Shown piece after piece: positions 1-64,000 of a DNA stretch of 64,000 nucleotides. The position numbers and the translations under genes were made by a program. This DNA comes from Pseudohongiella nitratireducens (GTDB taxonomy: Bacteria; Pseudomonadota; Gammaproteobacteria; Pseudomonadales; Pseudohongiellaceae): the NCBI RefSeq assembly GCF_001642735.1, contig NZ_LWHM01000006.1, positions 62,001-126,000 of the forward strand, given 5' to 3'. Each line of letters opens with the position of its first letter. Position 1 is the stretch's first letter. The notes under the pieces are model-generated. The model had not been told where the DNA came from, searched no databases, and saw nothing but the letters and a program-made list of their open reading frames with translations.

Positions 1-2144
<2,144 letters not shown>

Positions 2145-2155
<11 letters not shown>

Positions 2156-3254
2156 TACAATACTCCTCACATGCCTGTGCGACATTCTCAGCGGCATCCG
2201 GGAATGCAGCAGATCTGGCTGCTTCTGCCATACTGAGCCGCTTTCCAGCATCCTTCATTAACGTTTCCATCACCGATTGCAATACCTCGCTACTGAGCTC
2301 TGATTGCAATAGCATTTCAGCTGCACCGGCTTTCTGCAGTTGTTCAGCATTAACTCGCTGATGATCATCAGTTGCGTAGGGGTACGGGATTAATACCGAT
2401 GGCAACCCAGCAACTGTTATCTCTGCCAGGGTGCCTGCGCCTGCCCGACAAATAACAATATCTGCCCAGGCGTACGCTGCCGGCATATCATCAATAAACT
2501 CGACAACCCTAACACTACCTTCCTCTACACCCGCCTCAGCCAATACTTCTTGAACGCTCTGTACTTTTCCCCGTCCTGCCTGGTGCCAGATAGTCATATT
2601 TTCAGCTGACACCCGACAAGCCATTTCAGCGACTGCCTGGTTGATGGCTGCGGCACCTTGACTTCCTCCGATCACCAGAACCTTTATAGGCAAAATAGTG
2701 GTATCGGTCGGTTCCTGGTTGGTAGATTGCAACTGGCGCTTAATACCACTGCGCACGGGATTACCTGTTTGTGTAACAGTCGCTTTCCCCTTGTTTTTGC
2801 CAGAGAATGTATCCGGGTATGTCGTCATGATTTGCTTAGCAAATGGTGCAAGCAAACGGTTTGTGGTACCAGCAACTGCATTTTGCTCATGTAACAGTAG
2901 CGGGCATCCAAGCAACCAGGCGGCAACCCCCCCCGGACCAGCCACATAACCGCCCATACCCAATACGCAGCAAGGTTTCACTTCCCGCACCACTGCAATG
3001 GCAGCCAGCAAAGAGCGAAACAACATGAACGGCGCCTTCAATAATGCCAGTTTCCCCTTACCGCGCAGACCGTTTACCGGCAACTGATGCACTTTGATAG
3101 ACGTGTCGCCAAGCACACGGTTTTCCATTCCCGAGGGAGTACCGAGCCAATCAATCCGGAAACCTTTTTGCTGCAGTTTTTCAGCCACTGCCAACGCCGG
3201 AAAAATGTGCCCGCCAGTTCCTGCAGCCATGATGAGAACGCTTTTTTCCGTCAT
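2145..3254 (-). CDS. murG: UDP-GlcNAc:lipid I N-acetylglucosaminyltransferase
   Basis: Peripheral membrane GT-B glycosyltransferase that converts lipid I to lipid II on the inner face of the cytoplasmic membrane. The 369-residue protein has the N-terminal glycine-rich loop [13 protein letters not shown], the second loop VIGGSQGA, and the donor-binding motif [12 protein letters not shown]. Length is normal for the family. The start overlaps the ftsW stop by 4 bases, in keeping with the tightly packed operon. Confidence 0.96.
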
Positions 3255-4438
3255 GCCACGTCCTCCTTCTCTGGAACCGGGTTGTTTAATTCATATTCAA
3301 TGCGCAGCAACACACCCATCATGACGCTGCATATCAATAAACTGTTACCCCCGTAACTTAAAAATGGCAGCGTTAAGCCTTTGGTTGGCAGCAGTCCTGT
3401 GTTGACACCAAAATTGATAAAAACCTGAGTGGCAAAAACCATAGAAATGCCATATGCGACACAGCCATGAAACTGTAACCCTGCCCGCTCTGCGGTACGA
3501 CCCAGCTGTAAACCTTTGGCAATCAGCACACTGAAGACCACCAGCACCAGAAGCACTCCGGCCAGCCCCAATTCTTCTGCGACAATTGAGAGAACAAAGT
3601 CAGTATGAGCTTCAGGCAGGAAATACAGTTTCTGCAAACTGTTACCCAGCCCCATACCTAACCATTCTCCCCGACCGAACGCGATGAGCGCCTGCGTCAA
3701 TTGATACCCTTCACCATAAACATACTGCTCAGCCCAGGGGTTCAGGAATGATGTGAGACGTGTGATTACGTAAGGTTTCATGACTGCCAGACCAACCACC
3801 GCTGCAAAACAAACCATCACGATCAGCATGAAGCGGTGTAACCTGGCGCCAGCCAGAAAAAGCATGGTGAACACCGTCGTCATCAGAATGACCATTGCTC
3901 CGTGATCTGGCTCAAAGTGCAACAGCACAATACAGGCCGCCAGAATAACCATGGGTTTAATAAACCCGGCCCAACTGGCATGTAACTCATCCCTGCGCCT
4001 GTGCAGATAAGCTGATATATAGAGCACCATAAACAACTTACACATTTCAGATGGCTGCAGGCGATATACTTTCAAGTCAATCCATCTGGCGCTGCCATTT
4101 ACAACCGTGCCCACACCTGGAATCAGCACTAGAACCAATAGCACTATGGCGAGAATGAGTAGCACAGCACTCGCCCGATACCAGAGAGCCATGTCCACAT
4201 GCGCTGTCGCAAGCATGCAAAACACACCCAGACACATGAAAAACAACTGCCGTTTAAAGAAGTAGAGCGGATCGCCGTAAGTACTATTGGCAATTTCTGT
4301 AGAGGCCGATGTCATCATGACCAGACCGATACCCATCAGCACTATGGTGCAAACCAGCAGGATATTGGGGCGATGATTGATGCTCTGCTCTCTGTCCACC
4401 CGAACAGCACCATGGGCTTTTCTGGCAATAACTGTCAT
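3251..4438 (-). CDS. ftsW: Septal peptidoglycan polymerase FtsW (SEDS family)
   Basis: SEDS-family integral membrane glycosyltransferase that works with FtsI to polymerise septal murein. The 395-residue protein has about ten hydrophobic segments, the conserved GTVVNGSARWI region and LQPSEMCK after it, and the C-terminal PFLSYGGNSL motif typical of FtsW/RodA. It lies between murG and murD with 4-base overlaps on both sides. Position in the dcw cluster, rather than near mrdA, supports FtsW over RodA. Confidence 0.95.
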   Translation of the reverse strand: MTVIARKAHGAVRVDREQSINHRPNILLVCTIVLMGIGLVMMTSASTEIANSTYGDPLYFFKRQLFFMCLGVFCMLATAHVDMALWYRASAVLLILAIVLLVLVLIPGVGTVVNGSARWIDLKVYRLQPSEMCKLFMVLYISAYLHRRRDELHASWAGFIKPMVILAACIVLLHFEPDHGAMVILMTTVFTMLFLAGARLHRFMLIVMVCFAAVVGLAVMKPYVITRLTSFLNPWAEQYVYGEGYQLTQALIAFGRGEWLGMGLGNSLQKLYFLPEAHTDFVLSIVAEELGLAGVLLVLVVFSVLIAKGLQLGRTAERAGLQFHGCVAYGISMVFATQVFINFGVNTGLLPTKGLTLPFLSYGGNSLLICSVMMGVLLRIEYELNNPVPEKEDVA

Positions 4439-5799
4439 TGCAGGCCCTCCGTTGTTGCGACGAACACACGTCCACGGTGGGCAAAATCTTTAAACATGTC
4501 CTGACTCGCACATGCAGGAGAAAGCAGCACAGCATCTCCAGCAATGGCAAGTTCCCTGCATGTACTAATGGCCTCTTCCAGAGACTCGGCAAATTCAGTG
4601 ACGACAGCATCTGCAATAGCATCTGCGATAAGCTGGCGATCACGACCTATAAGCACAACGCGACTGACATAATTTCTCAGCAATGGAACCAACGGCCCGA
4701 AATCTGCCTCTTTAGCCAGCCCACCTGCTATGAGATAAACATCACCCTGAATTTTTTCAGCCACACCGGCAATAGCCTGACACGTGGCACTTACATTGGT
4801 ACCTTTAGAGTCATTATAGTAATCAACACCACGTAAAGATCGAACCCATTGACAACGGTGCGGCAGCCCCTGAAACTGTTTTAAAGTCTCCACGGCGTAA
4901 ACCAAAGGAATACCAATTTGCATCGCAACAGCCAGCGCAACCATGGCATTGGCGACATTGTGCCGACCAACCAGTTTCATTTCATCCAGTGCAATTAAGC
5001 AGTCTTCACCTTTAACCAGCCACTCACGCTCTTCCAGGACTCTGATACCGAATTCATTACTCAGGGGAATATCAAATCCGATGCTGATCACCTCACCACC
5101 AAAAGTCCCAGGTGGCAGAGTGGACTCGTCATTACGATTCACAACAGCTGTTTTACAGCCATCAAAAATTCTCAGCTTGGCTTGCCTGTATTCATGCATG
5201 GACTCGTAGCGGTCCATATGGTCTTCACTGATATTCAGAATAGCGGCAATATCAGCATTTAAATGCTGTGTTGTTTCCAGCTGGAAAGAAGATAACTCCA
5301 GCAGATATATTTCACGCTCCTCACTACTCAGCATATCCAGTGCTGGCATACTGGCTCTTCCGTCCAGGTTGCCACCAACACCCATATTCAGGCCGGCATG
5401 TTGCGCCATTTCCGCAAGCAGCGTCACCACTGTGCTTTTACCATTGGAACCTGTTATGGCAACAAGTGGCTGTTTGCAATAATGACGAAAAATATCGATA
5501 TCACCGGTAACAGGAATACCCGAATTAATTGCCTTTGCAATCTCCGGTGTTGCCAGACTGACACCCGGACTCACCACCAGTTCATCTGCAGAAAGTAAGG
5601 TCTCTTCCGAAAAGCCGCCCAGCTCAACATCTACAAATGGAAACTCGACTTCTAATGTGGCAAGACATGGTGGGCTAAACCGACTATCCACTACCCGGAA
5701 GGGAATGCCCTGAGCATGGAAAAAACGCGCACAGGAAAGCCCTGTCGATCCCAGACCGACAATGACTTTGTACTGCTGTCTTTCCTGCCTTGTTACCAT
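4435..5799 (-). CDS. murD: UDP-N-acetylmuramoyl-L-alanine--D-glutamate ligase
   Basis: Adds D-glutamate to UDP-MurNAc-L-Ala. The 454-residue product shows the N-terminal Rossmann-type start VIVGLGSTGLSCARFF, the ATP-binding loop GSNGKSTVVT, the NISEDHMDRY motif, and the C-terminal YNDSKGTN motif of Mur ligases. Length fits the family. It follows mraY with a 25-base gap, one of the few spaced junctions in this operon. Confidence 0.96.
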   Translation of the reverse strand: MVTRQERQQYKVIVGLGSTGLSCARFFHAQGIPFRVVDSRFSPPCLATLEVEFPFVDVELGGFSEETLLSADELVVSPGVSLATPEIAKAINSGIPVTGDIDIFRHYCKQPLVAITGSNGKSTVVTLLAEMAQHAGLNMGVGGNLDGRASMPALDMLSSEEREIYLLELSSFQLETTQHLNADIAAILNISEDHMDRYESMHEYRQAKLRIFDGCKTAVVNRNDESTLPPGTFGGEVISIGFDIPLSNEFGIRVLEEREWLVKGEDCLIALDEMKLVGRHNVANAMVALAVAMQIGIPLVYAVETLKQFQGLPHRCQWVRSLRGVDYYNDSKGTNVSATCQAIAGVAEKIQGDVYLIAGGLAKEADFGPLVPLLRNYVSRVVLIGRDRQLIADAIADAVVTEFAESLEEAISTCRELAIAGDAVLLSPACASQDMFKDFAHRGRVFVATTEGLQ

Positions 5800-5824
5800 G
5801 TAGATGCCTATACTTACTTTAAGG

Positions 5825-6907
5825 TCAACGTAATTTCAGTGTCGCCAAGCCAAACAGAACCAGCATGACCGTGATAATCCAGAACCGAACAATTACGCGT
5901 GGCTCAGGCCACCCTTTAAGTTCAAAGTGGTGGTGAATAGGTGCCATGCGAAAAATACGCTTCTTGGTCAACTTGTAGGAAGCAACCTGCAAAATCACTG
6001 ACACGGTTTCCATCACAAAGATGCCACCCATAATGAAAAGAACAATTTCATGCCTGGCAATGACGGCTACGATTCCCAACGCAGCACCAAGTGCCAACGC
6101 TCCCACATCACCCATGAATACCTGGGCCGGATAGGTGTTGAACCAAAGGAAACCAAGCCCAGCCCCCACGATTGCCCCGCAGAAAATAACCAGCTCACCC
6201 GCTCCCGTTACAAACGGAATATTCAGGTAGGCAGAGAATTCAGCGTGGCCAACCAGGTACGCAATAATACCGAGTGCGCCACCGACCATCACGGTTGGCA
6301 GAATAGCCAGACCGTCCAGACCATCTGTCAGGTTGACGGCGTTACTGCTACCCACAATGACAAAATAGCTGACAACCACATACAGAATCCCGACATCGAG
6401 AGAGACATCTTTAAAGAAAGGGATAATGTAGGACGTCTGTACGGGGTCTGTTGCCGTCATGTACAAATAAACAGCTGCTGTCAGACCGATAGCAGATTGC
6501 CAGAAGTACTTCCAGCGAGCAGGAAGTCCGGTAGGATCCTTGCGGAACACTTTGCGGTAATCATCTACCCAGCCAACTGCTCCAAAAGACAGTGTCACGG
6601 CTAACGATACCCAGACATAAGGGTTGCGCAGATCAGCCCATAAGATTGTGCTTAAAGCGATACCAACCAGAATCAGGGCTCCGCCCATTGTTGGCGTGCC
6701 AGCTTTGGACAAATGACTTTCCGGGCCATCATCACGCACCACCTGACCAATCTGACGGATACTCAATCGACGTATCATCCAGGGACCAACCATCAGGGCG
6801 ACAATCAACGCTGTCAACACACCCATGATGGTTCTGACAGTAATGTACTGAAACACGGTGAAACCGCTATAGAACTGTGCCAAATACTCGGATAACAAGA
6901 CCAACAT
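5825..6907 (-). CDS. mraY: Phospho-N-acetylmuramoyl-pentapeptide transferase
   Basis: Integral membrane enzyme that moves phospho-MurNAc-pentapeptide to undecaprenyl phosphate, forming lipid I. The 360-residue protein has about ten membrane segments and the diagnostic motifs [10 protein letters not shown], the DDYRK aspartates, [19 protein letters not shown], and the histidine motif MAPIHHHFE. The length equals that of E. coli MraY. Its ATG shares one base with the murF stop (TGATG), implying coupled translation. Confidence 0.97.
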
Positions 6908-8292
6908 CAGCAGGCCCCCTCTGTTTTCAATGCAGTAACCACGGTATCCATCGCAGCACTACGAGAACCTTTAACCAATGCAACTTTATTTGTATCCAGG
7001 CTATTGATGGCAAAATCAATCAATGACTGGCGACTTTCAAACCATTGCCCGCCATGACCGAAAGAATCGATTGCTTGTTTACTAAGCAAACCTGTTGCCC
7101 ACACCTCAGCAACACCAGCGGCTTTTGCGTATTCGCCCACACGGCGATGAGCCAGTTCTGCTTCACCCCCCATTTCCGCCATGTCACCCATGATAAGTAT
7201 TGAGGTTTTTCCTTTTTCGTCGGCGCTACTCACCAGTACATCGATAGCTGCTCGAAATGAATTGGGGCTGGCGTTATAGCTGTCATCAATAAGAGTGCAG
7301 CCTCCACAGCCAGATACATCACTAAGCCGGCCTTTCACCGCCTTCATTCTAGACAGTGCAAGTTGTACTGAACGTGCTGTGGCGCCAGCAGACAATGCCA
7401 AGGAAGCAGCGGCAACTGCATTAGCGACATTATGAGAACCAGGCAGGGGCAATAAACACGATATTTCCAGACCTTCAGGGCCGCGCAGGACAAACCGGGA
7501 CTCCCCTCCTGAGCACTCCAGTTGCGTTGCCAGGTAATCAACCGCCCCCGCTTTCGATTCATCTATTGAGAACAACACAACAGTTCTCTGTCCGGCTCTT
7601 GTCTTCCAGACTTCCACACTTGGGTCATCAGCATTGAGCACAACGACTTTTGTCGACTCAGCAGAATCGATAATTTCTCCTTTCGCTTCGACAACCCCGA
7701 GCAGGCTTCCGAACCCTTCCAGGTGTGTTTCTGATGCATTATTGATTAGTACAACCTCAGGGTCAGTCAACATTGCTGTCCAGGCAATTTCACCAGCGCT
7801 GTTGGCACCTAACTCAATCACGGCTCGCTCGTGATGCGCATCCATTGCCAACAGCGTTAACGGCGCACCAACCGTATTATTCAAATTTCCTTTCGTATAG
7901 TGAGTACTGAACTCTTCTGAAAGAATGCGCTGTGTCATTTCTTTCACAGACGTTTTACCCTGTGATCCAGTTAACGCAACAACGATTGCTCGCGATTGTT
8001 TGCGGTTCAGATAACCCAACCAGCCCAGTGCTTTCTCAGTATTGCCAACCTGCAACTGGGGCACATCAAGACCAGGTTGCAACTGGCTGACAATCAGGCC
8101 ACATGCACCGCTTGATACAGCCTGCTCAGCGAACTGGTTGCCATCGAAGTTATCCCCCTGCAAGGCAACAAACAAATCACCTGCTGAAAGTGAACGGGAG
8201 TCTGTGCTGACTTTATTGAACACCACATCCCTGCCATGTAAATGTGCTGGCATAACTGATTGCAATTCAGAAAGTTTCAACTCAGAGATCAT
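6907..8292 (-). CDS. murF: UDP-MurNAc-tripeptide--D-alanyl-D-alanine ligase
   Basis: Adds the D-Ala-D-Ala dipeptide to the UDP-MurNAc tripeptide, finishing the cytoplasmic precursor. The 461-residue product has the P-loop [10 protein letters not shown], the [12 protein letters not shown] region and the C-terminal [10 protein letters not shown] motif of MurF. The frame is open to 8349, but the ATG at 8292 ([10 protein letters not shown]) matches family N-termini and gives an 11-base overlap with murE, the same pattern as murC/murG. Confidence 0.95.
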
Positions 8293-9823
8293 TGGCAACC
8301 TCCCTGCGGCGAATAGCCAATCGCGCCTGTGCAGCATCACTAAAGACACTGCGTTTACCAGCTACATCCTGATATGTCTCATGCCCTTTCCCTGCAATCA
8401 GGACAACATCCCCCGATTTTGCCTGTTGAATGGCATGATCAATTGCGAGAGATCTGTCACGCTGAACCACGACAGATTTGTCAGAAGAAAAGCCTCGCAT
8501 AATTTGCGTAATGATCTGATCCGGGTCTTCCATCCTCGGATTATCATCAGTGACCACAATCTGGGTCGCATACCGTTCAGCAACCTCAGCCATCATGGGA
8601 CGCTTGCCATTGTCACGATCACCACCACAGCCAAACACACACCAGACCTGGCCGCGTGCATGTTGACGAACAGCCTGTAACGCACACTCCAGGCCTGCTG
8701 GTGTATGTGCATAATCAACAACAGCAGCAACGCCATCACACGTACCAACAAGCTCCATCCGACCTGTTACTGGCAACAGCGATTCTATCTGCGTGGCAAC
8801 TTCTGCCAGAGAAAACTTTTCCCCCAGACTCATCACCGTTGCCAGGCTGGTCAGAACATTACTGAAATTAAATGCACCCAGCAGTTTACCTTTCAGCTCA
8901 GTCTCTCCCCAGGGCGTTACCACAGTTGCCTGGTAACCACTGGTATCAAAACTCAGACTGCTGGCATATATGTCTGCCCGCTGGCTGGCCATGCTGTAAG
9001 TCAAACTGTTGGCCGTTCGAGGTAATGCGTCGAGCATCATCACTGCATACTGATCGTCGGCATTTACAATTCCCGTCTTAAGCTCTGTTTGCTCAAACAA
9101 CCGGCGCTTGCATGCAGCATAAGCCTCCATACTGCCGTGATAGTCGATATGGTCGCGGGTCAGGTTGGTGAATACAGCAATATCAGTTTTTGTTCCTGCA
9201 GTTCGGTATTGATGCAACCCTTGCGATGAAACTTCCATTGCAACATAACCGGCACCTGCACCAGAAAGTTCTGACAGACAGGCCTGTAACGCAATCGCAT
9301 CAGGAGTCGTATAGCCAGTATCAGATAATGCAGGGTAAATACCTGCTCCCATCGTTCCTACTACACCGCATTGCTTGCCCAGTCCGGACAAAATCTGAGC
9401 CACGAACTGAGTGCAGCTGGTTTTGCCATTAGTACCCGTGATCCCGATAACAGACATTTTTTCTGAGGGGCAACCATAATAACGCGAAGCCATCACCCCG
9501 ATCTTTGTTCTTAAATCATCGACTACCAGAACCGGAATACCACTGCTATCACGGTAATGAGTTTCCCAATCACCACCTGCCTGCACGATAACCGCTGCAG
9601 CGCCTGAAGAAATGGCTGCTGGCACATAATCCCTGGCGTCATGATGGCGGCCAAACAATGCCAGATACAGATTACCTTCACGAACCTGACGGCTATCCTG
9701 GACGATGCCTGTGATCTCAATATCCGGGCACCCCATATCCACCAGGGCCTGATTGAGGGATGGCTCCAGCAAGGTGCTAAGTTCTGTCATTCTTAATGTC
9801 GAGCACACTGTTGTCACGCTCAC
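8282..9823 (-). CDS. murE: UDP-MurNAc-L-Ala-D-Glu--meso-diaminopimelate ligase
   Basis: Adds the third stem-peptide residue. The P-loop GTNGKTSCTQ and the YAHTPAG motif identify a Mur ligase, and the DNPR motif (in VVTDDNPRMEDP) is the known marker for meso-diaminopimelate specificity, so a standard Gram-negative murein is expected. The listed GTG start at 9823 overlaps the ftsI stop (GTGA) and gives 513 residues. An ATG at 9790 (MTELSTLLEP) is an equally good candidate, closer to family N-termini, and would give 502 residues. Confidence 0.95.
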   Translation of the reverse strand: MSVTTVCSTLRMTELSTLLEPSLNQALVDMGCPDIEITGIVQDSRQVREGNLYLALFGRHHDARDYVPAAISSGAAAVIVQAGGDWETHYRDSSGIPVLVVDDLRTKIGVMASRYYGCPSEKMSVIGITGTNGKTSCTQFVAQILSGLGKQCGVVGTMGAGIYPALSDTGYTTPDAIALQACLSELSGAGAGYVAMEVSSQGLHQYRTAGTKTDIAVFTNLTRDHIDYHGSMEAYAACKRRLFEQTELKTGIVNADDQYAVMMLDALPRTANSLTYSMASQRADIYASSLSFDTSGYQATVVTPWGETELKGKLLGAFNFSNVLTSLATVMSLGEKFSLAEVATQIESLLPVTGRMELVGTCDGVAAVVDYAHTPAGLECALQAVRQHARGQVWCVFGCGGDRDNGKRPMMAEVAERYATQIVVTDDNPRMEDPDQIITQIMRGFSSDKSVVVQRDRSLAIDHAIQQAKSGDVVLIAGKGHETYQDVAGKRSVFSDAAQARLAIRRREVANDL

Positions 9824-11547
9824 CTCGCTGTTAGTGTCATGACATTCTCAGGGGAAACCCGATCAGGTGTAACATCCATTAACCTCATGGCACCTGCCGC
9901 TATACGAGCAAACACCGGTGCAGCTACCTGGCCACCGTACTGTTCTCTTCCCTGGGGTTCATTTATTACAATGACAACGACAATTTCCGGATCATCTGCC
10001 GGTATAAAACCTGCAAACATTGAATTATGGAGGCGGGAGTCATAACCATTTGCACCGACCACCCTGGCTGTACCGGTTTTCCCGGCAATGCTGTAAAAAG
10101 GTACGGCTGCGCTATCACCACCACCTTGCTCTGGATCAACCACAGCTTTTAACATGCCGGTAACCTGAGCAACCACATCTTCATCAATGACTCGTTGCGG
10201 AGCAGCTGCACCATCCATTTCATTGCCATTTTTGAGAAAGGTAACAGGCACTTTTAAACCATCATTAGCAATAACCGAATATGCCTGAGCAAGCTGCAAG
10301 GCAGATGTAGACATACCGTAACCGAACGAGAGTGTTGCCACCTCTATGTCATGCCAGACCCTGTGATTTGGCATGACACCTGCCCTTTCCCCAGGAAAAC
10401 CACTAGCCGGATTTTCACCAAACCCCACACGCAGCAGCACATCCCGCAACGCTTCATGCCCAAGATCAAGCGCAATTTTTGCTGAGGCGACATTACTGGA
10501 GTTCACCAGCATCTCTTCCAGGGAAATTTCGCCAAAGTCCTGTCCTCGGTCGGAAACCCAGTCACGACCAACCCGCATTCTTCCCGGAGAAGTATTGATC
10601 ATTGTGCCGGGCGTGTACCGACCAGACTCTATGGCGGCGATCGCAGTGAAGGTTTTAAGCGTTGAACCGGGTTCAAATAAATCAGTGATGGCACGGTTAC
10701 GTAGCGCACCAAAATCAGAGATGTTGCTACGATTATGAGGGTTGAATGAAGGCTGGTTGACCATTGCCAGAACTTCGCCCGTTCCAGCTTTGAGAACAAC
10801 AGCAGACGCAGAGCGAGCCTGCCTGTATATATAGGCTTCTTTCAATTCTCGGTATGCCAGATTCTGTAACTGGAAGTCGAGACTCAACGCGAGCGAATTG
10901 CCTGGCTGTGCACTTTCCAGGGTGTCCAGTTCCCTGACAATTTTTCCGCGACGATCTTTTACAACCTGCTTGCTGCCGGGGATGCCTTTCAGCCACTCAT
11001 CATAAGCAAGCTCCAGGCCTTCCTGGCCAATATCATCGATATTACTAAAACCAAGCGCATGCGCAGTGACTTCTGCCTGAGGATAATAACGCTGGTATTC
11101 CTGGCGGGCATATACGCCATCGATATCGAGACCCAGAACTGCATCTGCATCCGCAGGTGGCATTCTGCGCTCGACATACATGAATTCCCGACCAGCGTTA
11201 CTTTGCACACTTGAAATCAGACTTTCTGCATCAAGCGATAATGCGTCCGCCAGTCGGGTAATCTCTGCTGGCTTATCAGCAATTTGTCGGGGATTAACCC
11301 AGATTGATTTTACTGGTGTACTGATTGCCAGGGGCTCGCCATTGCGATCGGTAATCATACCGCGATGAGCAACCAGAGGCTCTGTTCTGACTGTTCTGGC
11401 ATCCCCCTGGCCCTGAAGAAAATCCCTCTCCAGCAGAATCAGCGAGGCAAGTTTCCACAACACAGCAACAACAGCCAGAAGCAGGCAGACCCGCACCAGC
11501 GTCAAACGCCAAATACCAATAATTTCTTCTGATTTATCCTGGCTCAT
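9820..11547 (-). CDS. ftsI: Septal peptidoglycan transpeptidase (PBP3)
   Basis: Class B penicillin-binding protein that cross-links septal murein, partner of FtsW, FtsL and FtsB. The 575-residue protein has a short cytoplasmic tail, one membrane anchor at about residues 15-37, a dimerisation region beginning at HRGMITDRNG, and the transpeptidase domain with active-site S295-T-L-K298, S350-S-N352 and K490-T-G492. It overlaps ftsL by 4 bases upstream and murE by 4 bases downstream. Confidence 0.97.
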   Translation of the reverse strand: MSQDKSEEIIGIWRLTLVRVCLLLAVVAVLWKLASLILLERDFLQGQGDARTVRTEPLVAHRGMITDRNGEPLAISTPVKSIWVNPRQIADKPAEITRLADALSLDAESLISSVQSNAGREFMYVERRMPPADADAVLGLDIDGVYARQEYQRYYPQAEVTAHALGFSNIDDIGQEGLELAYDEWLKGIPGSKQVVKDRRGKIVRELDTLESAQPGNSLALSLDFQLQNLAYRELKEAYIYRQARSASAVVLKAGTGEVLAMVNQPSFNPHNRSNISDFGALRNRAITDLFEPGSTLKTFTAIAAIESGRYTPGTMINTSPGRMRVGRDWVSDRGQDFGEISLEEMLVNSSNVASAKIALDLGHEALRDVLLRVGFGENPASGFPGERAGVMPNHRVWHDIEVATLSFGYGMSTSALQLAQAYSVIANDGLKVPVTFLKNGNEMDGAAAPQRVIDEDVVAQVTGMLKAVVDPEQGGGDSAAVPFYSIAGKTGTARVVGANGYDSRLHNSMFAGFIPADDPEIVVVIVINEPQGREQYGGQVAAPVFARIAAGAMRLMDVTPDRVSPENVMTLTAR

Positions 11548-11882
11548 GGTTGCACCACCACAACGTTGGACCAGTCAGGAACTTTCATATCCAGTTCTTC
11601 ACTGGCTTTTCGTTCGATTCTGTCATCAACACCGAAAGTGCTTTGCTCAATGAGCAGTTGCCCCCACTTCACTTCCATGTCGTTTTTCAACTCCAGTTCC
11701 TGCTGGAGCTCTTGAAAGGCCAGGCGACTTTCAAAACTAACTAATACGATCGCTGTTGCGCTCACCATCACAGCCATCAGCATAACGAATAATGTCAGAT
11801 TCTGACGGGCGCCCAGCAGCAACCAGCGCAGCACGGTAGCGCGCTCAGTTCGCTGCTTGTTATGTGGTGTTGTGCCTGCCAT
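11544..11882 (-). CDS. ftsL: Cell division protein FtsL
   Basis: Small bitopic divisome protein of 112 residues: basic cytoplasmic N-terminus, one membrane segment around residues 33-52 (LTLFVMLMAVMVSATAIVLV) and a periplasmic coiled-coil stretch rich in E, L and Q (FQELQQELELKNDMEVKWGQ). Sequence conservation in FtsL is low, so the call rests on size, topology, the WGQL motif and its place between rsmH and ftsI. There is an 81-base gap to rsmH, larger than usual for this junction. Confidence 0.93.
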   Translation of the reverse strand: MAGTTPHNKQRTERATVLRWLLLGARQNLTLFVMLMAVMVSATAIVLVSFESRLAFQELQQELELKNDMEVKWGQLLIEQSTFGVDDRIERKASEELDMKVPDWSNVVVVQP

Positions 11883-11963
11883 CTTTTGCCCATCCTGGAG
11901 CGATTATTCTTACTCATTGCGTATTGCTGTTTTCAGCAATCCGTTTACTTGCCAGACCCTGGC

Positions 11964-12896
11964 TTACTTTTTTTCTGCCACCCTCATAACTGCACTTCTT
12001 GCCCTTGGGTTAACAGTGGTTTCTTCTCGTTCAGGCATAATCGCTTTGCCAATCTTTTTAAGCGATACCTGACGCTCTTCATCCATAATAGGAACACCTC
12101 TCGGTATTGGTTCACCCTGGCTATGACGACGAATGAACTGCTTAACTATTCGATCCTCCAGTGAATGAAAACTGATCACCACCAGCCGACCGCCTGGACG
12201 CAACCAACTGATAACCTGTTCCAGCAATTCAGTGACATCTGACAGCTCGTTGTTAACGTGGATCCTTATAGCCTGAAACGCTCGTGTCGCCGGATGCTTA
12301 TGCCGTTCCCAGGCCGGGTTGGCCTCTTTCACTATTTCCGCCAACTGCAAGGTGCGTGTTATGCGTTGCTCTGCCCTGGCTTTCACAATGGCTTTAGCAA
12401 TTCGCCGGGAAAAGCGCTCCTCACCAAAGTGATAAAGCACATCTGCAATTTCGGATTCAGCTGCATTCATGATCCACTCTGAAGCTGACACCCCATCCTG
12501 GGGGTTCATCCGCATGTCCAGCGGCCCATCCTGGGTAAAACTGAAACCACGCTCTGCTTCATCCAGTTGCGGCGATGAAACTCCCAGATCAAGCAGCACG
12601 CCATCAAGTTTGCCTAACCAGTCTCTTGATCGCAGTTCATCACCGATCCCGGCAAACGAACATTGCTTAACCGAAAAACGGGCATCACTGGCTGCAAGTT
12701 CACGAGCTGACTCAATTGCCCTCGGATCTTTATCAATACCCAGTAACTGCCCGTTTTCTGACAACCTGCTAAGGATTTCTCGTGAGTGCCCGCCCCGGCC
12801 ATACGTGCCATCGATATAAATGCCGCTGCTATCTGATACCAGCTGATCAACAGCAGGTTTCAACAAAACAGTTTCATGTTTCTGCAATGCAGTCAT
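11964..12896 (-). CDS. rsmH: 16S rRNA (cytosine-1402-N4)-methyltransferase
   Basis: SAM-dependent methyltransferase (formerly MraW) that makes N4-methylcytidine at position 1402 of 16S rRNA. The 310-residue product starts HETVLLKPAVD, has the SAM-binding motif DGTYGRGGHS, DKDPRAI, LLDLGVSSPQLD and the C-terminal VISFHSLEDRIVKQF. It is the second gene of the dcw operon, 31 bases after mraZ. RsmI, which modifies the 2'-OH of the same nucleotide, is encoded only about 1.3 kb away. Confidence 0.97.
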   Translation of the reverse strand: MTALQKHETVLLKPAVDQLVSDSSGIYIDGTYGRGGHSREILSRLSENGQLLGIDKDPRAIESARELAASDARFSVKQCSFAGIGDELRSRDWLGKLDGVLLDLGVSSPQLDEAERGFSFTQDGPLDMRMNPQDGVSASEWIMNAAESEIADVLYHFGEERFSRRIAKAIVKARAEQRITRTLQLAEIVKEANPAWERHKHPATRAFQAIRIHVNNELSDVTELLEQVISWLRPGGRLVVISFHSLEDRIVKQFIRRHSQGEPIPRGVPIMDEERQVSLKKIGKAIMPEREETTVNPRARSAVMRVAEKK

Positions 12897-12927
12897 TTCG
12901 CACCGGCTCCGGCTTTTGGCACTGCGT

Positions 12928-13383
12928 TTATAACGAAAGGTTCATAAGTTCGGCAGGCAGTTCAACGGTTTCTGCATCACTGTCAAACCAATCGTCAGCA
13001 TTCTTAACCCAGGTTTCCTCGTTCCATATTTCAAACTTCATACCCTGTCCAACCAGCGCAACATGTTTTTCCAGGTTTGCCCTGCCGCGCAAAATCTGCG
13101 GCAACAGCACCCGGCCACTGGCATCCATTTCCAAATCGTGCGCATGACCTATCAACATACGCTGTACGCGTCGACTGGCCGCATCAAAACTGGATAGCGC
13201 CTCAACTTTTTGCTGGATAACTTCCCACTCATCGATAGGGTAAAGGAGCAGGCACTGGCCAGAGAAATCCACTGTCGCCACAAGGTGTCCAGCGTATTTG
13301 TCAGTCAACATATCGCGATAGCGCGCAGGCAAAGCCATACGCCCTTTTGCATCGATATTGATTGTGTTGACGCCTCTGAACAC
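12928..13383 (-). CDS. mraZ: Transcriptional regulator MraZ
   Basis: First gene of the dcw cluster; MraZ is a ring-forming DNA-binding protein that represses its own operon in E. coli. The 151-residue product has two SpoVT/AbrB-type domains with the conserved D-x3-R signatures DAKGR and DASGR. The frame opens with a GTG at 13392, but the GTG at 13383 gives the family N-terminus (fMet-FRG) and is preceded by GGAG at an 8-base spacing, so it is preferred. The repeats it should bind lie just upstream (13446-13480). Confidence 0.95.
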   Translation of the reverse strand: MFRGVNTINIDAKGRMALPARYRDMLTDKYAGHLVATVDFSGQCLLLYPIDEWEVIQQKVEALSSFDAASRRVQRMLIGHAHDLEMDASGRVLLPQILRGRANLEKHVALVGQGMKFEIWNEETWVKNADDWFDSDAETVELPAELMNLSL

Positions 13384-13445
13384 TGATCCCACTCCGGATT
13401 GTTAATAGCAACAGGCTTACTTCATCGCCCGCTCTGCCATTTTGC

Positions 13446-13507
13446 AACACTATTACCCACTAAACTCCACATTTCGACACTATATGCACAGAAATAGATC
13501 AACGCAA
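13446..13507 (-). promoter_or_regulatory. mraZ/dcw promoter with four-copy MraZ operator
   Basis: On the minus strand, TTGCGT (13507-13502), a 17-base spacer and TATAGT (13484-13479) form a good sigma-70 promoter. Starting inside its -10 box are four pentamers, each separated by five bases: GTGTC, GTGGA, GTGGG, GTGTT (13480-13446). E. coli MraZ binds GTGG-type repeats with the same 10-bp period. The operator covers the expected start site, so binding should block transcription. The 320-base gap mraZ-rnpB otherwise holds only AT-rich DNA and the rnpB 3' end. Confidence 0.8.
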
Positions 13508-13710
13508 GTACTATTTGCACTTTTTGAGACGCCGAAGCTTATGAAATTTCAGGGAAAAATCGGAATCCTTGAGATCCCAACTTAAGAAGAAGAGGAAACA
13601 AAAACAGTTTCATAAACCTAGATCAGCAACTTAAAGTAAATTGTGATGTTAGGCTGAATTTTGAGAGGAATACGAAAGAAAAAAAGCACTCTGAACGAGT
13701 CTGAAAAAAA

Positions 13711-14087
<377 letters not shown>

Positions 14088-14152
14088 AGCAAGATTATGA
14101 GAGTTCGCCTGGAAACACAAGCTTTTTCAGCGAAAACAACAACGTCAGCCAT

Positions 14153-15043
14153 TTATTCAGCGCCACCCTGCATCCTTAACGCTATTTGATAGAGCTGATT
14201 CTTCTTCAACCCTGATATCTTGGCCGCCACAGCCGCTGCCTGACTGACTGGCATACAACCCACAAGCACGGTCAACATATGCCGGACCTCATCTGATATT
14301 TCGTCACCAGTATCAGCAGGTGCCATCCCCGCAACCACTAGCACAAACTCTCCACGCTGTTGGTTACTGTCTGCTTTCATCCACTCTGCGATACTTTCAG
14401 CAGTAGCACATCTCACCGTTTCCCAGCGCTTGGTCAACTCCCGGCAAACGGTCATTTCACGATCACCACCAAAAACCTCAACCAAATCCTCAACGCATGC
14501 CATGACACGGTGCGGCGCTTCATAAAAAATCATGGTTGCCGTTTCACCGGCCAGCGACTTTAAAGCCTTTTTACGATTACCTGGCTTGGCAGGAAGAAAT
14601 CCCTCAAAACGGAAATTGTGACTAGGCAATCCTGCAACACTCAATGCAGCTATCGCTGCACAAGCACCTGGCACCGGATGAACGGGCAACCCCAGGCGAT
14701 GACAAGCCGCCACCAGCACATACCCGGGGTCTGAAATCAGCGGCGTTCCTGCATCCGATATCAGTGCAATAGAATCGCCCGCCTGCATACGAGACAGCAG
14801 GTACTGAATCTTGCCCTCTGACGTAAACTCATGGCAGGAGACCGTCTCTGCCCTGATCTGGTAGTGTTGCAACAATCTGGCGCTGTGCCTCGTGTCTTCA
14901 GCAGCAATTACGGTTGCACTGCTCAAAACATCCAGGGCACGACGACTGATATCAGCCAGGTTTCCCAGCGGCGTTGCCACCACATAAAGACCGGGAGACA
15001 GGCTCACATTTTCTTCCGGCAACGGTGCATGTGTCGTTTGCAT
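14153..15043 (-). CDS. rsmI: 16S rRNA (cytidine-1402-2'-O)-methyltransferase
   Basis: Tetrapyrrole-methylase-fold enzyme that 2'-O-methylates C1402 of 16S rRNA. The 296-residue product has LYVVATPLGNLADISRRAL, AEDTRHSARLL, ALISDAGTPLISDPG and FYEAPHRV, all typical of RsmI. The ATG at 15043 is chosen over the open frame to 15088 because GGAGGTGAT stands 7 bases upstream. It is divergent from lpoA, as in E. coli where the two genes are also neighbours. Confidence 0.95.
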   Translation of the reverse strand: MQTTHAPLPEENVSLSPGLYVVATPLGNLADISRRALDVLSSATVIAAEDTRHSARLLQHYQIRAETVSCHEFTSEGKIQYLLSRMQAGDSIALISDAGTPLISDPGYVLVAACHRLGLPVHPVPGACAAIAALSVAGLPSHNFRFEGFLPAKPGNRKKALKSLAGETATMIFYEAPHRVMACVEDLVEVFGGDREMTVCRELTKRWETVRCATAESIAEWMKADSNQQRGEFVLVVAGMAPADTGDEISDEVRHMLTVLVGCMPVSQAAAVAAKISGLKKNQLYQIALRMQGGAE

Positions 15044-15194
15044 GCCATCACCTCCAAACGGTTGCTCTCCTGCGTCACTGCCACTCATTACACCACCTCA
15101 ACACCAAAGGCGCATGTTACCCAGCCTTAAAGAGAGTAGGCAAGAACTTACCGCATTACCAGGCATACCAACAGTCGCACTCCCCTGTTCTGCC

Positions 15195-15203
15195 TGCTAT
15201 GAT
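15195..15203 (+). promoter_or_regulatory. Probable lpoA promoter (extended -10)
   Basis: TGCTATGAT is an extended -10 element (TGn-TATGAT) about 30 bases before the lpoA start codon. No good -35 box is seen at the usual distance, which extended -10 promoters often tolerate. Transcription would start near 15210. Confidence 0.4.
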
Positions 15204-15233
15204 TTCTATATACGATTGATCAAAGGTAATGTC

Positions 15234-17093
15234 ATGCAATGCAACAATCGCAAGAGAGCGGTTTACGGGTCACTCTTGCTGTCTACATGCCTGCTAATTG
15301 GCTGCGCGTCATCCCCCCAGGCCCCACTTGATCAACAACCTGCCACCAAGCCACAACCGGACTCGTATGAGTCACGGATCAACTCGCAACTGCAGCAGGC
15401 CATGACAGCATCGACAGAAGATGCCATTGTTTTGCGAACCCAGGCAAGTCGCCTGGCTTTGGAAAACGGCGACACGGATACTGCTGCAGCGATTCTTGAC
15501 GACATACCAACTGATCAGATTGAAAATAACCTGCTGGCTAATGTGCTGCTCGCAAAAGCTGAAATTGCGCTCATGCAAAATGACAACCAGCGAGCTCTTG
15601 TTTCTCTTACTGATCCGGTTTTTCAAAACCTGCCCACAGAGTTTTCCGATTTACGAAGACAAGCAGGGCAGACAATCGCACGGATTTACCTGGCACAGCA
15701 GCAACCCCTGGCGGCAGCAAAAGCGATTACCTCAACACCACTGGCAACAACCACCAATGCCGCTCAGCGCCGGGCCAACCAGATATGGGAAATCCTGTCC
15801 TCTGCGCCGGACGGCGCTCTGAACGCGGAAGCTGACATTATTGACAGCTATGAACTGCGGGGCTGGCTGGAGCTTACAAACATCGTTAATCGCTATCAAA
15901 ACAATATCGATGAACAGGTAGAAGCCGTCGAACGCTGGCAAGCGCTATGGAATGCTCACCCGGCTGCAAGCCAGTTGCCTTCAGCTATTGCTTATGTGGT
16001 TAACCTGCAACAACAACGCCCCCAGAAAGTCGCCCTGTTACTGCCGATGGAGAATGTCGTCGGCCAGGCTATCAGCGATGGTTTCATGCTGGCGTATTAT
16101 CATGCGGCAGGCCAGTCGCAACCTTTACCAGCTGTAGAAATTTTTGACACATCACAAACGCGTGAGATCAGCCCACTATACCAGCAGGCTGTCAGCACTG
16201 GTGCAGACCTGATTATTGGCCCACTGGATAAAGAGCTGGTCAGACAATTGCAGAGCATGAACTCTTTGCCAACGCCCACTCTGGCATTGAACTATCTCGA
16301 TGATGGTGACGTCATCCCGAGAGACCTTTACCAATACGGCCTTGCACCTGAAGATGAAATCGCACAACTTACATCGCTGGCCAGGCAAGCAGGGCACAGT
16401 CAGGCAGCTGTTCTGGCCAGAGATGGAGCAAATTATACGAGAATACGCGACAGCTTTACCCAGCAATGGCAATCGCTGGGCGGAAAAGCGCTGTCCAGCG
16501 CGACTTTTCGCGACGCCAGCAGTTATTCGGATACCATCCGTCAGCTTATGCATATAGAACGCAGCGAAGCGCGTGCGGACGCCTTGTTGTCGACACTACC
16601 TCGCGACAGCATGATATCCATTCCAAGACGACGCCAGGATATCGACTTACTGTTTTTGCAAGCAACACCAGCAGAAGGCAAACAGTTGTTACCAACCTTC
16701 GCGTTTCATTATGCCGGCGATGTTCCCATATATGCTTTACCCTCTATTTATGATGGTAACGCTACACCAGGTGCCAATCGGGACCTGAACGACACAGTAT
16801 TCGTAGACGCCCCCTGGCTGTTACGGGACTCAGACGAATTAAAACCGGATGCCCAGAGCATGTGGCCTGACGAGGGCAACAGCACCATCATGCGGTTACG
16901 CGCCATGGGCATAGACAGCTTTCGTTTGCTTGACCGGCTGGCACAACTGGATAATTTTCCGGGTGTTAGTCTGCAAGGCGCTACCGGGACATTACGCATG
17001 GACGAATCTGGCAGGATTTCCAGGCAATTACTGCCCGCTTTATTTGCAGAAGGTCAGCCAGTATTGATCAGTGAAACAAACACCGAACAGTGA
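15234..17093 (+). CDS. lpoA: Penicillin-binding protein activator LpoA (lipoprotein)
   Basis: Outer-membrane lipoprotein that reaches through the murein to activate PBP1A. The 619-residue protein has a signal peptide with lipobox LLIGC, a helical TPR-like N-terminal domain (to about residue 250) and a C-terminal domain with the periplasmic-binding-protein fold (VALLLPMENVVGQAISDGF, then DLIIGPLDKELV). The frame opens at 15042, but the ATG at 15234 puts the lipobox at the right distance and follows AAAGGTAA. Gene order rsmI / lpoA-yraN-diaA-dolP is as in enterobacteria. The sequence is somewhat shorter than E. coli LpoA (678). Confidence 0.93.
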   Translation: MQCNNRKRAVYGSLLLSTCLLIGCASSPQAPLDQQPATKPQPDSYESRINSQLQQAMTASTEDAIVLRTQASRLALENGDTDTAAAILDDIPTDQIENNLLANVLLAKAEIALMQNDNQRALVSLTDPVFQNLPTEFSDLRRQAGQTIARIYLAQQQPLAAAKAITSTPLATTTNAAQRRANQIWEILSSAPDGALNAEADIIDSYELRGWLELTNIVNRYQNNIDEQVEAVERWQALWNAHPAASQLPSAIAYVVNLQQQRPQKVALLLPMENVVGQAISDGFMLAYYHAAGQSQPLPAVEIFDTSQTREISPLYQQAVSTGADLIIGPLDKELVRQLQSMNSLPTPTLALNYLDDGDVIPRDLYQYGLAPEDEIAQLTSLARQAGHSQAAVLARDGANYTRIRDSFTQQWQSLGGKALSSATFRDASSYSDTIRQLMHIERSEARADALLSTLPRDSMISIPRRRQDIDLLFLQATPAEGKQLLPTFAFHYAGDVPIYALPSIYDGNATPGANRDLNDTVFVDAPWLLRDSDELKPDAQSMWPDEGNSTIMRLRAMGIDSFRLLDRLAQLDNFPGVSLQGATGTLRMDESGRISRQLLPALFAEGQPVLISETNTEQ

Positions 17094-17470
17094 AGCACCC
17101 GATTCCACCGACATCCAGACGCGCTGCTGGCACTGAATTTGAAAGCCTGGCAATTGACTATTTATGCCGCAACGGCCTGACGCTGATAACACGCAATTAC
17201 CATTGCCGCTACGGTGAGATCGACCTCATCATGAATGACAAGAAAACGCTGGTTTTCGTGGAAGTTCGCTTTCGTAGCGATGCCGGGTTTGTCTCACCCC
17301 AGGAAAGTATAACTCCTGTCAAAATGAAGCGAATTGTCCGGACCGCCAGGCATTACCTTCACCGTTACAAGCTTACCGAAAAAGTCAGTAGCCGCATTGA
17401 TTTCATTGGTATAGACGGCGGGTGTCAACCCGAAAGGATTAACTGGGTCCGTAATGCCATATCAGCATAA
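17090..17470 (+). CDS. yraN: UPF0102 family protein YraN
   Basis: Small protein (126 residues) with the Holliday-junction-resolvase-like nuclease fold. Its conserved core is visible as GTEFESLAIDYL, YGEIDLIM and LVFVEVRFR, the E-D-ExK arrangement of the endonuclease fold. Biological role is not settled. It starts with GTG overlapping the lpoA stop (GTGA), so it is translated from the same message. Confidence 0.92.
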   Translation: MKHPIPPTSRRAAGTEFESLAIDYLCRNGLTLITRNYHCRYGEIDLIMNDKKTLVFVEVRFRSDAGFVSPQESITPVKMKRIVRTARHYLHRYKLTEKVSSRIDFIGIDGGCQPERINWVRNAISA

Positions 17471-17537
17471 TCGCCAGTACGCGCTTAACTGAAGTAGAAT
17501 ATTAGTCATCCTCATTCGTTAATCAGTATGGAACCGT

Positions 17538-18131
17538 ATGAATCAATCCAGTTATTTTGCTGACAAGTTGGCACAACGCAAGGACATACTGGACCGCTCA
17601 ATGCATGCCGTGCAGGATCAGTTAATTGACGCTGCACACCTGATAGGAGACAGCCTGTTGCAAGGTGGAAAAGTAGCGACACTGGGCCTGGCCGGCTCGA
17701 CGTCAATTGCCCAATACCTGGCAGCATTACTGATGACCCGGTTTGACCGGGAAAGACCTGGTCTGCCCGCCATTTCCCTCAACGCTGACTCAGTAACTTA
17801 CAGCGCAGCAGTATCGGAGTTTTCACAGCGCAACACCTGGTCTGCCCTGATCAGAACCCTGGTGCAGCCACCGGACATTCTTGTGCTATATAGTGCTAAT
17901 GACGAAACACCTAGCTGCCGTGAAGCAATTGAAACGGCAACTGATCGGGGTATTCCTGTGGTATTGTTTAACAGTGCCCTAAGTACATCACTCGGAAGCT
18001 TGCTATGTGAAAACAGCATAGAGATCCAGGTCATTGGCAGTGTCAGCCATGAAATCCAGGAAATGCATTTGGCTACAACTCACACATTATGTGATTTAAT
18101 TGATATACAAATTTTTGGAGATGCATCGTGA
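17538..18131 (+). CDS. diaA: SIS-domain DnaA initiator-associating protein
   Basis: 197-residue sugar-isomerase (SIS) domain protein. It resembles GmhA, but its position between yraN and a DolP-type BON lipoprotein is that of DiaA, which binds DnaA and promotes timely replication initiation in E. coli. SIS features are VATLGLAGSTSIAQYLAALL and ILVLYSANDETPSCREAI. In sedoheptulose isomerases the first loop is usually followed by zinc-binding residues that are not obvious here, which supports DiaA over GmhA, though this was judged by eye. Confidence 0.85.
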   Translation: MNQSSYFADKLAQRKDILDRSMHAVQDQLIDAAHLIGDSLLQGGKVATLGLAGSTSIAQYLAALLMTRFDRERPGLPAISLNADSVTYSAAVSEFSQRNTWSALIRTLVQPPDILVLYSANDETPSCREAIETATDRGIPVVLFNSALSTSLGSLLCENSIEIQVIGSVSHEIQEMHLATTHTLCDLIDIQIFGDAS

Positions 18132-18700
18132 TTCGCAAATTTCTCACTTTCTTTAGCCTCTCTCTGGCACTGACCAGTTGCTCAACCATATTGACCCAGA
18201 CCACCGGGGATGAAGGTTTACGTGAAGACCCTTATATACGCACAGCCGGGACCGTTGTTGAAGATCAGTCCATCGAAACCAAGGTCAGGGTCAACATGCA
18301 ATCACAACAGCCGGCGTTCAGGGATGCCAGCTTTAATGTCACCAGCCACAACGGCATCGTGCTGCTGGTTGGCCAGGTTCAATCAGAGGCCCTGAAACAG
18401 CAAGCTGCCGAGATTGCTGCTGCTGCCAGCGTGCACATTCGCCGTGTTCATAACGAGCTGGAAATCGCAGGCAGCCGCAGCCTGCTTTCCAGGAGCAATG
18501 ACACCTGGCTGGCAACAAAAGTGCGAACGCAACTGGCTGCCAATGATGATATTAACTCCAACAGAATGCAGGTCATCGCCAACAATGGCGCTATATTTCT
18601 GATGGGGATAGTGAATCGAAGTGAGGGTGAGCGAGCGGTACAGCTGACCCGGAACGTGGGCGGTGTTGCCAGAGTTGTCAGCGTATTCGAATACCTGTAA
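18128..18700 (+). CDS. dolP: BON-domain outer-membrane lipoprotein DolP
   Basis: 190-residue lipoprotein (signal peptide with lipobox LALTSC near residue 18) followed by two BON domains: about 55-120 (SIETKVRVNMQS...NGIVLLVGQVQ) and 125-190 (WLATKVRTQL...NGAIFLMGIV). DolP/YraP preserves outer-membrane integrity and affects the BAM machinery in E. coli. The GTG start overlaps the diaA stop by 4 bases. It ends the lpoA-yraN-diaA-dolP unit and faces sspB. Confidence 0.92.
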   Translation: MIRKFLTFFSLSLALTSCSTILTQTTGDEGLREDPYIRTAGTVVEDQSIETKVRVNMQSQQPAFRDASFNVTSHNGIVLLVGQVQSEALKQQAAEIAAAASVHIRRVHNELEIAGSRSLLSRSNDTWLATKVRTQLAANDDINSNRMQVIANNGAIFLMGIVNRSEGERAVQLTRNVGGVARVVSVFEYL

Positions 18701-18740
18701 CGCCAATACAGACACAAGGTAAACGCTGACTGAGTATTCA

Positions 18741-18773
18741 TTACCGGCCTGACTAAAACCTTCAGGCCGGTAA
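18741..18773. terminator. Hairpin between convergent dolP and sspB
   Basis: A perfect 12-base inverted repeat (TTACCGGCCTGA / TCAGGCCGGTAA) with a 9-base loop sits between the two convergent stop codons. It is GC-rich and symmetric, so it could end transcription from both sides, but neither side has a clear T run. Confidence 0.55.
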
Positions 18774-18784
18774 CGGATAGAAAT

Positions 18785-19222
18785 CTATTTTACCACTCTT
18801 AAAGAGGGGCGCTTGGCAGGCGCAGGAGCAGGTTTATCAGCCCCTGGTTTGCCAGGTTTCTCAACCGAATCAGAGTCATCACTGCCACCATCCGGAGGCG
18901 GCGTCGGCATTTCAGTTTCAAATACCATACCCTGCCCGTTCTCCCGGGCGTAGATACCCATGACAGCCTGAACAGGCACATACACGGGAGTGGGGATGCC
19001 AGCAAAACGACCGCTGAACTCCACTGCCTCCTGGCCCATTTGCAAACCATGCACAGCTGAGGGAGAAATATTGAGAATAATCTGCCCGTCTTTCACGTAT
19101 TCCTGAGGCACAGAAACCTGGTCAGCATACGCATTTACGACAATATAAGGCGTGCATTCATTATCCAGAATCCACTCGTATAAGGCGCTTAGCAGATAGG
19201 GACGACTTGAAGTCATACTCAT
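18785..19222 (-). CDS. sspB: ClpXP adaptor SspB
   Basis: Adaptor that delivers SsrA-tagged proteins to ClpXP. The 145-residue protein has the SspB core (SSRPYLLSALYEWILDN, GQIILNISPSAV, NGRF-like FSGRFAG), a long proline-rich flexible tail, and ends in RPSLRVVK, the ClpX-binding tail motif nearly identical to that of E. coli. The start is taken at the ATG 19222; the in-frame ATG at 19216 is equally possible. It follows sspA after 10 bases. Confidence 0.95.
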   Translation of the reverse strand: MSMTSSRPYLLSALYEWILDNECTPYIVVNAYADQVSVPQEYVKDGQIILNISPSAVHGLQMGQEAVEFSGRFAGIPTPVYVPVQAVMGIYARENGQGMVFETEMPTPPPDGGSDDSDSVEKPGKPGADKPAPAPAKRPSLRVVK

Positions 19223-19232
19223 CCTGCCACCC

Positions 19233-19865
19233 TTACACCATTTCCTTTTCCTGCTCAGAAAGACTACTGCGAATTGAGTCCCGGCTGAACAGACGAGCTC
19301 GATACTGCAGCAATGGCTGAAGCGCTTTCTGGTTACCCAACTCAATCCCCAATGATTGCAGACGCCACAGGATAGGAGCAACGCAACAATCCACAATGGT
19401 GAACTCATCGCTCATAAAGAAGGGCTTCTCCGCGAAAATTGGCGCAATTGACGTCAGGCTTTCGCGAAGCTCTTTGCGAATTTTGTCCTGCTGGGCAGCA
19501 CTGCCTTCACCTGCCACTAATTTATCAACCAGAACACACCAGTCACGCTGTATGCGATACATCCATAAACGGCTCTGCGCACGCGCGACCGGATAAACCG
19601 GAAACAGCGGTGGATGCGGGAAACGCTCATCAAGATACTCCATCATGATGTTGGCTTCATACAGCACCAGATCCCGGTCAACCAGGGTAGGCAAACTACC
19701 GTAAGGGTTGAGTGACAGCAGATCTTCGGGCGGGTTCTCCGGATCTACGCTAATCGTGTCAACAGTCACACCTTTTTCCGCAAGCACAATGCGGACACGA
19801 TGACTGTATTGACTATTGCCATCCGAATAAAACGTCATGGAAGAGCGTTTTGATACCACACCCAT
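19233..19865 (-). CDS. sspA: Stringent starvation protein A
   Basis: Glutathione-S-transferase-fold protein that binds RNA polymerase and acts in starvation and acid responses. The 210-residue product has KRSSMTFYSDGNSQYSHRVRIVLAEKGV at the N-terminus (thioredoxin-like half) and a helical C-terminal half. A TTG at 19880 is possible, but the ATG at 19865 matches E. coli SspA and follows GAGGA at 8 bases. The order petA, cytochrome b/c1, sspA, sspB is a known conserved cluster in gamma- and betaproteobacteria. Confidence 0.95.
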   Translation of the reverse strand: MGVVSKRSSMTFYSDGNSQYSHRVRIVLAEKGVTVDTISVDPENPPEDLLSLNPYGSLPTLVDRDLVLYEANIMMEYLDERFPHPPLFPVYPVARAQSRLWMYRIQRDWCVLVDKLVAGEGSAAQQDKIRKELRESLTSIAPIFAEKPFFMSDEFTIVDCCVAPILWRLQSLGIELGNQKALQPLLQYRARLFSRDSIRSSLSEQEKEMV

Positions 19866-19907
19866 ATAATCTGTCCTCAATCAATCCCTTACAGTGGTTA
19901 ACGTCGA

Positions 19908-21932
19908 TTAGTGAATACGACGCCAGTAGTCTCGGTTCAGCAACAGTACCAAAACAAACAGGATAGCGATGAAGCCCAGTACGTACACACCGATAGACTG
20001 GCGCTTCAGACGCACAGGCTCACCAATGTAGTACAGGAAATTCACCAGATCCGCTACAACCGTATCAAACTCTTCCGGAGACAGGTCACCAGTACCGGCA
20101 ACGTGCTCAAGATGACATTCGTCAGGTGAAGCAGCTTCTTCTGCGTTTGTACAAATCACATCACCTTGCAATCCGTGCATCACATTCGGCATACCCACGT
20201 TAGGGAATACCGAGTTATTCACACCCCAGGGGCGGCTTTCATCCACGTAGAAAGAACGCAGATAAGTATACAACCACTCTGGACTACGGATACGACCAAT
20301 CAACGTCAAATCTGGCGGCACTTTACCGAACCAGTTATTGCCGTCCTCGGGCTGCATGGCATTGCTCATCAGGTCACCCGTAGCGTGATCGCCAATCAGC
20401 AGGTTATCCATGACCAGGTCCAGCGGGATGTTCAGGTCATTGGCAGTACGCTCATAACGGGCGTACTGCAATGCGTGACAACCATGACAATAGTTCATGT
20501 AAGTCGAAAAGCCGCGCTGCAGTGACGCTTCGTCACGCAGATCCGTTTCCACTTCATCCAGATGCACATTATGTGATTCAGCACCAACCGCTTTAAGCGG
20601 CAGCAGAATCAGTGCAGCCAGCAGAGCCAGGGTTATCAGTAACTGCTTGCCGGTGATCCAGCGACCAGTCACACGCTCAGGCTCAGGGAACGTATCTTCC
20701 TTCTTGGTGTACCAAGGCATCATGAAGAAGTAGAGGAAGTACAGCACTGTACAGAATTGCGCAAGTGCAGTGCGTCCCGCACTGGTGCCTACGGTACCCA
20801 GGTACCCCAGGATCAGGAATGATGCTGTGAAGATCAGCAGAGCAATACGACTGTACCAGCCTTTGTAGCGAATGGATTTAACCGGGCTGCGGTCAAGCCA
20901 TGGCAACACAAACAGGATGGCAATCGCACCAAACATCACGATCATACCCCAGAACTTCGCATCGATACCGAACAAAGGCACAGTGACCGCACGCAGCATT
21001 GAATAAAATGGCGTGAAGTACCAGACCGGCGGAACGTGTTCCGGCGTCACCAGCGGGTTCGCTTCCTGGAAGTTTGGTGGCTCAAGGAAGTAGCCGCCCA
21101 TCTCAGGCGCAAAGAACAGGATGCCGCAGAATACGAAGAAGAAGACACAGATGCCGACCAGGTCGTGAACTGTGTAGTAAGGGTGGAAAGGAATACCGTC
21201 TTTCGGGATACCGTTCTCATCCTTGTTCTTCTTGATCTCAATACCATCAGGGTTGTTAGAACCCACTTCGTGCAGTGCCAGCAAGTGAAGAACAACCAAA
21301 GCAATCAAGACGATTGGCAATGCCACCACGTGCAAGGCAAAGAAGCGGTTCAGCGTCGCGCCTGAAATCAGGAAGTCACCACGTACCCAAACCAGCAGGT
21401 CTTCACCAATAACCGGAATGGCACCAACCAGTGATACGATTACGTTCGCACCCCAGTAGGACATCTGTCCCCAGGGCAGTACGTAACCCATGAAGCCTTC
21501 CATCATCAGGATCAGGTAAATGGCCATACCAAATACCCAGATCAGTTCACGCGGCTTCTTGTACGAACCGTACATCAGACCCCGGAACATATGCAGGTAG
21601 ACAACAATAAAGAATGCGGACGCACCCGTTGAGTGGATATAACGGATAAGCCACCCAAACTCGACATCGCGCATGATGTATTCAACAGACGCAAATGCAC
21701 CTTCAGCACTATTCGTGTAGTGCATGGTCAGGACAATACCTGAAACCAGCTGGATAACCAGCACTACCAGGGACAACACGCCAAAGAAATACCAGAAGTT
21801 GAAATTCTTGGGTGCGTAGTACTTGCTCATGTGTTTTTCCCACGCTGTCACGATCGGTAAACGATCATTTGTCCAGTCGCGGAGGCCGACGAGTGATGAC
21901 ACGATCCAGCCTTGTTTCTTTGTATCGCTCAT
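19908..21932 (-). CDS. fbcH: Fused cytochrome b / cytochrome c1 of the bc1 complex
   Basis: One uninterrupted 674-residue frame encodes both the cytochrome b and cytochrome c1 subunits of ubiquinol:cytochrome c reductase. Residues 1-about 415 are cytochrome b with eight membrane segments, MGYVLPWGQMS (Qo/heme region), and a PVWY version of the PEWY motif. About 430-453 is a hydrophobic stretch ending AVGA-ES, which looks like an internal signal-peptidase site. Cytochrome c1 follows, with heme motif C482-HGC-H486, a probable axial Met in VGMPNVMHGLQG, and a C-terminal membrane anchor (about 647-665). Bradyrhizobium FbcH is a similar fusion that is cleaved after translation; cleavage here is inferred. 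Confidence 0.95.
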   Translation of the reverse strand: MSDTKKQGWIVSSLVGLRDWTNDRLPIVTAWEKHMSKYYAPKNFNFWYFFGVLSLVVLVIQLVSGIVLTMHYTNSAEGAFASVEYIMRDVEFGWLIRYIHSTGASAFFIVVYLHMFRGLMYGSYKKPRELIWVFGMAIYLILMMEGFMGYVLPWGQMSYWGANVIVSLVGAIPVIGEDLLVWVRGDFLISGATLNRFFALHVVALPIVLIALVVLHLLALHEVGSNNPDGIEIKKNKDENGIPKDGIPFHPYYTVHDLVGICVFFFVFCGILFFAPEMGGYFLEPPNFQEANPLVTPEHVPPVWYFTPFYSMLRAVTVPLFGIDAKFWGMIVMFGAIAILFVLPWLDRSPVKSIRYKGWYSRIALLIFTASFLILGYLGTVGTSAGRTALAQFCTVLYFLYFFMMPWYTKKEDTFPEPERVTGRWITGKQLLITLALLAALILLPLKAVGAESHNVHLDEVETDLRDEASLQRGFSTYMNYCHGCHALQYARYERTANDLNIPLDLVMDNLLIGDHATGDLMSNAMQPEDGNNWFGKVPPDLTLIGRIRSPEWLYTYLRSFYVDESRPWGVNNSVFPNVGMPNVMHGLQGDVICTNAEEAASPDECHLEHVAGTGDLSPEEFDTVVADLVNFLYYIGEPVRLKRQSIGVYVLGFIAILFVLVLLLNRDYWRRIH

Positions 21933-22531
21933 TATGCACTTCCCTCGTCTTCACCAATCACCAGAATATTCTCGGATTCATAGTAATGCGGAGGCACTTC
22001 CATATTTCGAGAAGCAGGCGAGTTGTTATAAACACGGCCAGCCATGTCGAACTTGGACCCGTGACACGGGCAGAAGAAACCACCTTTCCAGTTAGCCTCA
22101 AACGGCTCTGGCCGGATCTCCAGACGAGGTGTCGGAGAACAAAAGAGGTGAGGACACAGACCGATCAGAACCAGCACATCCGGTTCACGTGATCGGTAAG
22201 CGTTCTGCGCATATTCCGGTTGTTCCGGCTGCGTGGAATCCGGATCTTGCAACTGATCCGTAATAGTAGGAAGTGCATCGAGCGCTTCCTGGCTACGCTT
22301 GACTACGAAAATGGGTCTGCCGCGCCAGGCTGGAATGGGTCCCAAAATGCTGCCCTCTTCAAGGCGACTTACGTCCACCCTGACTGGAGCACCTGCCGCA
22401 CGTGCCTTTGCGCTTGGGTTCCAGGAACCGACGAAAGGTACTACCGCACCCACCACACCGGCTGCCCCTACGACCGAGGTCGACCCCAACAAAAACCGCC
22501 TGCGGCCAGAATCAGTACCGTCTTCACTCAC
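21932..22531 (-). CDS. petA: Rieske iron-sulfur subunit of the bc1 complex
   Basis: 199-residue Rieske protein that carries electrons from quinol to cytochrome c1. The N-terminus has a twin-arginine motif (GRRRFLLGS) and a membrane anchor at about 13-35. Cluster ligands are C126 and H128 (CPHLFC) and C154 and H157 (CPCHGS), with C131/C156 the expected disulfide. The first motif departs from the usual CTHLGC. Starts with GTG 8 bases after AGGAG. The stop shares one base with the downstream cytochrome start (TAATG). Confidence 0.94.
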   Translation of the reverse strand: MSEDGTDSGRRRFLLGSTSVVGAAGVVGAVVPFVGSWNPSAKARAAGAPVRVDVSRLEEGSILGPIPAWRGRPIFVVKRSQEALDALPTITDQLQDPDSTQPEQPEYAQNAYRSREPDVLVLIGLCPHLFCSPTPRLEIRPEPFEANWKGGFFCPCHGSKFDMAGRVYNNSPASRNMEVPPHYYESENILVIGEDEGSA

Positions 22532-22853
22532 CGTGTAATCTCCTGAGCTTTGTCGTCTGTCTTAAAGAATTGCGCCCGCCTTCAGAACAGGATGATCTGA
22601 TGCGGGGAAATCTGCTTGTGCTGCTAGGGTGCGCTAAGATGGCCTCCAAAAACGAAGACAGTCACATCCTGCCCCGTTATGTAGAGGTGAGCTGCTCCAA
22701 TCATTATTTTGATTTAAGAACAGCAATAGAAAGGCGCAAACCGGCAAGCGGGCGGAATGGTAGTTAATTTAGCGAGATTTTTCAAGCACTGATATCCCAC
22801 CAAAACACTTAACCCACTGAAATAAATAAGAATTTATTTTTTCAAAAAGACAT
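22532..22853. other. Intergenic region upstream of petA, nothing recognised
   Basis: About 320 bases between petA and the rpsI terminator. It must contain the promoter of the petA-cytochrome-sspAB unit (minus strand), but no convincing -35/-10 pair was found by eye, and no conserved RNA or small gene could be supported. Confidence 0.5.
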
Positions 22854-22891
22854 AAAAAAAGCGCCGCCTGACAAATCAGGGGCGCTTTTTT
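22854..22891 (-). terminator. Rho-independent terminator after rplM-rpsI
   Basis: GCGCCGCCTGA and TCAGGGGCGC pair (one mismatch or bulge) around a CAAA loop, flanked by a run of A on the left and a run of T on the right. On the minus strand the stem is followed by seven T, so it should end the rplM-rpsI message 70 bases past the rpsI stop. The T run on the plus side would allow use in both directions. Confidence 0.85.
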
Positions 22892-22961
22892 CAGAATCCA
22901 GCCAAAATAGCTGTTTTCCAAACAGGAAGTAACCTCAATAAACGAGGTCGCTCCCCAAAAA

Positions 22962-23354
22962 TTAACGCTTGGAGAACTGAGGACGCTTACGTGCTTTACG
23001 CAAACCGATCTTCTTACGCTCAACTGCACGCGCATCACGCGTTACAAAACCAGCTTTACGCAGCGGTGAACGGAATTCCTCATCATAGGCAATCAGCGCC
23101 CGCGTCAGACCATGACGAATTGCGCCCGCCTGGCCAAAGCTGCCACCACCGTTAACGGTCACTTTGATATCAAACTGATCGCTCAGTTCCAGCAATTCCA
23201 GCGGCTGTTTTACAATCATTTGCGCCACTTCACGGCCAAAGAATGTATCCAGCGTACGATTGTTAACAGTAATTGCGCCCGTTCCTTTCTGGATGAACAC
23301 ACGAGCGGTGGCAGTTTTACGTCTGCCAGTGCCATAGTATTGAGTTGTTGACAT
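22962..23354 (-). CDS. rpsI: 30S ribosomal protein S9
   Basis: Small-subunit protein whose C-terminal tail reaches the P-site tRNA. The 130-residue product has the family signatures [28 protein letters not shown] and the basic C-terminus ending KRPQFSKR. Same length as E. coli S9. It follows rplM after 27 bases, as in most bacteria. Confidence 0.98.
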
Positions 23355-23381
23355 AGGGATTCCGAGGACCTCGTTAAATTC

Positions 23382-23810
23382 TTACAGTTGCAGCGCCTGT
23401 GGCTGCTGCGCCGCGTGTGGATGCTCAGTACCGGCATACACTTTAAGCTTTTTAAACATGGCTCGACCCAGTGGCGTACGAGGCAGCATACCTTTAACAG
23501 CAAGCTTGAGTACGCGCTCTGGAGAGCGATCGATCAGCTTTTCAAAGCTGAAAGATTTCAGGCCACCCGGGTGACCGGAATGACGATGATACATCTTGTC
23601 AGATGCTTTATTGCCGGTCACGCGAACTTTTTCAGCGTTCACTACCACGACGAAGTCGCCGGTATCCACGTGAGGCGTGTATTCTGGCTTGTGTTTTCCA
23701 CGCAGGCGAGTTGCGATTTCCGTCGCCAGTCGACCCAGCGTCTTATCTTCCGCATCTATCAACAGCCAGTTGTGTTCAACATTCTGTGGCTTTGCACTAA
23801 AAGTTTTCAT
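23382..23810 (-). CDS. rplM: 50S ribosomal protein L13
   Basis: Early-assembling large-subunit protein. The 142-residue product (same length as E. coli L13) has [45 protein letters not shown] and the [10 protein letters not shown] motif. A GTG at 23822 would add four residues, but the ATG at 23810 (MKTFSAKP) is the family start. Forms an operon with rpsI. Confidence 0.98.
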
Positions 23811-23934
23811 TTTAAACGTCACCGAACGAGCATTATCTTCAGGGAGCGCGAAGTTTACAGAAGCGCCCCAAGAACATCAAGTATTTTTATGGACAATATT
23901 ACTGATTGCAGCAACCACCAGTATCGTGATTCCG

Positions 23935-25092
23935 CTATGGTCTGTGCTCCAACGCCAGATAGTCTCTGGACTGCATCTCCAGCAAACGACTCTGGGTGCG
24001 CTCAAATACAAACGCCAGGTCGTCACCTATATATAAGGCACGCAGTTCGACCTCTGCCGACAGCAATAACTTTACGTGGCGATCATACAGCTCATCGACC
24101 AAACTCACAAATCTTCTTGCCTTATCATCGTTGGCTGCTGCCAGCTGCGGAACCCCGGACAGCAGCAAAGTATGGTACTCGCGCGCCAGCTCAATATAGT
24201 CAAATGCACTGCGTGTACCACCGCAAAGCACTTCAAAATCAAACCAGACCACTCCGTCGGATTCCATTCTGGCAGGCACCTGACGCCCCAGCACCTCGAT
24301 CTCAACATCTCGGCGGCAACGCAACTGATCCGTGGCCAGGTTTTCAAAAGCTCCCTGCAAAGCAGCCTCCGAGTCATCACCCAGGGGCGAGAAATACAAT
24401 GGCGCCTGCTCCAGCGTGCGAAGCCGGTAATCAACCCCGCCGTCCAGCTCAAAAACCCGGGTATGCGTCTTTACCAGCTCAATAGCCGGCAAAAACCGTT
24501 GTCGCTGCAATCCGTTTTCGTAGAGTTTATCCGGGTGGATATTTGACGTCGCCACAAGAACAACGCCTCGCTCAAACAAACGCCCCAGCAACCCCGCAAG
24601 AATCATGGCATCACCGATATCCGACACAAAGAATTCATCAAAGCAAAGCACTCGCGCCTGATCAGCAATAGCATCCGCCACACGCTCCAGTGGATCCTTG
24701 CTACCTTTGTGCGCTTTCAATCCGGCGTGAACCTGCTGCATAAAGCGATGAAAGTGGGTGCGCTGCTTGTGTTCGAATGGCAGGCTGTCATAGAACAGGT
24801 CCATAACATAAGTTTTACCTCTGCCAACTCCGCCATAAAAATAACATCCTTGCGGCGACGCTGACTCAACCGGCCCTGACAGCCACGATGGCAGCGCGGC
24901 CCTGACTCGCCCCAGCCAGCCTGGGGAGGAAGGCGCCTGATTCAGCTGCACATAAAGCGAGTCAAGATAAGCAATCGCTGCCGCCTGCGCTTTATCTTTC
25001 TGAATGCGACCGCTGGCCAGGTCATTCTCATAACGCTGCCGGGGTCGAAGAGCCAAAGTATCCTGCAACATCCCAGAGTTCCTGTGTTTCAA
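23935..25092 (-). CDS. zapE: Cell division ATPase ZapE
   Basis: AFG1-type AAA+ ATPase that interacts with the Z-ring in E. coli. The 385-residue protein has Walker A GGVGRGKT (87-94), HFHRFMQQVH, Walker B VLCFDEF, and sensor-1 region LVATSNIHPDKLYENGLQRQRFLP, which is specific for this family. Length is normal. It lies upstream of rplM-rpsI on the same strand and divergent from zapG; both zap genes act on division. Confidence 0.95.
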   Translation of the reverse strand: MKHRNSGMLQDTLALRPRQRYENDLASGRIQKDKAQAAAIAYLDSLYVQLNQAPSSPGWLGRVRAALPSWLSGPVESASPQGCYFYGGVGRGKTYVMDLFYDSLPFEHKQRTHFHRFMQQVHAGLKAHKGSKDPLERVADAIADQARVLCFDEFFVSDIGDAMILAGLLGRLFERGVVLVATSNIHPDKLYENGLQRQRFLPAIELVKTHTRVFELDGGVDYRLRTLEQAPLYFSPLGDDSEAALQGAFENLATDQLRCRRDVEIEVLGRQVPARMESDGVVWFDFEVLCGGTRSAFDYIELAREYHTLLLSGVPQLAAANDDKARRFVSLVDELYDRHVKLLLSAEVELRALYIGDDLAFVFERTQSRLLEMQSRDYLALEHRP

Positions 25093-25168
25093 GTGCCGCG
25101 CATTTTATGCCACTCAGCCCCGCTATACCAGATCAGCCACAGATAATTCCGACCTTCTTTTTCGCGTC

Positions 25169-25197
25169 TCTACATGCTCCCCACTTCATGATAGAAT
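25169..25197 (+). promoter_or_regulatory. Probable zapG promoter
   Basis: TCTACA (25169-25174), a 17-base spacer and TAGAAT (25192-25197) fit a sigma-70 promoter with four of six and five of six matches. Transcription would start near 25204, about 70 bases before zapG. Confidence 0.5.
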
Positions 25198-25272
25198 CGC
25201 GAATCGCTAATACAGAAACACCATTGGCGGTTAATCACAAAGCACTCATTAATAAAAGCAGAAGGTACTTCT

Positions 25273-25869
25273 ATGATTTGGTTGACAGGTATCACGTGCT
25301 TGGCGGTCGGACTGGCTGCAGGCTTGCTATTGGCGCGAATTATCAAGGGCGACAATCCGGCACGAGTCAACGAGCTTGAGAACAGACTGCAAGATCTACA
25401 ACGCGATCAGGCAGTGTATCGGGATCAGGTAAGTGAGCATTTCAACACAACTGCAGAACTGGTTCACCAGATGACCGAAAGCTACCGTGATGTCTACCAG
25501 CATCTCGCCAGCGGTGCTCAGAATCTGTGCACAGAAGATGTCGCGAGCAAACTACTTCCTGCCGGTGAGCAAAAGATGTTTGCCTCGGATGAAGACAGCT
25601 CTAATGTTGATGCAACAAACACCAAGGCCAAGGGCAGCGATAGCATAGAGCAGCCTAAAGACTATGCTCCGAAAAAGTCCTCTGGTCCTGGCGCACTTTC
25701 CGAAGAGTTCGGTCTTGAGAAAGAAAAGCACGAAGACCAGAACCAGGATGACAGTGCAAACGAGAAACAGAACAGCAGCGAAAGTGAAAGCGACAACAAC
25801 AGCGATGCTGACAGCGACAAGGAAAGCGACAGCAATTCCGACGCCAGCACCACTGACAAAAAGCAGTAG
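25273..25869 (+). CDS. zapG: ZapG/YhcB family inner-membrane protein (DUF1043) with acidic tail
   Basis: 198-residue membrane protein: one N-terminal membrane segment (about 3-22), then a coiled coil (ENRLQDLQRDQAVYRDQVSEHF) and the conserved HQMTESYRDVYQHLASGAQNLC region of DUF1043. In E. coli it links division and envelope synthesis. From about residue 100 the protein becomes a low-complexity tail rich in S, D, E, N and K, ending in repeated DSD/SDS units. That tail makes it longer than E. coli YhcB (about 130). It is divergent from zapE. Confidence 0.9.
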   Translation: MIWLTGITCLAVGLAAGLLLARIIKGDNPARVNELENRLQDLQRDQAVYRDQVSEHFNTTAELVHQMTESYRDVYQHLASGAQNLCTEDVASKLLPAGEQKMFASDEDSSNVDATNTKAKGSDSIEQPKDYAPKKSSGPGALSEEFGLEKEKHEDQNQDDSANEKQNSSESESDNNSDADSDKESDSNSDASTTDKKQ

Positions 25870-25905
25870 CTCTCAACTGCCAATCGACAAGTAATTTACT
25901 GCATA

Positions 25906-25933
25906 CCGCTCAGCAGGAAGCTGGGCGGTTTTT
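25906..25933 (+). terminator. Terminator after zapG
   Basis: CCGCTCAG and CTGGGCGG pair (one T:G pair) around CAGGAAG and are followed by five T. It ends the zapG message 36 bases past its stop and only 20 bases before cysD, so the cysD message must either start inside it or read through. Confidence 0.7.
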
Positions 25934-25952
25934 CAGTCTATGGGAATGATAA

Positions 25953-26861
25953 ATGGCCGACTACAACCTGACTCATCTTAAGCAACTCGAAGCGGAAAGC
26001 ATACATATCATCCGGGAGGTCGCGGCTCAGTTCGACAACCCTGTCATGCTTTATTCAATTGGTAAAGACTCTTCGGTCATGCTCCACCTGGCAATGAAGG
26101 CATTTTATCCAGGCCGTCCGCCGTTCCCCTTAATGCACGTCGATACCACCTGGAAATTCAAGGAAATGATCCAGTTTCGTGATGACCAGATGGAAAAGCT
26201 GGGCCTCGACCTGATCGTTCACAAAAATCAGGAAGGTATCGATGCCGGGATCGGGCCATTCACTCATGGCAGCGAAAAGCATACCGACATCATGAAGACC
26301 CAGGCGCTGCGCCAGGCCTTGAACATGCATAAGTTCGACGCGGCATTTGGCGGGGGACGACGCGACGAAGAGAAATCCCGGGCCAAGGAACGGGTGTTCT
26401 CATTCCGCGACAAGAACCATTCCTGGGACCCCAAGAACCAGCGCCCCGAACTGTGGAACATCTATAACGGCAAGATTAACAAAGGTGAGAGTATCCGGGT
26501 CTTCCCGCTTTCCAACTGGACTGAGCTGGATATATGGCAGTACATCTACCTGAACGATATCGATATCGTGCCACTGTACTTTGCCAAGGAGCGTCCGGTC
26601 GTCAACATGGATGGCGTTGACATCATGGTTGATGACGATCGCATGCCGATTACCCCGGAAACCAAAGTAGAGAACAAAATGGTGCGTTTCCGCACCCTGG
26701 GCTGTTACCCATTAACCGGCGCCGTCGAGTCCAAAGCCACCACATTGCCTGAAATTATTCAGGAAATGTTGCTGACGACCAGTTCGGAGCGCCAGGGCCG
26801 CCTCATTGACTCAGACCAGGCCGGTTCAATGGAAGAAAAGAAACGCAAAGGATATTTTTAA
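25953..26861 (+). CDS. cysD: Sulfate adenylyltransferase subunit 2
   Basis: Small subunit of ATP sulfurylase; makes APS from sulfate and ATP in assimilatory sulfate reduction. The 302-residue product has the PP-loop-type motif [20 protein letters not shown], the [14 protein letters not shown] motif and the C-terminal arginine-rich RQGRLID segment. Length equals the E. coli protein. It precedes cysNC by 2 bases, with which it forms the active complex. Confidence 0.97.
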
Positions 26862-26863
26862 TC

Positions 26864-28774
26864 ATGTCACACCAATCAGAATTGATCAGCACAGATATCA
26901 CGGCCTACCTGGCCCAGCACGAGCGCAAGGAACTGCTGCGATTCCTGACCTGTGGCAGTGTGGATGACGGCAAAAGCACGTTAATCGGGCGCCTGCTTCA
27001 CGACTCCAAAATGATCTACGAAGATCAATTGGCTGCCATTCAGAAAGACAGCCAGAAAGTCGGTACCACAGGCGACAAGATTGACCTGGCCTTGCTGGTG
27101 GACGGTCTGCAAGCTGAGCGTGAGCAAGGCATCACGATTGACGTGGCCTACCGCTATTTCTCAACCTCCAAACGCAAGTTCATCATTGCCGACACCCCCG
27201 GGCATGAGCAATACACACGCAACATGGCAACCGGGGCATCAACTTGTGATCTGGCCGTCATACTGATTGATGCCCGGCACGGTGTGCAGGTACAGACAAG
27301 ACGCCATAGCTTCATCACTTCATTGCTTGGCATCCGCCACATCGTTGTTGCTGTCAACAAGATGGACCTGGTTGATTACAGCGAAGAGCGGTTCGAAGAG
27401 ATCAAAAAAGACTACCTGGAGTTCAGGAAAAACCTGCCTGACGCCGAATTTCACTTTATTCCAATGTCGGCACTAGACGGCGACAACGTCGTAAACAACA
27501 GCACTAACATGGAGTGGTACGACGGCCCTACCCTGATGTGGCTGCTGGAAAATGTGGAGCTGGCAGAAGACAAAAACTACCAGGATTTCCGCCTGCCGGT
27601 TCAGTACGTTAACCGCCCCAACCTGAACTTCCGTGGCTTCTGCGGCACTATCGCCTCAGGGGTTGTACGCAAGGGCGACGAAATCATCGTCCTGCCTTCT
27701 CGCAAGAAAAGCCGGGTCAAGTCCATTGTGACTTATGAAGAAGAGCTGGAACTGGCTTTCTCTGATATGGCGATAACGTTAACCCTGGAAGATGAGATTG
27801 ATGTCAGCCGTGGCGACATGATCGTTCATCGCGACAACCAGCCTGCCGTAACCGATGAGTTTGAGGCAACTGTTGTCTGGATGATAGAAGAGCCCCTGCT
27901 ACCCGGCAAATTGTATGACTTTAAACTGGCTGGCAAGACGGTCAGCGGACGCATCAATGCCATCAAGCACCAGATTGATGTCAATACGCTGGCTGAGAAC
28001 CCTTCACCGTCTCTGGAACTGAACGAGATTGGTGTTTGTGAAATCAGTGTCGACCAACCCGTCTGCGTTGACGCCTATACCAAAAATCGTAATACCGGCT
28101 CCTTTATCGTCATTGATCGTCTCAGCAACGTCACTGTTGGCGGCGGCATGATTTCCTCTGATGCGACCACCAAGAAACGTCGCAACCGCAGCAGCACAAC
28201 ACACGTGACACGTGAAGAGCGGGCCGCACGTTATGGCCAGAAGCCAGCCACAGTGATGTTCATCGGTGTATCCGGGTCGGGCAAATCAACACTGGCACAC
28301 GGGCTTGAGCGCCGACTGTTTGACCTGGGGCGGGTAAGCACTGTGCTGGATGGCAAGGCGATGCGCCTGGGCATCAGCAAAGACTTGCCACATGATGCCG
28401 AAGGCCGTGCCGAGAACTTGCGCCGCAGTGCACACGTGGCACGCTTCATCAATGACTCGGGCCTGATTTGCTGCGCAGCTTTTGTGGCACCAAACCCGGA
28501 TTCGCGTGAGCATGCGATCAGTGTGATCGGCAAGGACAACTGCCACATCATCTATCTGAACCCACCAATCGAGGTGTGTCAGCAACGTGACCCCAGTGGT
28601 ATTTATGCGGCAGCTGAAGCAACGGGTTCAGCCGATATACCGGGCATCTCTTTCCCTTACGCACCGCCAGAAAATGTCGCACTGGAGCTGGATACTGATG
28701 CCTTGTCGGTTGAAGACTGTCTGGACAAAGTGGTTGAACTGATGCAAGAGACCGGCATCCTCAACGCTCGCTAA
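26864..28774 (+). CDS. cysNC: Bifunctional sulfate adenylyltransferase subunit 1 / APS kinase
   Basis: Fusion of the regulatory GTPase of ATP sulfurylase (residues 1-about 440) and APS kinase (about 455-636); makes APS and then PAPS. GTPase motifs are [26 protein letters not shown] and NKMD. APS kinase has its own P-loop GVSGSGKST (from residue 468), [13 protein letters not shown] and PDSREHA-like sequence. Such CysNC/NodQ fusions are common in proteobacteria. A hairpin follows the stop by 35 bases. Confidence 0.97.
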
Positions 28775-28809
28775 CACTGGCGCAGACCAACCTCAAGTCA
28801 CATTACCCC

Positions 28810-28850
28810 AAAGCCCATCTGACAGCATACCAAGATGTCAGGCGGGCTTT
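28810..28850 (+). terminator. Hairpin after cysNC
   Basis: AAAGCCC-AT-CTGACA pairs with TGTCAG-GC-GGGCTTT around an 11-base loop. It lies between the convergent cysNC and Nif3-family stops. The T run is short (three T within the stem end), so termination strength is uncertain. Confidence 0.6.
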
Positions 28851-28893
28851 GTCGATTCAGGGGGCCAGCAAGCCTGTTAGCAGGTCCCCGGCG

Positions 28894-29661
28894 TTAAACC
28901 GGGTTATCAATATCGACAAACTCATGCACCAGGTCATATTCAGCAGCCAGCCACTCGCCTAACGCTTTAGCACCATAGCGCTCAGTCGCATGGTGGCCCG
29001 CTGCATAGTAATGAATACCCAGTTCCCGTGCAGTATGAAAGGTGGGTTCTGACACCTCACCGGAAATATAGGCATCTGCGCCAATGTCCACGGCACGATG
29101 AATATATGACTGTGCCCCACCGGTGCACCAGGCAATACGCTTAATGGTCTTATTCGCCGACGGGGCAATGTGCAATGCCTGACGTCCCAGCTTCTCATGC
29201 AGGCGACTTGCCAGTTGTTCGCCAGAGATCGCTTCGTCCAGGTCTGCAAACAACCCCATGACCTGGTTATTCTGTTTCATCAACTCCCCGCTGACCGGCA
29301 AGTCGAGCACCCGCGCCAACTGAACGTTATTGCCAAACTCAGCATGCGCATCCAGCGGCAAGTGGTAGGCCAGCAGATTGATATCATGCTCCAGCAGTAA
29401 TTTCAGTCGCTGTTTCTTCATGCCAGCCACTGCTGCAGGTTCGCCTTTCCAGAAATACCCATGATGAACCAGTACCGTATCAGCCTGGCGTTCAATAGCC
29501 GCTTCGATCAGTGCCTGGCTGGCGGTAACCCCGCTGATAATGCGACGAACCGTACCGGCCCCCTCCACTTGCAGCCCATTCGGACAATAATCATTAAACT
29601 GGTCTACGCGCAACATGCGACTTAATTGTTTGACGAGATCATCTCGTAATACTGTCATCAT
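28894..29661 (-). CDS. Nif3-like dinuclear metal centre protein (YbgI family)
   Basis: 255-residue member of the Nif3/YbgI (GTP cyclohydrolase-I type 2-like) family. The metal-binding histidines of the family are visible in VLVHHGYFW (HH), AYHLPLDAH, and near the C-terminus AAGHHATERYG. The biochemical function of the family is not established. Two ATGs at 29661 and 29658 share one AGGA. Divergent from the DegS-like protease with a very short spacer. Confidence 0.92.
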   Translation of the reverse strand: MMTVLRDDLVKQLSRMLRVDQFNDYCPNGLQVEGAGTVRRIISGVTASQALIEAAIERQADTVLVHHGYFWKGEPAAVAGMKKQRLKLLLEHDINLLAYHLPLDAHAEFGNNVQLARVLDLPVSGELMKQNNQVMGLFADLDEAISGEQLASRLHEKLGRQALHIAPSANKTIKRIAWCTGGAQSYIHRAVDIGADAYISGEVSEPTFHTARELGIHYYAAGHHATERYGAKALGEWLAAEYDLVHEFVDIDNPV

Positions 29662-29718
29662 TTATTTCCTGTGTGTTACCTTCACATTAATGCAAATAAT
29701 TCGCATAATGCGTCAACT

Positions 29719-30945
29719 ATGAAAAACCTTTTGCAGATTACAGGCTGGCCAGTACTGAGTGGTGTGCTCATCGCACTGGTCATGTTCCAATACCAGCAGA
29801 TCAGCCAGCTATCTTCTGAGGTCAGCCAGCTTGCGACCGCGATAGAGCGGCAGCCTCAGGCAATGACAACAAACACCAATACTGCCAGCTCCTATGCTTC
29901 TGCCATCGCCATGGCAGCTCCTTCGGTCGTCAGCATTCATTCGACCATTCGTGAGCAGATACAGCTGCCTCCTACCGAAGAGTTGCCCTCTGCCTTGCGG
30001 GAACTGTTACAGGATATTCCCTCTGAGCGTCTTTGGGACAGCCTTGGGTCTGGCGTTGCCGTGACCAACGAAGGCCACATCCTGACAGCACTGCATGTTA
30101 TCGAAGGCGCAGAAGAGATTGAAGTCCATTTCAATGATGGCAACCAGGGGACTGTCACAGGTCGAGCAGAATTAGTCGGCTCTGATGCAGCAACAGATCT
30201 GGCACTGCTGAAAGTAGACGGAGACACTTTCCCCCCCGCGATTCCCGTAGGTACCTCAGACCATATTAAGGTTGGTGATACCGTATTGACGATCGGCTAC
30301 CCGCGCCGGGATCTGATGAACCAGAAATCCGTTTCCCGCGGCATTGTCAGCGCACTCGGCATTCCCCGTGATGGTTTACCCGTGGTTGAATATATCCAGA
30401 CTGATGCTGCCATGAATTATGGTAATTCTGGGGGCGCACTGATCAATGCCGAGGGCAAACTGATCGGCATCAACTCCTTCATCTACTCGGAATCAGGTGG
30501 CTCCGATGGTATCGGTTTTGCCGTTCCGGTTAACAAGGCCATGATCGTGGCAGAACAGTTAATCGAACACGGCCAGGTGACGCCGGGCTATCTTGGTGTA
30601 ATAACAGGCGAACTTTTAACAGAAGAGAGCAGCCAGACCTTCTTTGGCACCCCGGATATTCATGGGTTATTGGTTGAACAGGTCACTGAAGGCAGCCCGG
30701 CGGCCAATGCCGGCATCCAGGCTGGCGACGTGATGGTCCAGATTGATGGCCGGACGATTGATAGTGTCATCGGCGCCATCGAGCAGATTAACCGCAAACT
30801 GCCCGGTCAGACTGTCGTTCTCCAATTGTATCGAAATGGCCGTTACATGGATCAGACAGTCACACTGGGCAGCGGGACTGCCCAATACCGAACACAGTTC
30901 AACGCCGGGCAGAGCAGCAGCTCAATCCTGCGTAATAACGATTAG
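29719..30945 (+). CDS. degS: DegS/AlgW-type membrane-anchored periplasmic serine protease
   Basis: Site-1 protease of the envelope stress pathway, which cuts an anti-sigma factor (RseA/MucA type) after sensing misfolded porins. The 408-residue protein has an N-terminal membrane anchor (about 5-25), a trypsin-like domain with triad H126 (TALHVI), D160 (DAATDLALL) and S237 (GNSGGAL), and one C-terminal PDZ domain (from about 300, GYLGVITGELL). One PDZ and an uncleaved anchor favour DegS over DegP. The ATG at 29719 lacks a clear ribosome site; a GTG at 29671 would add 16 residues. The link to murA-his genes is as for algW in Pseudomonas. Confidence 0.93.
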   Translation: MKNLLQITGWPVLSGVLIALVMFQYQQISQLSSEVSQLATAIERQPQAMTTNTNTASSYASAIAMAAPSVVSIHSTIREQIQLPPTEELPSALRELLQDIPSERLWDSLGSGVAVTNEGHILTALHVIEGAEEIEVHFNDGNQGTVTGRAELVGSDAATDLALLKVDGDTFPPAIPVGTSDHIKVGDTVLTIGYPRRDLMNQKSVSRGIVSALGIPRDGLPVVEYIQTDAAMNYGNSGGALINAEGKLIGINSFIYSESGGSDGIGFAVPVNKAMIVAEQLIEHGQVTPGYLGVITGELLTEESSQTFFGTPDIHGLLVEQVTEGSPAANAGIQAGDVMVQIDGRTIDSVIGAIEQINRKLPGQTVVLQLYRNGRYMDQTVTLGSGTAQYRTQFNAGQSSSSILRNND

Positions 30946-30997
30946 CACCCTGGTTAAGGCGCGCGCTGCAACTGACCAGGAGACTAACAACACCTGC

Positions 30998-32335
30998 CTA
31001 AAGTTTTTCCCGGCCCGGTATTCGCCAGGCGGCAGATAATGCGTGCGCCTGCAGGCGTTCATTGGTCGCCAGCGTCTCAGCGACCGGCGCCAACGCCGCC
31101 GCACCTTCCGGAGAGCATTGAATGATGGAGCTGCGCTTCTGGAAATCATAAACACCCAGCGGCGAAAAGAAGCGTGCCGTTCCGGAGGTTGGCAGGACAT
31201 GGCAAGGTCCCGCGCAATAATCACCCAGGGCTTCCGGGGTATGACGCCCCAGAAAAATCGCACCGGCATGCTTTACGCCCGGTAGCCATTGCTGGGGGTC
31301 AGCCACTGAGAGTTCCAGGTGCTCAGGCGCTATCTGATTACAAACATCCAGGGCCTGCTGGTCATTTTCAACCAGTATCAATGCGCCGCGGTCGCGAAGC
31401 GATGTTGCAATGATGTTCCGACGCTCCATCTTTGGTAACAACCGAGCAATACTGGCAGCAACCTGATCGAGAAACGCTGCATTCGGACTGATCAGAATAG
31501 ATTGCGCCTGCTCATCATGTTCAGCCTGAGAGAACAGATCCATTGCGATCCAATCGGGATCGGTATGCCCATCACAAACCACCGTTAACTCGGATGGGCC
31601 GGCTACCATATCGATACCGACCTCACCGAAAACCTGTTTTTTCGCAGCCGTGACGAAAACGTTGCCCGGGCCGACAATTTTGTCGACACGCGGCACTGTC
31701 TCAGTACCAAACGCCAGCGCTCCCACAGCCTGTGCTCCACCCAGGGTATAAACCTGGTCAACACCGGCCACAGCGGCAGCAGCAAATATCAGTTGCCCCT
31801 CGCCACCGTCATCTCCCTGGTAGGGAGTTGGCACCACCATAATGACTTGCTCGACTCCAGCGACTTTGGCAGGAATCGCGTTCATTAACACGGAAGAAGG
31901 ATAGTTAGCCTTGCCACCGGGTACATAAATCCCCACCCTCTCCAGTGCCACAACATGCTGACCGTAGACAGATCCGTCCTCTTCCTCATATTGCCAGGAT
32001 GGTTGCTTCTGGTGTTCGTGATAGCGTCGTATCCGTTCAGCCGCCAGGTGTAAAGCGTGTGACAGATCCTCCGGCAATGCTGCCAGTGCCGCCTGTAACT
32101 GCGCCTGGGTCACCGTTAACTGTGCCATCGAAGACACATCATTACGCCGATCAAACTTTTGTGTGTAGGCAACAACGGCTGAATCACCATTCTGGCGGAC
32201 ATCAGCCAGAATTGAGGCCACTGTTTCACTCAGCGACTGTTCTTCAATCATACGACGATTCAGCAAATCAGCCAGTTCACTATCGAAACCGGCCTCGGTG
32301 GTCGACATGCGTCTTATCTTGAATTCGTTAGTCAT
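30998..32335 (-). CDS. hisD: Histidinol dehydrogenase
   Basis: Zinc- and NAD-dependent enzyme for the last two steps of histidine synthesis. The 445-residue product has [50 protein letters not shown] (metal and catalytic residues) and [28 protein letters not shown]. It follows hisG by 15 bases. hisC, which often follows in Pseudomonas, is absent here; the next gene is the convergent DegS-like protease. Confidence 0.97.
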
Positions 32336-32350
32336 CTTGAACGACCTTAA

Positions 32351-33001
32351 TCACTCCGCCTGGCTACCAGCGACGGCAGCTTTGATTTGCTCTGTCAACG
32401 CTGTGACTGCCGCATGCTTGGTTTTCATGGAGGCTTTATTGACGATTAACCGGGAACTGATATCAGCAATCAGCTCCAGTGGTTCCATGCCATTTGCACG
32501 CAGGGTATTACCACTGTCGACAATGTCCACAATCCAGTCAGCCAACCCCATCGATGGCGCCAGTTCAAGCGCACCATTAAGTTTGATAATTTCCGTCTGG
32601 ATACCCTGCTCAGCAAAATAACGCCGGGCAATATTGACGAATTTACTCGCCACCTTGACTCGTCCTGCCGGTGCCTCTGCACCTTTTGGCGCCGCCGTCA
32701 TTAAGCGGCAGCGGGAAATCCCCAGATCCAGCGGCTCATAGAAAGCGCCTTCACCGTATTCCATTAACAGGTCTTTACCGACCACACCCAGATCAGCGCT
32801 GCCAAACTCAACATAAGTTGGCACGTCCGATCCGCGAACAATCATGATACGCAAATCAGGCCGATTGGTATCAAAGATCAGTTTACGGCTTGTCGTATGG
32901 TCTTCGGCCAGTTTAATACCGGCCTGCTCCAGTAGCGGCAACGTTTCCTGCAGGATACGCCCCTTAGTCAGGGCAAGAACCAGAGGTGTTGTCTGGGCCA
33001 T
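32351..33001 (-). CDS. hisG: ATP phosphoribosyltransferase, short form
   Basis: First enzyme of histidine synthesis. At 216 residues it is the short HisG form, which lacks the C-terminal regulatory domain and needs HisZ to be active; hisZ is not in this window and is expected elsewhere. Motifs include [34 protein letters not shown], and [15 protein letters not shown] (the phosphoribosyl-diphosphate site). It lies between murA (11-base gap) and hisD. Confidence 0.96.
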
Positions 33002-33012
33002 GCTTTACTCCC

Positions 33013-34344
<1,332 letters not shown>

Positions 34345-34362
<18 letters not shown>

Positions 34363-34587
34363 CTCCGGGGTATGCAGTTGCATAGAGACGGCATGGACAG
34401 CGCCGGACTGGATATGCGGATTCAGGTGTTGATAAACCAGTTGCTGACGTTTGACAGCATTGAGTCCGGCAAACACATCACCAATGACAGTCACCAGGAA
34501 TTTACCGCCACCACCTTCTACACTCACCTGGCAGTCTGATAAGACCCCACTCAGTTCGTCATTTAATTGCTGTGCATCCACACTCAT
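34345..34587 (-). CDS. ibaG: BolA-family protein IbaG
   Basis: 80-residue BolA-like protein. Members act with monothiol glutaredoxins in iron-sulfur metabolism; IbaG is linked to acid stress and is typically encoded next to murA. The helix-turn-helix-like KH fold is visible as GKFLVTVIGDVFAGLNAVKRQQLVYQHL followed by IQSGAVHAVSMQLHTPEE. Flanked on both sides by perfect hairpins. Between it and mlaC one would expect mlaB in many relatives; it is not here. Confidence 0.93.
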
Positions 34588-34618
34588 CTATTTTCCTCTA
34601 ACCTGTGTTTTCTGATCT

Positions 34619-34645
34619 TCAGCCTTCTGCTGATCAGAAGGCTGA
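34619..34645 (-). repeat. Perfect 11-bp hairpin between mlaC and ibaG
   Basis: TCAGCCTTCTG and CAGAAGGCTGA make a perfect 11-base stem with a 5-base loop in the 75-base space between mlaC and ibaG. No T run follows on the minus strand. It could reduce read-through or mark a message end after mlaC. Confidence 0.65.
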
Positions 34646-34662
34646 CCAAACTGGGCTCTTGC

Positions 34663-35277
34663 TTACTGCCACGCCTCAATAACCTGGTCGATATCGTTAT
34701 TGTGTCGTGCCATCAGGGCTGCAAACTGGGTGTAATACTGACGGCGCAGGTTAATGCCTCCGACATACAGATTACGGAGCTTCCACTCACCCGCATCATT
34801 TTTAAACAGCGCGTAACGCAGCTCGATTTGAGAGCCACTGGCATTGACCTGCATACGTACCGTTGTCGGCGCATCAGGATCCTCAGGAGCCTCTTCTGAC
34901 GGCAGATAGGTCAGTTCCTGGCCACCGTACTCAACCAATGCTGAACCATAAAAGCGGGTCAGCGTCTCGCGCAGCTTGTCACCAAACGCTTCAAGCTGTT
35001 CATCTGTCGCCATTTGTGAGTACCGGGCCATGACGCCCCGCGCCACTTCCCGGAAATCCACGAACTTCGTCACTTCTTCTTCAATGCCTTCATAATACCT
35101 TTCCGGCTCAGAATCGAAGTAAGGCCGCAAGTCCCTGACCCGCTGCAGTAAATCCGTAACTGACTGCTCGGCGGCCTCCACAGCAGACGGGCCATTACCA
35201 CTTTGGGCATGAGCGGTTGCACTGAGCAACAACCCGGCCAGTACCGCTAAAAAAAACTGATAAAACTGCTTTGTCAT
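34663..35277 (-). CDS. mlaC: Phospholipid-binding periplasmic protein MlaC (Ttg2D)
   Basis: Periplasmic shuttle of the Mla system, which carries phospholipids between the outer membrane and the inner-membrane MlaFEDB transporter. The 204-residue protein has a signal peptide (cleavage after AHA, about residue 24) and MlaC family sequence: RPYFDSEPERYYEGIEEEVTKFVDFREVARGVM and NASGSQIELRYALFKNDAGEWKLRNLYVGGINL. Unlike the usual mlaFEDCB operon, no mlaF, mlaE or mlaD precedes it; the next gene upstream is the divergent CaCA exchanger. Confidence 0.94.
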   Translation of the reverse strand: MTKQFYQFFLAVLAGLLLSATAHAQSGNGPSAVEAAEQSVTDLLQRVRDLRPYFDSEPERYYEGIEEEVTKFVDFREVARGVMARYSQMATDEQLEAFGDKLRETLTRFYGSALVEYGGQELTYLPSEEAPEDPDAPTTVRMQVNASGSQIELRYALFKNDAGEWKLRNLYVGGINLRRQYYTQFAALMARHNNDIDQVIEAWQ

Positions 35278-35439
35278 AATTGCCTCCGACGACAGCTACA
35301 TTGAGTTGCTGACAACTCCTGTTCAGGAGCGTCAGTGTACCTTAATTACCCATTTCAATAAATTACTACTTGCAAAGGCTCATGTACCTTCGCTCTAATG
35401 GGCGCTCAAAAATGAGTCAAGTTGTAACACTGATACTAT

Positions 35440-36393
35440 ATGTTGTTTGATATTGTCATTATCTGCCTGGGCTTCGTCGGCCTGATCTGGGGTGCCGACA
35501 AATTTGTCTATGGCGCATCAGCATTTGCCCGTAACGTGGGTATTCCACCACTGGTGATCGGCCTGACCATTGTCGCCTTCGGCACGTCTGCGCCGGAGAT
35601 ATTCTCCTCGGCAGCCTCTGCGCTGGAAGATGAACCCGAACTCGCTATCGGCAATGCTATCGGCTCAAATATCTTTAACATCGGCGTGGCACTGGCAGTC
35701 GCACTAATTATCAAACCGCTGACACCACCACCCTCGCTACTCCATAAAGAGCTGCCTGCCCTGATGCTGGTCAGCGTAACTTGCGCAGTGCTGCTGCTTG
35801 ACTATCAACTGGCAGCCATGGACGCGCTGATCCTGATTGTGCTGATAACGTTTTTTGTCTACCGCTTATTCCGTAGCCGCAAACACAGCACGCTGCCCAG
35901 TGAAGATGAAGAAGAAATACCCGTTAATGTCAGCACCCCCAAAGCAGCATTCTGGCTGTTATTCGGCTTGTTGCTACTGATTGTCAGCGCTGAATACCTG
36001 GTTGAGTCCGCCATATCAGTCGCTGATTTTCTTGGCGTATCCTCAGGCATCATTGGCCTGACACTGGTGGCACTGGGCACCAGTCTTCCCGAACTGGCGG
36101 CAACAGTCACCTGTGCACTTCGCGGTCATCACGCACTGGCCATTGGCAACATTATTGGCTCAAATATAATGAACATCCTGGTTGTCCTGCCCTTTCCCGG
36201 ACTCCTTGCGCCGGGCCCCTTCAATCCGCAGCTGTTGCAGCGAGACATTTCTGCAATGATGGTACTGACTGTACTTCTGGTAATCTTCTGCTATCCGGCA
36301 ATCAGGCAGCAAAAACCCATCGGGCGTATGGCCGGCATCTTGTTTCTGCTGATTTATTTCGCCTGGTTCGGCATAATGTACGGTCAGGTTTAA
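35440..36393 (+). CDS. yrbG: Calcium/sodium antiporter of the CaCA family (YrbG type)
   Basis: 317-residue inner-membrane cation exchanger with about ten membrane segments in two homologous halves. Each half has the alpha-repeat motif: IGLTIVAFGTSAPEIFSS with GNAIGSNIFN, and IGLTLVALGTSLPELAAT with GNIIGSNIMN. The order with kdsD downstream is the enterobacterial yrbG-kdsD-kdsC-lptCAB order. No obvious ribosome site is seen before the ATG, which follows a TACTAT -10-like box by one base, so the message could be leaderless. Confidence 0.93.
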   Translation: MLFDIVIICLGFVGLIWGADKFVYGASAFARNVGIPPLVIGLTIVAFGTSAPEIFSSAASALEDEPELAIGNAIGSNIFNIGVALAVALIIKPLTPPPSLLHKELPALMLVSVTCAVLLLDYQLAAMDALILIVLITFFVYRLFRSRKHSTLPSEDEEEIPVNVSTPKAAFWLLFGLLLLIVSAEYLVESAISVADFLGVSSGIIGLTLVALGTSLPELAATVTCALRGHHALAIGNIIGSNIMNILVVLPFPGLLAPGPFNPQLLQRDISAMMVLTVLLVIFCYPAIRQQKPIGRMAGILFLLIYFAWFGIMYGQV

Positions 36394-36410
36394 CGCATCC
36401 CGGATCATTA

Positions 36411-37385
36411 ATGACAGACAAAAAGACGCTTATCGACAGTGCCAGGCGAACAATCGCCATTGAGCACCAATGCATAGCCGATCTGAACGACAGGCTGGAC
36501 CAGAGTTTTATTCATGCCTGCGAGCTGATTCTGGCCTGCGAAGGCCGTATTGTCGTCACCGGCATGGGCAAATCCGGGCATATTGCCCGCAAGATCGCGG
36601 CTACACTCTCCAGCACAGGCACGCCTGCCATGTTTGTCCACCCGGCCGAGGCAAGCCACGGCGACCTGGGTATGATTACCGACAAGGACGTGGTTCTGGC
36701 TCTATCAAACTCCGGCACCACCGAAGAGCTGATGAACATTCTGCCCTTGCTTAAACGTAAAGGGGTTCCGTTCATTACCTTGACTGGCAACCCGGCGTCC
36801 GTCCTTGCAGAGACGGCTGATGCCAATCTGGACGTCAGTGTCAGCCAGGAAGCGTGCCCACTTGGCCAGGCCCCTACATCAAGCACCACAGCAGCCCTGG
36901 TGATGGGAGACGCACTGGCTATGGCTCTGCTGGAAGCACGCGGTTTCACTGAAGAAGATTTTGCCTTTTCTCATCCGGGTGGCCGGCTCGGCAGAAGGTT
37001 GTTACTGAAGGTCAAGGACCTGATGCACCAAGGGGATGAAATACCCAGTGTCACGCCTGGCACTCTGCTTAAAGATGCTCTGTATGAGATCAGCGCAAAA
37101 GGGCTGGGCATGACGACCATCACTGACGCCAGCGGCCACCTCCAGGGCGTATTCACAGACGGTGATTTACGACGGGCTCTGGATGCAGGCTGTGACATCA
37201 TGCAAACACAGGTCGACTCTGTCATGACCCATCATGGCAAAACCGTCAGCCCACAAGCAATGGCGACGGAAGCTGCACGACTGATGGAGGAAAACCGGAT
37301 CTACACACTGATTGTTGTTGACGACTCAGGTGCTTTGAATGGTGTCATTCGTATGCATGACTTACTCCAGGCAAACGTCATCTGA
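36411..37385 (+). CDS. kdsD: Arabinose-5-phosphate isomerase
   Basis: Converts ribulose-5-phosphate to arabinose-5-phosphate, precursor of Kdo in LPS. The 324-residue protein has an N-terminal SIS domain (VVTGMGKSGHIARKIAATLSS, HGDLGMI, SNSGTTEEL) and two C-terminal CBS domains (from about 205 and 270). Length matches E. coli KdsD (328). It precedes kdsC by 14 bases. Confidence 0.95.
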   Translation: MTDKKTLIDSARRTIAIEHQCIADLNDRLDQSFIHACELILACEGRIVVTGMGKSGHIARKIAATLSSTGTPAMFVHPAEASHGDLGMITDKDVVLALSNSGTTEELMNILPLLKRKGVPFITLTGNPASVLAETADANLDVSVSQEACPLGQAPTSSTTAALVMGDALAMALLEARGFTEEDFAFSHPGGRLGRRLLLKVKDLMHQGDEIPSVTPGTLLKDALYEISAKGLGMTTITDASGHLQGVFTDGDLRRALDAGCDIMQTQVDSVMTHHGKTVSPQAMATEAARLMEENRIYTLIVVDDSGALNGVIRMHDLLQANVI

Positions 37386-37399
37386 TAAGCGGTAACCCT

Positions 37400-37951
37400 A
37401 TGAGATATTTACAGCCACACAGCTCAGTAGACGAACTAGGCAAACAGATTCGCATGCTGGTGCTTGATGTAGACGGTGTATTGACAGACGGGCGCCTGTA
37501 TTTCTCTGAACAGGGTGAGTCCCTGAAGGTATTCAACACCCTTGATGGTCACGGTATCAAACTGCTGCAGCAATGCGGCATTGAAGTGGTGATTATTAGC
37601 GGACGACGCAGTGCAGCATTACAGCTCAGAGCGCAAAACCTGGGTATCAGCCGCTTGCAAACCGGACGGGAAGACAAGTGGCAGGCACTTCAGGAATTAC
37701 TTGAAAACGATAACCTGTCAGTCGACCAGATCGCTTGCATGGGTGACGACTTGCCGGATCTCACGATTATGTGCAACTGCGCACTGGCCATCACGGTTCC
37801 CAACGCTCATCAGAGCCTGAAGCATCACGCCCATTTGTGTACCGAACGACCAGGCGGCCATGGTGCAGTCAGGGAACTTGCTGACTGGCTGCTCCAGAGC
37901 CAGAATCAGTATGACGATATTATCCGGCATTATACGGATCGCTCATGTTGA
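37400..37951 (+). CDS. kdsC: 3-deoxy-D-manno-octulosonate 8-phosphate phosphatase
   Basis: HAD-superfamily phosphatase that makes free Kdo. The 183-residue cap-less protein has motif I LVLDVDGVLTDGRLYF, motif II VVIISGRRS, and motif IV ACMGDDLPDL. Its last seven bases overlap the lptC start, so LPS-sugar and LPS-transport genes are translated together. Confidence 0.95.
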   Translation: MRYLQPHSSVDELGKQIRMLVLDVDGVLTDGRLYFSEQGESLKVFNTLDGHGIKLLQQCGIEVVIISGRRSAALQLRAQNLGISRLQTGREDKWQALQELLENDNLSVDQIACMGDDLPDLTIMCNCALAITVPNAHQSLKHHAHLCTERPGGHGAVRELADWLLQSQNQYDDIIRHYTDRSC

Positions 37952-38571
37952 TACGCAGACATCTTCCTGAACAATTTCTCAATCAGCCCCTCAAGGTGTG
38001 GCTGCTTGCACTGGCTCCGGCCATCCTGATTTTCTGGCTACTGGTTCGCAACGTTGGCGTAACCACATCAACAGTAGTTGACGACGAGTCATTACCTGGC
38101 TCGGTGGCGGCCTACGAAAGTTTTGGCGACGGCGTCAGTACCCGCATCTATGATCAAAATGGCTTTTTGCATTACACCCTGACCGCCGAGTCTCAACAAA
38201 GCTACACCAATGGCGTGACAGAACTGGATTTACCCGTCGTCACCATTTTCGAACAGGGGCTGGAGCGCTGGAATATATCAGCGGTATCAGGCAGAATTCA
38301 GCCCGGTGCCTCAAGTCAGTCAATTGAACAGCTTGATTTGGACAATGCTGTACAAATTAGGCACGAACTCGGCGCGGAAGATGACATTCAACTAAACACA
38401 GAATGGCTGATCATCCGCCCCGAAGACAGACAATTACATACTCAGGCTGATGTACAGGTTCAAGGCAACGGCATGTTTCAACGTGCCACCGGTATGACAG
38501 CAAACTATGCCGCTAACCAACTGGATTTTCTTGCGAATGTCGAAGGTCGAATTTCTCGGGACAAACTTTAA
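37945..38571 (+). CDS. lptC: LPS export component LptC
   Basis: Bitopic inner-membrane protein that takes LPS from LptBFG and passes it to LptA. The 208-residue protein has an N-terminal membrane segment (about 17-37) and a periplasmic beta-jellyroll domain; typical elements are FLHYTLTAESQQ, YTNGVTELDLPVV and LRPEDRQ-like sequence. Starts inside kdsC and its end overlaps the first possible lptA start, as in E. coli. Confidence 0.93.
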   Translation: MLIRRHLPEQFLNQPLKVWLLALAPAILIFWLLVRNVGVTTSTVVDDESLPGSVAAYESFGDGVSTRIYDQNGFLHYTLTAESQQSYTNGVTELDLPVVTIFEQGLERWNISAVSGRIQPGASSQSIEQLDLDNAVQIRHELGAEDDIQLNTEWLIIRPEDRQLHTQADVQVQGNGMFQRATGMTANYAANQLDFLANVEGRISRDKL

Positions 38572-39139
38572 CCGTCACGCGTCAGGCAAGGTTCAGCGCA
38601 GCCTTTTCCGTAACCTGATGCGCCTATTGTTTGTCAGTCAATTATGCCTGCCCTCACTGTCAGTGGCACAGGATGAGAGTAGTGACATCTTTTTCAGCGC
38701 AGACGGTGGCAGCAGTCTGGAAACCGTCGGCACCACAAGAGTCACCACATTGCGCGGCAATGTCCAGATAAAGCAGGGTGCAGTGGAAATTCTGGGTAAT
38801 ATGGCGCGTGTTGAACAAGATGCCGCCTCCGGCGATCTGATCAAGGTCACCGTTGAGGGTGAACCCGCCCGATTCTCTCGCGAATCAACAGAGGCAGCGG
38901 ATAACATCACTGGATTCAGTAACAGCATTGTCTACTACAACGAGCCTGCACCAGCTGAAGCCGAACAGACATTATACTCAGTGGTTGAATTTATCGGCGA
39001 TGCCAATTTCAACCGGGGCAGAACAGCGCTGCAGTGCGCCATGATTAAACACATTGTTGAAACCGGCGCATCAGATTCCCCTGGTCCCTGCAGCGGCGTG
39101 TTTGCACCCTCTGACGAGATATCGGTTGAGAGCGAATGA
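38537..39139 (+). CDS. lptA: LPS periplasmic bridge protein LptA
   Basis: Periplasmic protein that forms the LPS bridge between LptC and LptD. The mature part shows the OstA-like pattern ([35 protein letters not shown]). A signal sequence [18 protein letters not shown] precedes the mature QDESS. The start is uncertain: the ATG at 38537 overlaps lptC by 35 bases (E. coli has a similar overlap) but gives a very long n-region; the ATG at 38618 gives a short clean signal peptide. Neither has a visible ribosome site. Confidence 0.9.
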
Positions 39140-39861
39140 ATCAGCTTAGCGCCTCACACCTGGCCAAATCTTACAAAGGCCGACAAGTTGTCCGCGATGT
39201 GTCGATATCGGTCAACAGCGGCCAGATTGTCGGCTTGCTGGGACCCAATGGCGCCGGCAAAACGACCTGTTTTTACATGATTGTCGGACTGGTTCATGCC
39301 GACCGCGGACAGATTCAGATCAACGACACCCCTGTGACCGGCCTCCCTATTCATGCCCGAGCCAAACTTGGCCTGGGTTATCTGCCCCAGGACTCGTCCA
39401 TTTTCCGGAACCTGACCGTGGAACAAAACATCATGGCCATTCTGGAGATGCGCAAAGACCTGAATAAAGATGAGAAAAAAGACAAACTGGAAAGCCTGAT
39501 TCAGGAGTTCCATATTGCTCACATTCGCAACAACAAAGGTATGAGTCTGTCTGGTGGCGAGCGACGCCGAACTGAGATTGCACGGGCGCTGGCAACAGAT
39601 CCGCAGTTTATCCTGCTGGATGAGCCTTTTGCTGGTGTCGACCCGATTTCCGTCAGCGATATCAAATCAATCATTGAACATTTGCGCCAACGCAATATCG
39701 GTGTCCTGCTAACCGACCATAATGTGCGTGAAACATTGGATATTTGCGAAAAAGCCTATATTGTCAGTGAAGGCGGCATCATTGCCGAAGGTACCTCGGC
39801 ACAGATTCTGGACAACGAAAAGGTTCGCGAAGTCTACCTTGGCAAGCACTTTCAAATTTGA
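39136..39861 (+). CDS. lptB: LPS export ABC transporter ATPase LptB
   Basis: Cytoplasmic ATPase of the LptBFG extractor. The 241-residue protein has Walker [10 protein letters not shown], the Q-loop [16 protein letters not shown], the signature LSGGERRR, Walker [14 protein letters not shown] and the H-loop DHNVRETL. Length equals E. coli LptB. The start overlaps the lptA stop by 4 bases. Confidence 0.97.
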
Positions 39862-39993
39862 GGCTGCCTGATTGGTATGTTGACCTCAATCCGCATATTG
39901 CAAATTCCCTCAATGAACGGCATGATGTTTGCTTGCAAAAATGACGCTAATTCTGCTTGAGCCTGCAGCAACACTCTAGAATGCAGTAACACT

Positions 39994-41568
39994 ATGAAAG
40001 TATCCCTACAGCTAAAACTTGGGCAACAGCTCACGATGACACCGCAATTGCAGCAGGCGATTCGTTTGCTGCAACTGTCGACGCTGGATCTTCAAAACGA
40101 GATTCACGAAGCACTCGAAACCAATCCCATGCTGGAAGTTGATGAAAACTTTGACGGCGATGACAGCCAGCACAGCGCAGAAAGTAACAGCGACGAGCGC
40201 AGTAACGACAACTCCGCGAATGAGTCACGCGAGACGGAACAAACGCGTTCAGCAGAGAACGACAATGCCACTGCCATGCATGAAGACAGCGGCAGCAACA
40301 GTGATTACAGCAGCAACGACAGCGATCCGGAAAACAGCTGGGATGACAACAACATACCTGAGCAACTTTCCGTCGACACCAGTTGGGATGATATTTACCA
40401 GAGCACTTATTCCACTGGCATGCCTGCCGATAGCGACAATGATTTTGAATCCCAGGACTCAGCGATCGAATCACTGCAGGACCACCTGAGCTGGCAACTG
40501 AACCTGACCCCCATGTCAGATACTGACCGGGTCATCGGGATGTCGATCATTGATGCCATTGATGCCAATGGCAAACTTTCCATTAGTGCAGAATCTATTT
40601 TTGAAGGTCTACAGAATGATTTTGAAGAGCTGGAGCTTGATGAAGTCCTTGCTGTCCTGCACCGTATTCAGCAGTTTGACCCGCTTGGCGTCGCCTACCG
40701 GGATCTCAGCGAATGCTTATTGATCCAGCTTAACCATATTCCTGCGGAATTGCAGACTGATGCCATTGTGCATGCGCGCATGATTGTCAAAGACCACCTG
40801 CAGGCATTAGGCGGCAGAGATTACACCCAGATCATGCGCCAAACCCGACTGAAAGAACCGCAGTTACGGGATGCCATTGCTGTGATAGAAAGGCTGAACC
40901 CAAGGCCGGGCTCAGAAATAGCACCTTCAACCGCCAGCTACGTAATCCCGGATGTGGTGGTTCTCAAAGACAAACGCAGTGGCCGCTGGCGTGTTGAACT
41001 GAACCCGGAAACAGCCCCCAAACTGCGTATCAACCCTGATTATGCGGCATTGGTAAAACGCTCGGATAATTCCACGGAAAACAACTACCTGAAAGATAAT
41101 CTGCAGGAAGCCCGCTGGTTTATCAAAAGTCTGCAAAGCCGCAATGAAACACTGCTCAAAGTGGCCAGTCGCATCGTGGAACACCAACAGGAATTCCTCG
41201 AGCACGGCGAAGAAGCCATGAAACCATTGGTCCTACACGATATCGCCGAAGCCGTGGAGATGCACGAATCGACAATTTCTCGTGTGACAACTCAAAAATA
41301 CATGCACACTCCGCGTGGCATCTTTGAACTGAAGTATTTCTTCTCGAGCCATGTCAGTATGGCTGGCGGAGGTGAGTGTTCTTCAACGGCGATTCGTGCA
41401 TTCATCAAAAAGCTGGTGGCAGCGGAAAATCCGCGCAAACCGCTTAGCGACAGCAAAATCGCTGCCTTACTGGCAGAGCAGGAAATCAAGGTGGCCCGAC
41501 GAACCATTGCAAAATATCGCGAGTCGCTGCATATACCACCCTCAAACGAAAGAAAGAAACTGGTCTAG
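39994..41568 (+). CDS. rpoN: RNA polymerase sigma-54 factor
   Basis: Sigma-54, used with AAA+ enhancer-binding proteins such as CbrB, also in this window. The 524-residue protein has the N-terminal activator-interaction region ([29 protein letters not shown]), a core-binding domain (about 150-330), the HTH region and the RpoN box [10 protein letters not shown] near residue 500. Between about residues 50 and 130 there is a long low-complexity acidic linker rich in S, N, D and E (region II), unusually extended. Its usual downstream neighbour hpf is missing. Confidence 0.97.
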
Positions 41569-41647
41569 CGACAATATGCTCCGCGTGTGATTGTCAGTCA
41601 TCTGACAAGTCACTAGAATATTGATCGCACGACTACAGGAATATTCC

Positions 41648-42109
41648 ATGCAACTCAACTCGATACTTACGCCGGAGCGCACGTTTTGCAAACTGCCTGG
41701 CGTCAGCAAAAAACGATTCCTCACCACGATCAGTGAGCATATCGCCGCATTCACGCCATCATTAACACCGGATGCCATCTATACGGCATTATTGGCCAGA
41801 GAGCAGCTCGGCAGTACCGGTATTGGCAACGGCATTGCCATTCCTCATTGCCGGGTAGGTACCTGTGACCGGATTACCGGCGCACTGGTTACCCTGGACC
41901 AAGGTATTGATTTTGATGCGGTTGACTCACAACAGGTTGACCTGTTGTTTGTCCTGATCGTTCCTGCCGAAGAGACGGATGAACACTTACGTGTTCTCAG
42001 TGAGCTTGCGCACCTCTTCCATAATGACAGCTATTGTCACAAACTCAGGGCGCAGACCAGCAATGAAGCGCTTTTCGATACGGCAATAGCACTTAGCGAT
42101 CAAACGTGA
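41648..42109 (+). CDS. ptsN: PTS IIA-like nitrogen-regulatory protein
   Basis: EIIA-Ntr of the nitrogen phosphotransferase system. The 153-residue protein has the phosphorylation site GNGIAIPH at H67. In other bacteria it regulates potassium uptake, carbon/nitrogen balance and stress. The frame is open from 41621, but the ATG at 41648 (MQLNSILTPERT) fits the family. The end overlaps the rapZ start by 4 bases. Confidence 0.95.
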   Translation: MQLNSILTPERTFCKLPGVSKKRFLTTISEHIAAFTPSLTPDAIYTALLAREQLGSTGIGNGIAIPHCRVGTCDRITGALVTLDQGIDFDAVDSQQVDLLFVLIVPAEETDEHLRVLSELAHLFHNDSYCHKLRAQTSNEALFDTAIALSDQT

Positions 42110-42987
42110 AACTACTCATTATCAGCGGGCGATCCGGCTCCGGAAAAAGCACTGCCCTCAACATGCTTGAGGACCATGGCTATTATTGCATCGACAATCT
42201 GCCTGCCAGCCTGCTGCCTGCTTTTATCAAGCGTATCAGCTCAGGTGACCTGGATGTATCAAGAATTGCGGTCAGCATAGATGCCAGAAACATCCCGGAT
42301 GATTTGCGTAAAGTCCCGGCGATTGTCCATGAACTGCGCTCATCAGAGTTGGATGCGGAAGTTGTTTACCTGGATGCCAGTGATGCGACACTGATTCGCC
42401 GCTTCAGCGCCAGCCGCCGACGGCACCCGCTAACCACTGAAACAATCGGTCTGCGCGAAGCAATCAATCGTGAGCGAGAATTACTGGAACCTATCGCCGT
42501 GCTTGCCGGGCTGTCCACCGACACCAGCCACATGTCTGTCCACCAGTTACGGGAACTGATTCGGGCCAGACTGATAAACAGAACGTCATCGTCACTGTCT
42601 GTGATGTTTGAGTCTTTTGGCTTCAAGAATGGCGTGCCGGTGGATGCGGATATTGTCTTCGATGCCCGCTGCCTGCCCAACCCTTACTGGGATGCCGAAC
42701 TAAAACCGTTCACTGGCCTGGATAAACCCGTCAAGGACTTCCTGTCTGTGCAGCCAGAGGTCATCAGCATGCTTGATGACATCAAGCGTTTTCTCCAGCG
42801 CTGGTTACCGCAGTATGAGGCCAGCAATCGCAGCTATATGACCATCGCCATTGGCTGCACCGGTGGACAACATCGATCCGTGTTTTTATGCGAACAGTTA
42901 CAACAGGCATTTGCCGATAAAATAATCAATTTGCAGGTCATGCACCGAGAGCTCTCCAACAAAGAAACGGTAACACATCATGATTGA
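42106..42987 (+). CDS. rapZ: RNase adapter protein RapZ
   Basis: Nucleotide-binding protein that, in enterobacteria, guides RNase E to the sRNA GlmZ to tune glucosamine-6-phosphate synthase. The 293-residue protein has P-loop GRSGSGKS (8-15), FDARCLPNPYW, and the C-terminal GCTGGQHRSV motif. Lies in the conserved rpoN-ptsN-rapZ-ptsO cluster and overlaps ptsO by 8 bases. Confidence 0.95.
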   Translation: MKLLIISGRSGSGKSTALNMLEDHGYYCIDNLPASLLPAFIKRISSGDLDVSRIAVSIDARNIPDDLRKVPAIVHELRSSELDAEVVYLDASDATLIRRFSASRRRHPLTTETIGLREAINRERELLEPIAVLAGLSTDTSHMSVHQLRELIRARLINRTSSSLSVMFESFGFKNGVPVDADIVFDARCLPNPYWDAELKPFTGLDKPVKDFLSVQPEVISMLDDIKRFLQRWLPQYEASNRSYMTIAIGCTGGQHRSVFLCEQLQQAFADKIINLQVMHRELSNKETVTHHD

Positions 42988-43246
42988 AGCCAGCATCACC
43001 ATCTGCAACAAGGCGGGACTGCATGCCCGCGCTGCATCGAAGCTTGTCAAAGTTGCGGGTCACTTTGACAGTAAAGTGCAGATTGGTCAGGACAAAATGG
43101 TTGATGCGCACAGCATATTATCGTTGATGATGCTCGCTGCCAGTAAAGGGACCGAGTTAAAAATCACCGTTGACGGTCATGATGAACAGGCAGCATTTGA
43201 TGCCATCGTCAACCTGGTTAACAACCGTTTCGATGAAGATGAGTAA
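42980..43246 (+). CDS. ptsO: Nitrogen-PTS phosphocarrier NPr
   Basis: HPr-like phosphocarrier of 88 residues that phosphorylates PtsN. The active H15 lies in KAGLHARAASKLV and the regulatory-serine region is AHSILSLMMLAASKG. PtsP (EI-Ntr) is not in this window. Overlaps rapZ. Confidence 0.95.
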   Translation: MIEASITICNKAGLHARAASKLVKVAGHFDSKVQIGQDKMVDAHSILSLMMLAASKGTELKITVDGHDEQAAFDAIVNLVNNRFDEDE

Positions 43247-43259
43247 AGCAGGGAACGCC

Positions 43260-43781
43260 ATGCCAATAGATGACAACACAGATGCATTACCCGAGAGCAA
43301 ATCTGAGCGCAAACGCCAGATGACAGCACTGCAAACGCTCGGTGAAGACTTGCTGAAACTCAAACCGGCTCACTTGCAAAAAATGCCATTGTCAGACACG
43401 TTACGCGAAGCGATCTCAACCTATCACCGCCTGCCCAACCGTAATGAGGCCAAACGCCGACAGTTACAGTTCATTGGCAAAGTCATGCGTCATGAAGACC
43501 ATGATGCGATAAGAGGCGAACTCGATCGCTTGTTAACGCCGGACGCCAGACAGGCAGGCAGAAGCCGGGAAATCGAACGCTGGTGCCTTCGCTTAAGCGA
43601 AGGTGACGGCGACACCATTGAATCTTTCTTATCCGCATTTCCCAATGCAGAGAGGCAGCCGTTGCGGCAGCTGGTCAGGCGCCACCAACAGCAGCTATCC
43701 AGTGAGACCGGCAGTGACGATGCCGTGAAGAAATCGCGACGCCAGCTGCTTAACTACCTTGGCGAACACATCAACACCTGA
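43260..43781 (+). CDS. darP: Ribosome-associated protein DarP (YjgA, DUF615)
   Basis: 173-residue DUF615 protein that in E. coli helps late 50S subunit assembly. Family signature: SERKRQMTALQTLGEDLLKL, LSDTLREAI and NEAKRRQLQFIGKVMR. The frame is open into ptsO, but the ATG at 43260 follows AGGGA by 6 bases. It is the last gene of the rpoN cluster; the LysR gene faces it. Confidence 0.94.
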   Translation: MPIDDNTDALPESKSERKRQMTALQTLGEDLLKLKPAHLQKMPLSDTLREAISTYHRLPNRNEAKRRQLQFIGKVMRHEDHDAIRGELDRLLTPDARQAGRSREIERWCLRLSEGDGDTIESFLSAFPNAERQPLRQLVRRHQQQLSSETGSDDAVKKSRRQLLNYLGEHINT

Positions 43782-43802
43782 TTTCCCCCTGGTTACACCC
43801 TT

Positions 43803-43840
43803 TAAGCTGAGCGGCTCTTTCCTCTAAGCTGAACGGCTCT
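43803..43840. repeat. Imperfect direct repeat, two 16-base units
   Basis: TAAGCTGAGCGGCTCT (43803-43818) is repeated as TAAGCTGAACGGCTCT (43825-43840), one mismatch, 22-base period. It fills the space between the convergent darP and LysR stops; the second copy overlaps the LysR stop codon. Function unknown. Confidence 0.7.
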
Positions 43841-44762
43841 ATTCCCCGTCAGCAACTGGGCGGTTACCTGGAAACAGCCGCAGCAATGTTTCTCGCAACC
43901 AGCGATGAGAGGGATCACTGTCTGACTGACGATGCCAGTAAAGGTGCAAGTCCAGCGGCGGCATATCAAAGGGCAGCGGCTGTATTGACAGCTCAAACTG
44001 TTCAGCGAGAAAACGAGGGGCTGTCAGAATCAGGTCTGTTTCCCGTAACACCTCTGTTGCCACACGATAGTGCTGCACACGCAGTTGAATTTTCCTTTCC
44101 TGTTGCTGCCTTAAAAGTGCCATATCTACCTGACCGAGCCCTTTACGACGGCTGGAAACATGAATATGGGGATACTCAAGATAGCTCTCCAGCGTCAGTT
44201 GATCGCCACTCAAGGGATGATCTGGTCGGGTGGCACAGACATACTGATCACGCATGAGAGACTGGTGAGCAATCTGGGAATCCTCAATGAGGGGAACATC
44301 GATCGCAAAATCCAGCTCTCCACGCGCCAATGCTCTGACCAGTTCATGGCGTTTGGTGTAGTAGCTTTGCAAACCCAGCCCCGGAGCGTGCTTTTCAAAA
44401 TACGGAAACAGTCGGGGCAGCAGCACAGCCTCTGCCAGATCCGTCATACTGAAGTGATAAGTACGTTCCGCCTGCGTGGGTACGAATTCCTCTCGCTCGA
44501 GCACACTGGCGTTCAGCATGCCTAGCGCCATGGTGACATTCTGGGCTATTCCGTCGGCAACCGGGGTGGGTAACATGCCTTTGGAAGTACGGACAAATAA
44601 CTCATCATTGAAGACCCGGCGTAACCGCGACAATGCATTGCTCACTGCTGGCTGAGTGATCGCCAGGATCTTGGCAGCCTCGGTCAGATTGCGTTCCTTA
44701 TAGATGGTGTCGAATACCAGGAACAGATTTAAATCCAGCTTTTTCAGAACACACCTCGACAA
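43839..44762 (-). CDS. LysR-family transcriptional regulator
   Basis: 307-residue LTTR: N-terminal winged HTH (LNLFLVFDTIYKERNLTEAAKILAITQPAVSNALSRLRRVFNDELFVR) and a C-terminal substrate-binding domain (from about 95). The target and inducer are unknown. No ATG or GTG start is available: an in-frame stop lies directly before the TTG at 44762, and the only other nearby choice is the CTG at 44747, 4 bases after GAGGTG. A palindrome with an LTTR-box look sits between this gene and the divergent phosphatase, so self-regulation and control of the neighbour are likely. Confidence 0.9.
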   Translation of the reverse strand: MSRCVLKKLDLNLFLVFDTIYKERNLTEAAKILAITQPAVSNALSRLRRVFNDELFVRTSKGMLPTPVADGIAQNVTMALGMLNASVLEREEFVPTQAERTYHFSMTDLAEAVLLPRLFPYFEKHAPGLGLQSYYTKRHELVRALARGELDFAIDVPLIEDSQIAHQSLMRDQYVCATRPDHPLSGDQLTLESYLEYPHIHVSSRRKGLGQVDMALLRQQQERKIQLRVQHYRVATEVLRETDLILTAPRFLAEQFELSIQPLPFDMPPLDLHLYWHRQSDSDPSHRWLRETLLRLFPGNRPVADGE

Positions 44763-44782
44763 TCAATCTTCATGATTTTTTT

Positions 44783-44836
44783 TACTATTATTCCTATGAA
44801 TAGTAATGAATTTACAGAATAATACAAACGTATAAT
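44783..44836. promoter_or_regulatory. LTTR-type operator and -10 box between divergent genes
   Basis: TACTATT-N9-AATAGTA (44783-44805) is a perfect 7-base inverted repeat with the T-N11-A form of LysR sites. A consensus TATAAT (44831-44836) lies 29 bases before the plus-strand phosphatase. A good -35 is not clear, which fits an activated promoter. Confidence 0.55.
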
Positions 44837-44864
44837 ACGAGTGATTTCAAAATCAGGAAGGGAA

Positions 44865-45575
44865 ATGGGACAACTGTACTTGGTCAGACACGGTCAGGCA
44901 TCTTTTGGTAAAGCCAACTATGATGAACTTTCCAGGTTAGGCGAACAACAGGCGTATTGGCTGGGGGAATACTTTCAATCACTGTCACTGAATTTCGACC
45001 GGGTGGTAACCGGGACATTGCAGCGACAGCAAGATACTGCCAAACATCTTTTGCGGGGAGCCCGGCAGGATCTGCCTGTATCCACAGACCCCGGTTTCAA
45101 TGAATTTGACTTCAAAACTGTTGCATCCGTTTACTGCCATGCGGCTGGCATTGAACTGCCCTCCACACGACACGGCGGTAAACTTTTCTTTCAAATGCTA
45201 CGGCAAGCCATCCTGGCCTGGTCAGCCGGAGAACTTCACGCCAGTGCTGAGGATACCGCCTCGTGTTTCGCCAGACAGCAAGGGCTGGAAACCTGGCCTG
45301 ACTTCAATCAACGAGTCGCAGATGCCATGAACACCATCATCGCTAACGAAGCACATGAGAACGTCCTGGTCGTCAGTTCTGGCGGGGCAATGGCACTGGC
45401 GGTTTCACAAATCCTTGGATGTGATGTGGAAAAGATGATCGATTTAAACATGCAGACACGCAACACCGGGTACCATCAGCTGTTTTTCAATCAGCGCGGA
45501 TATCAGCTTTCCTCATTCAATGCCCTGCCACACCTGATGCGCGAGGACCGCCTGGCTCACCTCAGTTACACGTAG
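44865..45575 (+). CDS. Histidine phosphatase family protein
   Basis: 236-residue phosphoglycerate-mutase-like phosphatase. The catalytic motif is YLVRHGQASFG at the N-terminus (RHG), with the second histidine in VLVVSSGGAM lacking the usual GH pair, where S replaces H (family often VSHGG). The substrate is unknown. The ATG at 44865 follows AGGAAGGGA closely. Divergent from the LysR gene, which probably regulates it. Confidence 0.85.
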   Translation: MGQLYLVRHGQASFGKANYDELSRLGEQQAYWLGEYFQSLSLNFDRVVTGTLQRQQDTAKHLLRGARQDLPVSTDPGFNEFDFKTVASVYCHAAGIELPSTRHGGKLFFQMLRQAILAWSAGELHASAEDTASCFARQQGLETWPDFNQRVADAMNTIIANEAHENVLVVSSGGAMALAVSQILGCDVEKMIDLNMQTRNTGYHQLFFNQRGYQLSSFNALPHLMREDRLAHLSYT

Positions 45576-45726
45576 CAAGCATCGTTACACGCCGCTACCA
45601 TCATCGCCCCCTGCAGACCATTAAACGCCCAGCAAGACCCGACTGTCTTTAAATATCTGTCGCTGGTAGCCAGCCGGAACTGGCCAGTGCTACTATCGAG
45701 CCAATAATAAAAATGAGGACTCGGGT

Positions 45727-46059
45727 ATGCAGGATAAGTATGCACGTGAATACTGGCGGGCCAACATCCGCTTATTGATGATATTGCTCTCCATCTGGTT
45801 TTTCATTTCCTATCTCTGCGGCATTGTTTTAGCAGACTGGCTCGACAACATCCGTATCGGTGGTTTTAAACTGGGGTTCTGGATCGCACAACAAGGCGCC
45901 ATTTACGTCTTCATTGCGCTGATTCTTGTGTATGTCAAAGCCATGGACAAGCTTGACAGCCAGTACCGCGACCACCATCCCTCATCGCCTGAACAAAGCC
46001 CTGAAGACAGTAGTAATGACGCTGGCGACGACTCTGAAATCACAGGGGGTCGTGAATGA
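45727..46059 (+). CDS. DUF4212 small membrane subunit of sodium/solute symporter
   Basis: 110-residue protein with two membrane segments (about 15-37 and 50-75) and a hydrophilic acidic tail. YWRANIRLLMILLSIWFFISYLCGIVL and the GFKLGFWIAQQGAIYVFIALILVYV stretch are typical of DUF4212 proteins, which are nearly always encoded directly before a symporter of the VC_2705 subfamily, as here. The stop overlaps the symporter start by 4 bases, so a two-subunit carrier is likely. Confidence 0.92.
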   Translation: MQDKYAREYWRANIRLLMILLSIWFFISYLCGIVLADWLDNIRIGGFKLGFWIAQQGAIYVFIALILVYVKAMDKLDSQYRDHHPSSPEQSPEDSSNDAGDDSEITGGRE

Positions 46060-47738
46060 TGACTGTACAGCTTTGGACCTACCTGTTTGTTGCTCTCTCT
46101 TTTGGACTCTATATCGGCATTGCCATCTGGTCTCGGGCCGGTTCCACCAACGATTTTTATGTTGCCGGCAGCGGTGTTTCCCCGCTGGCCAATGGCATGG
46201 CCACGGCTGCTGACTGGATGTCAGCGGCCTCGTTCATCTCTATGGCAGGACTGATTTCCTTTCTTGGGAGAGACGGCTCTTTTTACCTGATGGGCTGGAC
46301 CGGTGGTTATGTATTGCTGGCTTTGTTGCTTGCCCCCTACTTGCGTAAATTTGGTCAGTACACGGTACCCGACTTTATCGGTGACCGTTATTACTCCCGC
46401 AGCGCCAGGCTCGTCGCTGTGGTCTGTGCCATTACCGTCTCTTTCGTCTATGTCTGCGGACAGATGCAGGGAGCCGGGATTGTGTTCTCACGCTTCCTTG
46501 AAGTCGACATCACAACTGGTGTCTTTATCGGCATGGGTATCGTATTTTTTTACGCCGTGCTGGGCGGCATGAAAGGCATTACCTATACGCAGGTCGCACA
46601 ATATTGCGTACTGATATTTGCCTACCTGGTTCCTGCTATTTTTATTTCCATGATGATGACCGGCAACCCGATTCCACAACTTGGATTTGGGTCTGAGCTG
46701 AACGCCGATTATGGCGGCGGCTATTTGCTGGACAGGCTGGACAACCTTAGCGCCGAGCTGGGGCTGGCTCCGTATACCGAAGGACAACGAAGCACCCAGG
46801 ATGTCTTTTTCATCACCGCTGCGCTGATGTTTGGCACCGCTGGCCTGCCGCATGTGATTATTCGCTTCTTCACCGTGCCGGGTGTGCGAGCAGCCCGCAA
46901 ATCAGCCGCATACGCCCTGATCTTTATTGCCCTTTTATATACTACGGCACCCGCAATTGCGGCCTTCGCAAAAACCAATTTGCTGACCACTGTCAGCAAC
47001 ACGGAATATCAGGCACTACCGGAGTGGTTTTACACCTGGGAGCAGACAGGGTTGATCCAGTTCAGTGACCTGAACGGGGACGGGGCGGTGCAATATACCG
47101 GTGATGCGTCCACCAATGAGCTCACCGTGAACCGGGATATTATGGTCCTGGCCAACCCGGAGATTGCCGGATTGCCCGACTGGGTCATTGCGCTTGTCGC
47201 CGCTGGTGCTCTGGCAGCTGCCTTGTCGACGGCTGCCGGGCTGCTGCTGGTGATTTCGACGGCAGTCTCCCATGATTTACTCAAACGCAGCCTGATGCCG
47301 GGAATTACAGAAAAACAGGAGCTGCTCTTTGCCCGCATTGCCATATTCATTGCGATCCTGATAGCAGGTTACTTCGGCATAAACCCGCCAGGCTTTGTCG
47401 CCGAAGTCGTCGCCTTTGCCTTTGGCCTGGCAGCAGCGTCTTTCTTCCCGGCCATCGTTACCGGTATCTTTTTTCAACGCATGAACCGGCAAGGCGCAAT
47501 ATCAGGCATGGTGGCCGGCTTCCTGTTTACTTCAGGCTATATTGCCTACTTCAAACTCATTGCCCCAGAATCCAACTCAGCCGAACACTGGTTATTCGGG
47601 ATATCACCCGAAGGAATCGGTGCGCTGGGGATGTTATTGAACATGCTCGTGGCATTGATTGTTTGCAGGCTATATGCGGCACCACCGCAACACATCCGGG
47701 AGCTGGTAGACAGTATACGGACCCCCGGGGACCGCTAA
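46056..47738 (+). CDS. Sodium:solute symporter family protein (VC_2705 subfamily)
   Basis: 560-residue SSS-family transporter with about thirteen membrane segments. Family motifs are FYVAGSGVSPLANGMATAADWMSAASFISMAG near the N-terminus, GYVLLALLLAPYLRKFGQYTVPDF, and ALAAALSTAAGLLLVISTAVSHDL with the sodium-site serines. Relatives carry acetate and similar small organic acids, but the substrate cannot be told here. A DUF4212 partner is encoded immediately upstream. A terminator follows within the start of the convergent mrp gene. Confidence 0.93.
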   Translation: MMTVQLWTYLFVALSFGLYIGIAIWSRAGSTNDFYVAGSGVSPLANGMATAADWMSAASFISMAGLISFLGRDGSFYLMGWTGGYVLLALLLAPYLRKFGQYTVPDFIGDRYYSRSARLVAVVCAITVSFVYVCGQMQGAGIVFSRFLEVDITTGVFIGMGIVFFYAVLGGMKGITYTQVAQYCVLIFAYLVPAIFISMMMTGNPIPQLGFGSELNADYGGGYLLDRLDNLSAELGLAPYTEGQRSTQDVFFITAALMFGTAGLPHVIIRFFTVPGVRAARKSAAYALIFIALLYTTAPAIAAFAKTNLLTTVSNTEYQALPEWFYTWEQTGLIQFSDLNGDGAVQYTGDASTNELTVNRDIMVLANPEIAGLPDWVIALVAAGALAAALSTAAGLLLVISTAVSHDLLKRSLMPGITEKQELLFARIAIFIAILIAGYFGINPPGFVAEVVAFAFGLAAASFFPAIVTGIFFQRMNRQGAISGMVAGFLFTSGYIAYFKLIAPESNSAEHWLFGISPEGIGALGMLLNMLVALIVCRLYAAPPQHIRELVDSIRTPGDR

Positions 47739-47754
47739 GCCGGTACTACCCGAC

Positions 47755-47805
47755 AGGGCCAAACCGATACTCAGTCATCACTGATATGCAGATTTGGCCC
47801 TTTTT
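47755..47805 (+). terminator. Terminator after the symporter, inside the mrp 3' end
   Basis: AGGGCCAAA (47755-47763) pairs with TTTGGCCCT (47793-47801), followed by four T; an inner TCAGT/ACTGA stem shortens the loop. It lies across the last codons of the convergent mrp gene and fits termination of the plus-strand symporter message. Confidence 0.65.
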
Positions 47806-48595
47806 GCTGGCCTGTTGACGCTAGCCGCTCAACCTGACCGACCAATGCCGCAGCAGCATCCCTGTAACAGCGTGCCGCATGACTTTCCGGCGCCGCCAAC
47901 ACAACAGGGGTGCCGGCATCGCCTTGATGGCGAATACTGACATCCAACGGCAAATGCCCAATCACCTCGGCCCCGTATCTGGCAGCCAGCAACTCTCCAC
48001 CGCCTTCGCCAAAAATATGCGATTCATGTCCGCATTCACTGCAAACATGCAGGCTCATATTCTCGATCACACCCAATACCGGCACACTGACTTTTTCGAA
48101 CATCCGTATCGCTTTTTCTGCATCCAGCAAGGCAATATCCTGCGGCGTGGTAACAATAACCGCTCCCGTCAAACGGACCTGCTGAGAAAGACTTAACTGG
48201 ATATCACCGGTGCCCGGCGGCAAGTCGACAATGAGAAAGTCCAGCTCCCCCCAGCGGGTTTGTGTCAATATCTGCTGAAAAGCACCCACTATCATTGGCG
48301 CACGCCAGACCATCGCGGTATCACGATCAGCCAGGTAGCCGATAGAAGCCGTGGCCAGCCCGTGCGCCATAATAGGCTCAATTTCCTTCTTGTCGACCAC
48401 AGTGGGTCGGGTGCCTTCAGGAACGCCCAGCATTGCAGGCAAACTGGGGCCATAAATATCAGCATCCAGCAAGCCCACCCGAAACCCTGACTGCTGCAAG
48501 GCAACCGCCAGATTGGTGGCGGTAGTTGATTTACCGACCCCTCCTTTCCCCGATGCTATGCAGACAATATGCGATATACCCGCCAAATGACTCAA
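47771..48595 (-). CDS. mrp: Mrp/ApbC family iron-sulfur carrier ATPase
   Basis: P-loop ATPase that holds and transfers iron-sulfur clusters. The 274-residue protein has the deviant Walker A GKGGVGKS (16-23), LLDADIYGPSLPAMLG, FLIVDLPPGTGDIQLSL, and the CSECG (CxxC) cluster site. It begins almost at the P-loop and lacks the N-terminal DUF59 (MIP18) domain of about 90 residues found in many Mrp proteins; the E. coli protein is about 369 long. No upstream in-frame extension coding for that domain was seen. Confidence 0.94.
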   Translation of the reverse strand: MSHLAGISHIVCIASGKGGVGKSTTATNLAVALQQSGFRVGLLDADIYGPSLPAMLGVPEGTRPTVVDKKEIEPIMAHGLATASIGYLADRDTAMVWRAPMIVGAFQQILTQTRWGELDFLIVDLPPGTGDIQLSLSQQVRLTGAVIVTTPQDIALLDAEKAIRMFEKVSVPVLGVIENMSLHVCSECGHESHIFGEGGGELLAARYGAEVIGHLPLDVSIRHQGDAGTPVVLAAPESHAARCYRDAAAALVGQVERLASTGQQKGPNLHISDD

Positions 48596-48772
48596 AATAC
48601 TTTCTCCCAGAATGACTTTTTGTCATTATCGCTTACAGTCAGCCTTTGTTTGAAGGACTGTCTGCTGAAGTGGCGAATCTGTCGTTTATTTCAGGTATAC
48701 TGAACTCAGTTATTCGACACCATGAATATCTGATTTATGGTGTTCATCAACGACTGCAAGATTGGCATGATT

Positions 48773-49426
48773 ATGAAAACTGCTGTCATGACATATTCGG
48801 ATACAAACGCGCCTTGCGTTAACAGGCAAGCCAGCTGGAGTGCAGTATTGCTGTCCGGTCTGTTCAGCTTATGTTTATGTGCTGGCAATGTTGCAGCTGA
48901 AGAGCCCGCATCGCTGGAGGATACCGCTGACAGTTCATCTGACCCGCTGACCCAGGCTCAGCGCAGTTTTGAGCACCCGGTGAAGTATGCTATCTATTCC
49001 GCCGCCTGGTATATGAACAGCAATGCCGGCTTGCAAATTATTGCCCACAATGAGGGCGACTCTGCTTACCGGCTTGAAAAAGTGGTATTTGCGGACGAAT
49101 CTGGCTCCATGTCAGATACCGAGATAGAACTTGACCTGGAAATCCCTGCTCATGGCTGGGCGGATACACAACTCCCCTATGTTGACCTGTTGAACGGCAA
49201 CGAGTGTGTCAGCAACACCATGGATGAAGACTGGAAGCTGGTCGAGATTTCAAATTACACGCTGAACCCCTCAGTACGGGGACTCATCATTGAGGATACG
49301 CGCTCTTTCCGGATTTTTCAGTGTGTCCGCAGTGTGCAGTCCTACTGGCAAGATGCCGACTCACAAGATACGGTGATGCGCCAGCAATGGTTGATGTACC
49401 ACTTTGAACGCCTGCCGATCTACTAG
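48773..49426 (+). CDS. Exported protein of unknown function
   Basis: 217-residue protein with a signal peptide (hydrophobic stretch WSAVLLSGLFSLCLCAGNVAAEE, cleavage after VAA about residue 41) and a mature part rich in acidic residues. Two cysteines in the mature region (NECVSN and FQCVRS) could form a disulfide. I do not recognise a family. Starts at one of two close ATGs (48767 or 48773). Just upstream is an ACACCAT/ATGGTGT inverted repeat (48717-48743). Convergent with the next, coiled-coil gene. Confidence 0.75.
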   Translation: MKTAVMTYSDTNAPCVNRQASWSAVLLSGLFSLCLCAGNVAAEEPASLEDTADSSSDPLTQAQRSFEHPVKYAIYSAAWYMNSNAGLQIIAHNEGDSAYRLEKVVFADESGSMSDTEIELDLEIPAHGWADTQLPYVDLLNGNECVSNTMDEDWKLVEISNYTLNPSVRGLIIEDTRSFRIFQCVRSVQSYWQDADSQDTVMRQQWLMYHFERLPIY

Positions 49427-49469
49427 ACGCCTGCCAATTCACTACTAGCCAGTCGTGCGTATGGTTCTG

Positions 49470-50093
49470 TCACTGAGACCGGGATTGTGCTGCGTTAATC
49501 AACTGGTTCGTTCGAGACTCAAGTTCAGATAAACGGGCCTTGTTCAGTGGCGCTATCGGCTCACCACTGGTATCTACGTTGTCATATTTCTCTTGCTCAA
49601 CATTCAGCGCCCGAAGCAGGTCTTCTGCTGCCATCACCGCATCACGTAAACGTGCATTGGTCTCTTCCTGCTCAGCAATCATGGCATCATAGGAAGCAAT
49701 CTGCGTCTCCAGTTCGTTAATTCTTTCTTCCTGGGCAGCGATTCGGGCTTCCTGTTCGGCACGGGCTTGTTGCCTGCGCCGACGCTCCTCTGCCTCACGC
49801 CGCGCCTGTGCCGCCTCACGCTCGGCCTGTTCTCTGGCAGCTTCTGCAGCTGCCTCCTCACGGGCCAGGCGGTCAACTTCAGCCTGCAGGACTCTTTCCC
49901 GTCTCTCAGCTTGTTGTCGAGCCTCTTCTGCCGCCATACGCTCTGCCTCAGCCTGCTCCACCTGCGCCTGCATCGTTTCAGCAGCCTGAGTTTGTGACGC
50001 GGATGGCCCAACGTCGGACTGAGTACCGGCACAGGATGCCAACACCAAGGCAGAAACCAGGGCCATACCGAACCTTGTCTGGCGAGCCGCCAT
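49470..50093 (-). CDS. Putative coiled-coil lipoprotein of unknown function
   Basis: 207-residue product with a lipobox LVLASC (C near residue 21) and then about 100 residues of nearly continuous E/A/R/Q coiled coil, followed by a more globular end (ELETQIASYDAMIAEQEETNARL). The shape recalls Pal- or TolA-like murein-spanning lipoproteins, but no OmpA domain is present. The frame opens at 50186; the ATG at 50093 is chosen because it puts the lipobox near the N-terminus, though without a clear ribosome site. Confidence 0.7.
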   Translation of the reverse strand: MAARQTRFGMALVSALVLASCAGTQSDVGPSASQTQAAETMQAQVEQAEAERMAAEEARQQAERRERVLQAEVDRLAREEAAAEAAREQAEREAAQARREAEERRRRQQARAEQEARIAAQEERINELETQIASYDAMIAEQEETNARLRDAVMAAEDLLRALNVEQEKYDNVDTSGEPIAPLNKARLSELESRTNQLINAAQSRSQ

Positions 50094-50277
50094 GTTTTGT
50101 GCCAACCATAACCGAGGCTTGAGCATTTGATTAATCTGGCTCTTTCCCATGCTTTCTGTCACCAATTGGCGAATTTTCACCCTCATATCCCCAGTCTGAC
50201 TCTATTTTTCGTCGCACATACTTTATAATTCCTGCGCATCGCTGTCGACCGTTTGGTACCCGAATATTCAACATCCT

Positions 50278-51597
50278 ATGGCAACATACCTAACATCGAA
50301 GCGCACCCTGCTGCTGATACCACTCATCGTGCTGACAGTGCTGGTTGTCGCTATTTTTGACACTCAGCCCAGTGTCGAAAGTCTAGCACCTTTTGATACA
50401 GCAGAAATCAGGGAAATCGAACAGATCATCGCCGATAACAGTCCGGCTTATGGGCAGCAGTCGGAAAGCGACCTGAGCCTGGACTCCGACTCACTAAATC
50501 TACTCACTAATTTTGCCTTGCAACAGATACAGACGCTCAAAGGTTCAGCAATCCGCTTTACCATTGACGAAGACACAGCCAATACCCGGCTCGCCATCCC
50601 CCAGTCATTAGGCCCAGTGGATTTTTATCTGAACATCCGGGCCCGCTTCGCGCAACAGGATGGCAGAGCCCAGTTACAAAGCCTGCACTTCGGACAGTTG
50701 CCTGTGCCATTGATCGTGCAACGTTCAGTCGAAAAACTGGCAGGATTCCGTTTACAGGCAGCCAGCCCGGCAAGCCAGGAACTGGCCTCTCTGCGCACCA
50801 ATATTAAAGATTACCAGTTGAGAAACGACCGGCTGTACCTGAAAGTACAATGGGAACCGGAAACCCTTGAGCAAATACGCACCTACAGCCAGCAAATGCT
50901 GGTACCCCCTGAAGGCCAGCAACGCATTGTTGAGTATGTCCGTCAAATCAATCTCATAACCTCATCTCTGGAAGGTCAGCGACGAATCTCACTGGTGACG
51001 CTGCTGCCCGAGCTGTTCGCATTTGCTGCCCAGCGCAGTCATGACGATGCAGCACAGGAAAACCGTGCCCTGCTGCAAGCAATGTCCTTGTTTGTGACTG
51101 ATACACCACTAACCCAGGCCCTGTCCTCATCGGTATCGGTGGAAACACCCACCCTGCCCGCGATCAGGACCTCACTTTACCGCCGGGAAGACCTGAGCCA
51201 GCATTTCATCAACTCGGCGGCCATGGCTGCGTCTACCAACCCGGATGTTGCTGAGGTTTTGGCAAATAGCAAAGAAGTGTATGATGCGCGCTTGCGTTCT
51301 GGCTTTAGCTTTAGCGACCTGGCAGCTAACCTCGCAGGCGTTCGGCTCGGTGAGATAGCCGTGCATAACCAGGACTCAGCCTTATGGTTACAGTCCTATA
51401 TGCAGACATTAACAGAAGAGTCGCAACTGTTGCCGCGACCCAGAACCGATGCGGACGGACTTAGTGAATCGGATTTTGCAGAATCGTTTATTGATCGCAA
51501 CAGCCCTGTCTATCAACAGCGACTGCAAGAAATTGAAACCATGATCGACGCACTTCCTTTGTATCAGGAAGCACCAGAGAGACAGCCACAGGAATAA
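50278..51597 (+). CDS. Membrane-anchored protein of unknown function
   Basis: 439-residue protein with an N-terminal signal anchor (about 9-27) and a long extracytoplasmic domain. A conserved-looking stretch, RSGFSFSDLAANLAGVRLGE, lies near the C-terminus (about residue 340), and the N-terminal half has the alternating pattern of a beta-rich domain. I cannot assign a family. It ends 3 bases before the PLP-enzyme gene, so the two are probably one transcript, and it is divergent from the coiled-coil lipoprotein gene. Confidence 0.8.
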   Translation: MATYLTSKRTLLLIPLIVLTVLVVAIFDTQPSVESLAPFDTAEIREIEQIIADNSPAYGQQSESDLSLDSDSLNLLTNFALQQIQTLKGSAIRFTIDEDTANTRLAIPQSLGPVDFYLNIRARFAQQDGRAQLQSLHFGQLPVPLIVQRSVEKLAGFRLQAASPASQELASLRTNIKDYQLRNDRLYLKVQWEPETLEQIRTYSQQMLVPPEGQQRIVEYVRQINLITSSLEGQRRISLVTLLPELFAFAAQRSHDDAAQENRALLQAMSLFVTDTPLTQALSSSVSVETPTLPAIRTSLYRREDLSQHFINSAAMAASTNPDVAEVLANSKEVYDARLRSGFSFSDLAANLAGVRLGEIAVHNQDSALWLQSYMQTLTEESQLLPRPRTDADGLSESDFAESFIDRNSPVYQQRLQEIETMIDALPLYQEAPERQPQE

Positions 51598-51600
51598 ATC

Positions 51601-52839
51601 ATGAGCAAGAAGCAGCCACCCGGCTTCAACACAGCAAACCTGCATGCCGACCGTCAGGGCAAGCCGGAACATGGCGTCTTGCACAAACCAATCCACACAT
51701 CAGTGGCATTTGAGTATGACGATGCCCGTGAACTGGCGGCGGTATTCCAGGGCAAAAAAAGCGGATTTAATTACGGACGGCAACAGAACCCGACAGTCAA
51801 TGCGCTGCAGGATAAAATCACTCAAATGGAAAATGGTGTCGCCAGTGTCGCTTTTGCCACTGGCATGGCCGCGATCGGTTCCTTGATTTTTTCATTGCTG
51901 AAGGCAGGCGACCATCTGATCTCCAGCTCTTTCCTGTTTGGCAACACCAACAGTCTGCTCAATACCTTCACGAGACTGGGCATTGAGGTTACCTTTGTTG
52001 ACAGCACGGATGCCGATCAGGTTGCAGCGGCGATTCAGGAAAACACCAGACTGGTGTTCACGGAAACCATTGCCAACCCGGTCACACAAGTGGCTGACCT
52101 TGCTGGCATTGGTGCACTTTGTGCCAGCCATGGTTTGATCTATGTTGTCGACAACACCATGACATCTCCCTGGTTGTTCCGGCCAGCGACCGTCGGTGCC
52201 AACTTTGTCGTCAATTCCCTGACCAAATATATTGGCGGTCACGGCAACGCCCTGGGAGGCGTGCTGACGGATACCGGCACCTTTGACTGGGCATCTTTTG
52301 ACAATATTCTGGACACCTACAAAAAAGGTGACGCCTCTTCTTGGGGGTTAACCCAGGTGCGTAAAAAAGGCCTCAGGGATTTCGGTGCCACACTGGGCCC
52401 GGAAGCGGCTCACCACCTGGCAGTCGGATCAGAAACACTGGCACTGCGTATGGACCGAGCCTGTTTTAATGCTCAGAAACTGGCAGATTTTTTTCACGAG
52501 CACCCCTCGATAGCGAAAGTCAATTACCCAGGGCTGCTCTCGCACCCGCAACACCAGCGCGCGCGTACTTTATTTCGCCACCCCGGTGCCTTGATGAGCA
52601 TAGACCTGGATGCGTCCATTGATTGTTTTGATTTCCTCAACAACCTTGAACATGTTGTGTCTTCCAGCAACCTGGGAGATACACGAACGCTGGCCATCCC
52701 GGTCGCACATACTATTTTCTATGAAATGGGGCCAGAGCGCAGAGCTTCCATGGGCGTCAGCGACAACTTGATAAGGTTATCAGTCGGTATTGAGGACATA
52801 GATGATCTGCTGGCCGATTTTTCGCAGGCATTAAGCTGA
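51601..52839 (+). CDS. Cys/Met-metabolism PLP enzyme (cystathionine gamma-synthase / homoserine sulfhydrylase type)
   Basis: 412-residue PLP enzyme of the trans-sulfuration family (MetB/MetC/MetZ/MGL type). Motifs are NYGRQQNPTVNAL (tyrosine and arginine at the phosphate site), FATGMAAIGSL, DNTMTSPWLFRP and the PLP lysine in SLTKYIGGHG. Members join sulfur to an activated homoserine, or split such compounds; the exact reaction cannot be read from these motifs. A Rieske ferredoxin follows 33 bases downstream. Confidence 0.88.
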   Translation: MSKKQPPGFNTANLHADRQGKPEHGVLHKPIHTSVAFEYDDARELAAVFQGKKSGFNYGRQQNPTVNALQDKITQMENGVASVAFATGMAAIGSLIFSLLKAGDHLISSSFLFGNTNSLLNTFTRLGIEVTFVDSTDADQVAAAIQENTRLVFTETIANPVTQVADLAGIGALCASHGLIYVVDNTMTSPWLFRPATVGANFVVNSLTKYIGGHGNALGGVLTDTGTFDWASFDNILDTYKKGDASSWGLTQVRKKGLRDFGATLGPEAAHHLAVGSETLALRMDRACFNAQKLADFFHEHPSIAKVNYPGLLSHPQHQRARTLFRHPGALMSIDLDASIDCFDFLNNLEHVVSSSNLGDTRTLAIPVAHTIFYEMGPERRASMGVSDNLIRLSVGIEDIDDLLADFSQALS

Positions 52840-52872
52840 CAGACAGAGCTGAAAGAAAAAACAAGGAGTCAT

Positions 52873-53217
52873 ATGATTCAACTTTGCATGCTGGATGAAA
52901 TTGCTGAAGGACGGGCAAAAGGGTTTGATATCGGTAACAAAAGCCTGTTCGCTGTACGCAAAGATGATCAACTGCACGTTTATTACAACTGCTGCCCACA
53001 CCTGGGTACGCCGCTGGAATGGCTGGAAGATGAATTCCTGGACCCTGATGGCGTTTTTATACAGTGCGCAACGCACGGTGCTTTATTCAACGTCGAGGAT
53101 GGCTTGTGCGTTCACGGCCCTTGTAAAGGGAAGTCGCTGCGTCCCATACCGTTTGAGACAGGTAATGGCATGCTCATGGTCGATGAAGCGCTGATACAGT
53201 CGCTGGGGCGTATCTGA
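52873..53217 (+). CDS. Rieske-type [2Fe-2S] ferredoxin
   Basis: 114-residue soluble protein with Rieske ligands C41-x-H43 (CPHLGTPLEW) and C65-x2-H68 (CATHGALF). It has no signal peptide or membrane anchor, unlike the bc1 Rieske (petA), so it is a cytoplasmic ferredoxin like those of oxygenase or nitrite reductase small subunits. The gene lies 33 bases after the PLP enzyme gene. Its partner is unknown. Convergent with the aminotransferase. Confidence 0.9.
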   Translation: MIQLCMLDEIAEGRAKGFDIGNKSLFAVRKDDQLHVYYNCCPHLGTPLEWLEDEFLDPDGVFIQCATHGALFNVEDGLCVHGPCKGKSLRPIPFETGNGMLMVDEALIQSLGRI

Positions 53218-53235
53218 ACCCGGCCTGCAGGTTTC

Positions 53236-54453
53236 CTAGACCCTGATGGCCTGGAGAGCCTGGGTGATTTGTTCAACAGCGCTCTCCAATTCCTCCACCG
53301 GTCGGGTGTATGCAATACGCGCATACCGATTGGCCTGATTATCACCAAAGTCAGTCCCAGGCGTAATTGCCACACCGTACTGGTCCAGTATTCTGCCGCA
53401 AAAACGCTCACAGTCGTTATCGTAACGACTGATATCCACATAACAGTAAAAAGCGCCATCTGGTTGCCAGGCCAGTTCCAGGCCAGCAGACGGTAAGGCC
53501 TCGCGCAGAAAATCCCGACGCTGCCGAAACACCTGACGCTGAACTTCCAACTGATCAATGACATCACTGTCAAAGGCGCGCAGAGCGGCATATTGCGCCG
53601 GTGTCGATGCTGATATAAACAGGTTCTGCGCCAGAACAGTGGCTCTTTCCACCAGGTTCTCTGGCAACACCATCCAGCCAATACGCCACCCTGTCATGCC
53701 AAAATATTTCGAAAAGCTGTTGACGACCAGCGCCTCGGCATCAACCGTTAGCACACTGGGTAAATCTCCCATCCGCTGACAAGCCCCCTGAGAAACACGG
53801 AAATCAAGACCATGATAAATTTCATCCATCAGCAAGTGGCAGTTATGTTTTCGACACCAGCCGGCCAGGTCGTGCATCTCTTCTTTGGAAATGATTGCAC
53901 CCGTTGGGTTAACCGGTGACGCCAACCACAAACCAGCCAGGGTTGTATTCTTGTTCGAGTGATTGCCGGTTTGCAGGTGGGCATTGAGCTGCTCAATATC
54001 GGGAGCGGCTCGTCCACTTCCCGCCATAGGTAACAACGTTGTGCTGGCACCAGCCAAAGTGACAAAATTACGATTGCAGGGGTAGGATGGATCTGGCATC
54101 AATACTTCATCGCCAGGCGATAATAATAGCTGCGACAGCAACACTAACGCCCCACTGGCGCCCGGTGTAATAATAATCCGCGACGGGTCGACCGTGACAC
54201 CATGGTGCGCCGCATAAAATGCGGCGATACGTTCACGAAGCTCCGGTAAACCTGTAGCACCGGTATAGGCTGTTTGACCTGATTGCAAGGCAGCTATACC
54301 CGCCGCCCTGATTGCTTCACAGGTACCAAAATCCGGCTCACCCACTTCCAGGTGAATAACAGGCAGCCCTGCCGCTTCTCTTGCCTGGGCCCGAGCCATG
54401 ACATCCATCACCCTGAAAGGGTTGACCCTTTTCGCTCGGTTCGCTATGCGCAT
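53236..54453 (-). CDS. Class I/II aminotransferase
   Basis: 405-residue fold-type I PLP aminotransferase. Motifs are VIHLEVGEPDFGT, YTGATGLPELRERIA, ITPGASGALVLL, the aspartate in LLMDEIYHGLDF, and the PLP lysine in NSFSKYFGMTGWRIGWM. It fits the aspartate/aromatic/methionine aminotransferase subgroup, but the amino-acid specificity is uncertain. The gene is isolated between the Rieske gene (convergent) and dksA (divergent). Confidence 0.9.
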   Translation of the reverse strand: MRIANRAKRVNPFRVMDVMARAQAREAAGLPVIHLEVGEPDFGTCEAIRAAGIAALQSGQTAYTGATGLPELRERIAAFYAAHHGVTVDPSRIIITPGASGALVLLSQLLLSPGDEVLMPDPSYPCNRNFVTLAGASTTLLPMAGSGRAAPDIEQLNAHLQTGNHSNKNTTLAGLWLASPVNPTGAIISKEEMHDLAGWCRKHNCHLLMDEIYHGLDFRVSQGACQRMGDLPSVLTVDAEALVVNSFSKYFGMTGWRIGWMVLPENLVERATVLAQNLFISASTPAQYAALRAFDSDVIDQLEVQRQVFRQRRDFLREALPSAGLELAWQPDGAFYCYVDISRYDNDCERFCGRILDQYGVAITPGTDFGDNQANRYARIAYTRPVEELESAVEQITQALQAIRV

Positions 54454-54609
54454 TATTAAACTACCTTTAATTCAACAACTTAGATTTGAGAACCAAATAC
54501 CAGAGCGCAACATAACATTTTTTCTAGCGTGCGCGTAAATTATCTGGTAGCTTACTGCGCTTGCCGAGACGGACACATAAATGCCAAACTCTGGCGATGC
54601 TGGCTCGGA

Positions 54610-54636
54610 TTGACATTTGTAAGCAGGCACGCAGGA
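54610..54636 (+). promoter_or_regulatory. Possible dksA promoter
   Basis: A perfect TTGACA (54610-54615) is followed, at 16 bases, by CAGGAT, only a fair -10. It would give a leader of about 100 bases before dksA. The rest of the 290-base aminotransferase-dksA gap shows no other feature. Confidence 0.35.
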
Positions 54637-54740
54637 TTGTGCCGCAGTTGAAGAGTCAAAATTCTGTGACAAACAAGGCATATTATTGCCGCTTTTCACA
54701 GAGTTCCGTAAACCCTGGAGGGTAAGAGGCCTGGTTAACC

Positions 54741-55193
54741 ATGTCCAAGAAGCAAGACATTCCTGTCACTGACAGCGCATCTGTACTGAAAAATTTCACG
54801 CCTTATAAAGCCAAAAAAGGCGAAGAATATATGAACGAAGCGCAAAAGGAGCACTTCAAGCTCATTTTGCGCACCTGGCGTAACCAGTTAATGGAAGAAG
54901 TCGACCGTACGGTACACCACCTGCAGGACGACGCTGCCAATTACCCGGACCCAGCCGACAGAGCCACACAGGAAGAAGAGTTCAGCCTTGAGTTGCGTAC
55001 CCGCGACAGAGAACGCAAGCTAATCAAAAAAATCGATTCCACTATCGAAAAGATTGCTCAGGATGACTACGGTTACTGCGAGTCATGTGGCATCGAAATT
55101 GGCATCCGACGACTTGAAGCACGCCCGACTGCTGATAAATGCATCGACTGCAAAACGCTAGACGAAATCCGCGAAAAGCAGTGGGGCGCCTGA
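54741..55193 (+). CDS. dksA: RNA polymerase-binding transcription factor DksA
   Basis: 150-residue ppGpp partner that acts through the polymerase secondary channel. It has the coiled coil with the acidic tip D70-PAD73 ([11 protein letters not shown]) and a zinc finger with C113, C116, C134 and C137. The same length as E. coli DksA (151). It opens the dksA-gluQ-cbrX-cbrA-cbrB block. Confidence 0.97.
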
Positions 55194-55214
55194 TAAGCGC
55201 ATTCCGGCTTGGCG

Positions 55215-56126
55215 ATGAGTGTTGATAAAACCTATACAGGTCGTTTCGCACCATCGCCCAGTGGGCCGCTGCATTTTGGTTCTTTGCTCGCAGCACTGGC
55301 CAGCTTTCTCGATGCCAGGTCCCGGCAAGGAACCTGGCTGGTTCGCATGGAAGACCTCGATCCTGCCAGAGAACCTCCTGGCACGGCTGACCTTATACTT
55401 CACACGCTCGAAGCCTTTCACTTGTACTGGGATGGCGATGTTGTCTATCAGAGCCAGCGACAGGCTGCTTACGATGAAGCAATTGCTGCACTGACCGGGC
55501 AACGCCTGTGTTTTCACTGCGCCTGCCCAAGGCAGCGTATCCGTGAGCTAAAGGGAGTTTATGACAGTCACTGCCGCACAATGAACCTGCCTGACCAGGG
55601 TAATGCATTGCGATTGCGAGTGACCGATCAATGCATCAGCTTCGAAGACGCAATCCAGGGCTCGTATCAACAAAATTTGCAACAGGCCTGCGGCGATTTT
55701 GTGATCAGGCGCCGGGATCGATTAACCGCTTATCAGCTAGCGGTTGTCGTTGATGATGCCTGGCAGGATATCACGCACGTTGTCAGAGGCGTCGACTTGC
55801 TGGACTCAACCCCAAGGCAGATTTACCTGCAATCGCAACTGGGCTTCCCAATACCGCATTATGCCCATATTCCCGTTGCCGTTAATCGCCTGGGGCAGAA
55901 ACTGAGCAAACAACACTTTGCCCCGGCTTTGCCCGAAAACCAGATCAACCGCTGTTTAACAGAGGCACTGATGGCTTTGGGGCATCCGCCACCGCATGAC
56001 ATCGCCAATGACACTACTGATCATATCCTGACATGGGCAATTCATCACTGGGATGTGCAGAAGGTACCTAAATTGGATACTATCCCCGTTTCATCTGACT
56101 TAGCTGACCTTCAGCAAGAGGGCTGA
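55215..56126 (+). CDS. gluQ: Glutamyl-Q tRNA(Asp) synthetase
   Basis: Truncated glutamyl-tRNA synthetase paralogue that attaches glutamate to queuosine in tRNA(Asp). The 303-residue protein has the HIGH-type motif PSGPLHFGSL, MEDLDPAR, the zinc-site cysteines in FHCACPRQR and YDSHCR, and a KMSK-like KLSKQH. It lacks the anticodon-binding domain, as expected. A TTG at 55209 is possible, but the ATG at 55215 is preferred. The tandem arrangement with dksA is conserved in proteobacteria. Confidence 0.94.
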   Translation: MSVDKTYTGRFAPSPSGPLHFGSLLAALASFLDARSRQGTWLVRMEDLDPAREPPGTADLILHTLEAFHLYWDGDVVYQSQRQAAYDEAIAALTGQRLCFHCACPRQRIRELKGVYDSHCRTMNLPDQGNALRLRVTDQCISFEDAIQGSYQQNLQQACGDFVIRRRDRLTAYQLAVVVDDAWQDITHVVRGVDLLDSTPRQIYLQSQLGFPIPHYAHIPVAVNRLGQKLSKQHFAPALPENQINRCLTEALMALGHPPPHDIANDTTDHILTWAIHHWDVQKVPKLDTIPVSSDLADLQQEG

Positions 56127-56131
56127 CAGCC

Positions 56132-56308
56132 ATGTACATCCCACCATCGACATTGATGATGCTGACATTCTCGTATCTCATTTTCCTGCTCAGCATGGAC
56201 TGGGCACTGGCCGTCGATGGCGCCTGGTATCGTCCCTTTGTTATATGTATCAGCGTCATAGCAGTTGCCGCATGGGCATACCGGGAGAACAATTCAGATG
56301 AACTTTGA
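56132..56308 (+). CDS. cbrX: Small membrane protein, CbrX-like
   Basis: A 58-residue frame beginning MYIPPSTLMMLTFSYLIFLL, with two hydrophobic segments (about 10-21 and 35-49). It starts 5 bases after gluQ and its last 11 bases overlap the cbrA start, so cbrA is probably translated through it. In Pseudomonas a comparable small gene, cbrX, overlaps cbrA and couples its translation; size, position and overlap agree here. I did not compare sequences, so homology is inferred from position. Confidence 0.8.
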   Translation: MYIPPSTLMMLTFSYLIFLLSMDWALAVDGAWYRPFVICISVIAVAAWAYRENNSDEL

Positions 56309-59252
56309 ATTAAGTACCATTTTTGCCGTTGGTGCCGGCTACCTTTGTGTACTGTTCGCTATCGCTTACATCACAGACCGTGGCTGGATTCCAGAAAAAG
56401 TGGTCCACCACCCTGTTGTCTATGTGCTTTCGTTAGGGGTATTTGCCAGCGTCTGGTCTTATTATGCATCGACTGGCAGCGCTTACCGTGACGGCTTTGG
56501 TTATCTGGCGCCCTTTATCGGCATATCGCTGGCTTTTCTGTTGTCGCCACTATTGCTGCGCCCGATTCTGAACCTGACCAAAAACTTCCAGTTAAGCTCT
56601 CTGGCTGACCTGTTGGCATTTCGCTATCGCAGTCCGTGGGCAGGCACAATCACCACCCTGGTCATGCTGATGGGCGTTATGCCGCTGCTGTCGCTACAAA
56701 TCCAGGCCGTTGCCAACACCGTTCGACTGCTGGCGCCAGACTCCTCAGAAACCATCATGGCAGTGGTTTTCTGTATCATGATTACGCTGTTCTCCATATT
56801 CTTTGGTACCGGAAAAGGCTCAGGCCGGGAACGGCATGAAGGACTGGTCGTCACCATTGCTTTTGAGTCTGTGGTGAAGTTGCTGGCCTTGTTGGTCCTG
56901 GGCTTTTTTGCAGTATACAAAGGCTTTGGCGGCTTTGCCGAAATGGAAGCCTGGCTCAATACACAGCCAGAGTTACTACAGCGCCTCAAAGAACCAGCTC
57001 CACCTGGCACCTACCACGTGACGGCACTGATTTTCTTTACCGCAGCCGTGGCAACCCCGCACATGTTTTATATTATCTTCCATGAAAACAACCACCCGCG
57101 AGCACTGAACACTGCCAGCTGGGGACTGCCCTTTTACTTTCTGCTGCTGGGTCTGCCGGTGTTACCTATCTTATGGGCTGCACTCAGCATCAACAGTCAG
57201 TTTGCCATTGAGTATTTCCAGATCACACTGGGATATGACCTTGGAGCACCGGTATTTTCCTTGATTGGTTTTATTGGTGGCTTGTCAGCAGCCAGTGGCC
57301 TGATGATTGTTATCACCCTGTCGCTCTCCACCATGTGCCTGAACCACTTGATTCTGCCCATCTGGCAACCCACTGCCCGACAGGACATTTACCGCTGGCT
57401 GTTATGGAAAAGACGACTGCTGATCGCAGCACTTATCTGGGGCGGCTTTCTCTTCTATTATCTGCCTAACGACAGTCAGAATATCCGGGCTGTCAGCAAC
57501 ATTGGTCTGATCGGCAGCCTGCAGTTTCTGCCTGCGATAATCGCTCTGCTGTATTGGCCACGTGGTAATAAGGTCGGATTTATGTCGGGGCTGGCAGTCG
57601 GCACCAGCATCTGGCTAATATTCCTGTTCCTGCCAGTATCCAGTGGCATTGACCTGATACCGGCCTGGGACCTGAGCACACGCGAGGTGAGTGCGATCTC
57701 ACTGCTGTGCAACGTACTGACCTTCATGGTCGTATCATTCCTGTCACAAAGCTCCAATGAAGAGCGTATTTCTGCTGACATCTGCTCTGTCGACAACCTC
57801 CGCCGACAACACCGTGCCCGCCTGACGGCAGGCTCTCCGGAAGAGTTCATTCGCCAGCTAACCAAACCCCTGGGGGAAAGAACAGCGACCCGCGAGGTCA
57901 TGCAGGCGCTTCGCGACCTGAATATGGAAAGTAATGATCACCGCCCCAAGTCGTTACGCCTGTTGCGTGGACGTCTGGAGGCGAACCTGTCAGGACTGCT
58001 TGGCCCGGCCATTGCCCATGACCTGATCGACCGGTTTCTGCCGTATACCGCAGACAGCGAACCAGGCGCTTCAGACCTGGCAGCAATCGAAACCCGAATC
58101 GAAGCCTACCGCAGTAACCTGTCCGGTATGGCTGCCGACCTGGACAACCTGCGACGTTACCACCGGCAAATTTTGTTGGACCTGCCCCTGGGTGTCTGCT
58201 CATTAGGCCCGGATGACCAGATAATCATGTGGAACCATGCGATGGCAGACATGACCGGTACACCCAGTGATGAAGCAGCGGGACTCCATCTGTCGGAGAT
58301 CGGAGAACCCTGGCACAGCATGTTATACAAATTCCGTGACAACGATGCGCCGCATCAGCACAAAGTCACCGTAAACATCAAAGGCAACAAACGCTTTATC
58401 AGCCTGCACAAAGCTGTCATTGAAAAATCGGACAGCCCAAGGGTTCGACATGATGGCGTGATCATCCTGCTTGAGGATCTGACGGACACAGAGTTACTGG
58501 AAGAAGAACTGGCTCACAGCGAGCGACTCGCATCTATCGGACGCCTCGCAGCCGGGGTCGCTCACGAAATCGGTAACCCTATCACCGGAATCGCTTGCCT
58601 GGCACAGAATATCCGCGATGAAACCAGCAACGATGAATTGCGCAATATGGCTCGGCAAATCATTGAGCAGACTGACCGCACATCACGTATTGTGCAGTCC
58701 CTGGTCAATTTCGCCCACAGCGGCTCCAACAACCGCTCCGAACAGAGAATGGAAGTGGTTCACGTAGCTGAGTGCATTGATGAAGCAATCACACTCGTCA
58801 AGCTGAACAGGAAAGGCAAACACATGCAGTTTGATGTACAGTGTGAGGCGAATGCCAGGCTGAAAGGTGATTCACAGCAACTCCTGCAGATCCTGGTCAA
58901 TCTAATCAACAATGCCCGCGACGCCAGCCCGGAAGAAAGCACAATAACAATACAGTGCGAACATATCGCTGCCTCCGTACAGGTGTCTGTCAGCGATGAG
59001 GGCAGCGGTATTCCGGAAACTATCAGGGATCGGGTGTTTGAACCTTTTTTCACAACAAAGGAACCAGGCGAAGGAACAGGCCTGGGCCTTTCATTAGTGT
59101 ACAGCCTGGTTGAAAACCTTAATGGACATATTGATATAATGCTGGCTTCTGAACGGAAGCAGAATCCGGGCACACGCGTTACCCTGAGCTTCCCTGCCTA
59201 TGAAGCAAAGGAAGATGACAGTGTTTTACGCGACTCCCCTGAGAAGGCTTAG
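56298..59252 (+). CDS. cbrA: Sensor histidine kinase CbrA (SSS transporter fused to PAS and kinase)
   Basis: Membrane sensor of carbon and nitrogen state. The 984-residue protein (Pseudomonas CbrA is about 983) has a sodium/solute-symporter domain with about thirteen membrane segments (residues 1-490), a linker, a PAS-like domain (about 600-690: DLPLGVCSLGPDDQIIMWNHAM), a phospho-acceptor motif with H756 in AAGVAHEIGNP, and a GHKL ATPase domain with LVNLINNARDAS, DEGSGIP and GTGLGLSLVY. The frame runs in from 56265, but the ATG at 56298 is chosen for GGGAG before it, the family N-terminus and overlap with cbrX. CbrB follows after 40 bases. Confidence 0.93.
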   Translation: MNFELSTIFAVGAGYLCVLFAIAYITDRGWIPEKVVHHPVVYVLSLGVFASVWSYYASTGSAYRDGFGYLAPFIGISLAFLLSPLLLRPILNLTKNFQLSSLADLLAFRYRSPWAGTITTLVMLMGVMPLLSLQIQAVANTVRLLAPDSSETIMAVVFCIMITLFSIFFGTGKGSGRERHEGLVVTIAFESVVKLLALLVLGFFAVYKGFGGFAEMEAWLNTQPELLQRLKEPAPPGTYHVTALIFFTAAVATPHMFYIIFHENNHPRALNTASWGLPFYFLLLGLPVLPILWAALSINSQFAIEYFQITLGYDLGAPVFSLIGFIGGLSAASGLMIVITLSLSTMCLNHLILPIWQPTARQDIYRWLLWKRRLLIAALIWGGFLFYYLPNDSQNIRAVSNIGLIGSLQFLPAIIALLYWPRGNKVGFMSGLAVGTSIWLIFLFLPVSSGIDLIPAWDLSTREVSAISLLCNVLTFMVVSFLSQSSNEERISADICSVDNLRRQHRARLTAGSPEEFIRQLTKPLGERTATREVMQALRDLNMESNDHRPKSLRLLRGRLEANLSGLLGPAIAHDLIDRFLPYTADSEPGASDLAAIETRIEAYRSNLSGMAADLDNLRRYHRQILLDLPLGVCSLGPDDQIIMWNHAMADMTGTPSDEAAGLHLSEIGEPWHSMLYKFRDNDAPHQHKVTVNIKGNKRFISLHKAVIEKSDSPRVRHDGVIILLEDLTDTELLEEELAHSERLASIGRLAAGVAHEIGNPITGIACLAQNIRDETSNDELRNMARQIIEQTDRTSRIVQSLVNFAHSGSNNRSEQRMEVVHVAECIDEAITLVKLNRKGKHMQFDVQCEANARLKGDSQQLLQILVNLINNARDASPEESTITIQCEHIAASVQVSVSDEGSGIPETIRDRVFEPFFTTKEPGEGTGLGLSLVYSLVENLNGHIDIMLASERKQNPGTRVTLSFPAYEAKEDDSVLRDSPEKA

Positions 59253-59292
59253 CCTGAGTCTGAAAAATTGATCTGATGTTGCAGAGTATATT

Positions 59293-60708
59293 ATGACGGT
59301 ACCGCATAGAGTTCTGGTAGTTGAAGATGAACAAGTGATTCGCACGGCCCTGCGCCGGTTGCTCGAGCGTCATGATTACGTGGTCAGTGAAGCCGGTTCG
59401 GTCAAAGATGCTGCAGCGATTTTAAAGAAAGAGACTTTCGATATCATCGTCAGCGACCTGAGACTACCGGGTGCGCCGGGTACTGATATTATCAAGGAAA
59501 CGCGGACGCCGGTGCTGATCATGACAAGCTACTCAAGCTTGCGCTCGGCCATTGATGCCATGAAGCTGGGAGCGGTTGATTACATCCCCAAACCCTTTGA
59601 ACACGAAGAAATGCTTCAGGCTGTCGCCCGCATCATCGAAGATCATGCATCAAAGGCTAAGGAAGCAAGGCCCTCAGACAGCGCACCAGCAACCGCGCCG
59701 CACGATTTACCTGATGAGCCGCCCGTACCTGGCATGATTGGCAGCTGTCCGCAAATGATGGAGCTGTTTCGCCGAATCCGTAAAGTCGCCATGACCAACT
59801 CCACCGTTTTGATCAATGGCGAATCCGGTACCGGCAAGGAACTGGTGGCACGTGCAATCCACGACCTCAGTGACCGCCGCGAAGAAGAGATGATTTCTGT
59901 CAATTGTGCCGCCATTCCCGAAAACCTCATCGAATCGGAACTGTTCGGCCATGAAAAGGGCGCCTTTACCGGAGCAACAGCCAACAGAACCGGCCTGGTC
60001 GAAGCTGCCAACAACAGCACGTTATTCCTGGATGAGATCGGAGAATTACCCCTGGATGCACAGGCTCGCCTGTTACGCGTCCTGCAGGAGAGCGAAATAC
60101 GTAAAGTCGGCTCAGTGCAGTCAAGAAAAGTCGATGTGCGTCTGGTTGCCGCCACTCACCGGGACCTGAAACAGCTGGTCATCGATGGTGACTTTCGTGA
60201 AGACCTGTATTACCGGATCAATGTTATGGCACTGCTGTTACCACCTCTGAAAGAACGCGGTAACGACATACTGGAACTGGCTGACGCGATACTTGAGCGC
60301 ACCTGTAAGCGCCTGAAATCACCATTGCTGAACTTTACAGAGGGCGCGACACAGGCCATTTCCACCTATCCGTGGCCAGGTAATGTGCGAGAGCTGGAAA
60401 ACGCCATTGAAAGAGCCGTGGTTCTGGCTGAAAGCGATAAAATTGGTCCGGAGCTACTCGCCATCGACCTGAATAACAAAAAAACCATTCGACCGCTGAC
60501 TGAACGGGATCAGACCAGCGCTGAATCACTCGAGGCCAGCGTCCCTTCAGAAGAGCTATCATTAGAAGATTACTTCCAGAAATTTGTATTGGAACATCAG
60601 GATCAAATGAACGAAACCCAGTTGGCAAAGAAGCTGGGGATCAGCCGCAAATGTCTCTGGGAAAGACGTCAACGATTTGGTCTGCCGCGAAAGAAAAAAC
60701 AGGCATAA
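59293..60708 (+). CDS. cbrB: Response regulator CbrB (sigma-54 activator)
   Basis: NtrC-family regulator: receiver domain (1-120, phosphorylated D55 in VSDLRLPG), AAA+ domain with Walker A GESGTGKE (176-183), the sigma-54-contact loop GAFTGA (from 223), LFLDEIGELP and the R-finger region, and a C-terminal Fis-type HTH (NETQLAKKLGISRKCLWERR). Pairs with CbrA. Its likely target, a sigma-54 promoter with GG-N10-GC spacing, starts 122 bases past its own stop. RpoN is also encoded in this window. Confidence 0.94.
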   Translation: MTVPHRVLVVEDEQVIRTALRRLLERHDYVVSEAGSVKDAAAILKKETFDIIVSDLRLPGAPGTDIIKETRTPVLIMTSYSSLRSAIDAMKLGAVDYIPKPFEHEEMLQAVARIIEDHASKAKEARPSDSAPATAPHDLPDEPPVPGMIGSCPQMMELFRRIRKVAMTNSTVLINGESGTGKELVARAIHDLSDRREEEMISVNCAAIPENLIESELFGHEKGAFTGATANRTGLVEAANNSTLFLDEIGELPLDAQARLLRVLQESEIRKVGSVQSRKVDVRLVAATHRDLKQLVIDGDFREDLYYRINVMALLLPPLKERGNDILELADAILERTCKRLKSPLLNFTEGATQAISTYPWPGNVRELENAIERAVVLAESDKIGPELLAIDLNNKKTIRPLTERDQTSAESLEASVPSEELSLEDYFQKFVLEHQDQMNETQLAKKLGISRKCLWERRQRFGLPRKKKQA

Positions 60709-60710
60709 AC

Positions 60711-60849
60711 TGTTACCGATACCCATCTACCCATAACTATAGGGCAATTTGGTAACACATTAGACAAATGGCCTAGTTTAAATGGACTAGTAAAAACACT
60801 AAGTTACTGTTAATAAACAATTTACTAATTCTGGCACGGTAAGTGCATT
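60711..60849 (+). promoter_or_regulatory. Sigma-54 promoter with probable CbrB sites
   Basis: TGGCACGGTAAGTGCA (60832-60847) has the invariant GG (60833-60834) and GC (60845-60846) exactly ten bases apart, differing from the sigma-54 consensus by one base. Upstream are TGTTACC (60711-60717) and GGTAACA (60751-60757), an inverted pair of the kind bound by CbrB in Pseudomonas, and an isolated GTTAC at 60813. A CTAGT-N8-ACTAG palindrome (60773-60790) lies between. Start expected near 60858. Confidence 0.75.
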
Positions 60850-60857
60850 ATATACGT

Positions 60858-61100
60858 TCAATAACAATAACAAGACACAATAAAAATAACCTCTGATAAT
60901 AAAAACAATGGCATCCAACGTCGGTGCACAAAAAAAATAACAATAACCAATCAGGCGCATAGAACAGACCGGGACTTCCGGCAACTATGAACACTGTATA
61001 TTAGCAAGGCACTTAATGTGGTGCCGCCCAAACAAAAACAACAATATATAACAATAAAAACAATACATACCTTCCTTGCGGGGGGGTCGAGTCACCCCCC
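60858..61100 (+). ncRNA. crcZ: Probable CrcZ-like small RNA (Hfq/Crc decoy)
   Basis: No protein gene lies between cbrB and pcnB. Downstream of the sigma-54 promoter are five A-rich, T-poor tracts with AAnAAnAA motifs: 60860-60874, 60875-60890, 60896-60910, 60928-60950 and 61029-61066. Such tracts in Pseudomonas CrcZ bind Hfq with Crc and relieve catabolite repression. A GGGGGGT/ACCCCCC hairpin (61081-61100) is a plausible 3' end but lacks a T run, so the end is uncertain; RNA may extend toward pcnB. Identity is inferred from position, promoter and motif content, not from alignment. Confidence 0.65.
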
Positions 61101-61250
61101 AGAACATTTCCACCTGCAAACTCCCGCAACTTCAGTGTATTATTACCCTTTTGATATCTGGCACTTATTTTGTTGCCTGAAATCCGCTATTGTCGGTATC
61201 AGCAACCTTGTCAGGTATACCCCTATGTCAAAATGGAAACCAGAGTTACA

Positions 61251-62801
61251 ATGCTGAAGCGAATTGCCAAACTTTTCCTAGGCAAATCAACAGTCTCGGC
61301 GCCAGCGAAGAATGCTGAAAAACCCGCTGAAACCGACTACACACCCCGACCAGCCAAACAGGGTCAGCGCCAGCAACGCAAATCGACGGCAAAGAAACCC
61401 CAAGATGGCAACTCCCCTGCTGACGGTTTTACGCTCTCGCCCCAGGATCTGGCCAGTATTACACCAGCAGACGTCAGTATTGTTAAACGTGATGCACACA
61501 ATATTTCCCGCCGGGATATCTCCCCTGCCGCGCTGAAAGTACTATATCGCCTCGGTGATGCAGGCTATCAGGCCTTCCTGGTCGGTGGTGGGGTCCGAGA
61601 TTTGCTGCTTGGTGGCCACCCGAAAGACTTTGATATCTCTACCGATGCAACGCCCGAGCAGGTAAAGTCTGTTTTCAGAAACGCACGCATCATTGGCCGC
61701 CGCTTCAAAATTGTTCACGTCCGGTTTGGCCGAGAGATTATTGAGGTAACGACCTTTCGCGCCCACCATGACACCGAGCCCCTGACAGAAGACCAGGATC
61801 GAAAGTCCATTAAACACCTTGATTCAGCGCATGCTGCCAGCGGCATGATTCTGCGCGATAACGTTTATGGCAAGATCGACGAAGATGCCATACGCCGGGA
61901 CTTTAGCGTCAACGCGATTTACTACACGACAAAAGGGTTTGCGCTGCTCGACTTCGTTGACGGGCTGGCGGACATAGAGGCTCGCCAGATCCGCATGATA
62001 GGCGATCCTGCGGTGCGCTACCGCGAGGATCCAGTACGTTTGCTCAGAGCGGTCAGGCTGGCTTCCAAGCTTGGTTTCGAGATAGAGTCTGCGACCAAAG
62101 CCCCGATTAAAGAACTGGCGCCATTACTCGCCTCCATCTCCTCTGCACGCCTGTTCGATGAAACCGTCAAACTCTTCACCACAGGTAAGGCTCAGCAGAC
62201 TTTCAGTATGCTGAGAGAGTATGACCTGGCCGACTATCTGTTTAAACCTGCTCTGGAAGCATTGGACCAGGCCAAACCGGTTCATGCCCGCATACTGGAA
62301 AAAGCGATGAGTAACACTGACTTGCGGCTATCACAAGGCAAGTCAATTACCCCTGCATTCATGTATGCCGCCCTGCTTTGGCCTGCCCTGCATCAGCAAC
62401 TTGCGCAATTGCACAACAACAGTGGTCGTCCCCCAATGCCAATACTGCAGCAAGCCGCTTCCCAGGCCATTGTGGAGCAGCTGAAGTTTACCGCCATTCC
62501 CAAGCGGTTGACGGCCATGATGCGCGAAATTTGGGAGCTACAATGGCGACTAGCACCCCGTTCTGCCAAACAGGTGGAAAGTGTGTACTCACATCCCAAA
62601 TTCCGGGCAGCCTACGACTTCCTCGTATTACGTGAGGAAGCCGGCGAGGATACCGCCCAGGCAGGGCAATGGTGGACAGCGTTTCAAGCCTGCGACAATG
62701 CCGGCCAGCGCGCTATGATGGAGCAGTTGGTACCGCCCGCTGGCAAGAAGAAAAACAAGCGACGACGTCGCAAAAAACCCCAGGAGACCGGCAAGGCGTG
62801 A
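61251..62801 (+). CDS. pcnB: Poly(A) polymerase I
   Basis: Adds poly(A) tails that direct RNA decay. The 516-residue protein has the nucleotidyltransferase motif LVGGGVRDLLLGGHPKDFDIST (metal aspartates DFD), RRDFSVNAIYY, and an arginine/lysine-rich C-terminal tail (KKKNKRRRRKK). The frame opens at 61170, but the ATG at 61251 (MLKRIAKLF) fits the family. It follows the crcZ-like region directly, and its stop overlaps the next gene. Confidence 0.94.
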   Translation: MLKRIAKLFLGKSTVSAPAKNAEKPAETDYTPRPAKQGQRQQRKSTAKKPQDGNSPADGFTLSPQDLASITPADVSIVKRDAHNISRRDISPAALKVLYRLGDAGYQAFLVGGGVRDLLLGGHPKDFDISTDATPEQVKSVFRNARIIGRRFKIVHVRFGREIIEVTTFRAHHDTEPLTEDQDRKSIKHLDSAHAASGMILRDNVYGKIDEDAIRRDFSVNAIYYTTKGFALLDFVDGLADIEARQIRMIGDPAVRYREDPVRLLRAVRLASKLGFEIESATKAPIKELAPLLASISSARLFDETVKLFTTGKAQQTFSMLREYDLADYLFKPALEALDQAKPVHARILEKAMSNTDLRLSQGKSITPAFMYAALLWPALHQQLAQLHNNSGRPPMPILQQAASQAIVEQLKFTAIPKRLTAMMREIWELQWRLAPRSAKQVESVYSHPKFRAAYDFLVLREEAGEDTAQAGQWWTAFQACDNAGQRAMMEQLVPPAGKKKNKRRRRKKPQETGKA

Positions 62802-63445
62802 CCACACTTCCAAGATACATTGCTGTTGAAGGTCCGATAGGGGTTGGCAAAACCAGCCTGACACGCCGCCTGGCAGACAGCTTCAACTATGATCTGGTAC
62901 TTGAGAGACCGGAAGAGAATCCCTTTCTTGAGCGGTTCTACAGAAATCCACAACAGCATGCTCTGGCAACTCAGCTGTTTTTCCTGTTTCAGCGTGCCCG
63001 TCAGCTACAGGAATTGAAGCAGGATGACCTGTTTGAACCGGTACGGGTGGCTGATTTTCTGATCGACAAAGACAGGCTGTTTGCCCGTATGAACCTGGAT
63101 CCTGATGAGTTTGGCATTTATAACAATGTTTACGATCATCTGACGATTGACGCGCCCACGCCGGATCTGGTCATTTTCTTACAGGCACCAACCCCGATCC
63201 TGCTGGAACGCATCCAGAAACGTGGTATTGCTGCGGAACAGACCATCACTGCCGACTACCTGGAGAATCTCAACAACGCCTATACCGAGTTTTTCCACTA
63301 CTACGACAAATCCCCTTTGCTGATCGTTAACAGCAGCGAGATTGATCTGGTAGGTAATGACTCAGACTATGAGCAACTGCTTCAACAAATCCTGTCTGGC
63401 CTGCATGGTGTGCAGTACTTCAATCCCAAGCCAACCTTGCTGTAA
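62798..63445 (+). CDS. Deoxynucleoside kinase family protein
   Basis: 215-residue dNK-type kinase, which phosphorylates deoxynucleosides in salvage. Motifs are P-loop EGPIGVGKTSLTRRL, ERPEENPFLERFY, and DRLFARMNLDPDEF. The GTG at 62798 overlaps the pcnB stop (GTGA) and follows AGGAG. In Pseudomonas, folK lies here between pcnB and panB; no folK-like sequence is present. A small ATCGCA/TGCGAT hairpin (63451-63470) separates it from panB. Substrate preference cannot be told. Confidence 0.9.
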   Translation: MTTLPRYIAVEGPIGVGKTSLTRRLADSFNYDLVLERPEENPFLERFYRNPQQHALATQLFFLFQRARQLQELKQDDLFEPVRVADFLIDKDRLFARMNLDPDEFGIYNNVYDHLTIDAPTPDLVIFLQAPTPILLERIQKRGIAAEQTITADYLENLNNAYTEFFHYYDKSPLLIVNSSEIDLVGNDSDYEQLLQQILSGLHGVQYFNPKPTLL

Positions 63446-63489
63446 AACGGATCGCACGCTAAGCTGCGATTTCTGATTGGGGGAGCACT

Positions 63490-64000
63490 ATGAGTGTACA
63501 ATCGTCGCGAGCACACATTACGCTCAGCACACTTAACAAATTACATGCCGAAGGCAAGAAATTCGCCAGCCTGACAGCCTATGACGCCTGTTTCACGCAA
63601 ATACTGAACCAGGCCGATGTCGAAGTCATACTGGTTGGCGACTCGCTGGGCATGGTCCTGCAGGGCCATGACAGTACCCTGCCCGTCACCATGCAGGACA
63701 TGGTTTACCATGTCGCCTGCGTCAAACGTGGTAACAGCCGCGCTTTTATCATGGCTGATATGCCTTTCATGAGCTATTCCACCGACAGTGAAACGCTGGA
63801 CAACGCCGCCTCATTGATGCGGGCGGGCGCGGAAATGGTCAAACTGGAAGGTGGCGCCTGGCTGGCCAGCTCCACCCGGCTGTTGGCGGAGCGAGGCATT
63901 CCTGTGTGTGTACACCTGGGACTGACACCTCAGTCAATCAATCAGATTGGCGGCTACATGGTACAGGGGCGAGCTGATAAACAGGCCGAAACAATGTACC
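63490..64000 (+). CDS. panB: 3-methyl-2-oxobutanoate hydroxymethyltransferase (cut by window end)
   Basis: First committed enzyme of pantothenate synthesis; 170 N-terminal residues are present of about 265. The frame has [56 protein letters not shown] and [18 protein letters not shown], all PanB motifs including the metal-site aspartates. GGGAG precedes the ATG by 4 bases. Confidence 0.95.

Follow-up and report, generated by a model that had tools for sequence, protein, structure and literature searches.

The 542-bp gap between cbrB and pcnB (60709-61250) of a marine Pseudohongiella, which belongs to a family other than that of Pseudomonas, very probably encodes an RNA of the CrcZ type, about 245 nt long, which sigma-54 polymerase would transcribe under the control of CbrB and which would titrate Hfq without Crc. 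A sequence-only reading of the window, that is, the whole 64-kb stretch of DNA analysed, had proposed that such a regulatory RNA gene exists in this lineage, and synteny, promoter, A-rich tracts, a sub-threshold Rfam match and conservation all support the proposal. The locus resembles that of Pseudomonas CrcZ (RF01675) in its place between cbrB and pcnB, its CbrB half-sites, its sigma-54 promoter, its six A tracts and a hairpin near the 3′ end, but it differs in scoring under the Rfam cut-off, in having no T run after the hairpin and in belonging to a genome in which we found no Crc.

The locus and its predicted RNA

The genes concerned close the window and all lie on the + strand, in the order tRNA-synthetase-like gene (which we take to be gluQ), small ORF in the cbrX place, cbrA, cbrB, gap, pcnB, deoxynucleoside kinase gene and panB. 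CbrA (56298-59252) carries PAS, HisKA and HATPase domains according to Pfam; its N-terminus is presumably transporter-like, a part that has no Pfam match and is backed by conservation over the full protein length. CbrB (59293-60708) has a receiver and a sigma-54 interaction domain, so that the pair shows the makeup of CbrAB, a transporter-fused histidine kinase adjoining an NtrC-type regulator, with the kinase and regulator domains identified by Pfam. CbrA has been published as a transporter-fused protein (PMC7096432, available portion). The cbrX-like ORF (58 aa, 56132-56308), named by position only and without a match in a Pfam search, shares 11 nt with the beginning of cbrA; in P. putida the cbrX/cbrA overlap is 17 nt (PMC6591292, available portion). 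Downstream of the gap, pcnB (61251-62801) is identified as a poly(A) polymerase gene by TIGR01942 (502 bits) and by Pfam. Gene order and domain matches thus bear out the CrcZ-type position that had been claimed for the gap, while the accompanying remark on folK is corrected: the gene between pcnB and panB is the deoxynucleoside kinase gene and not folK.

The promoter region begins with two predicted CbrB half-sites on the + strand, TGTTAC (F, 60711-60716), which opens the conserved block TGTTACCGATACCCATCTACCCA, and GTAACA (R, 60752-60757), located 41 bp after F. Both motifs are published CbrB half-sites, and neighbouring sites in P. putida are 20-25 bp apart (PMC6296734, available portion), against the 41 bp found here. 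They are followed by the putative sigma-54 promoter TGGCACGGTAAGTGCA (60832-60847, +), which matches 11 of the 12 consensus letters with GG-N10-GC spacing. This is the best sigma-54 site of the window, in which no second GG-N10-GC site attains 11 consensus letters. Both the promoter and the upstream TGTTACC/GGTAACA sites had been noticed in the sequence-only reading, and both are confirmed. Moreover, a search of the 3.4 Mb genome for half-site, half-site and sigma-54 box in succession gave a single match, at the cbrB-pcnB gap, and none for the reversed pattern.

The predicted RNA (60858-61100, +, about 243-245 nt) would start 12 nt after the promoter GC and end at the 3′ hairpin, both ends being predictions. 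It contains six A tracts, AATAACAATAACAA (60860-60873), AATAAAAATAA (60879-60889), AATAAAAACAA (60898-60908), AAAAAAAATAACAATAA (60930-60946), AACAAAAACAACAA (61031-61044) and AACAATAAAAACAA (61050-61063), all on the + strand; the - strand of the gap has none. The earlier claim of tracts restricted to one strand therefore holds, with a count of six and not five. Together, these AAN tracts cover 81 nt, whereas dinucleotide shuffles of 60857-61137 gave a mean of 12 nt and none of the 2000 shuffles reached 81. The motif AAHAAHAAHAAHAA has 17 matches genome-wide, five of them (two overlapping) inside the gap, a count that comes without a reversed control since the motif reads the same backwards. 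Other strong A tracts occur at 12 places in the genome outside the gap and are not obviously catabolic leaders: five lie 26-88 nt upstream of the start of an ORF on the same strand (L221, L223, L229, L230, L231), those of L229 and L230 being also at the 3′ end of another ORF, and the remaining ones are within ORFs or have no ORF close by. A scan of the window for A tracts near starts returned one case, in a doubtful ORF.

The hairpin (61080-61100, +) pairs GGGGGGG with CCCCCC and is preceded by CTTCC. Throughout the genus it lacks a following T run, and the 3′ end of the RNA is therefore placed by prediction. In an alignment of this hairpin and those of 29 relatives, hand-picked from 39 distinct ones (the ten omitted include the T-run-bearing L090 and L109), six of the eight pairs vary on both sides in some rows. 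No shuffle out of 500 attained the covariation score, although kinship among the rows can make this test look too favourable; 31 of 500 attained the same count of pair types, and slid versions fell far below. Folding of the whole predicted RNA is not clearly better than chance (z -1.55). The CTTCC ahead of the hairpin (61071-61075) is kept in most aligned relatives.

Could the gap simply be an AT-rich intergenic relic, in which A runs and promoter-like sites arose by chance? An A-rich composition does by itself lift some of the scores, but the tract coverage lies beyond every shuffle, the promoter pattern is unique in the genome, the hairpin covaries, and tracts and sites are conserved in dozens of relatives, so that we regard a relic as next to inconceivable.

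The covariance search suggested with the CrcZ-type reading gave a divided result. The RF01675 model has one match in the genome at E 0.001, which falls in the gap (60877-61131, 34.9 bits, E 1.8e-7 for the genome) and aligns the model end to end (model positions 1-398), with a composition bias of 9.4 bits. This score is under the gathering score of 95 bits, and we therefore file the locus as a CrcZ-like variant and not as a member of RF01675. Indeed, at Rfam gathering scores the window yields no CrcZ match, the one reported here having emerged only under an E-value threshold and when the genome was searched with this family alone; the sole match within the window at these scores is RNase P RNA class A (13708-14086, - strand). 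An InvR match on the opposite strand (25.9 bits, cut-off 60) was taken as chance. When the CrcZ model was run across 37 genomes, our own included, 21 matched. These comprise the 15 Pseudohongiella genomes without exception, two of the nine taken from elsewhere in the family and four of the 13 taken from outside it, one of which exceeds the cut-off. At E 0.01, Rfam CrcZ matched two of eight loci from other families. The Rfam CrcZ model is a poor guide outside Pseudomonas.

Conservation, loss and multiplication

Comparison of the gap with those of related genomes showed that the promoter and the A-rich tracts are kept. Half-sites, sigma-54 box, tracts and TTACCTTCCTTGCGGGGGGG...CCCCCC are all conserved blocks in an alignment of 17 loci, 15 from the genus and two from other genera of the family. 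All 15 Pseudohongiella genomes, including our own, have the sigma-54 box, six or seven + tracts, no - tract and the hairpin, and 14 have the half-site pair; the contig of the fifteenth begins past the half-sites. Of the 80 titled loci in which a CbrA relative occurs, four are without cbrB, 11 without pcnB, six have gaps shorter than 300 bp and 59 have longer gaps. At least four + tracts were found in 58 of these 59 gaps (>=300 bp) and four on the - strand in none, with totals of 350 tracts on the + strand against 38 on the - strand; in the tract-free exception (L103), pcnB is matched only in part and there seems in fact to be no gap. The same 59 gaps contain the sigma-54 box in 53 cases, the F..R pair in 52 and both in 48. 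Furthermore, the offset between F and R is constrained: in the 52 gaps with the pair it is 39-41 in 47, 33-34 in three and 22 in two, both from Alcanivorax. Two Alcanivorax gaps (G048 and G049) have half-sites and four tracts without a good sigma-54 box. Of two individual loci, L301 (G021) is a genuine crcZ-like locus and L305 (G016) was judged not to be one. Two MAGs titled Klebsiella pneumoniae and Rhodoferax (L104 and L040) carry a CbrA 69% and 77% identical to that of the window together with a crcZ-type locus, and on both grounds their titles look wrong.

The RNA gene can also be lost. In seven relatives that keep CbrAB (L101, L103, L105, L108, L110, L111, L112), pcnB adjoins and the RNA gene is absent; the promoter pattern was not found in the genomes of these seven, three of which matched the reversed control.

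Across the order, the promoter pattern was found in 55 of 195 Pseudomonadales genomes (33 of 96 genera), and its reversed control in four genomes. We fetched 40 of the matching places, picked across families: 31 have cbrB (16 families, our own included), with 2-8 tracts per 400 nt, and 30 of these also have pcnB; two (f8) have pcnB only, and two (f6) represent additional copies at other sites, with three or four tracts. In f2 the promoter and pcnB are present and the contig begins before cbrB could appear. The two f8 loci, L193 (G218) and L194 (G180), place an RNA gene ahead of pcnB, with no cbrB match in about 4 kb upstream. Five places (L195, L200, L204, L215, L219), with 0-1 tracts and neither cbrB nor pcnB, were taken as chance. 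The locus is thus traced, fully or partly, to 18 Pseudomonadales families: our own, 14 further ones with both cbrB and pcnB in view and three (f16, f2, f8) with one of the two. Pseudomonadaceae may be among the 18. A class-wide search for the pattern gave 6 of 184 genomes, our own included, against two for the controls, and the other five have neither + tracts nor cbrB.

In some families the unit is multiplied. Seven loci from f38, f14 and f45 hold 18 tandem units in the cbrB-pcnB gap: two units in L210 (G073) and L211 (G103), three in L212 (G193) and four in L213 (G129), all f38; three in L187 (G087, f14); and two each in L189 (G124) and L190 (G170), both f45. Every unit has a sigma-54 box and 2-6 tracts, and the two half-sites are exact in 16 of the 18, the exceptions being unit 1 of L210 and unit 3 of L187, which show R only. 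Units 3 and 4 of L213 are 96% identical, the other pairs 51-60%. Outside the cbrB-pcnB region, additional CrcZ-like copies reminiscent of CrcY or CrcX were seen in L206 (G179), L208 (G028) and L023 (G030).

These arrangements bear on a different reading of the gap, in which it would produce not a free RNA but a long CbrB-controlled leader of pcnB, with the A tracts regulating poly(A) polymerase in cis. That the predicted RNA and pcnB lie on the same strand, and that the Pseudohongiella hairpin has no T run, would fit such a leader. We consider it improbable, on several grounds. A candidate -10 element of pcnB, TGTATTAT (61136-61143, +), belongs to a motif, TGTAT[TC]AT, that recurs in the pcnB-proximal half of 48 of the 58 relatives' gaps against 3 out of 1990 flanking windows of equal size, these control windows being mostly coding and less AT-rich than the gaps. 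This motif may serve as pcnB's own promoter, and if so it argues for two transcription units. Moreover, T runs do follow the hairpin in some relatives (L090, L109, L115, L117), terminators are flagged after 8 of the 18 tandem units, all in f38, and the extra copies of f6 (L206, L208) lie away from cbrB-pcnB altogether.

Hfq and the relatives of Crc

Hfq is present in the genome and, as judged from its residues Y25, L26, I30, L32, Q33, Q52 and T61, it has the distal A-R-N site of the Hfq of the Hfq/Crc system, the residues for A-R-N binding being those named in the available portion of PMC6422490. According to the available portion of PMC4063720, the CrcZ of P. aeruginosa has six A-rich stretches, binds and titrates Hfq and relieves Hfq repression, the Hfq Y25D protein fails to bind it, and the role of Crc is called ancillary and unknown; at 407 nt, that RNA is longer than the approximately 245 nt predicted here. 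The distal-face residues of Hfq and this precedent lead us to read the Pseudohongiella RNA as a Crc-free Hfq decoy.

What then stands in the place of Crc? The genome has five PF03372 proteins, two of which are ExoIII-type by NCBIfam; the Crc/NApe profile matched only these same two, and the remaining three were judged by eye only. One has its best matches among ExoA/APE types and gives 113 bits with P. aeruginosa Crc. The other, at C27:207048-207851 (L120, L240), is NApe-like, with 259 bits for Neisseria NApe against 189 for P. aeruginosa Crc. Of the proteins found in the genome it is the one nearest to Crc, and its active site is intact. It sits on a long branch, more diverged than its counterparts in the genus, which may reflect a different origin or fast evolution. 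The genome scan suggested earlier for both genes was thus positive for hfq and negative for crc, for which it returned only an AP-endonuclease relative. As the only such relative has an intact active site, our working model is Hfq titration without Crc.

In a tree of 48 rows, P. aeruginosa Crc shares a clade (100/100) with 28 proteins, one per genome, and this clade branches from an NApe-like grade. The 28 genomes represent 17 other families and each has a promoter-pattern or CrcZ-model match; the Crc clade is therefore present in 28 of the 28 crcZ-positive genomes checked from these families. The likeness to the Hfq/Crc repression complex (PMC6422490, available portion) does not extend to Crc in our family: by Crc/NApe profile scores, none of 39 Pseudohongiellaceae genomes has a Crc-clade protein, the matches falling either at 412-470 bits, as NApe-like, or at 199-223 bits, as XthA-like, with one genome giving no match, whereas members of the Crc clade score at least 256 bits; the family proteins were classed by score, and 11 of them also by tree. 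In Alcanivorax G048 and G049 nothing closer than a distant ExoIII type came up, at 64-70 bits (99 bits for G048 in another search).

The NApe-like protein might itself act as Crc with the RNA, being the closest Crc relative of the genome (189 bits against 113 for the other paralogue) and belonging to the grade from which the Crc clade arises. This is unlikely, however. The full catalytic set is intact in all 14 NApe-like rows and in none of the 28 Crc-clade rows. K135, K139, R140 and R141, which contact RNA in Hfq/Crc structures (PMC6422490, available portion), are present in all 28 Crc rows, whereas our protein has A, T and G at positions 135, 139 and 140, and none of the seven NApe-like rows of the family has K139 or R140. 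Both of these residues are also present in three NApe-like rows out of 14, each from outside the family, so that this pair alone is no mark of Crc; at the other published contacts (K155, R196, R229, R230, F231), members of the Crc clade differ among themselves. Furthermore, the NApe-like protein is retained in the seven relatives without the RNA gene, and in some family genomes no protein of this kind turned up, one of them being G021, where the RNA gene is present.

CbrAB and CrcZ across Pseudomonadales

In the Crc-free scheme that we favour, exhaustion of good carbon sources would lead CbrA to phosphorylate CbrB, which would bind TGTTAC/GTAACA and drive sigma-54 polymerase from 60832-60847. 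The RNA, made on CbrB's order, would then act in Pseudohongiellaceae as an Hfq decoy without Crc, and soaking up Hfq would release the genes for food use.

CrcY (P. putida, Azotobacter) and CrcX (P. syringae) are sister RNAs of CrcZ, and the tandem or extra units of other families resemble them as added copies. Our genome differs in having one copy only, by both model and promoter pattern, and f38, f45 and f14 differ in carrying their extra copies head to tail inside the cbrB-pcnB gap. Taken as a whole, we lean towards a view of CbrAB-CrcZ as an order-wide Pseudomonadales circuit whose core would be Hfq titration alone. Crc, a pseudo-enzyme, would be an accessory that can be uncoupled from this core; Pseudohongiellaceae would lack it, and so, it seems, would two Alcanivorax genomes. 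Other families would have amplified the decoy, lining up two to four promoter-RNA units head to tail.

Our search of the literature, in which subscription papers were mostly out of range, found nothing on CrcZ in Marinobacter, Alcanivorax or Oceanospirillales, where an earlier report is possible, and nothing on an sRNA in Pseudohongiella. Two papers came up for CrcZ with Halomonas; in their available portions, one has Halomonas only among its references and the other deals with Stutzerimonas. Transcripts of cbrA/cbrB have been reported in a seawater metatranscriptome (PMC5073097, available portion). CbrAB is stated to be confined to Pseudomonadaceae in the available portions of PMC8871633 and PMC6296734, one of which adds that descriptions of the cbrA-cbrB-crcZ order come only from Pseudomonas and Azotobacter; we find the locus, at least in part, in 18 Pseudomonadales families, our own included. 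A lineage with a decoy RNA and Hfq and without Crc would offer a natural test of what Crc contributes to catabolite repression.
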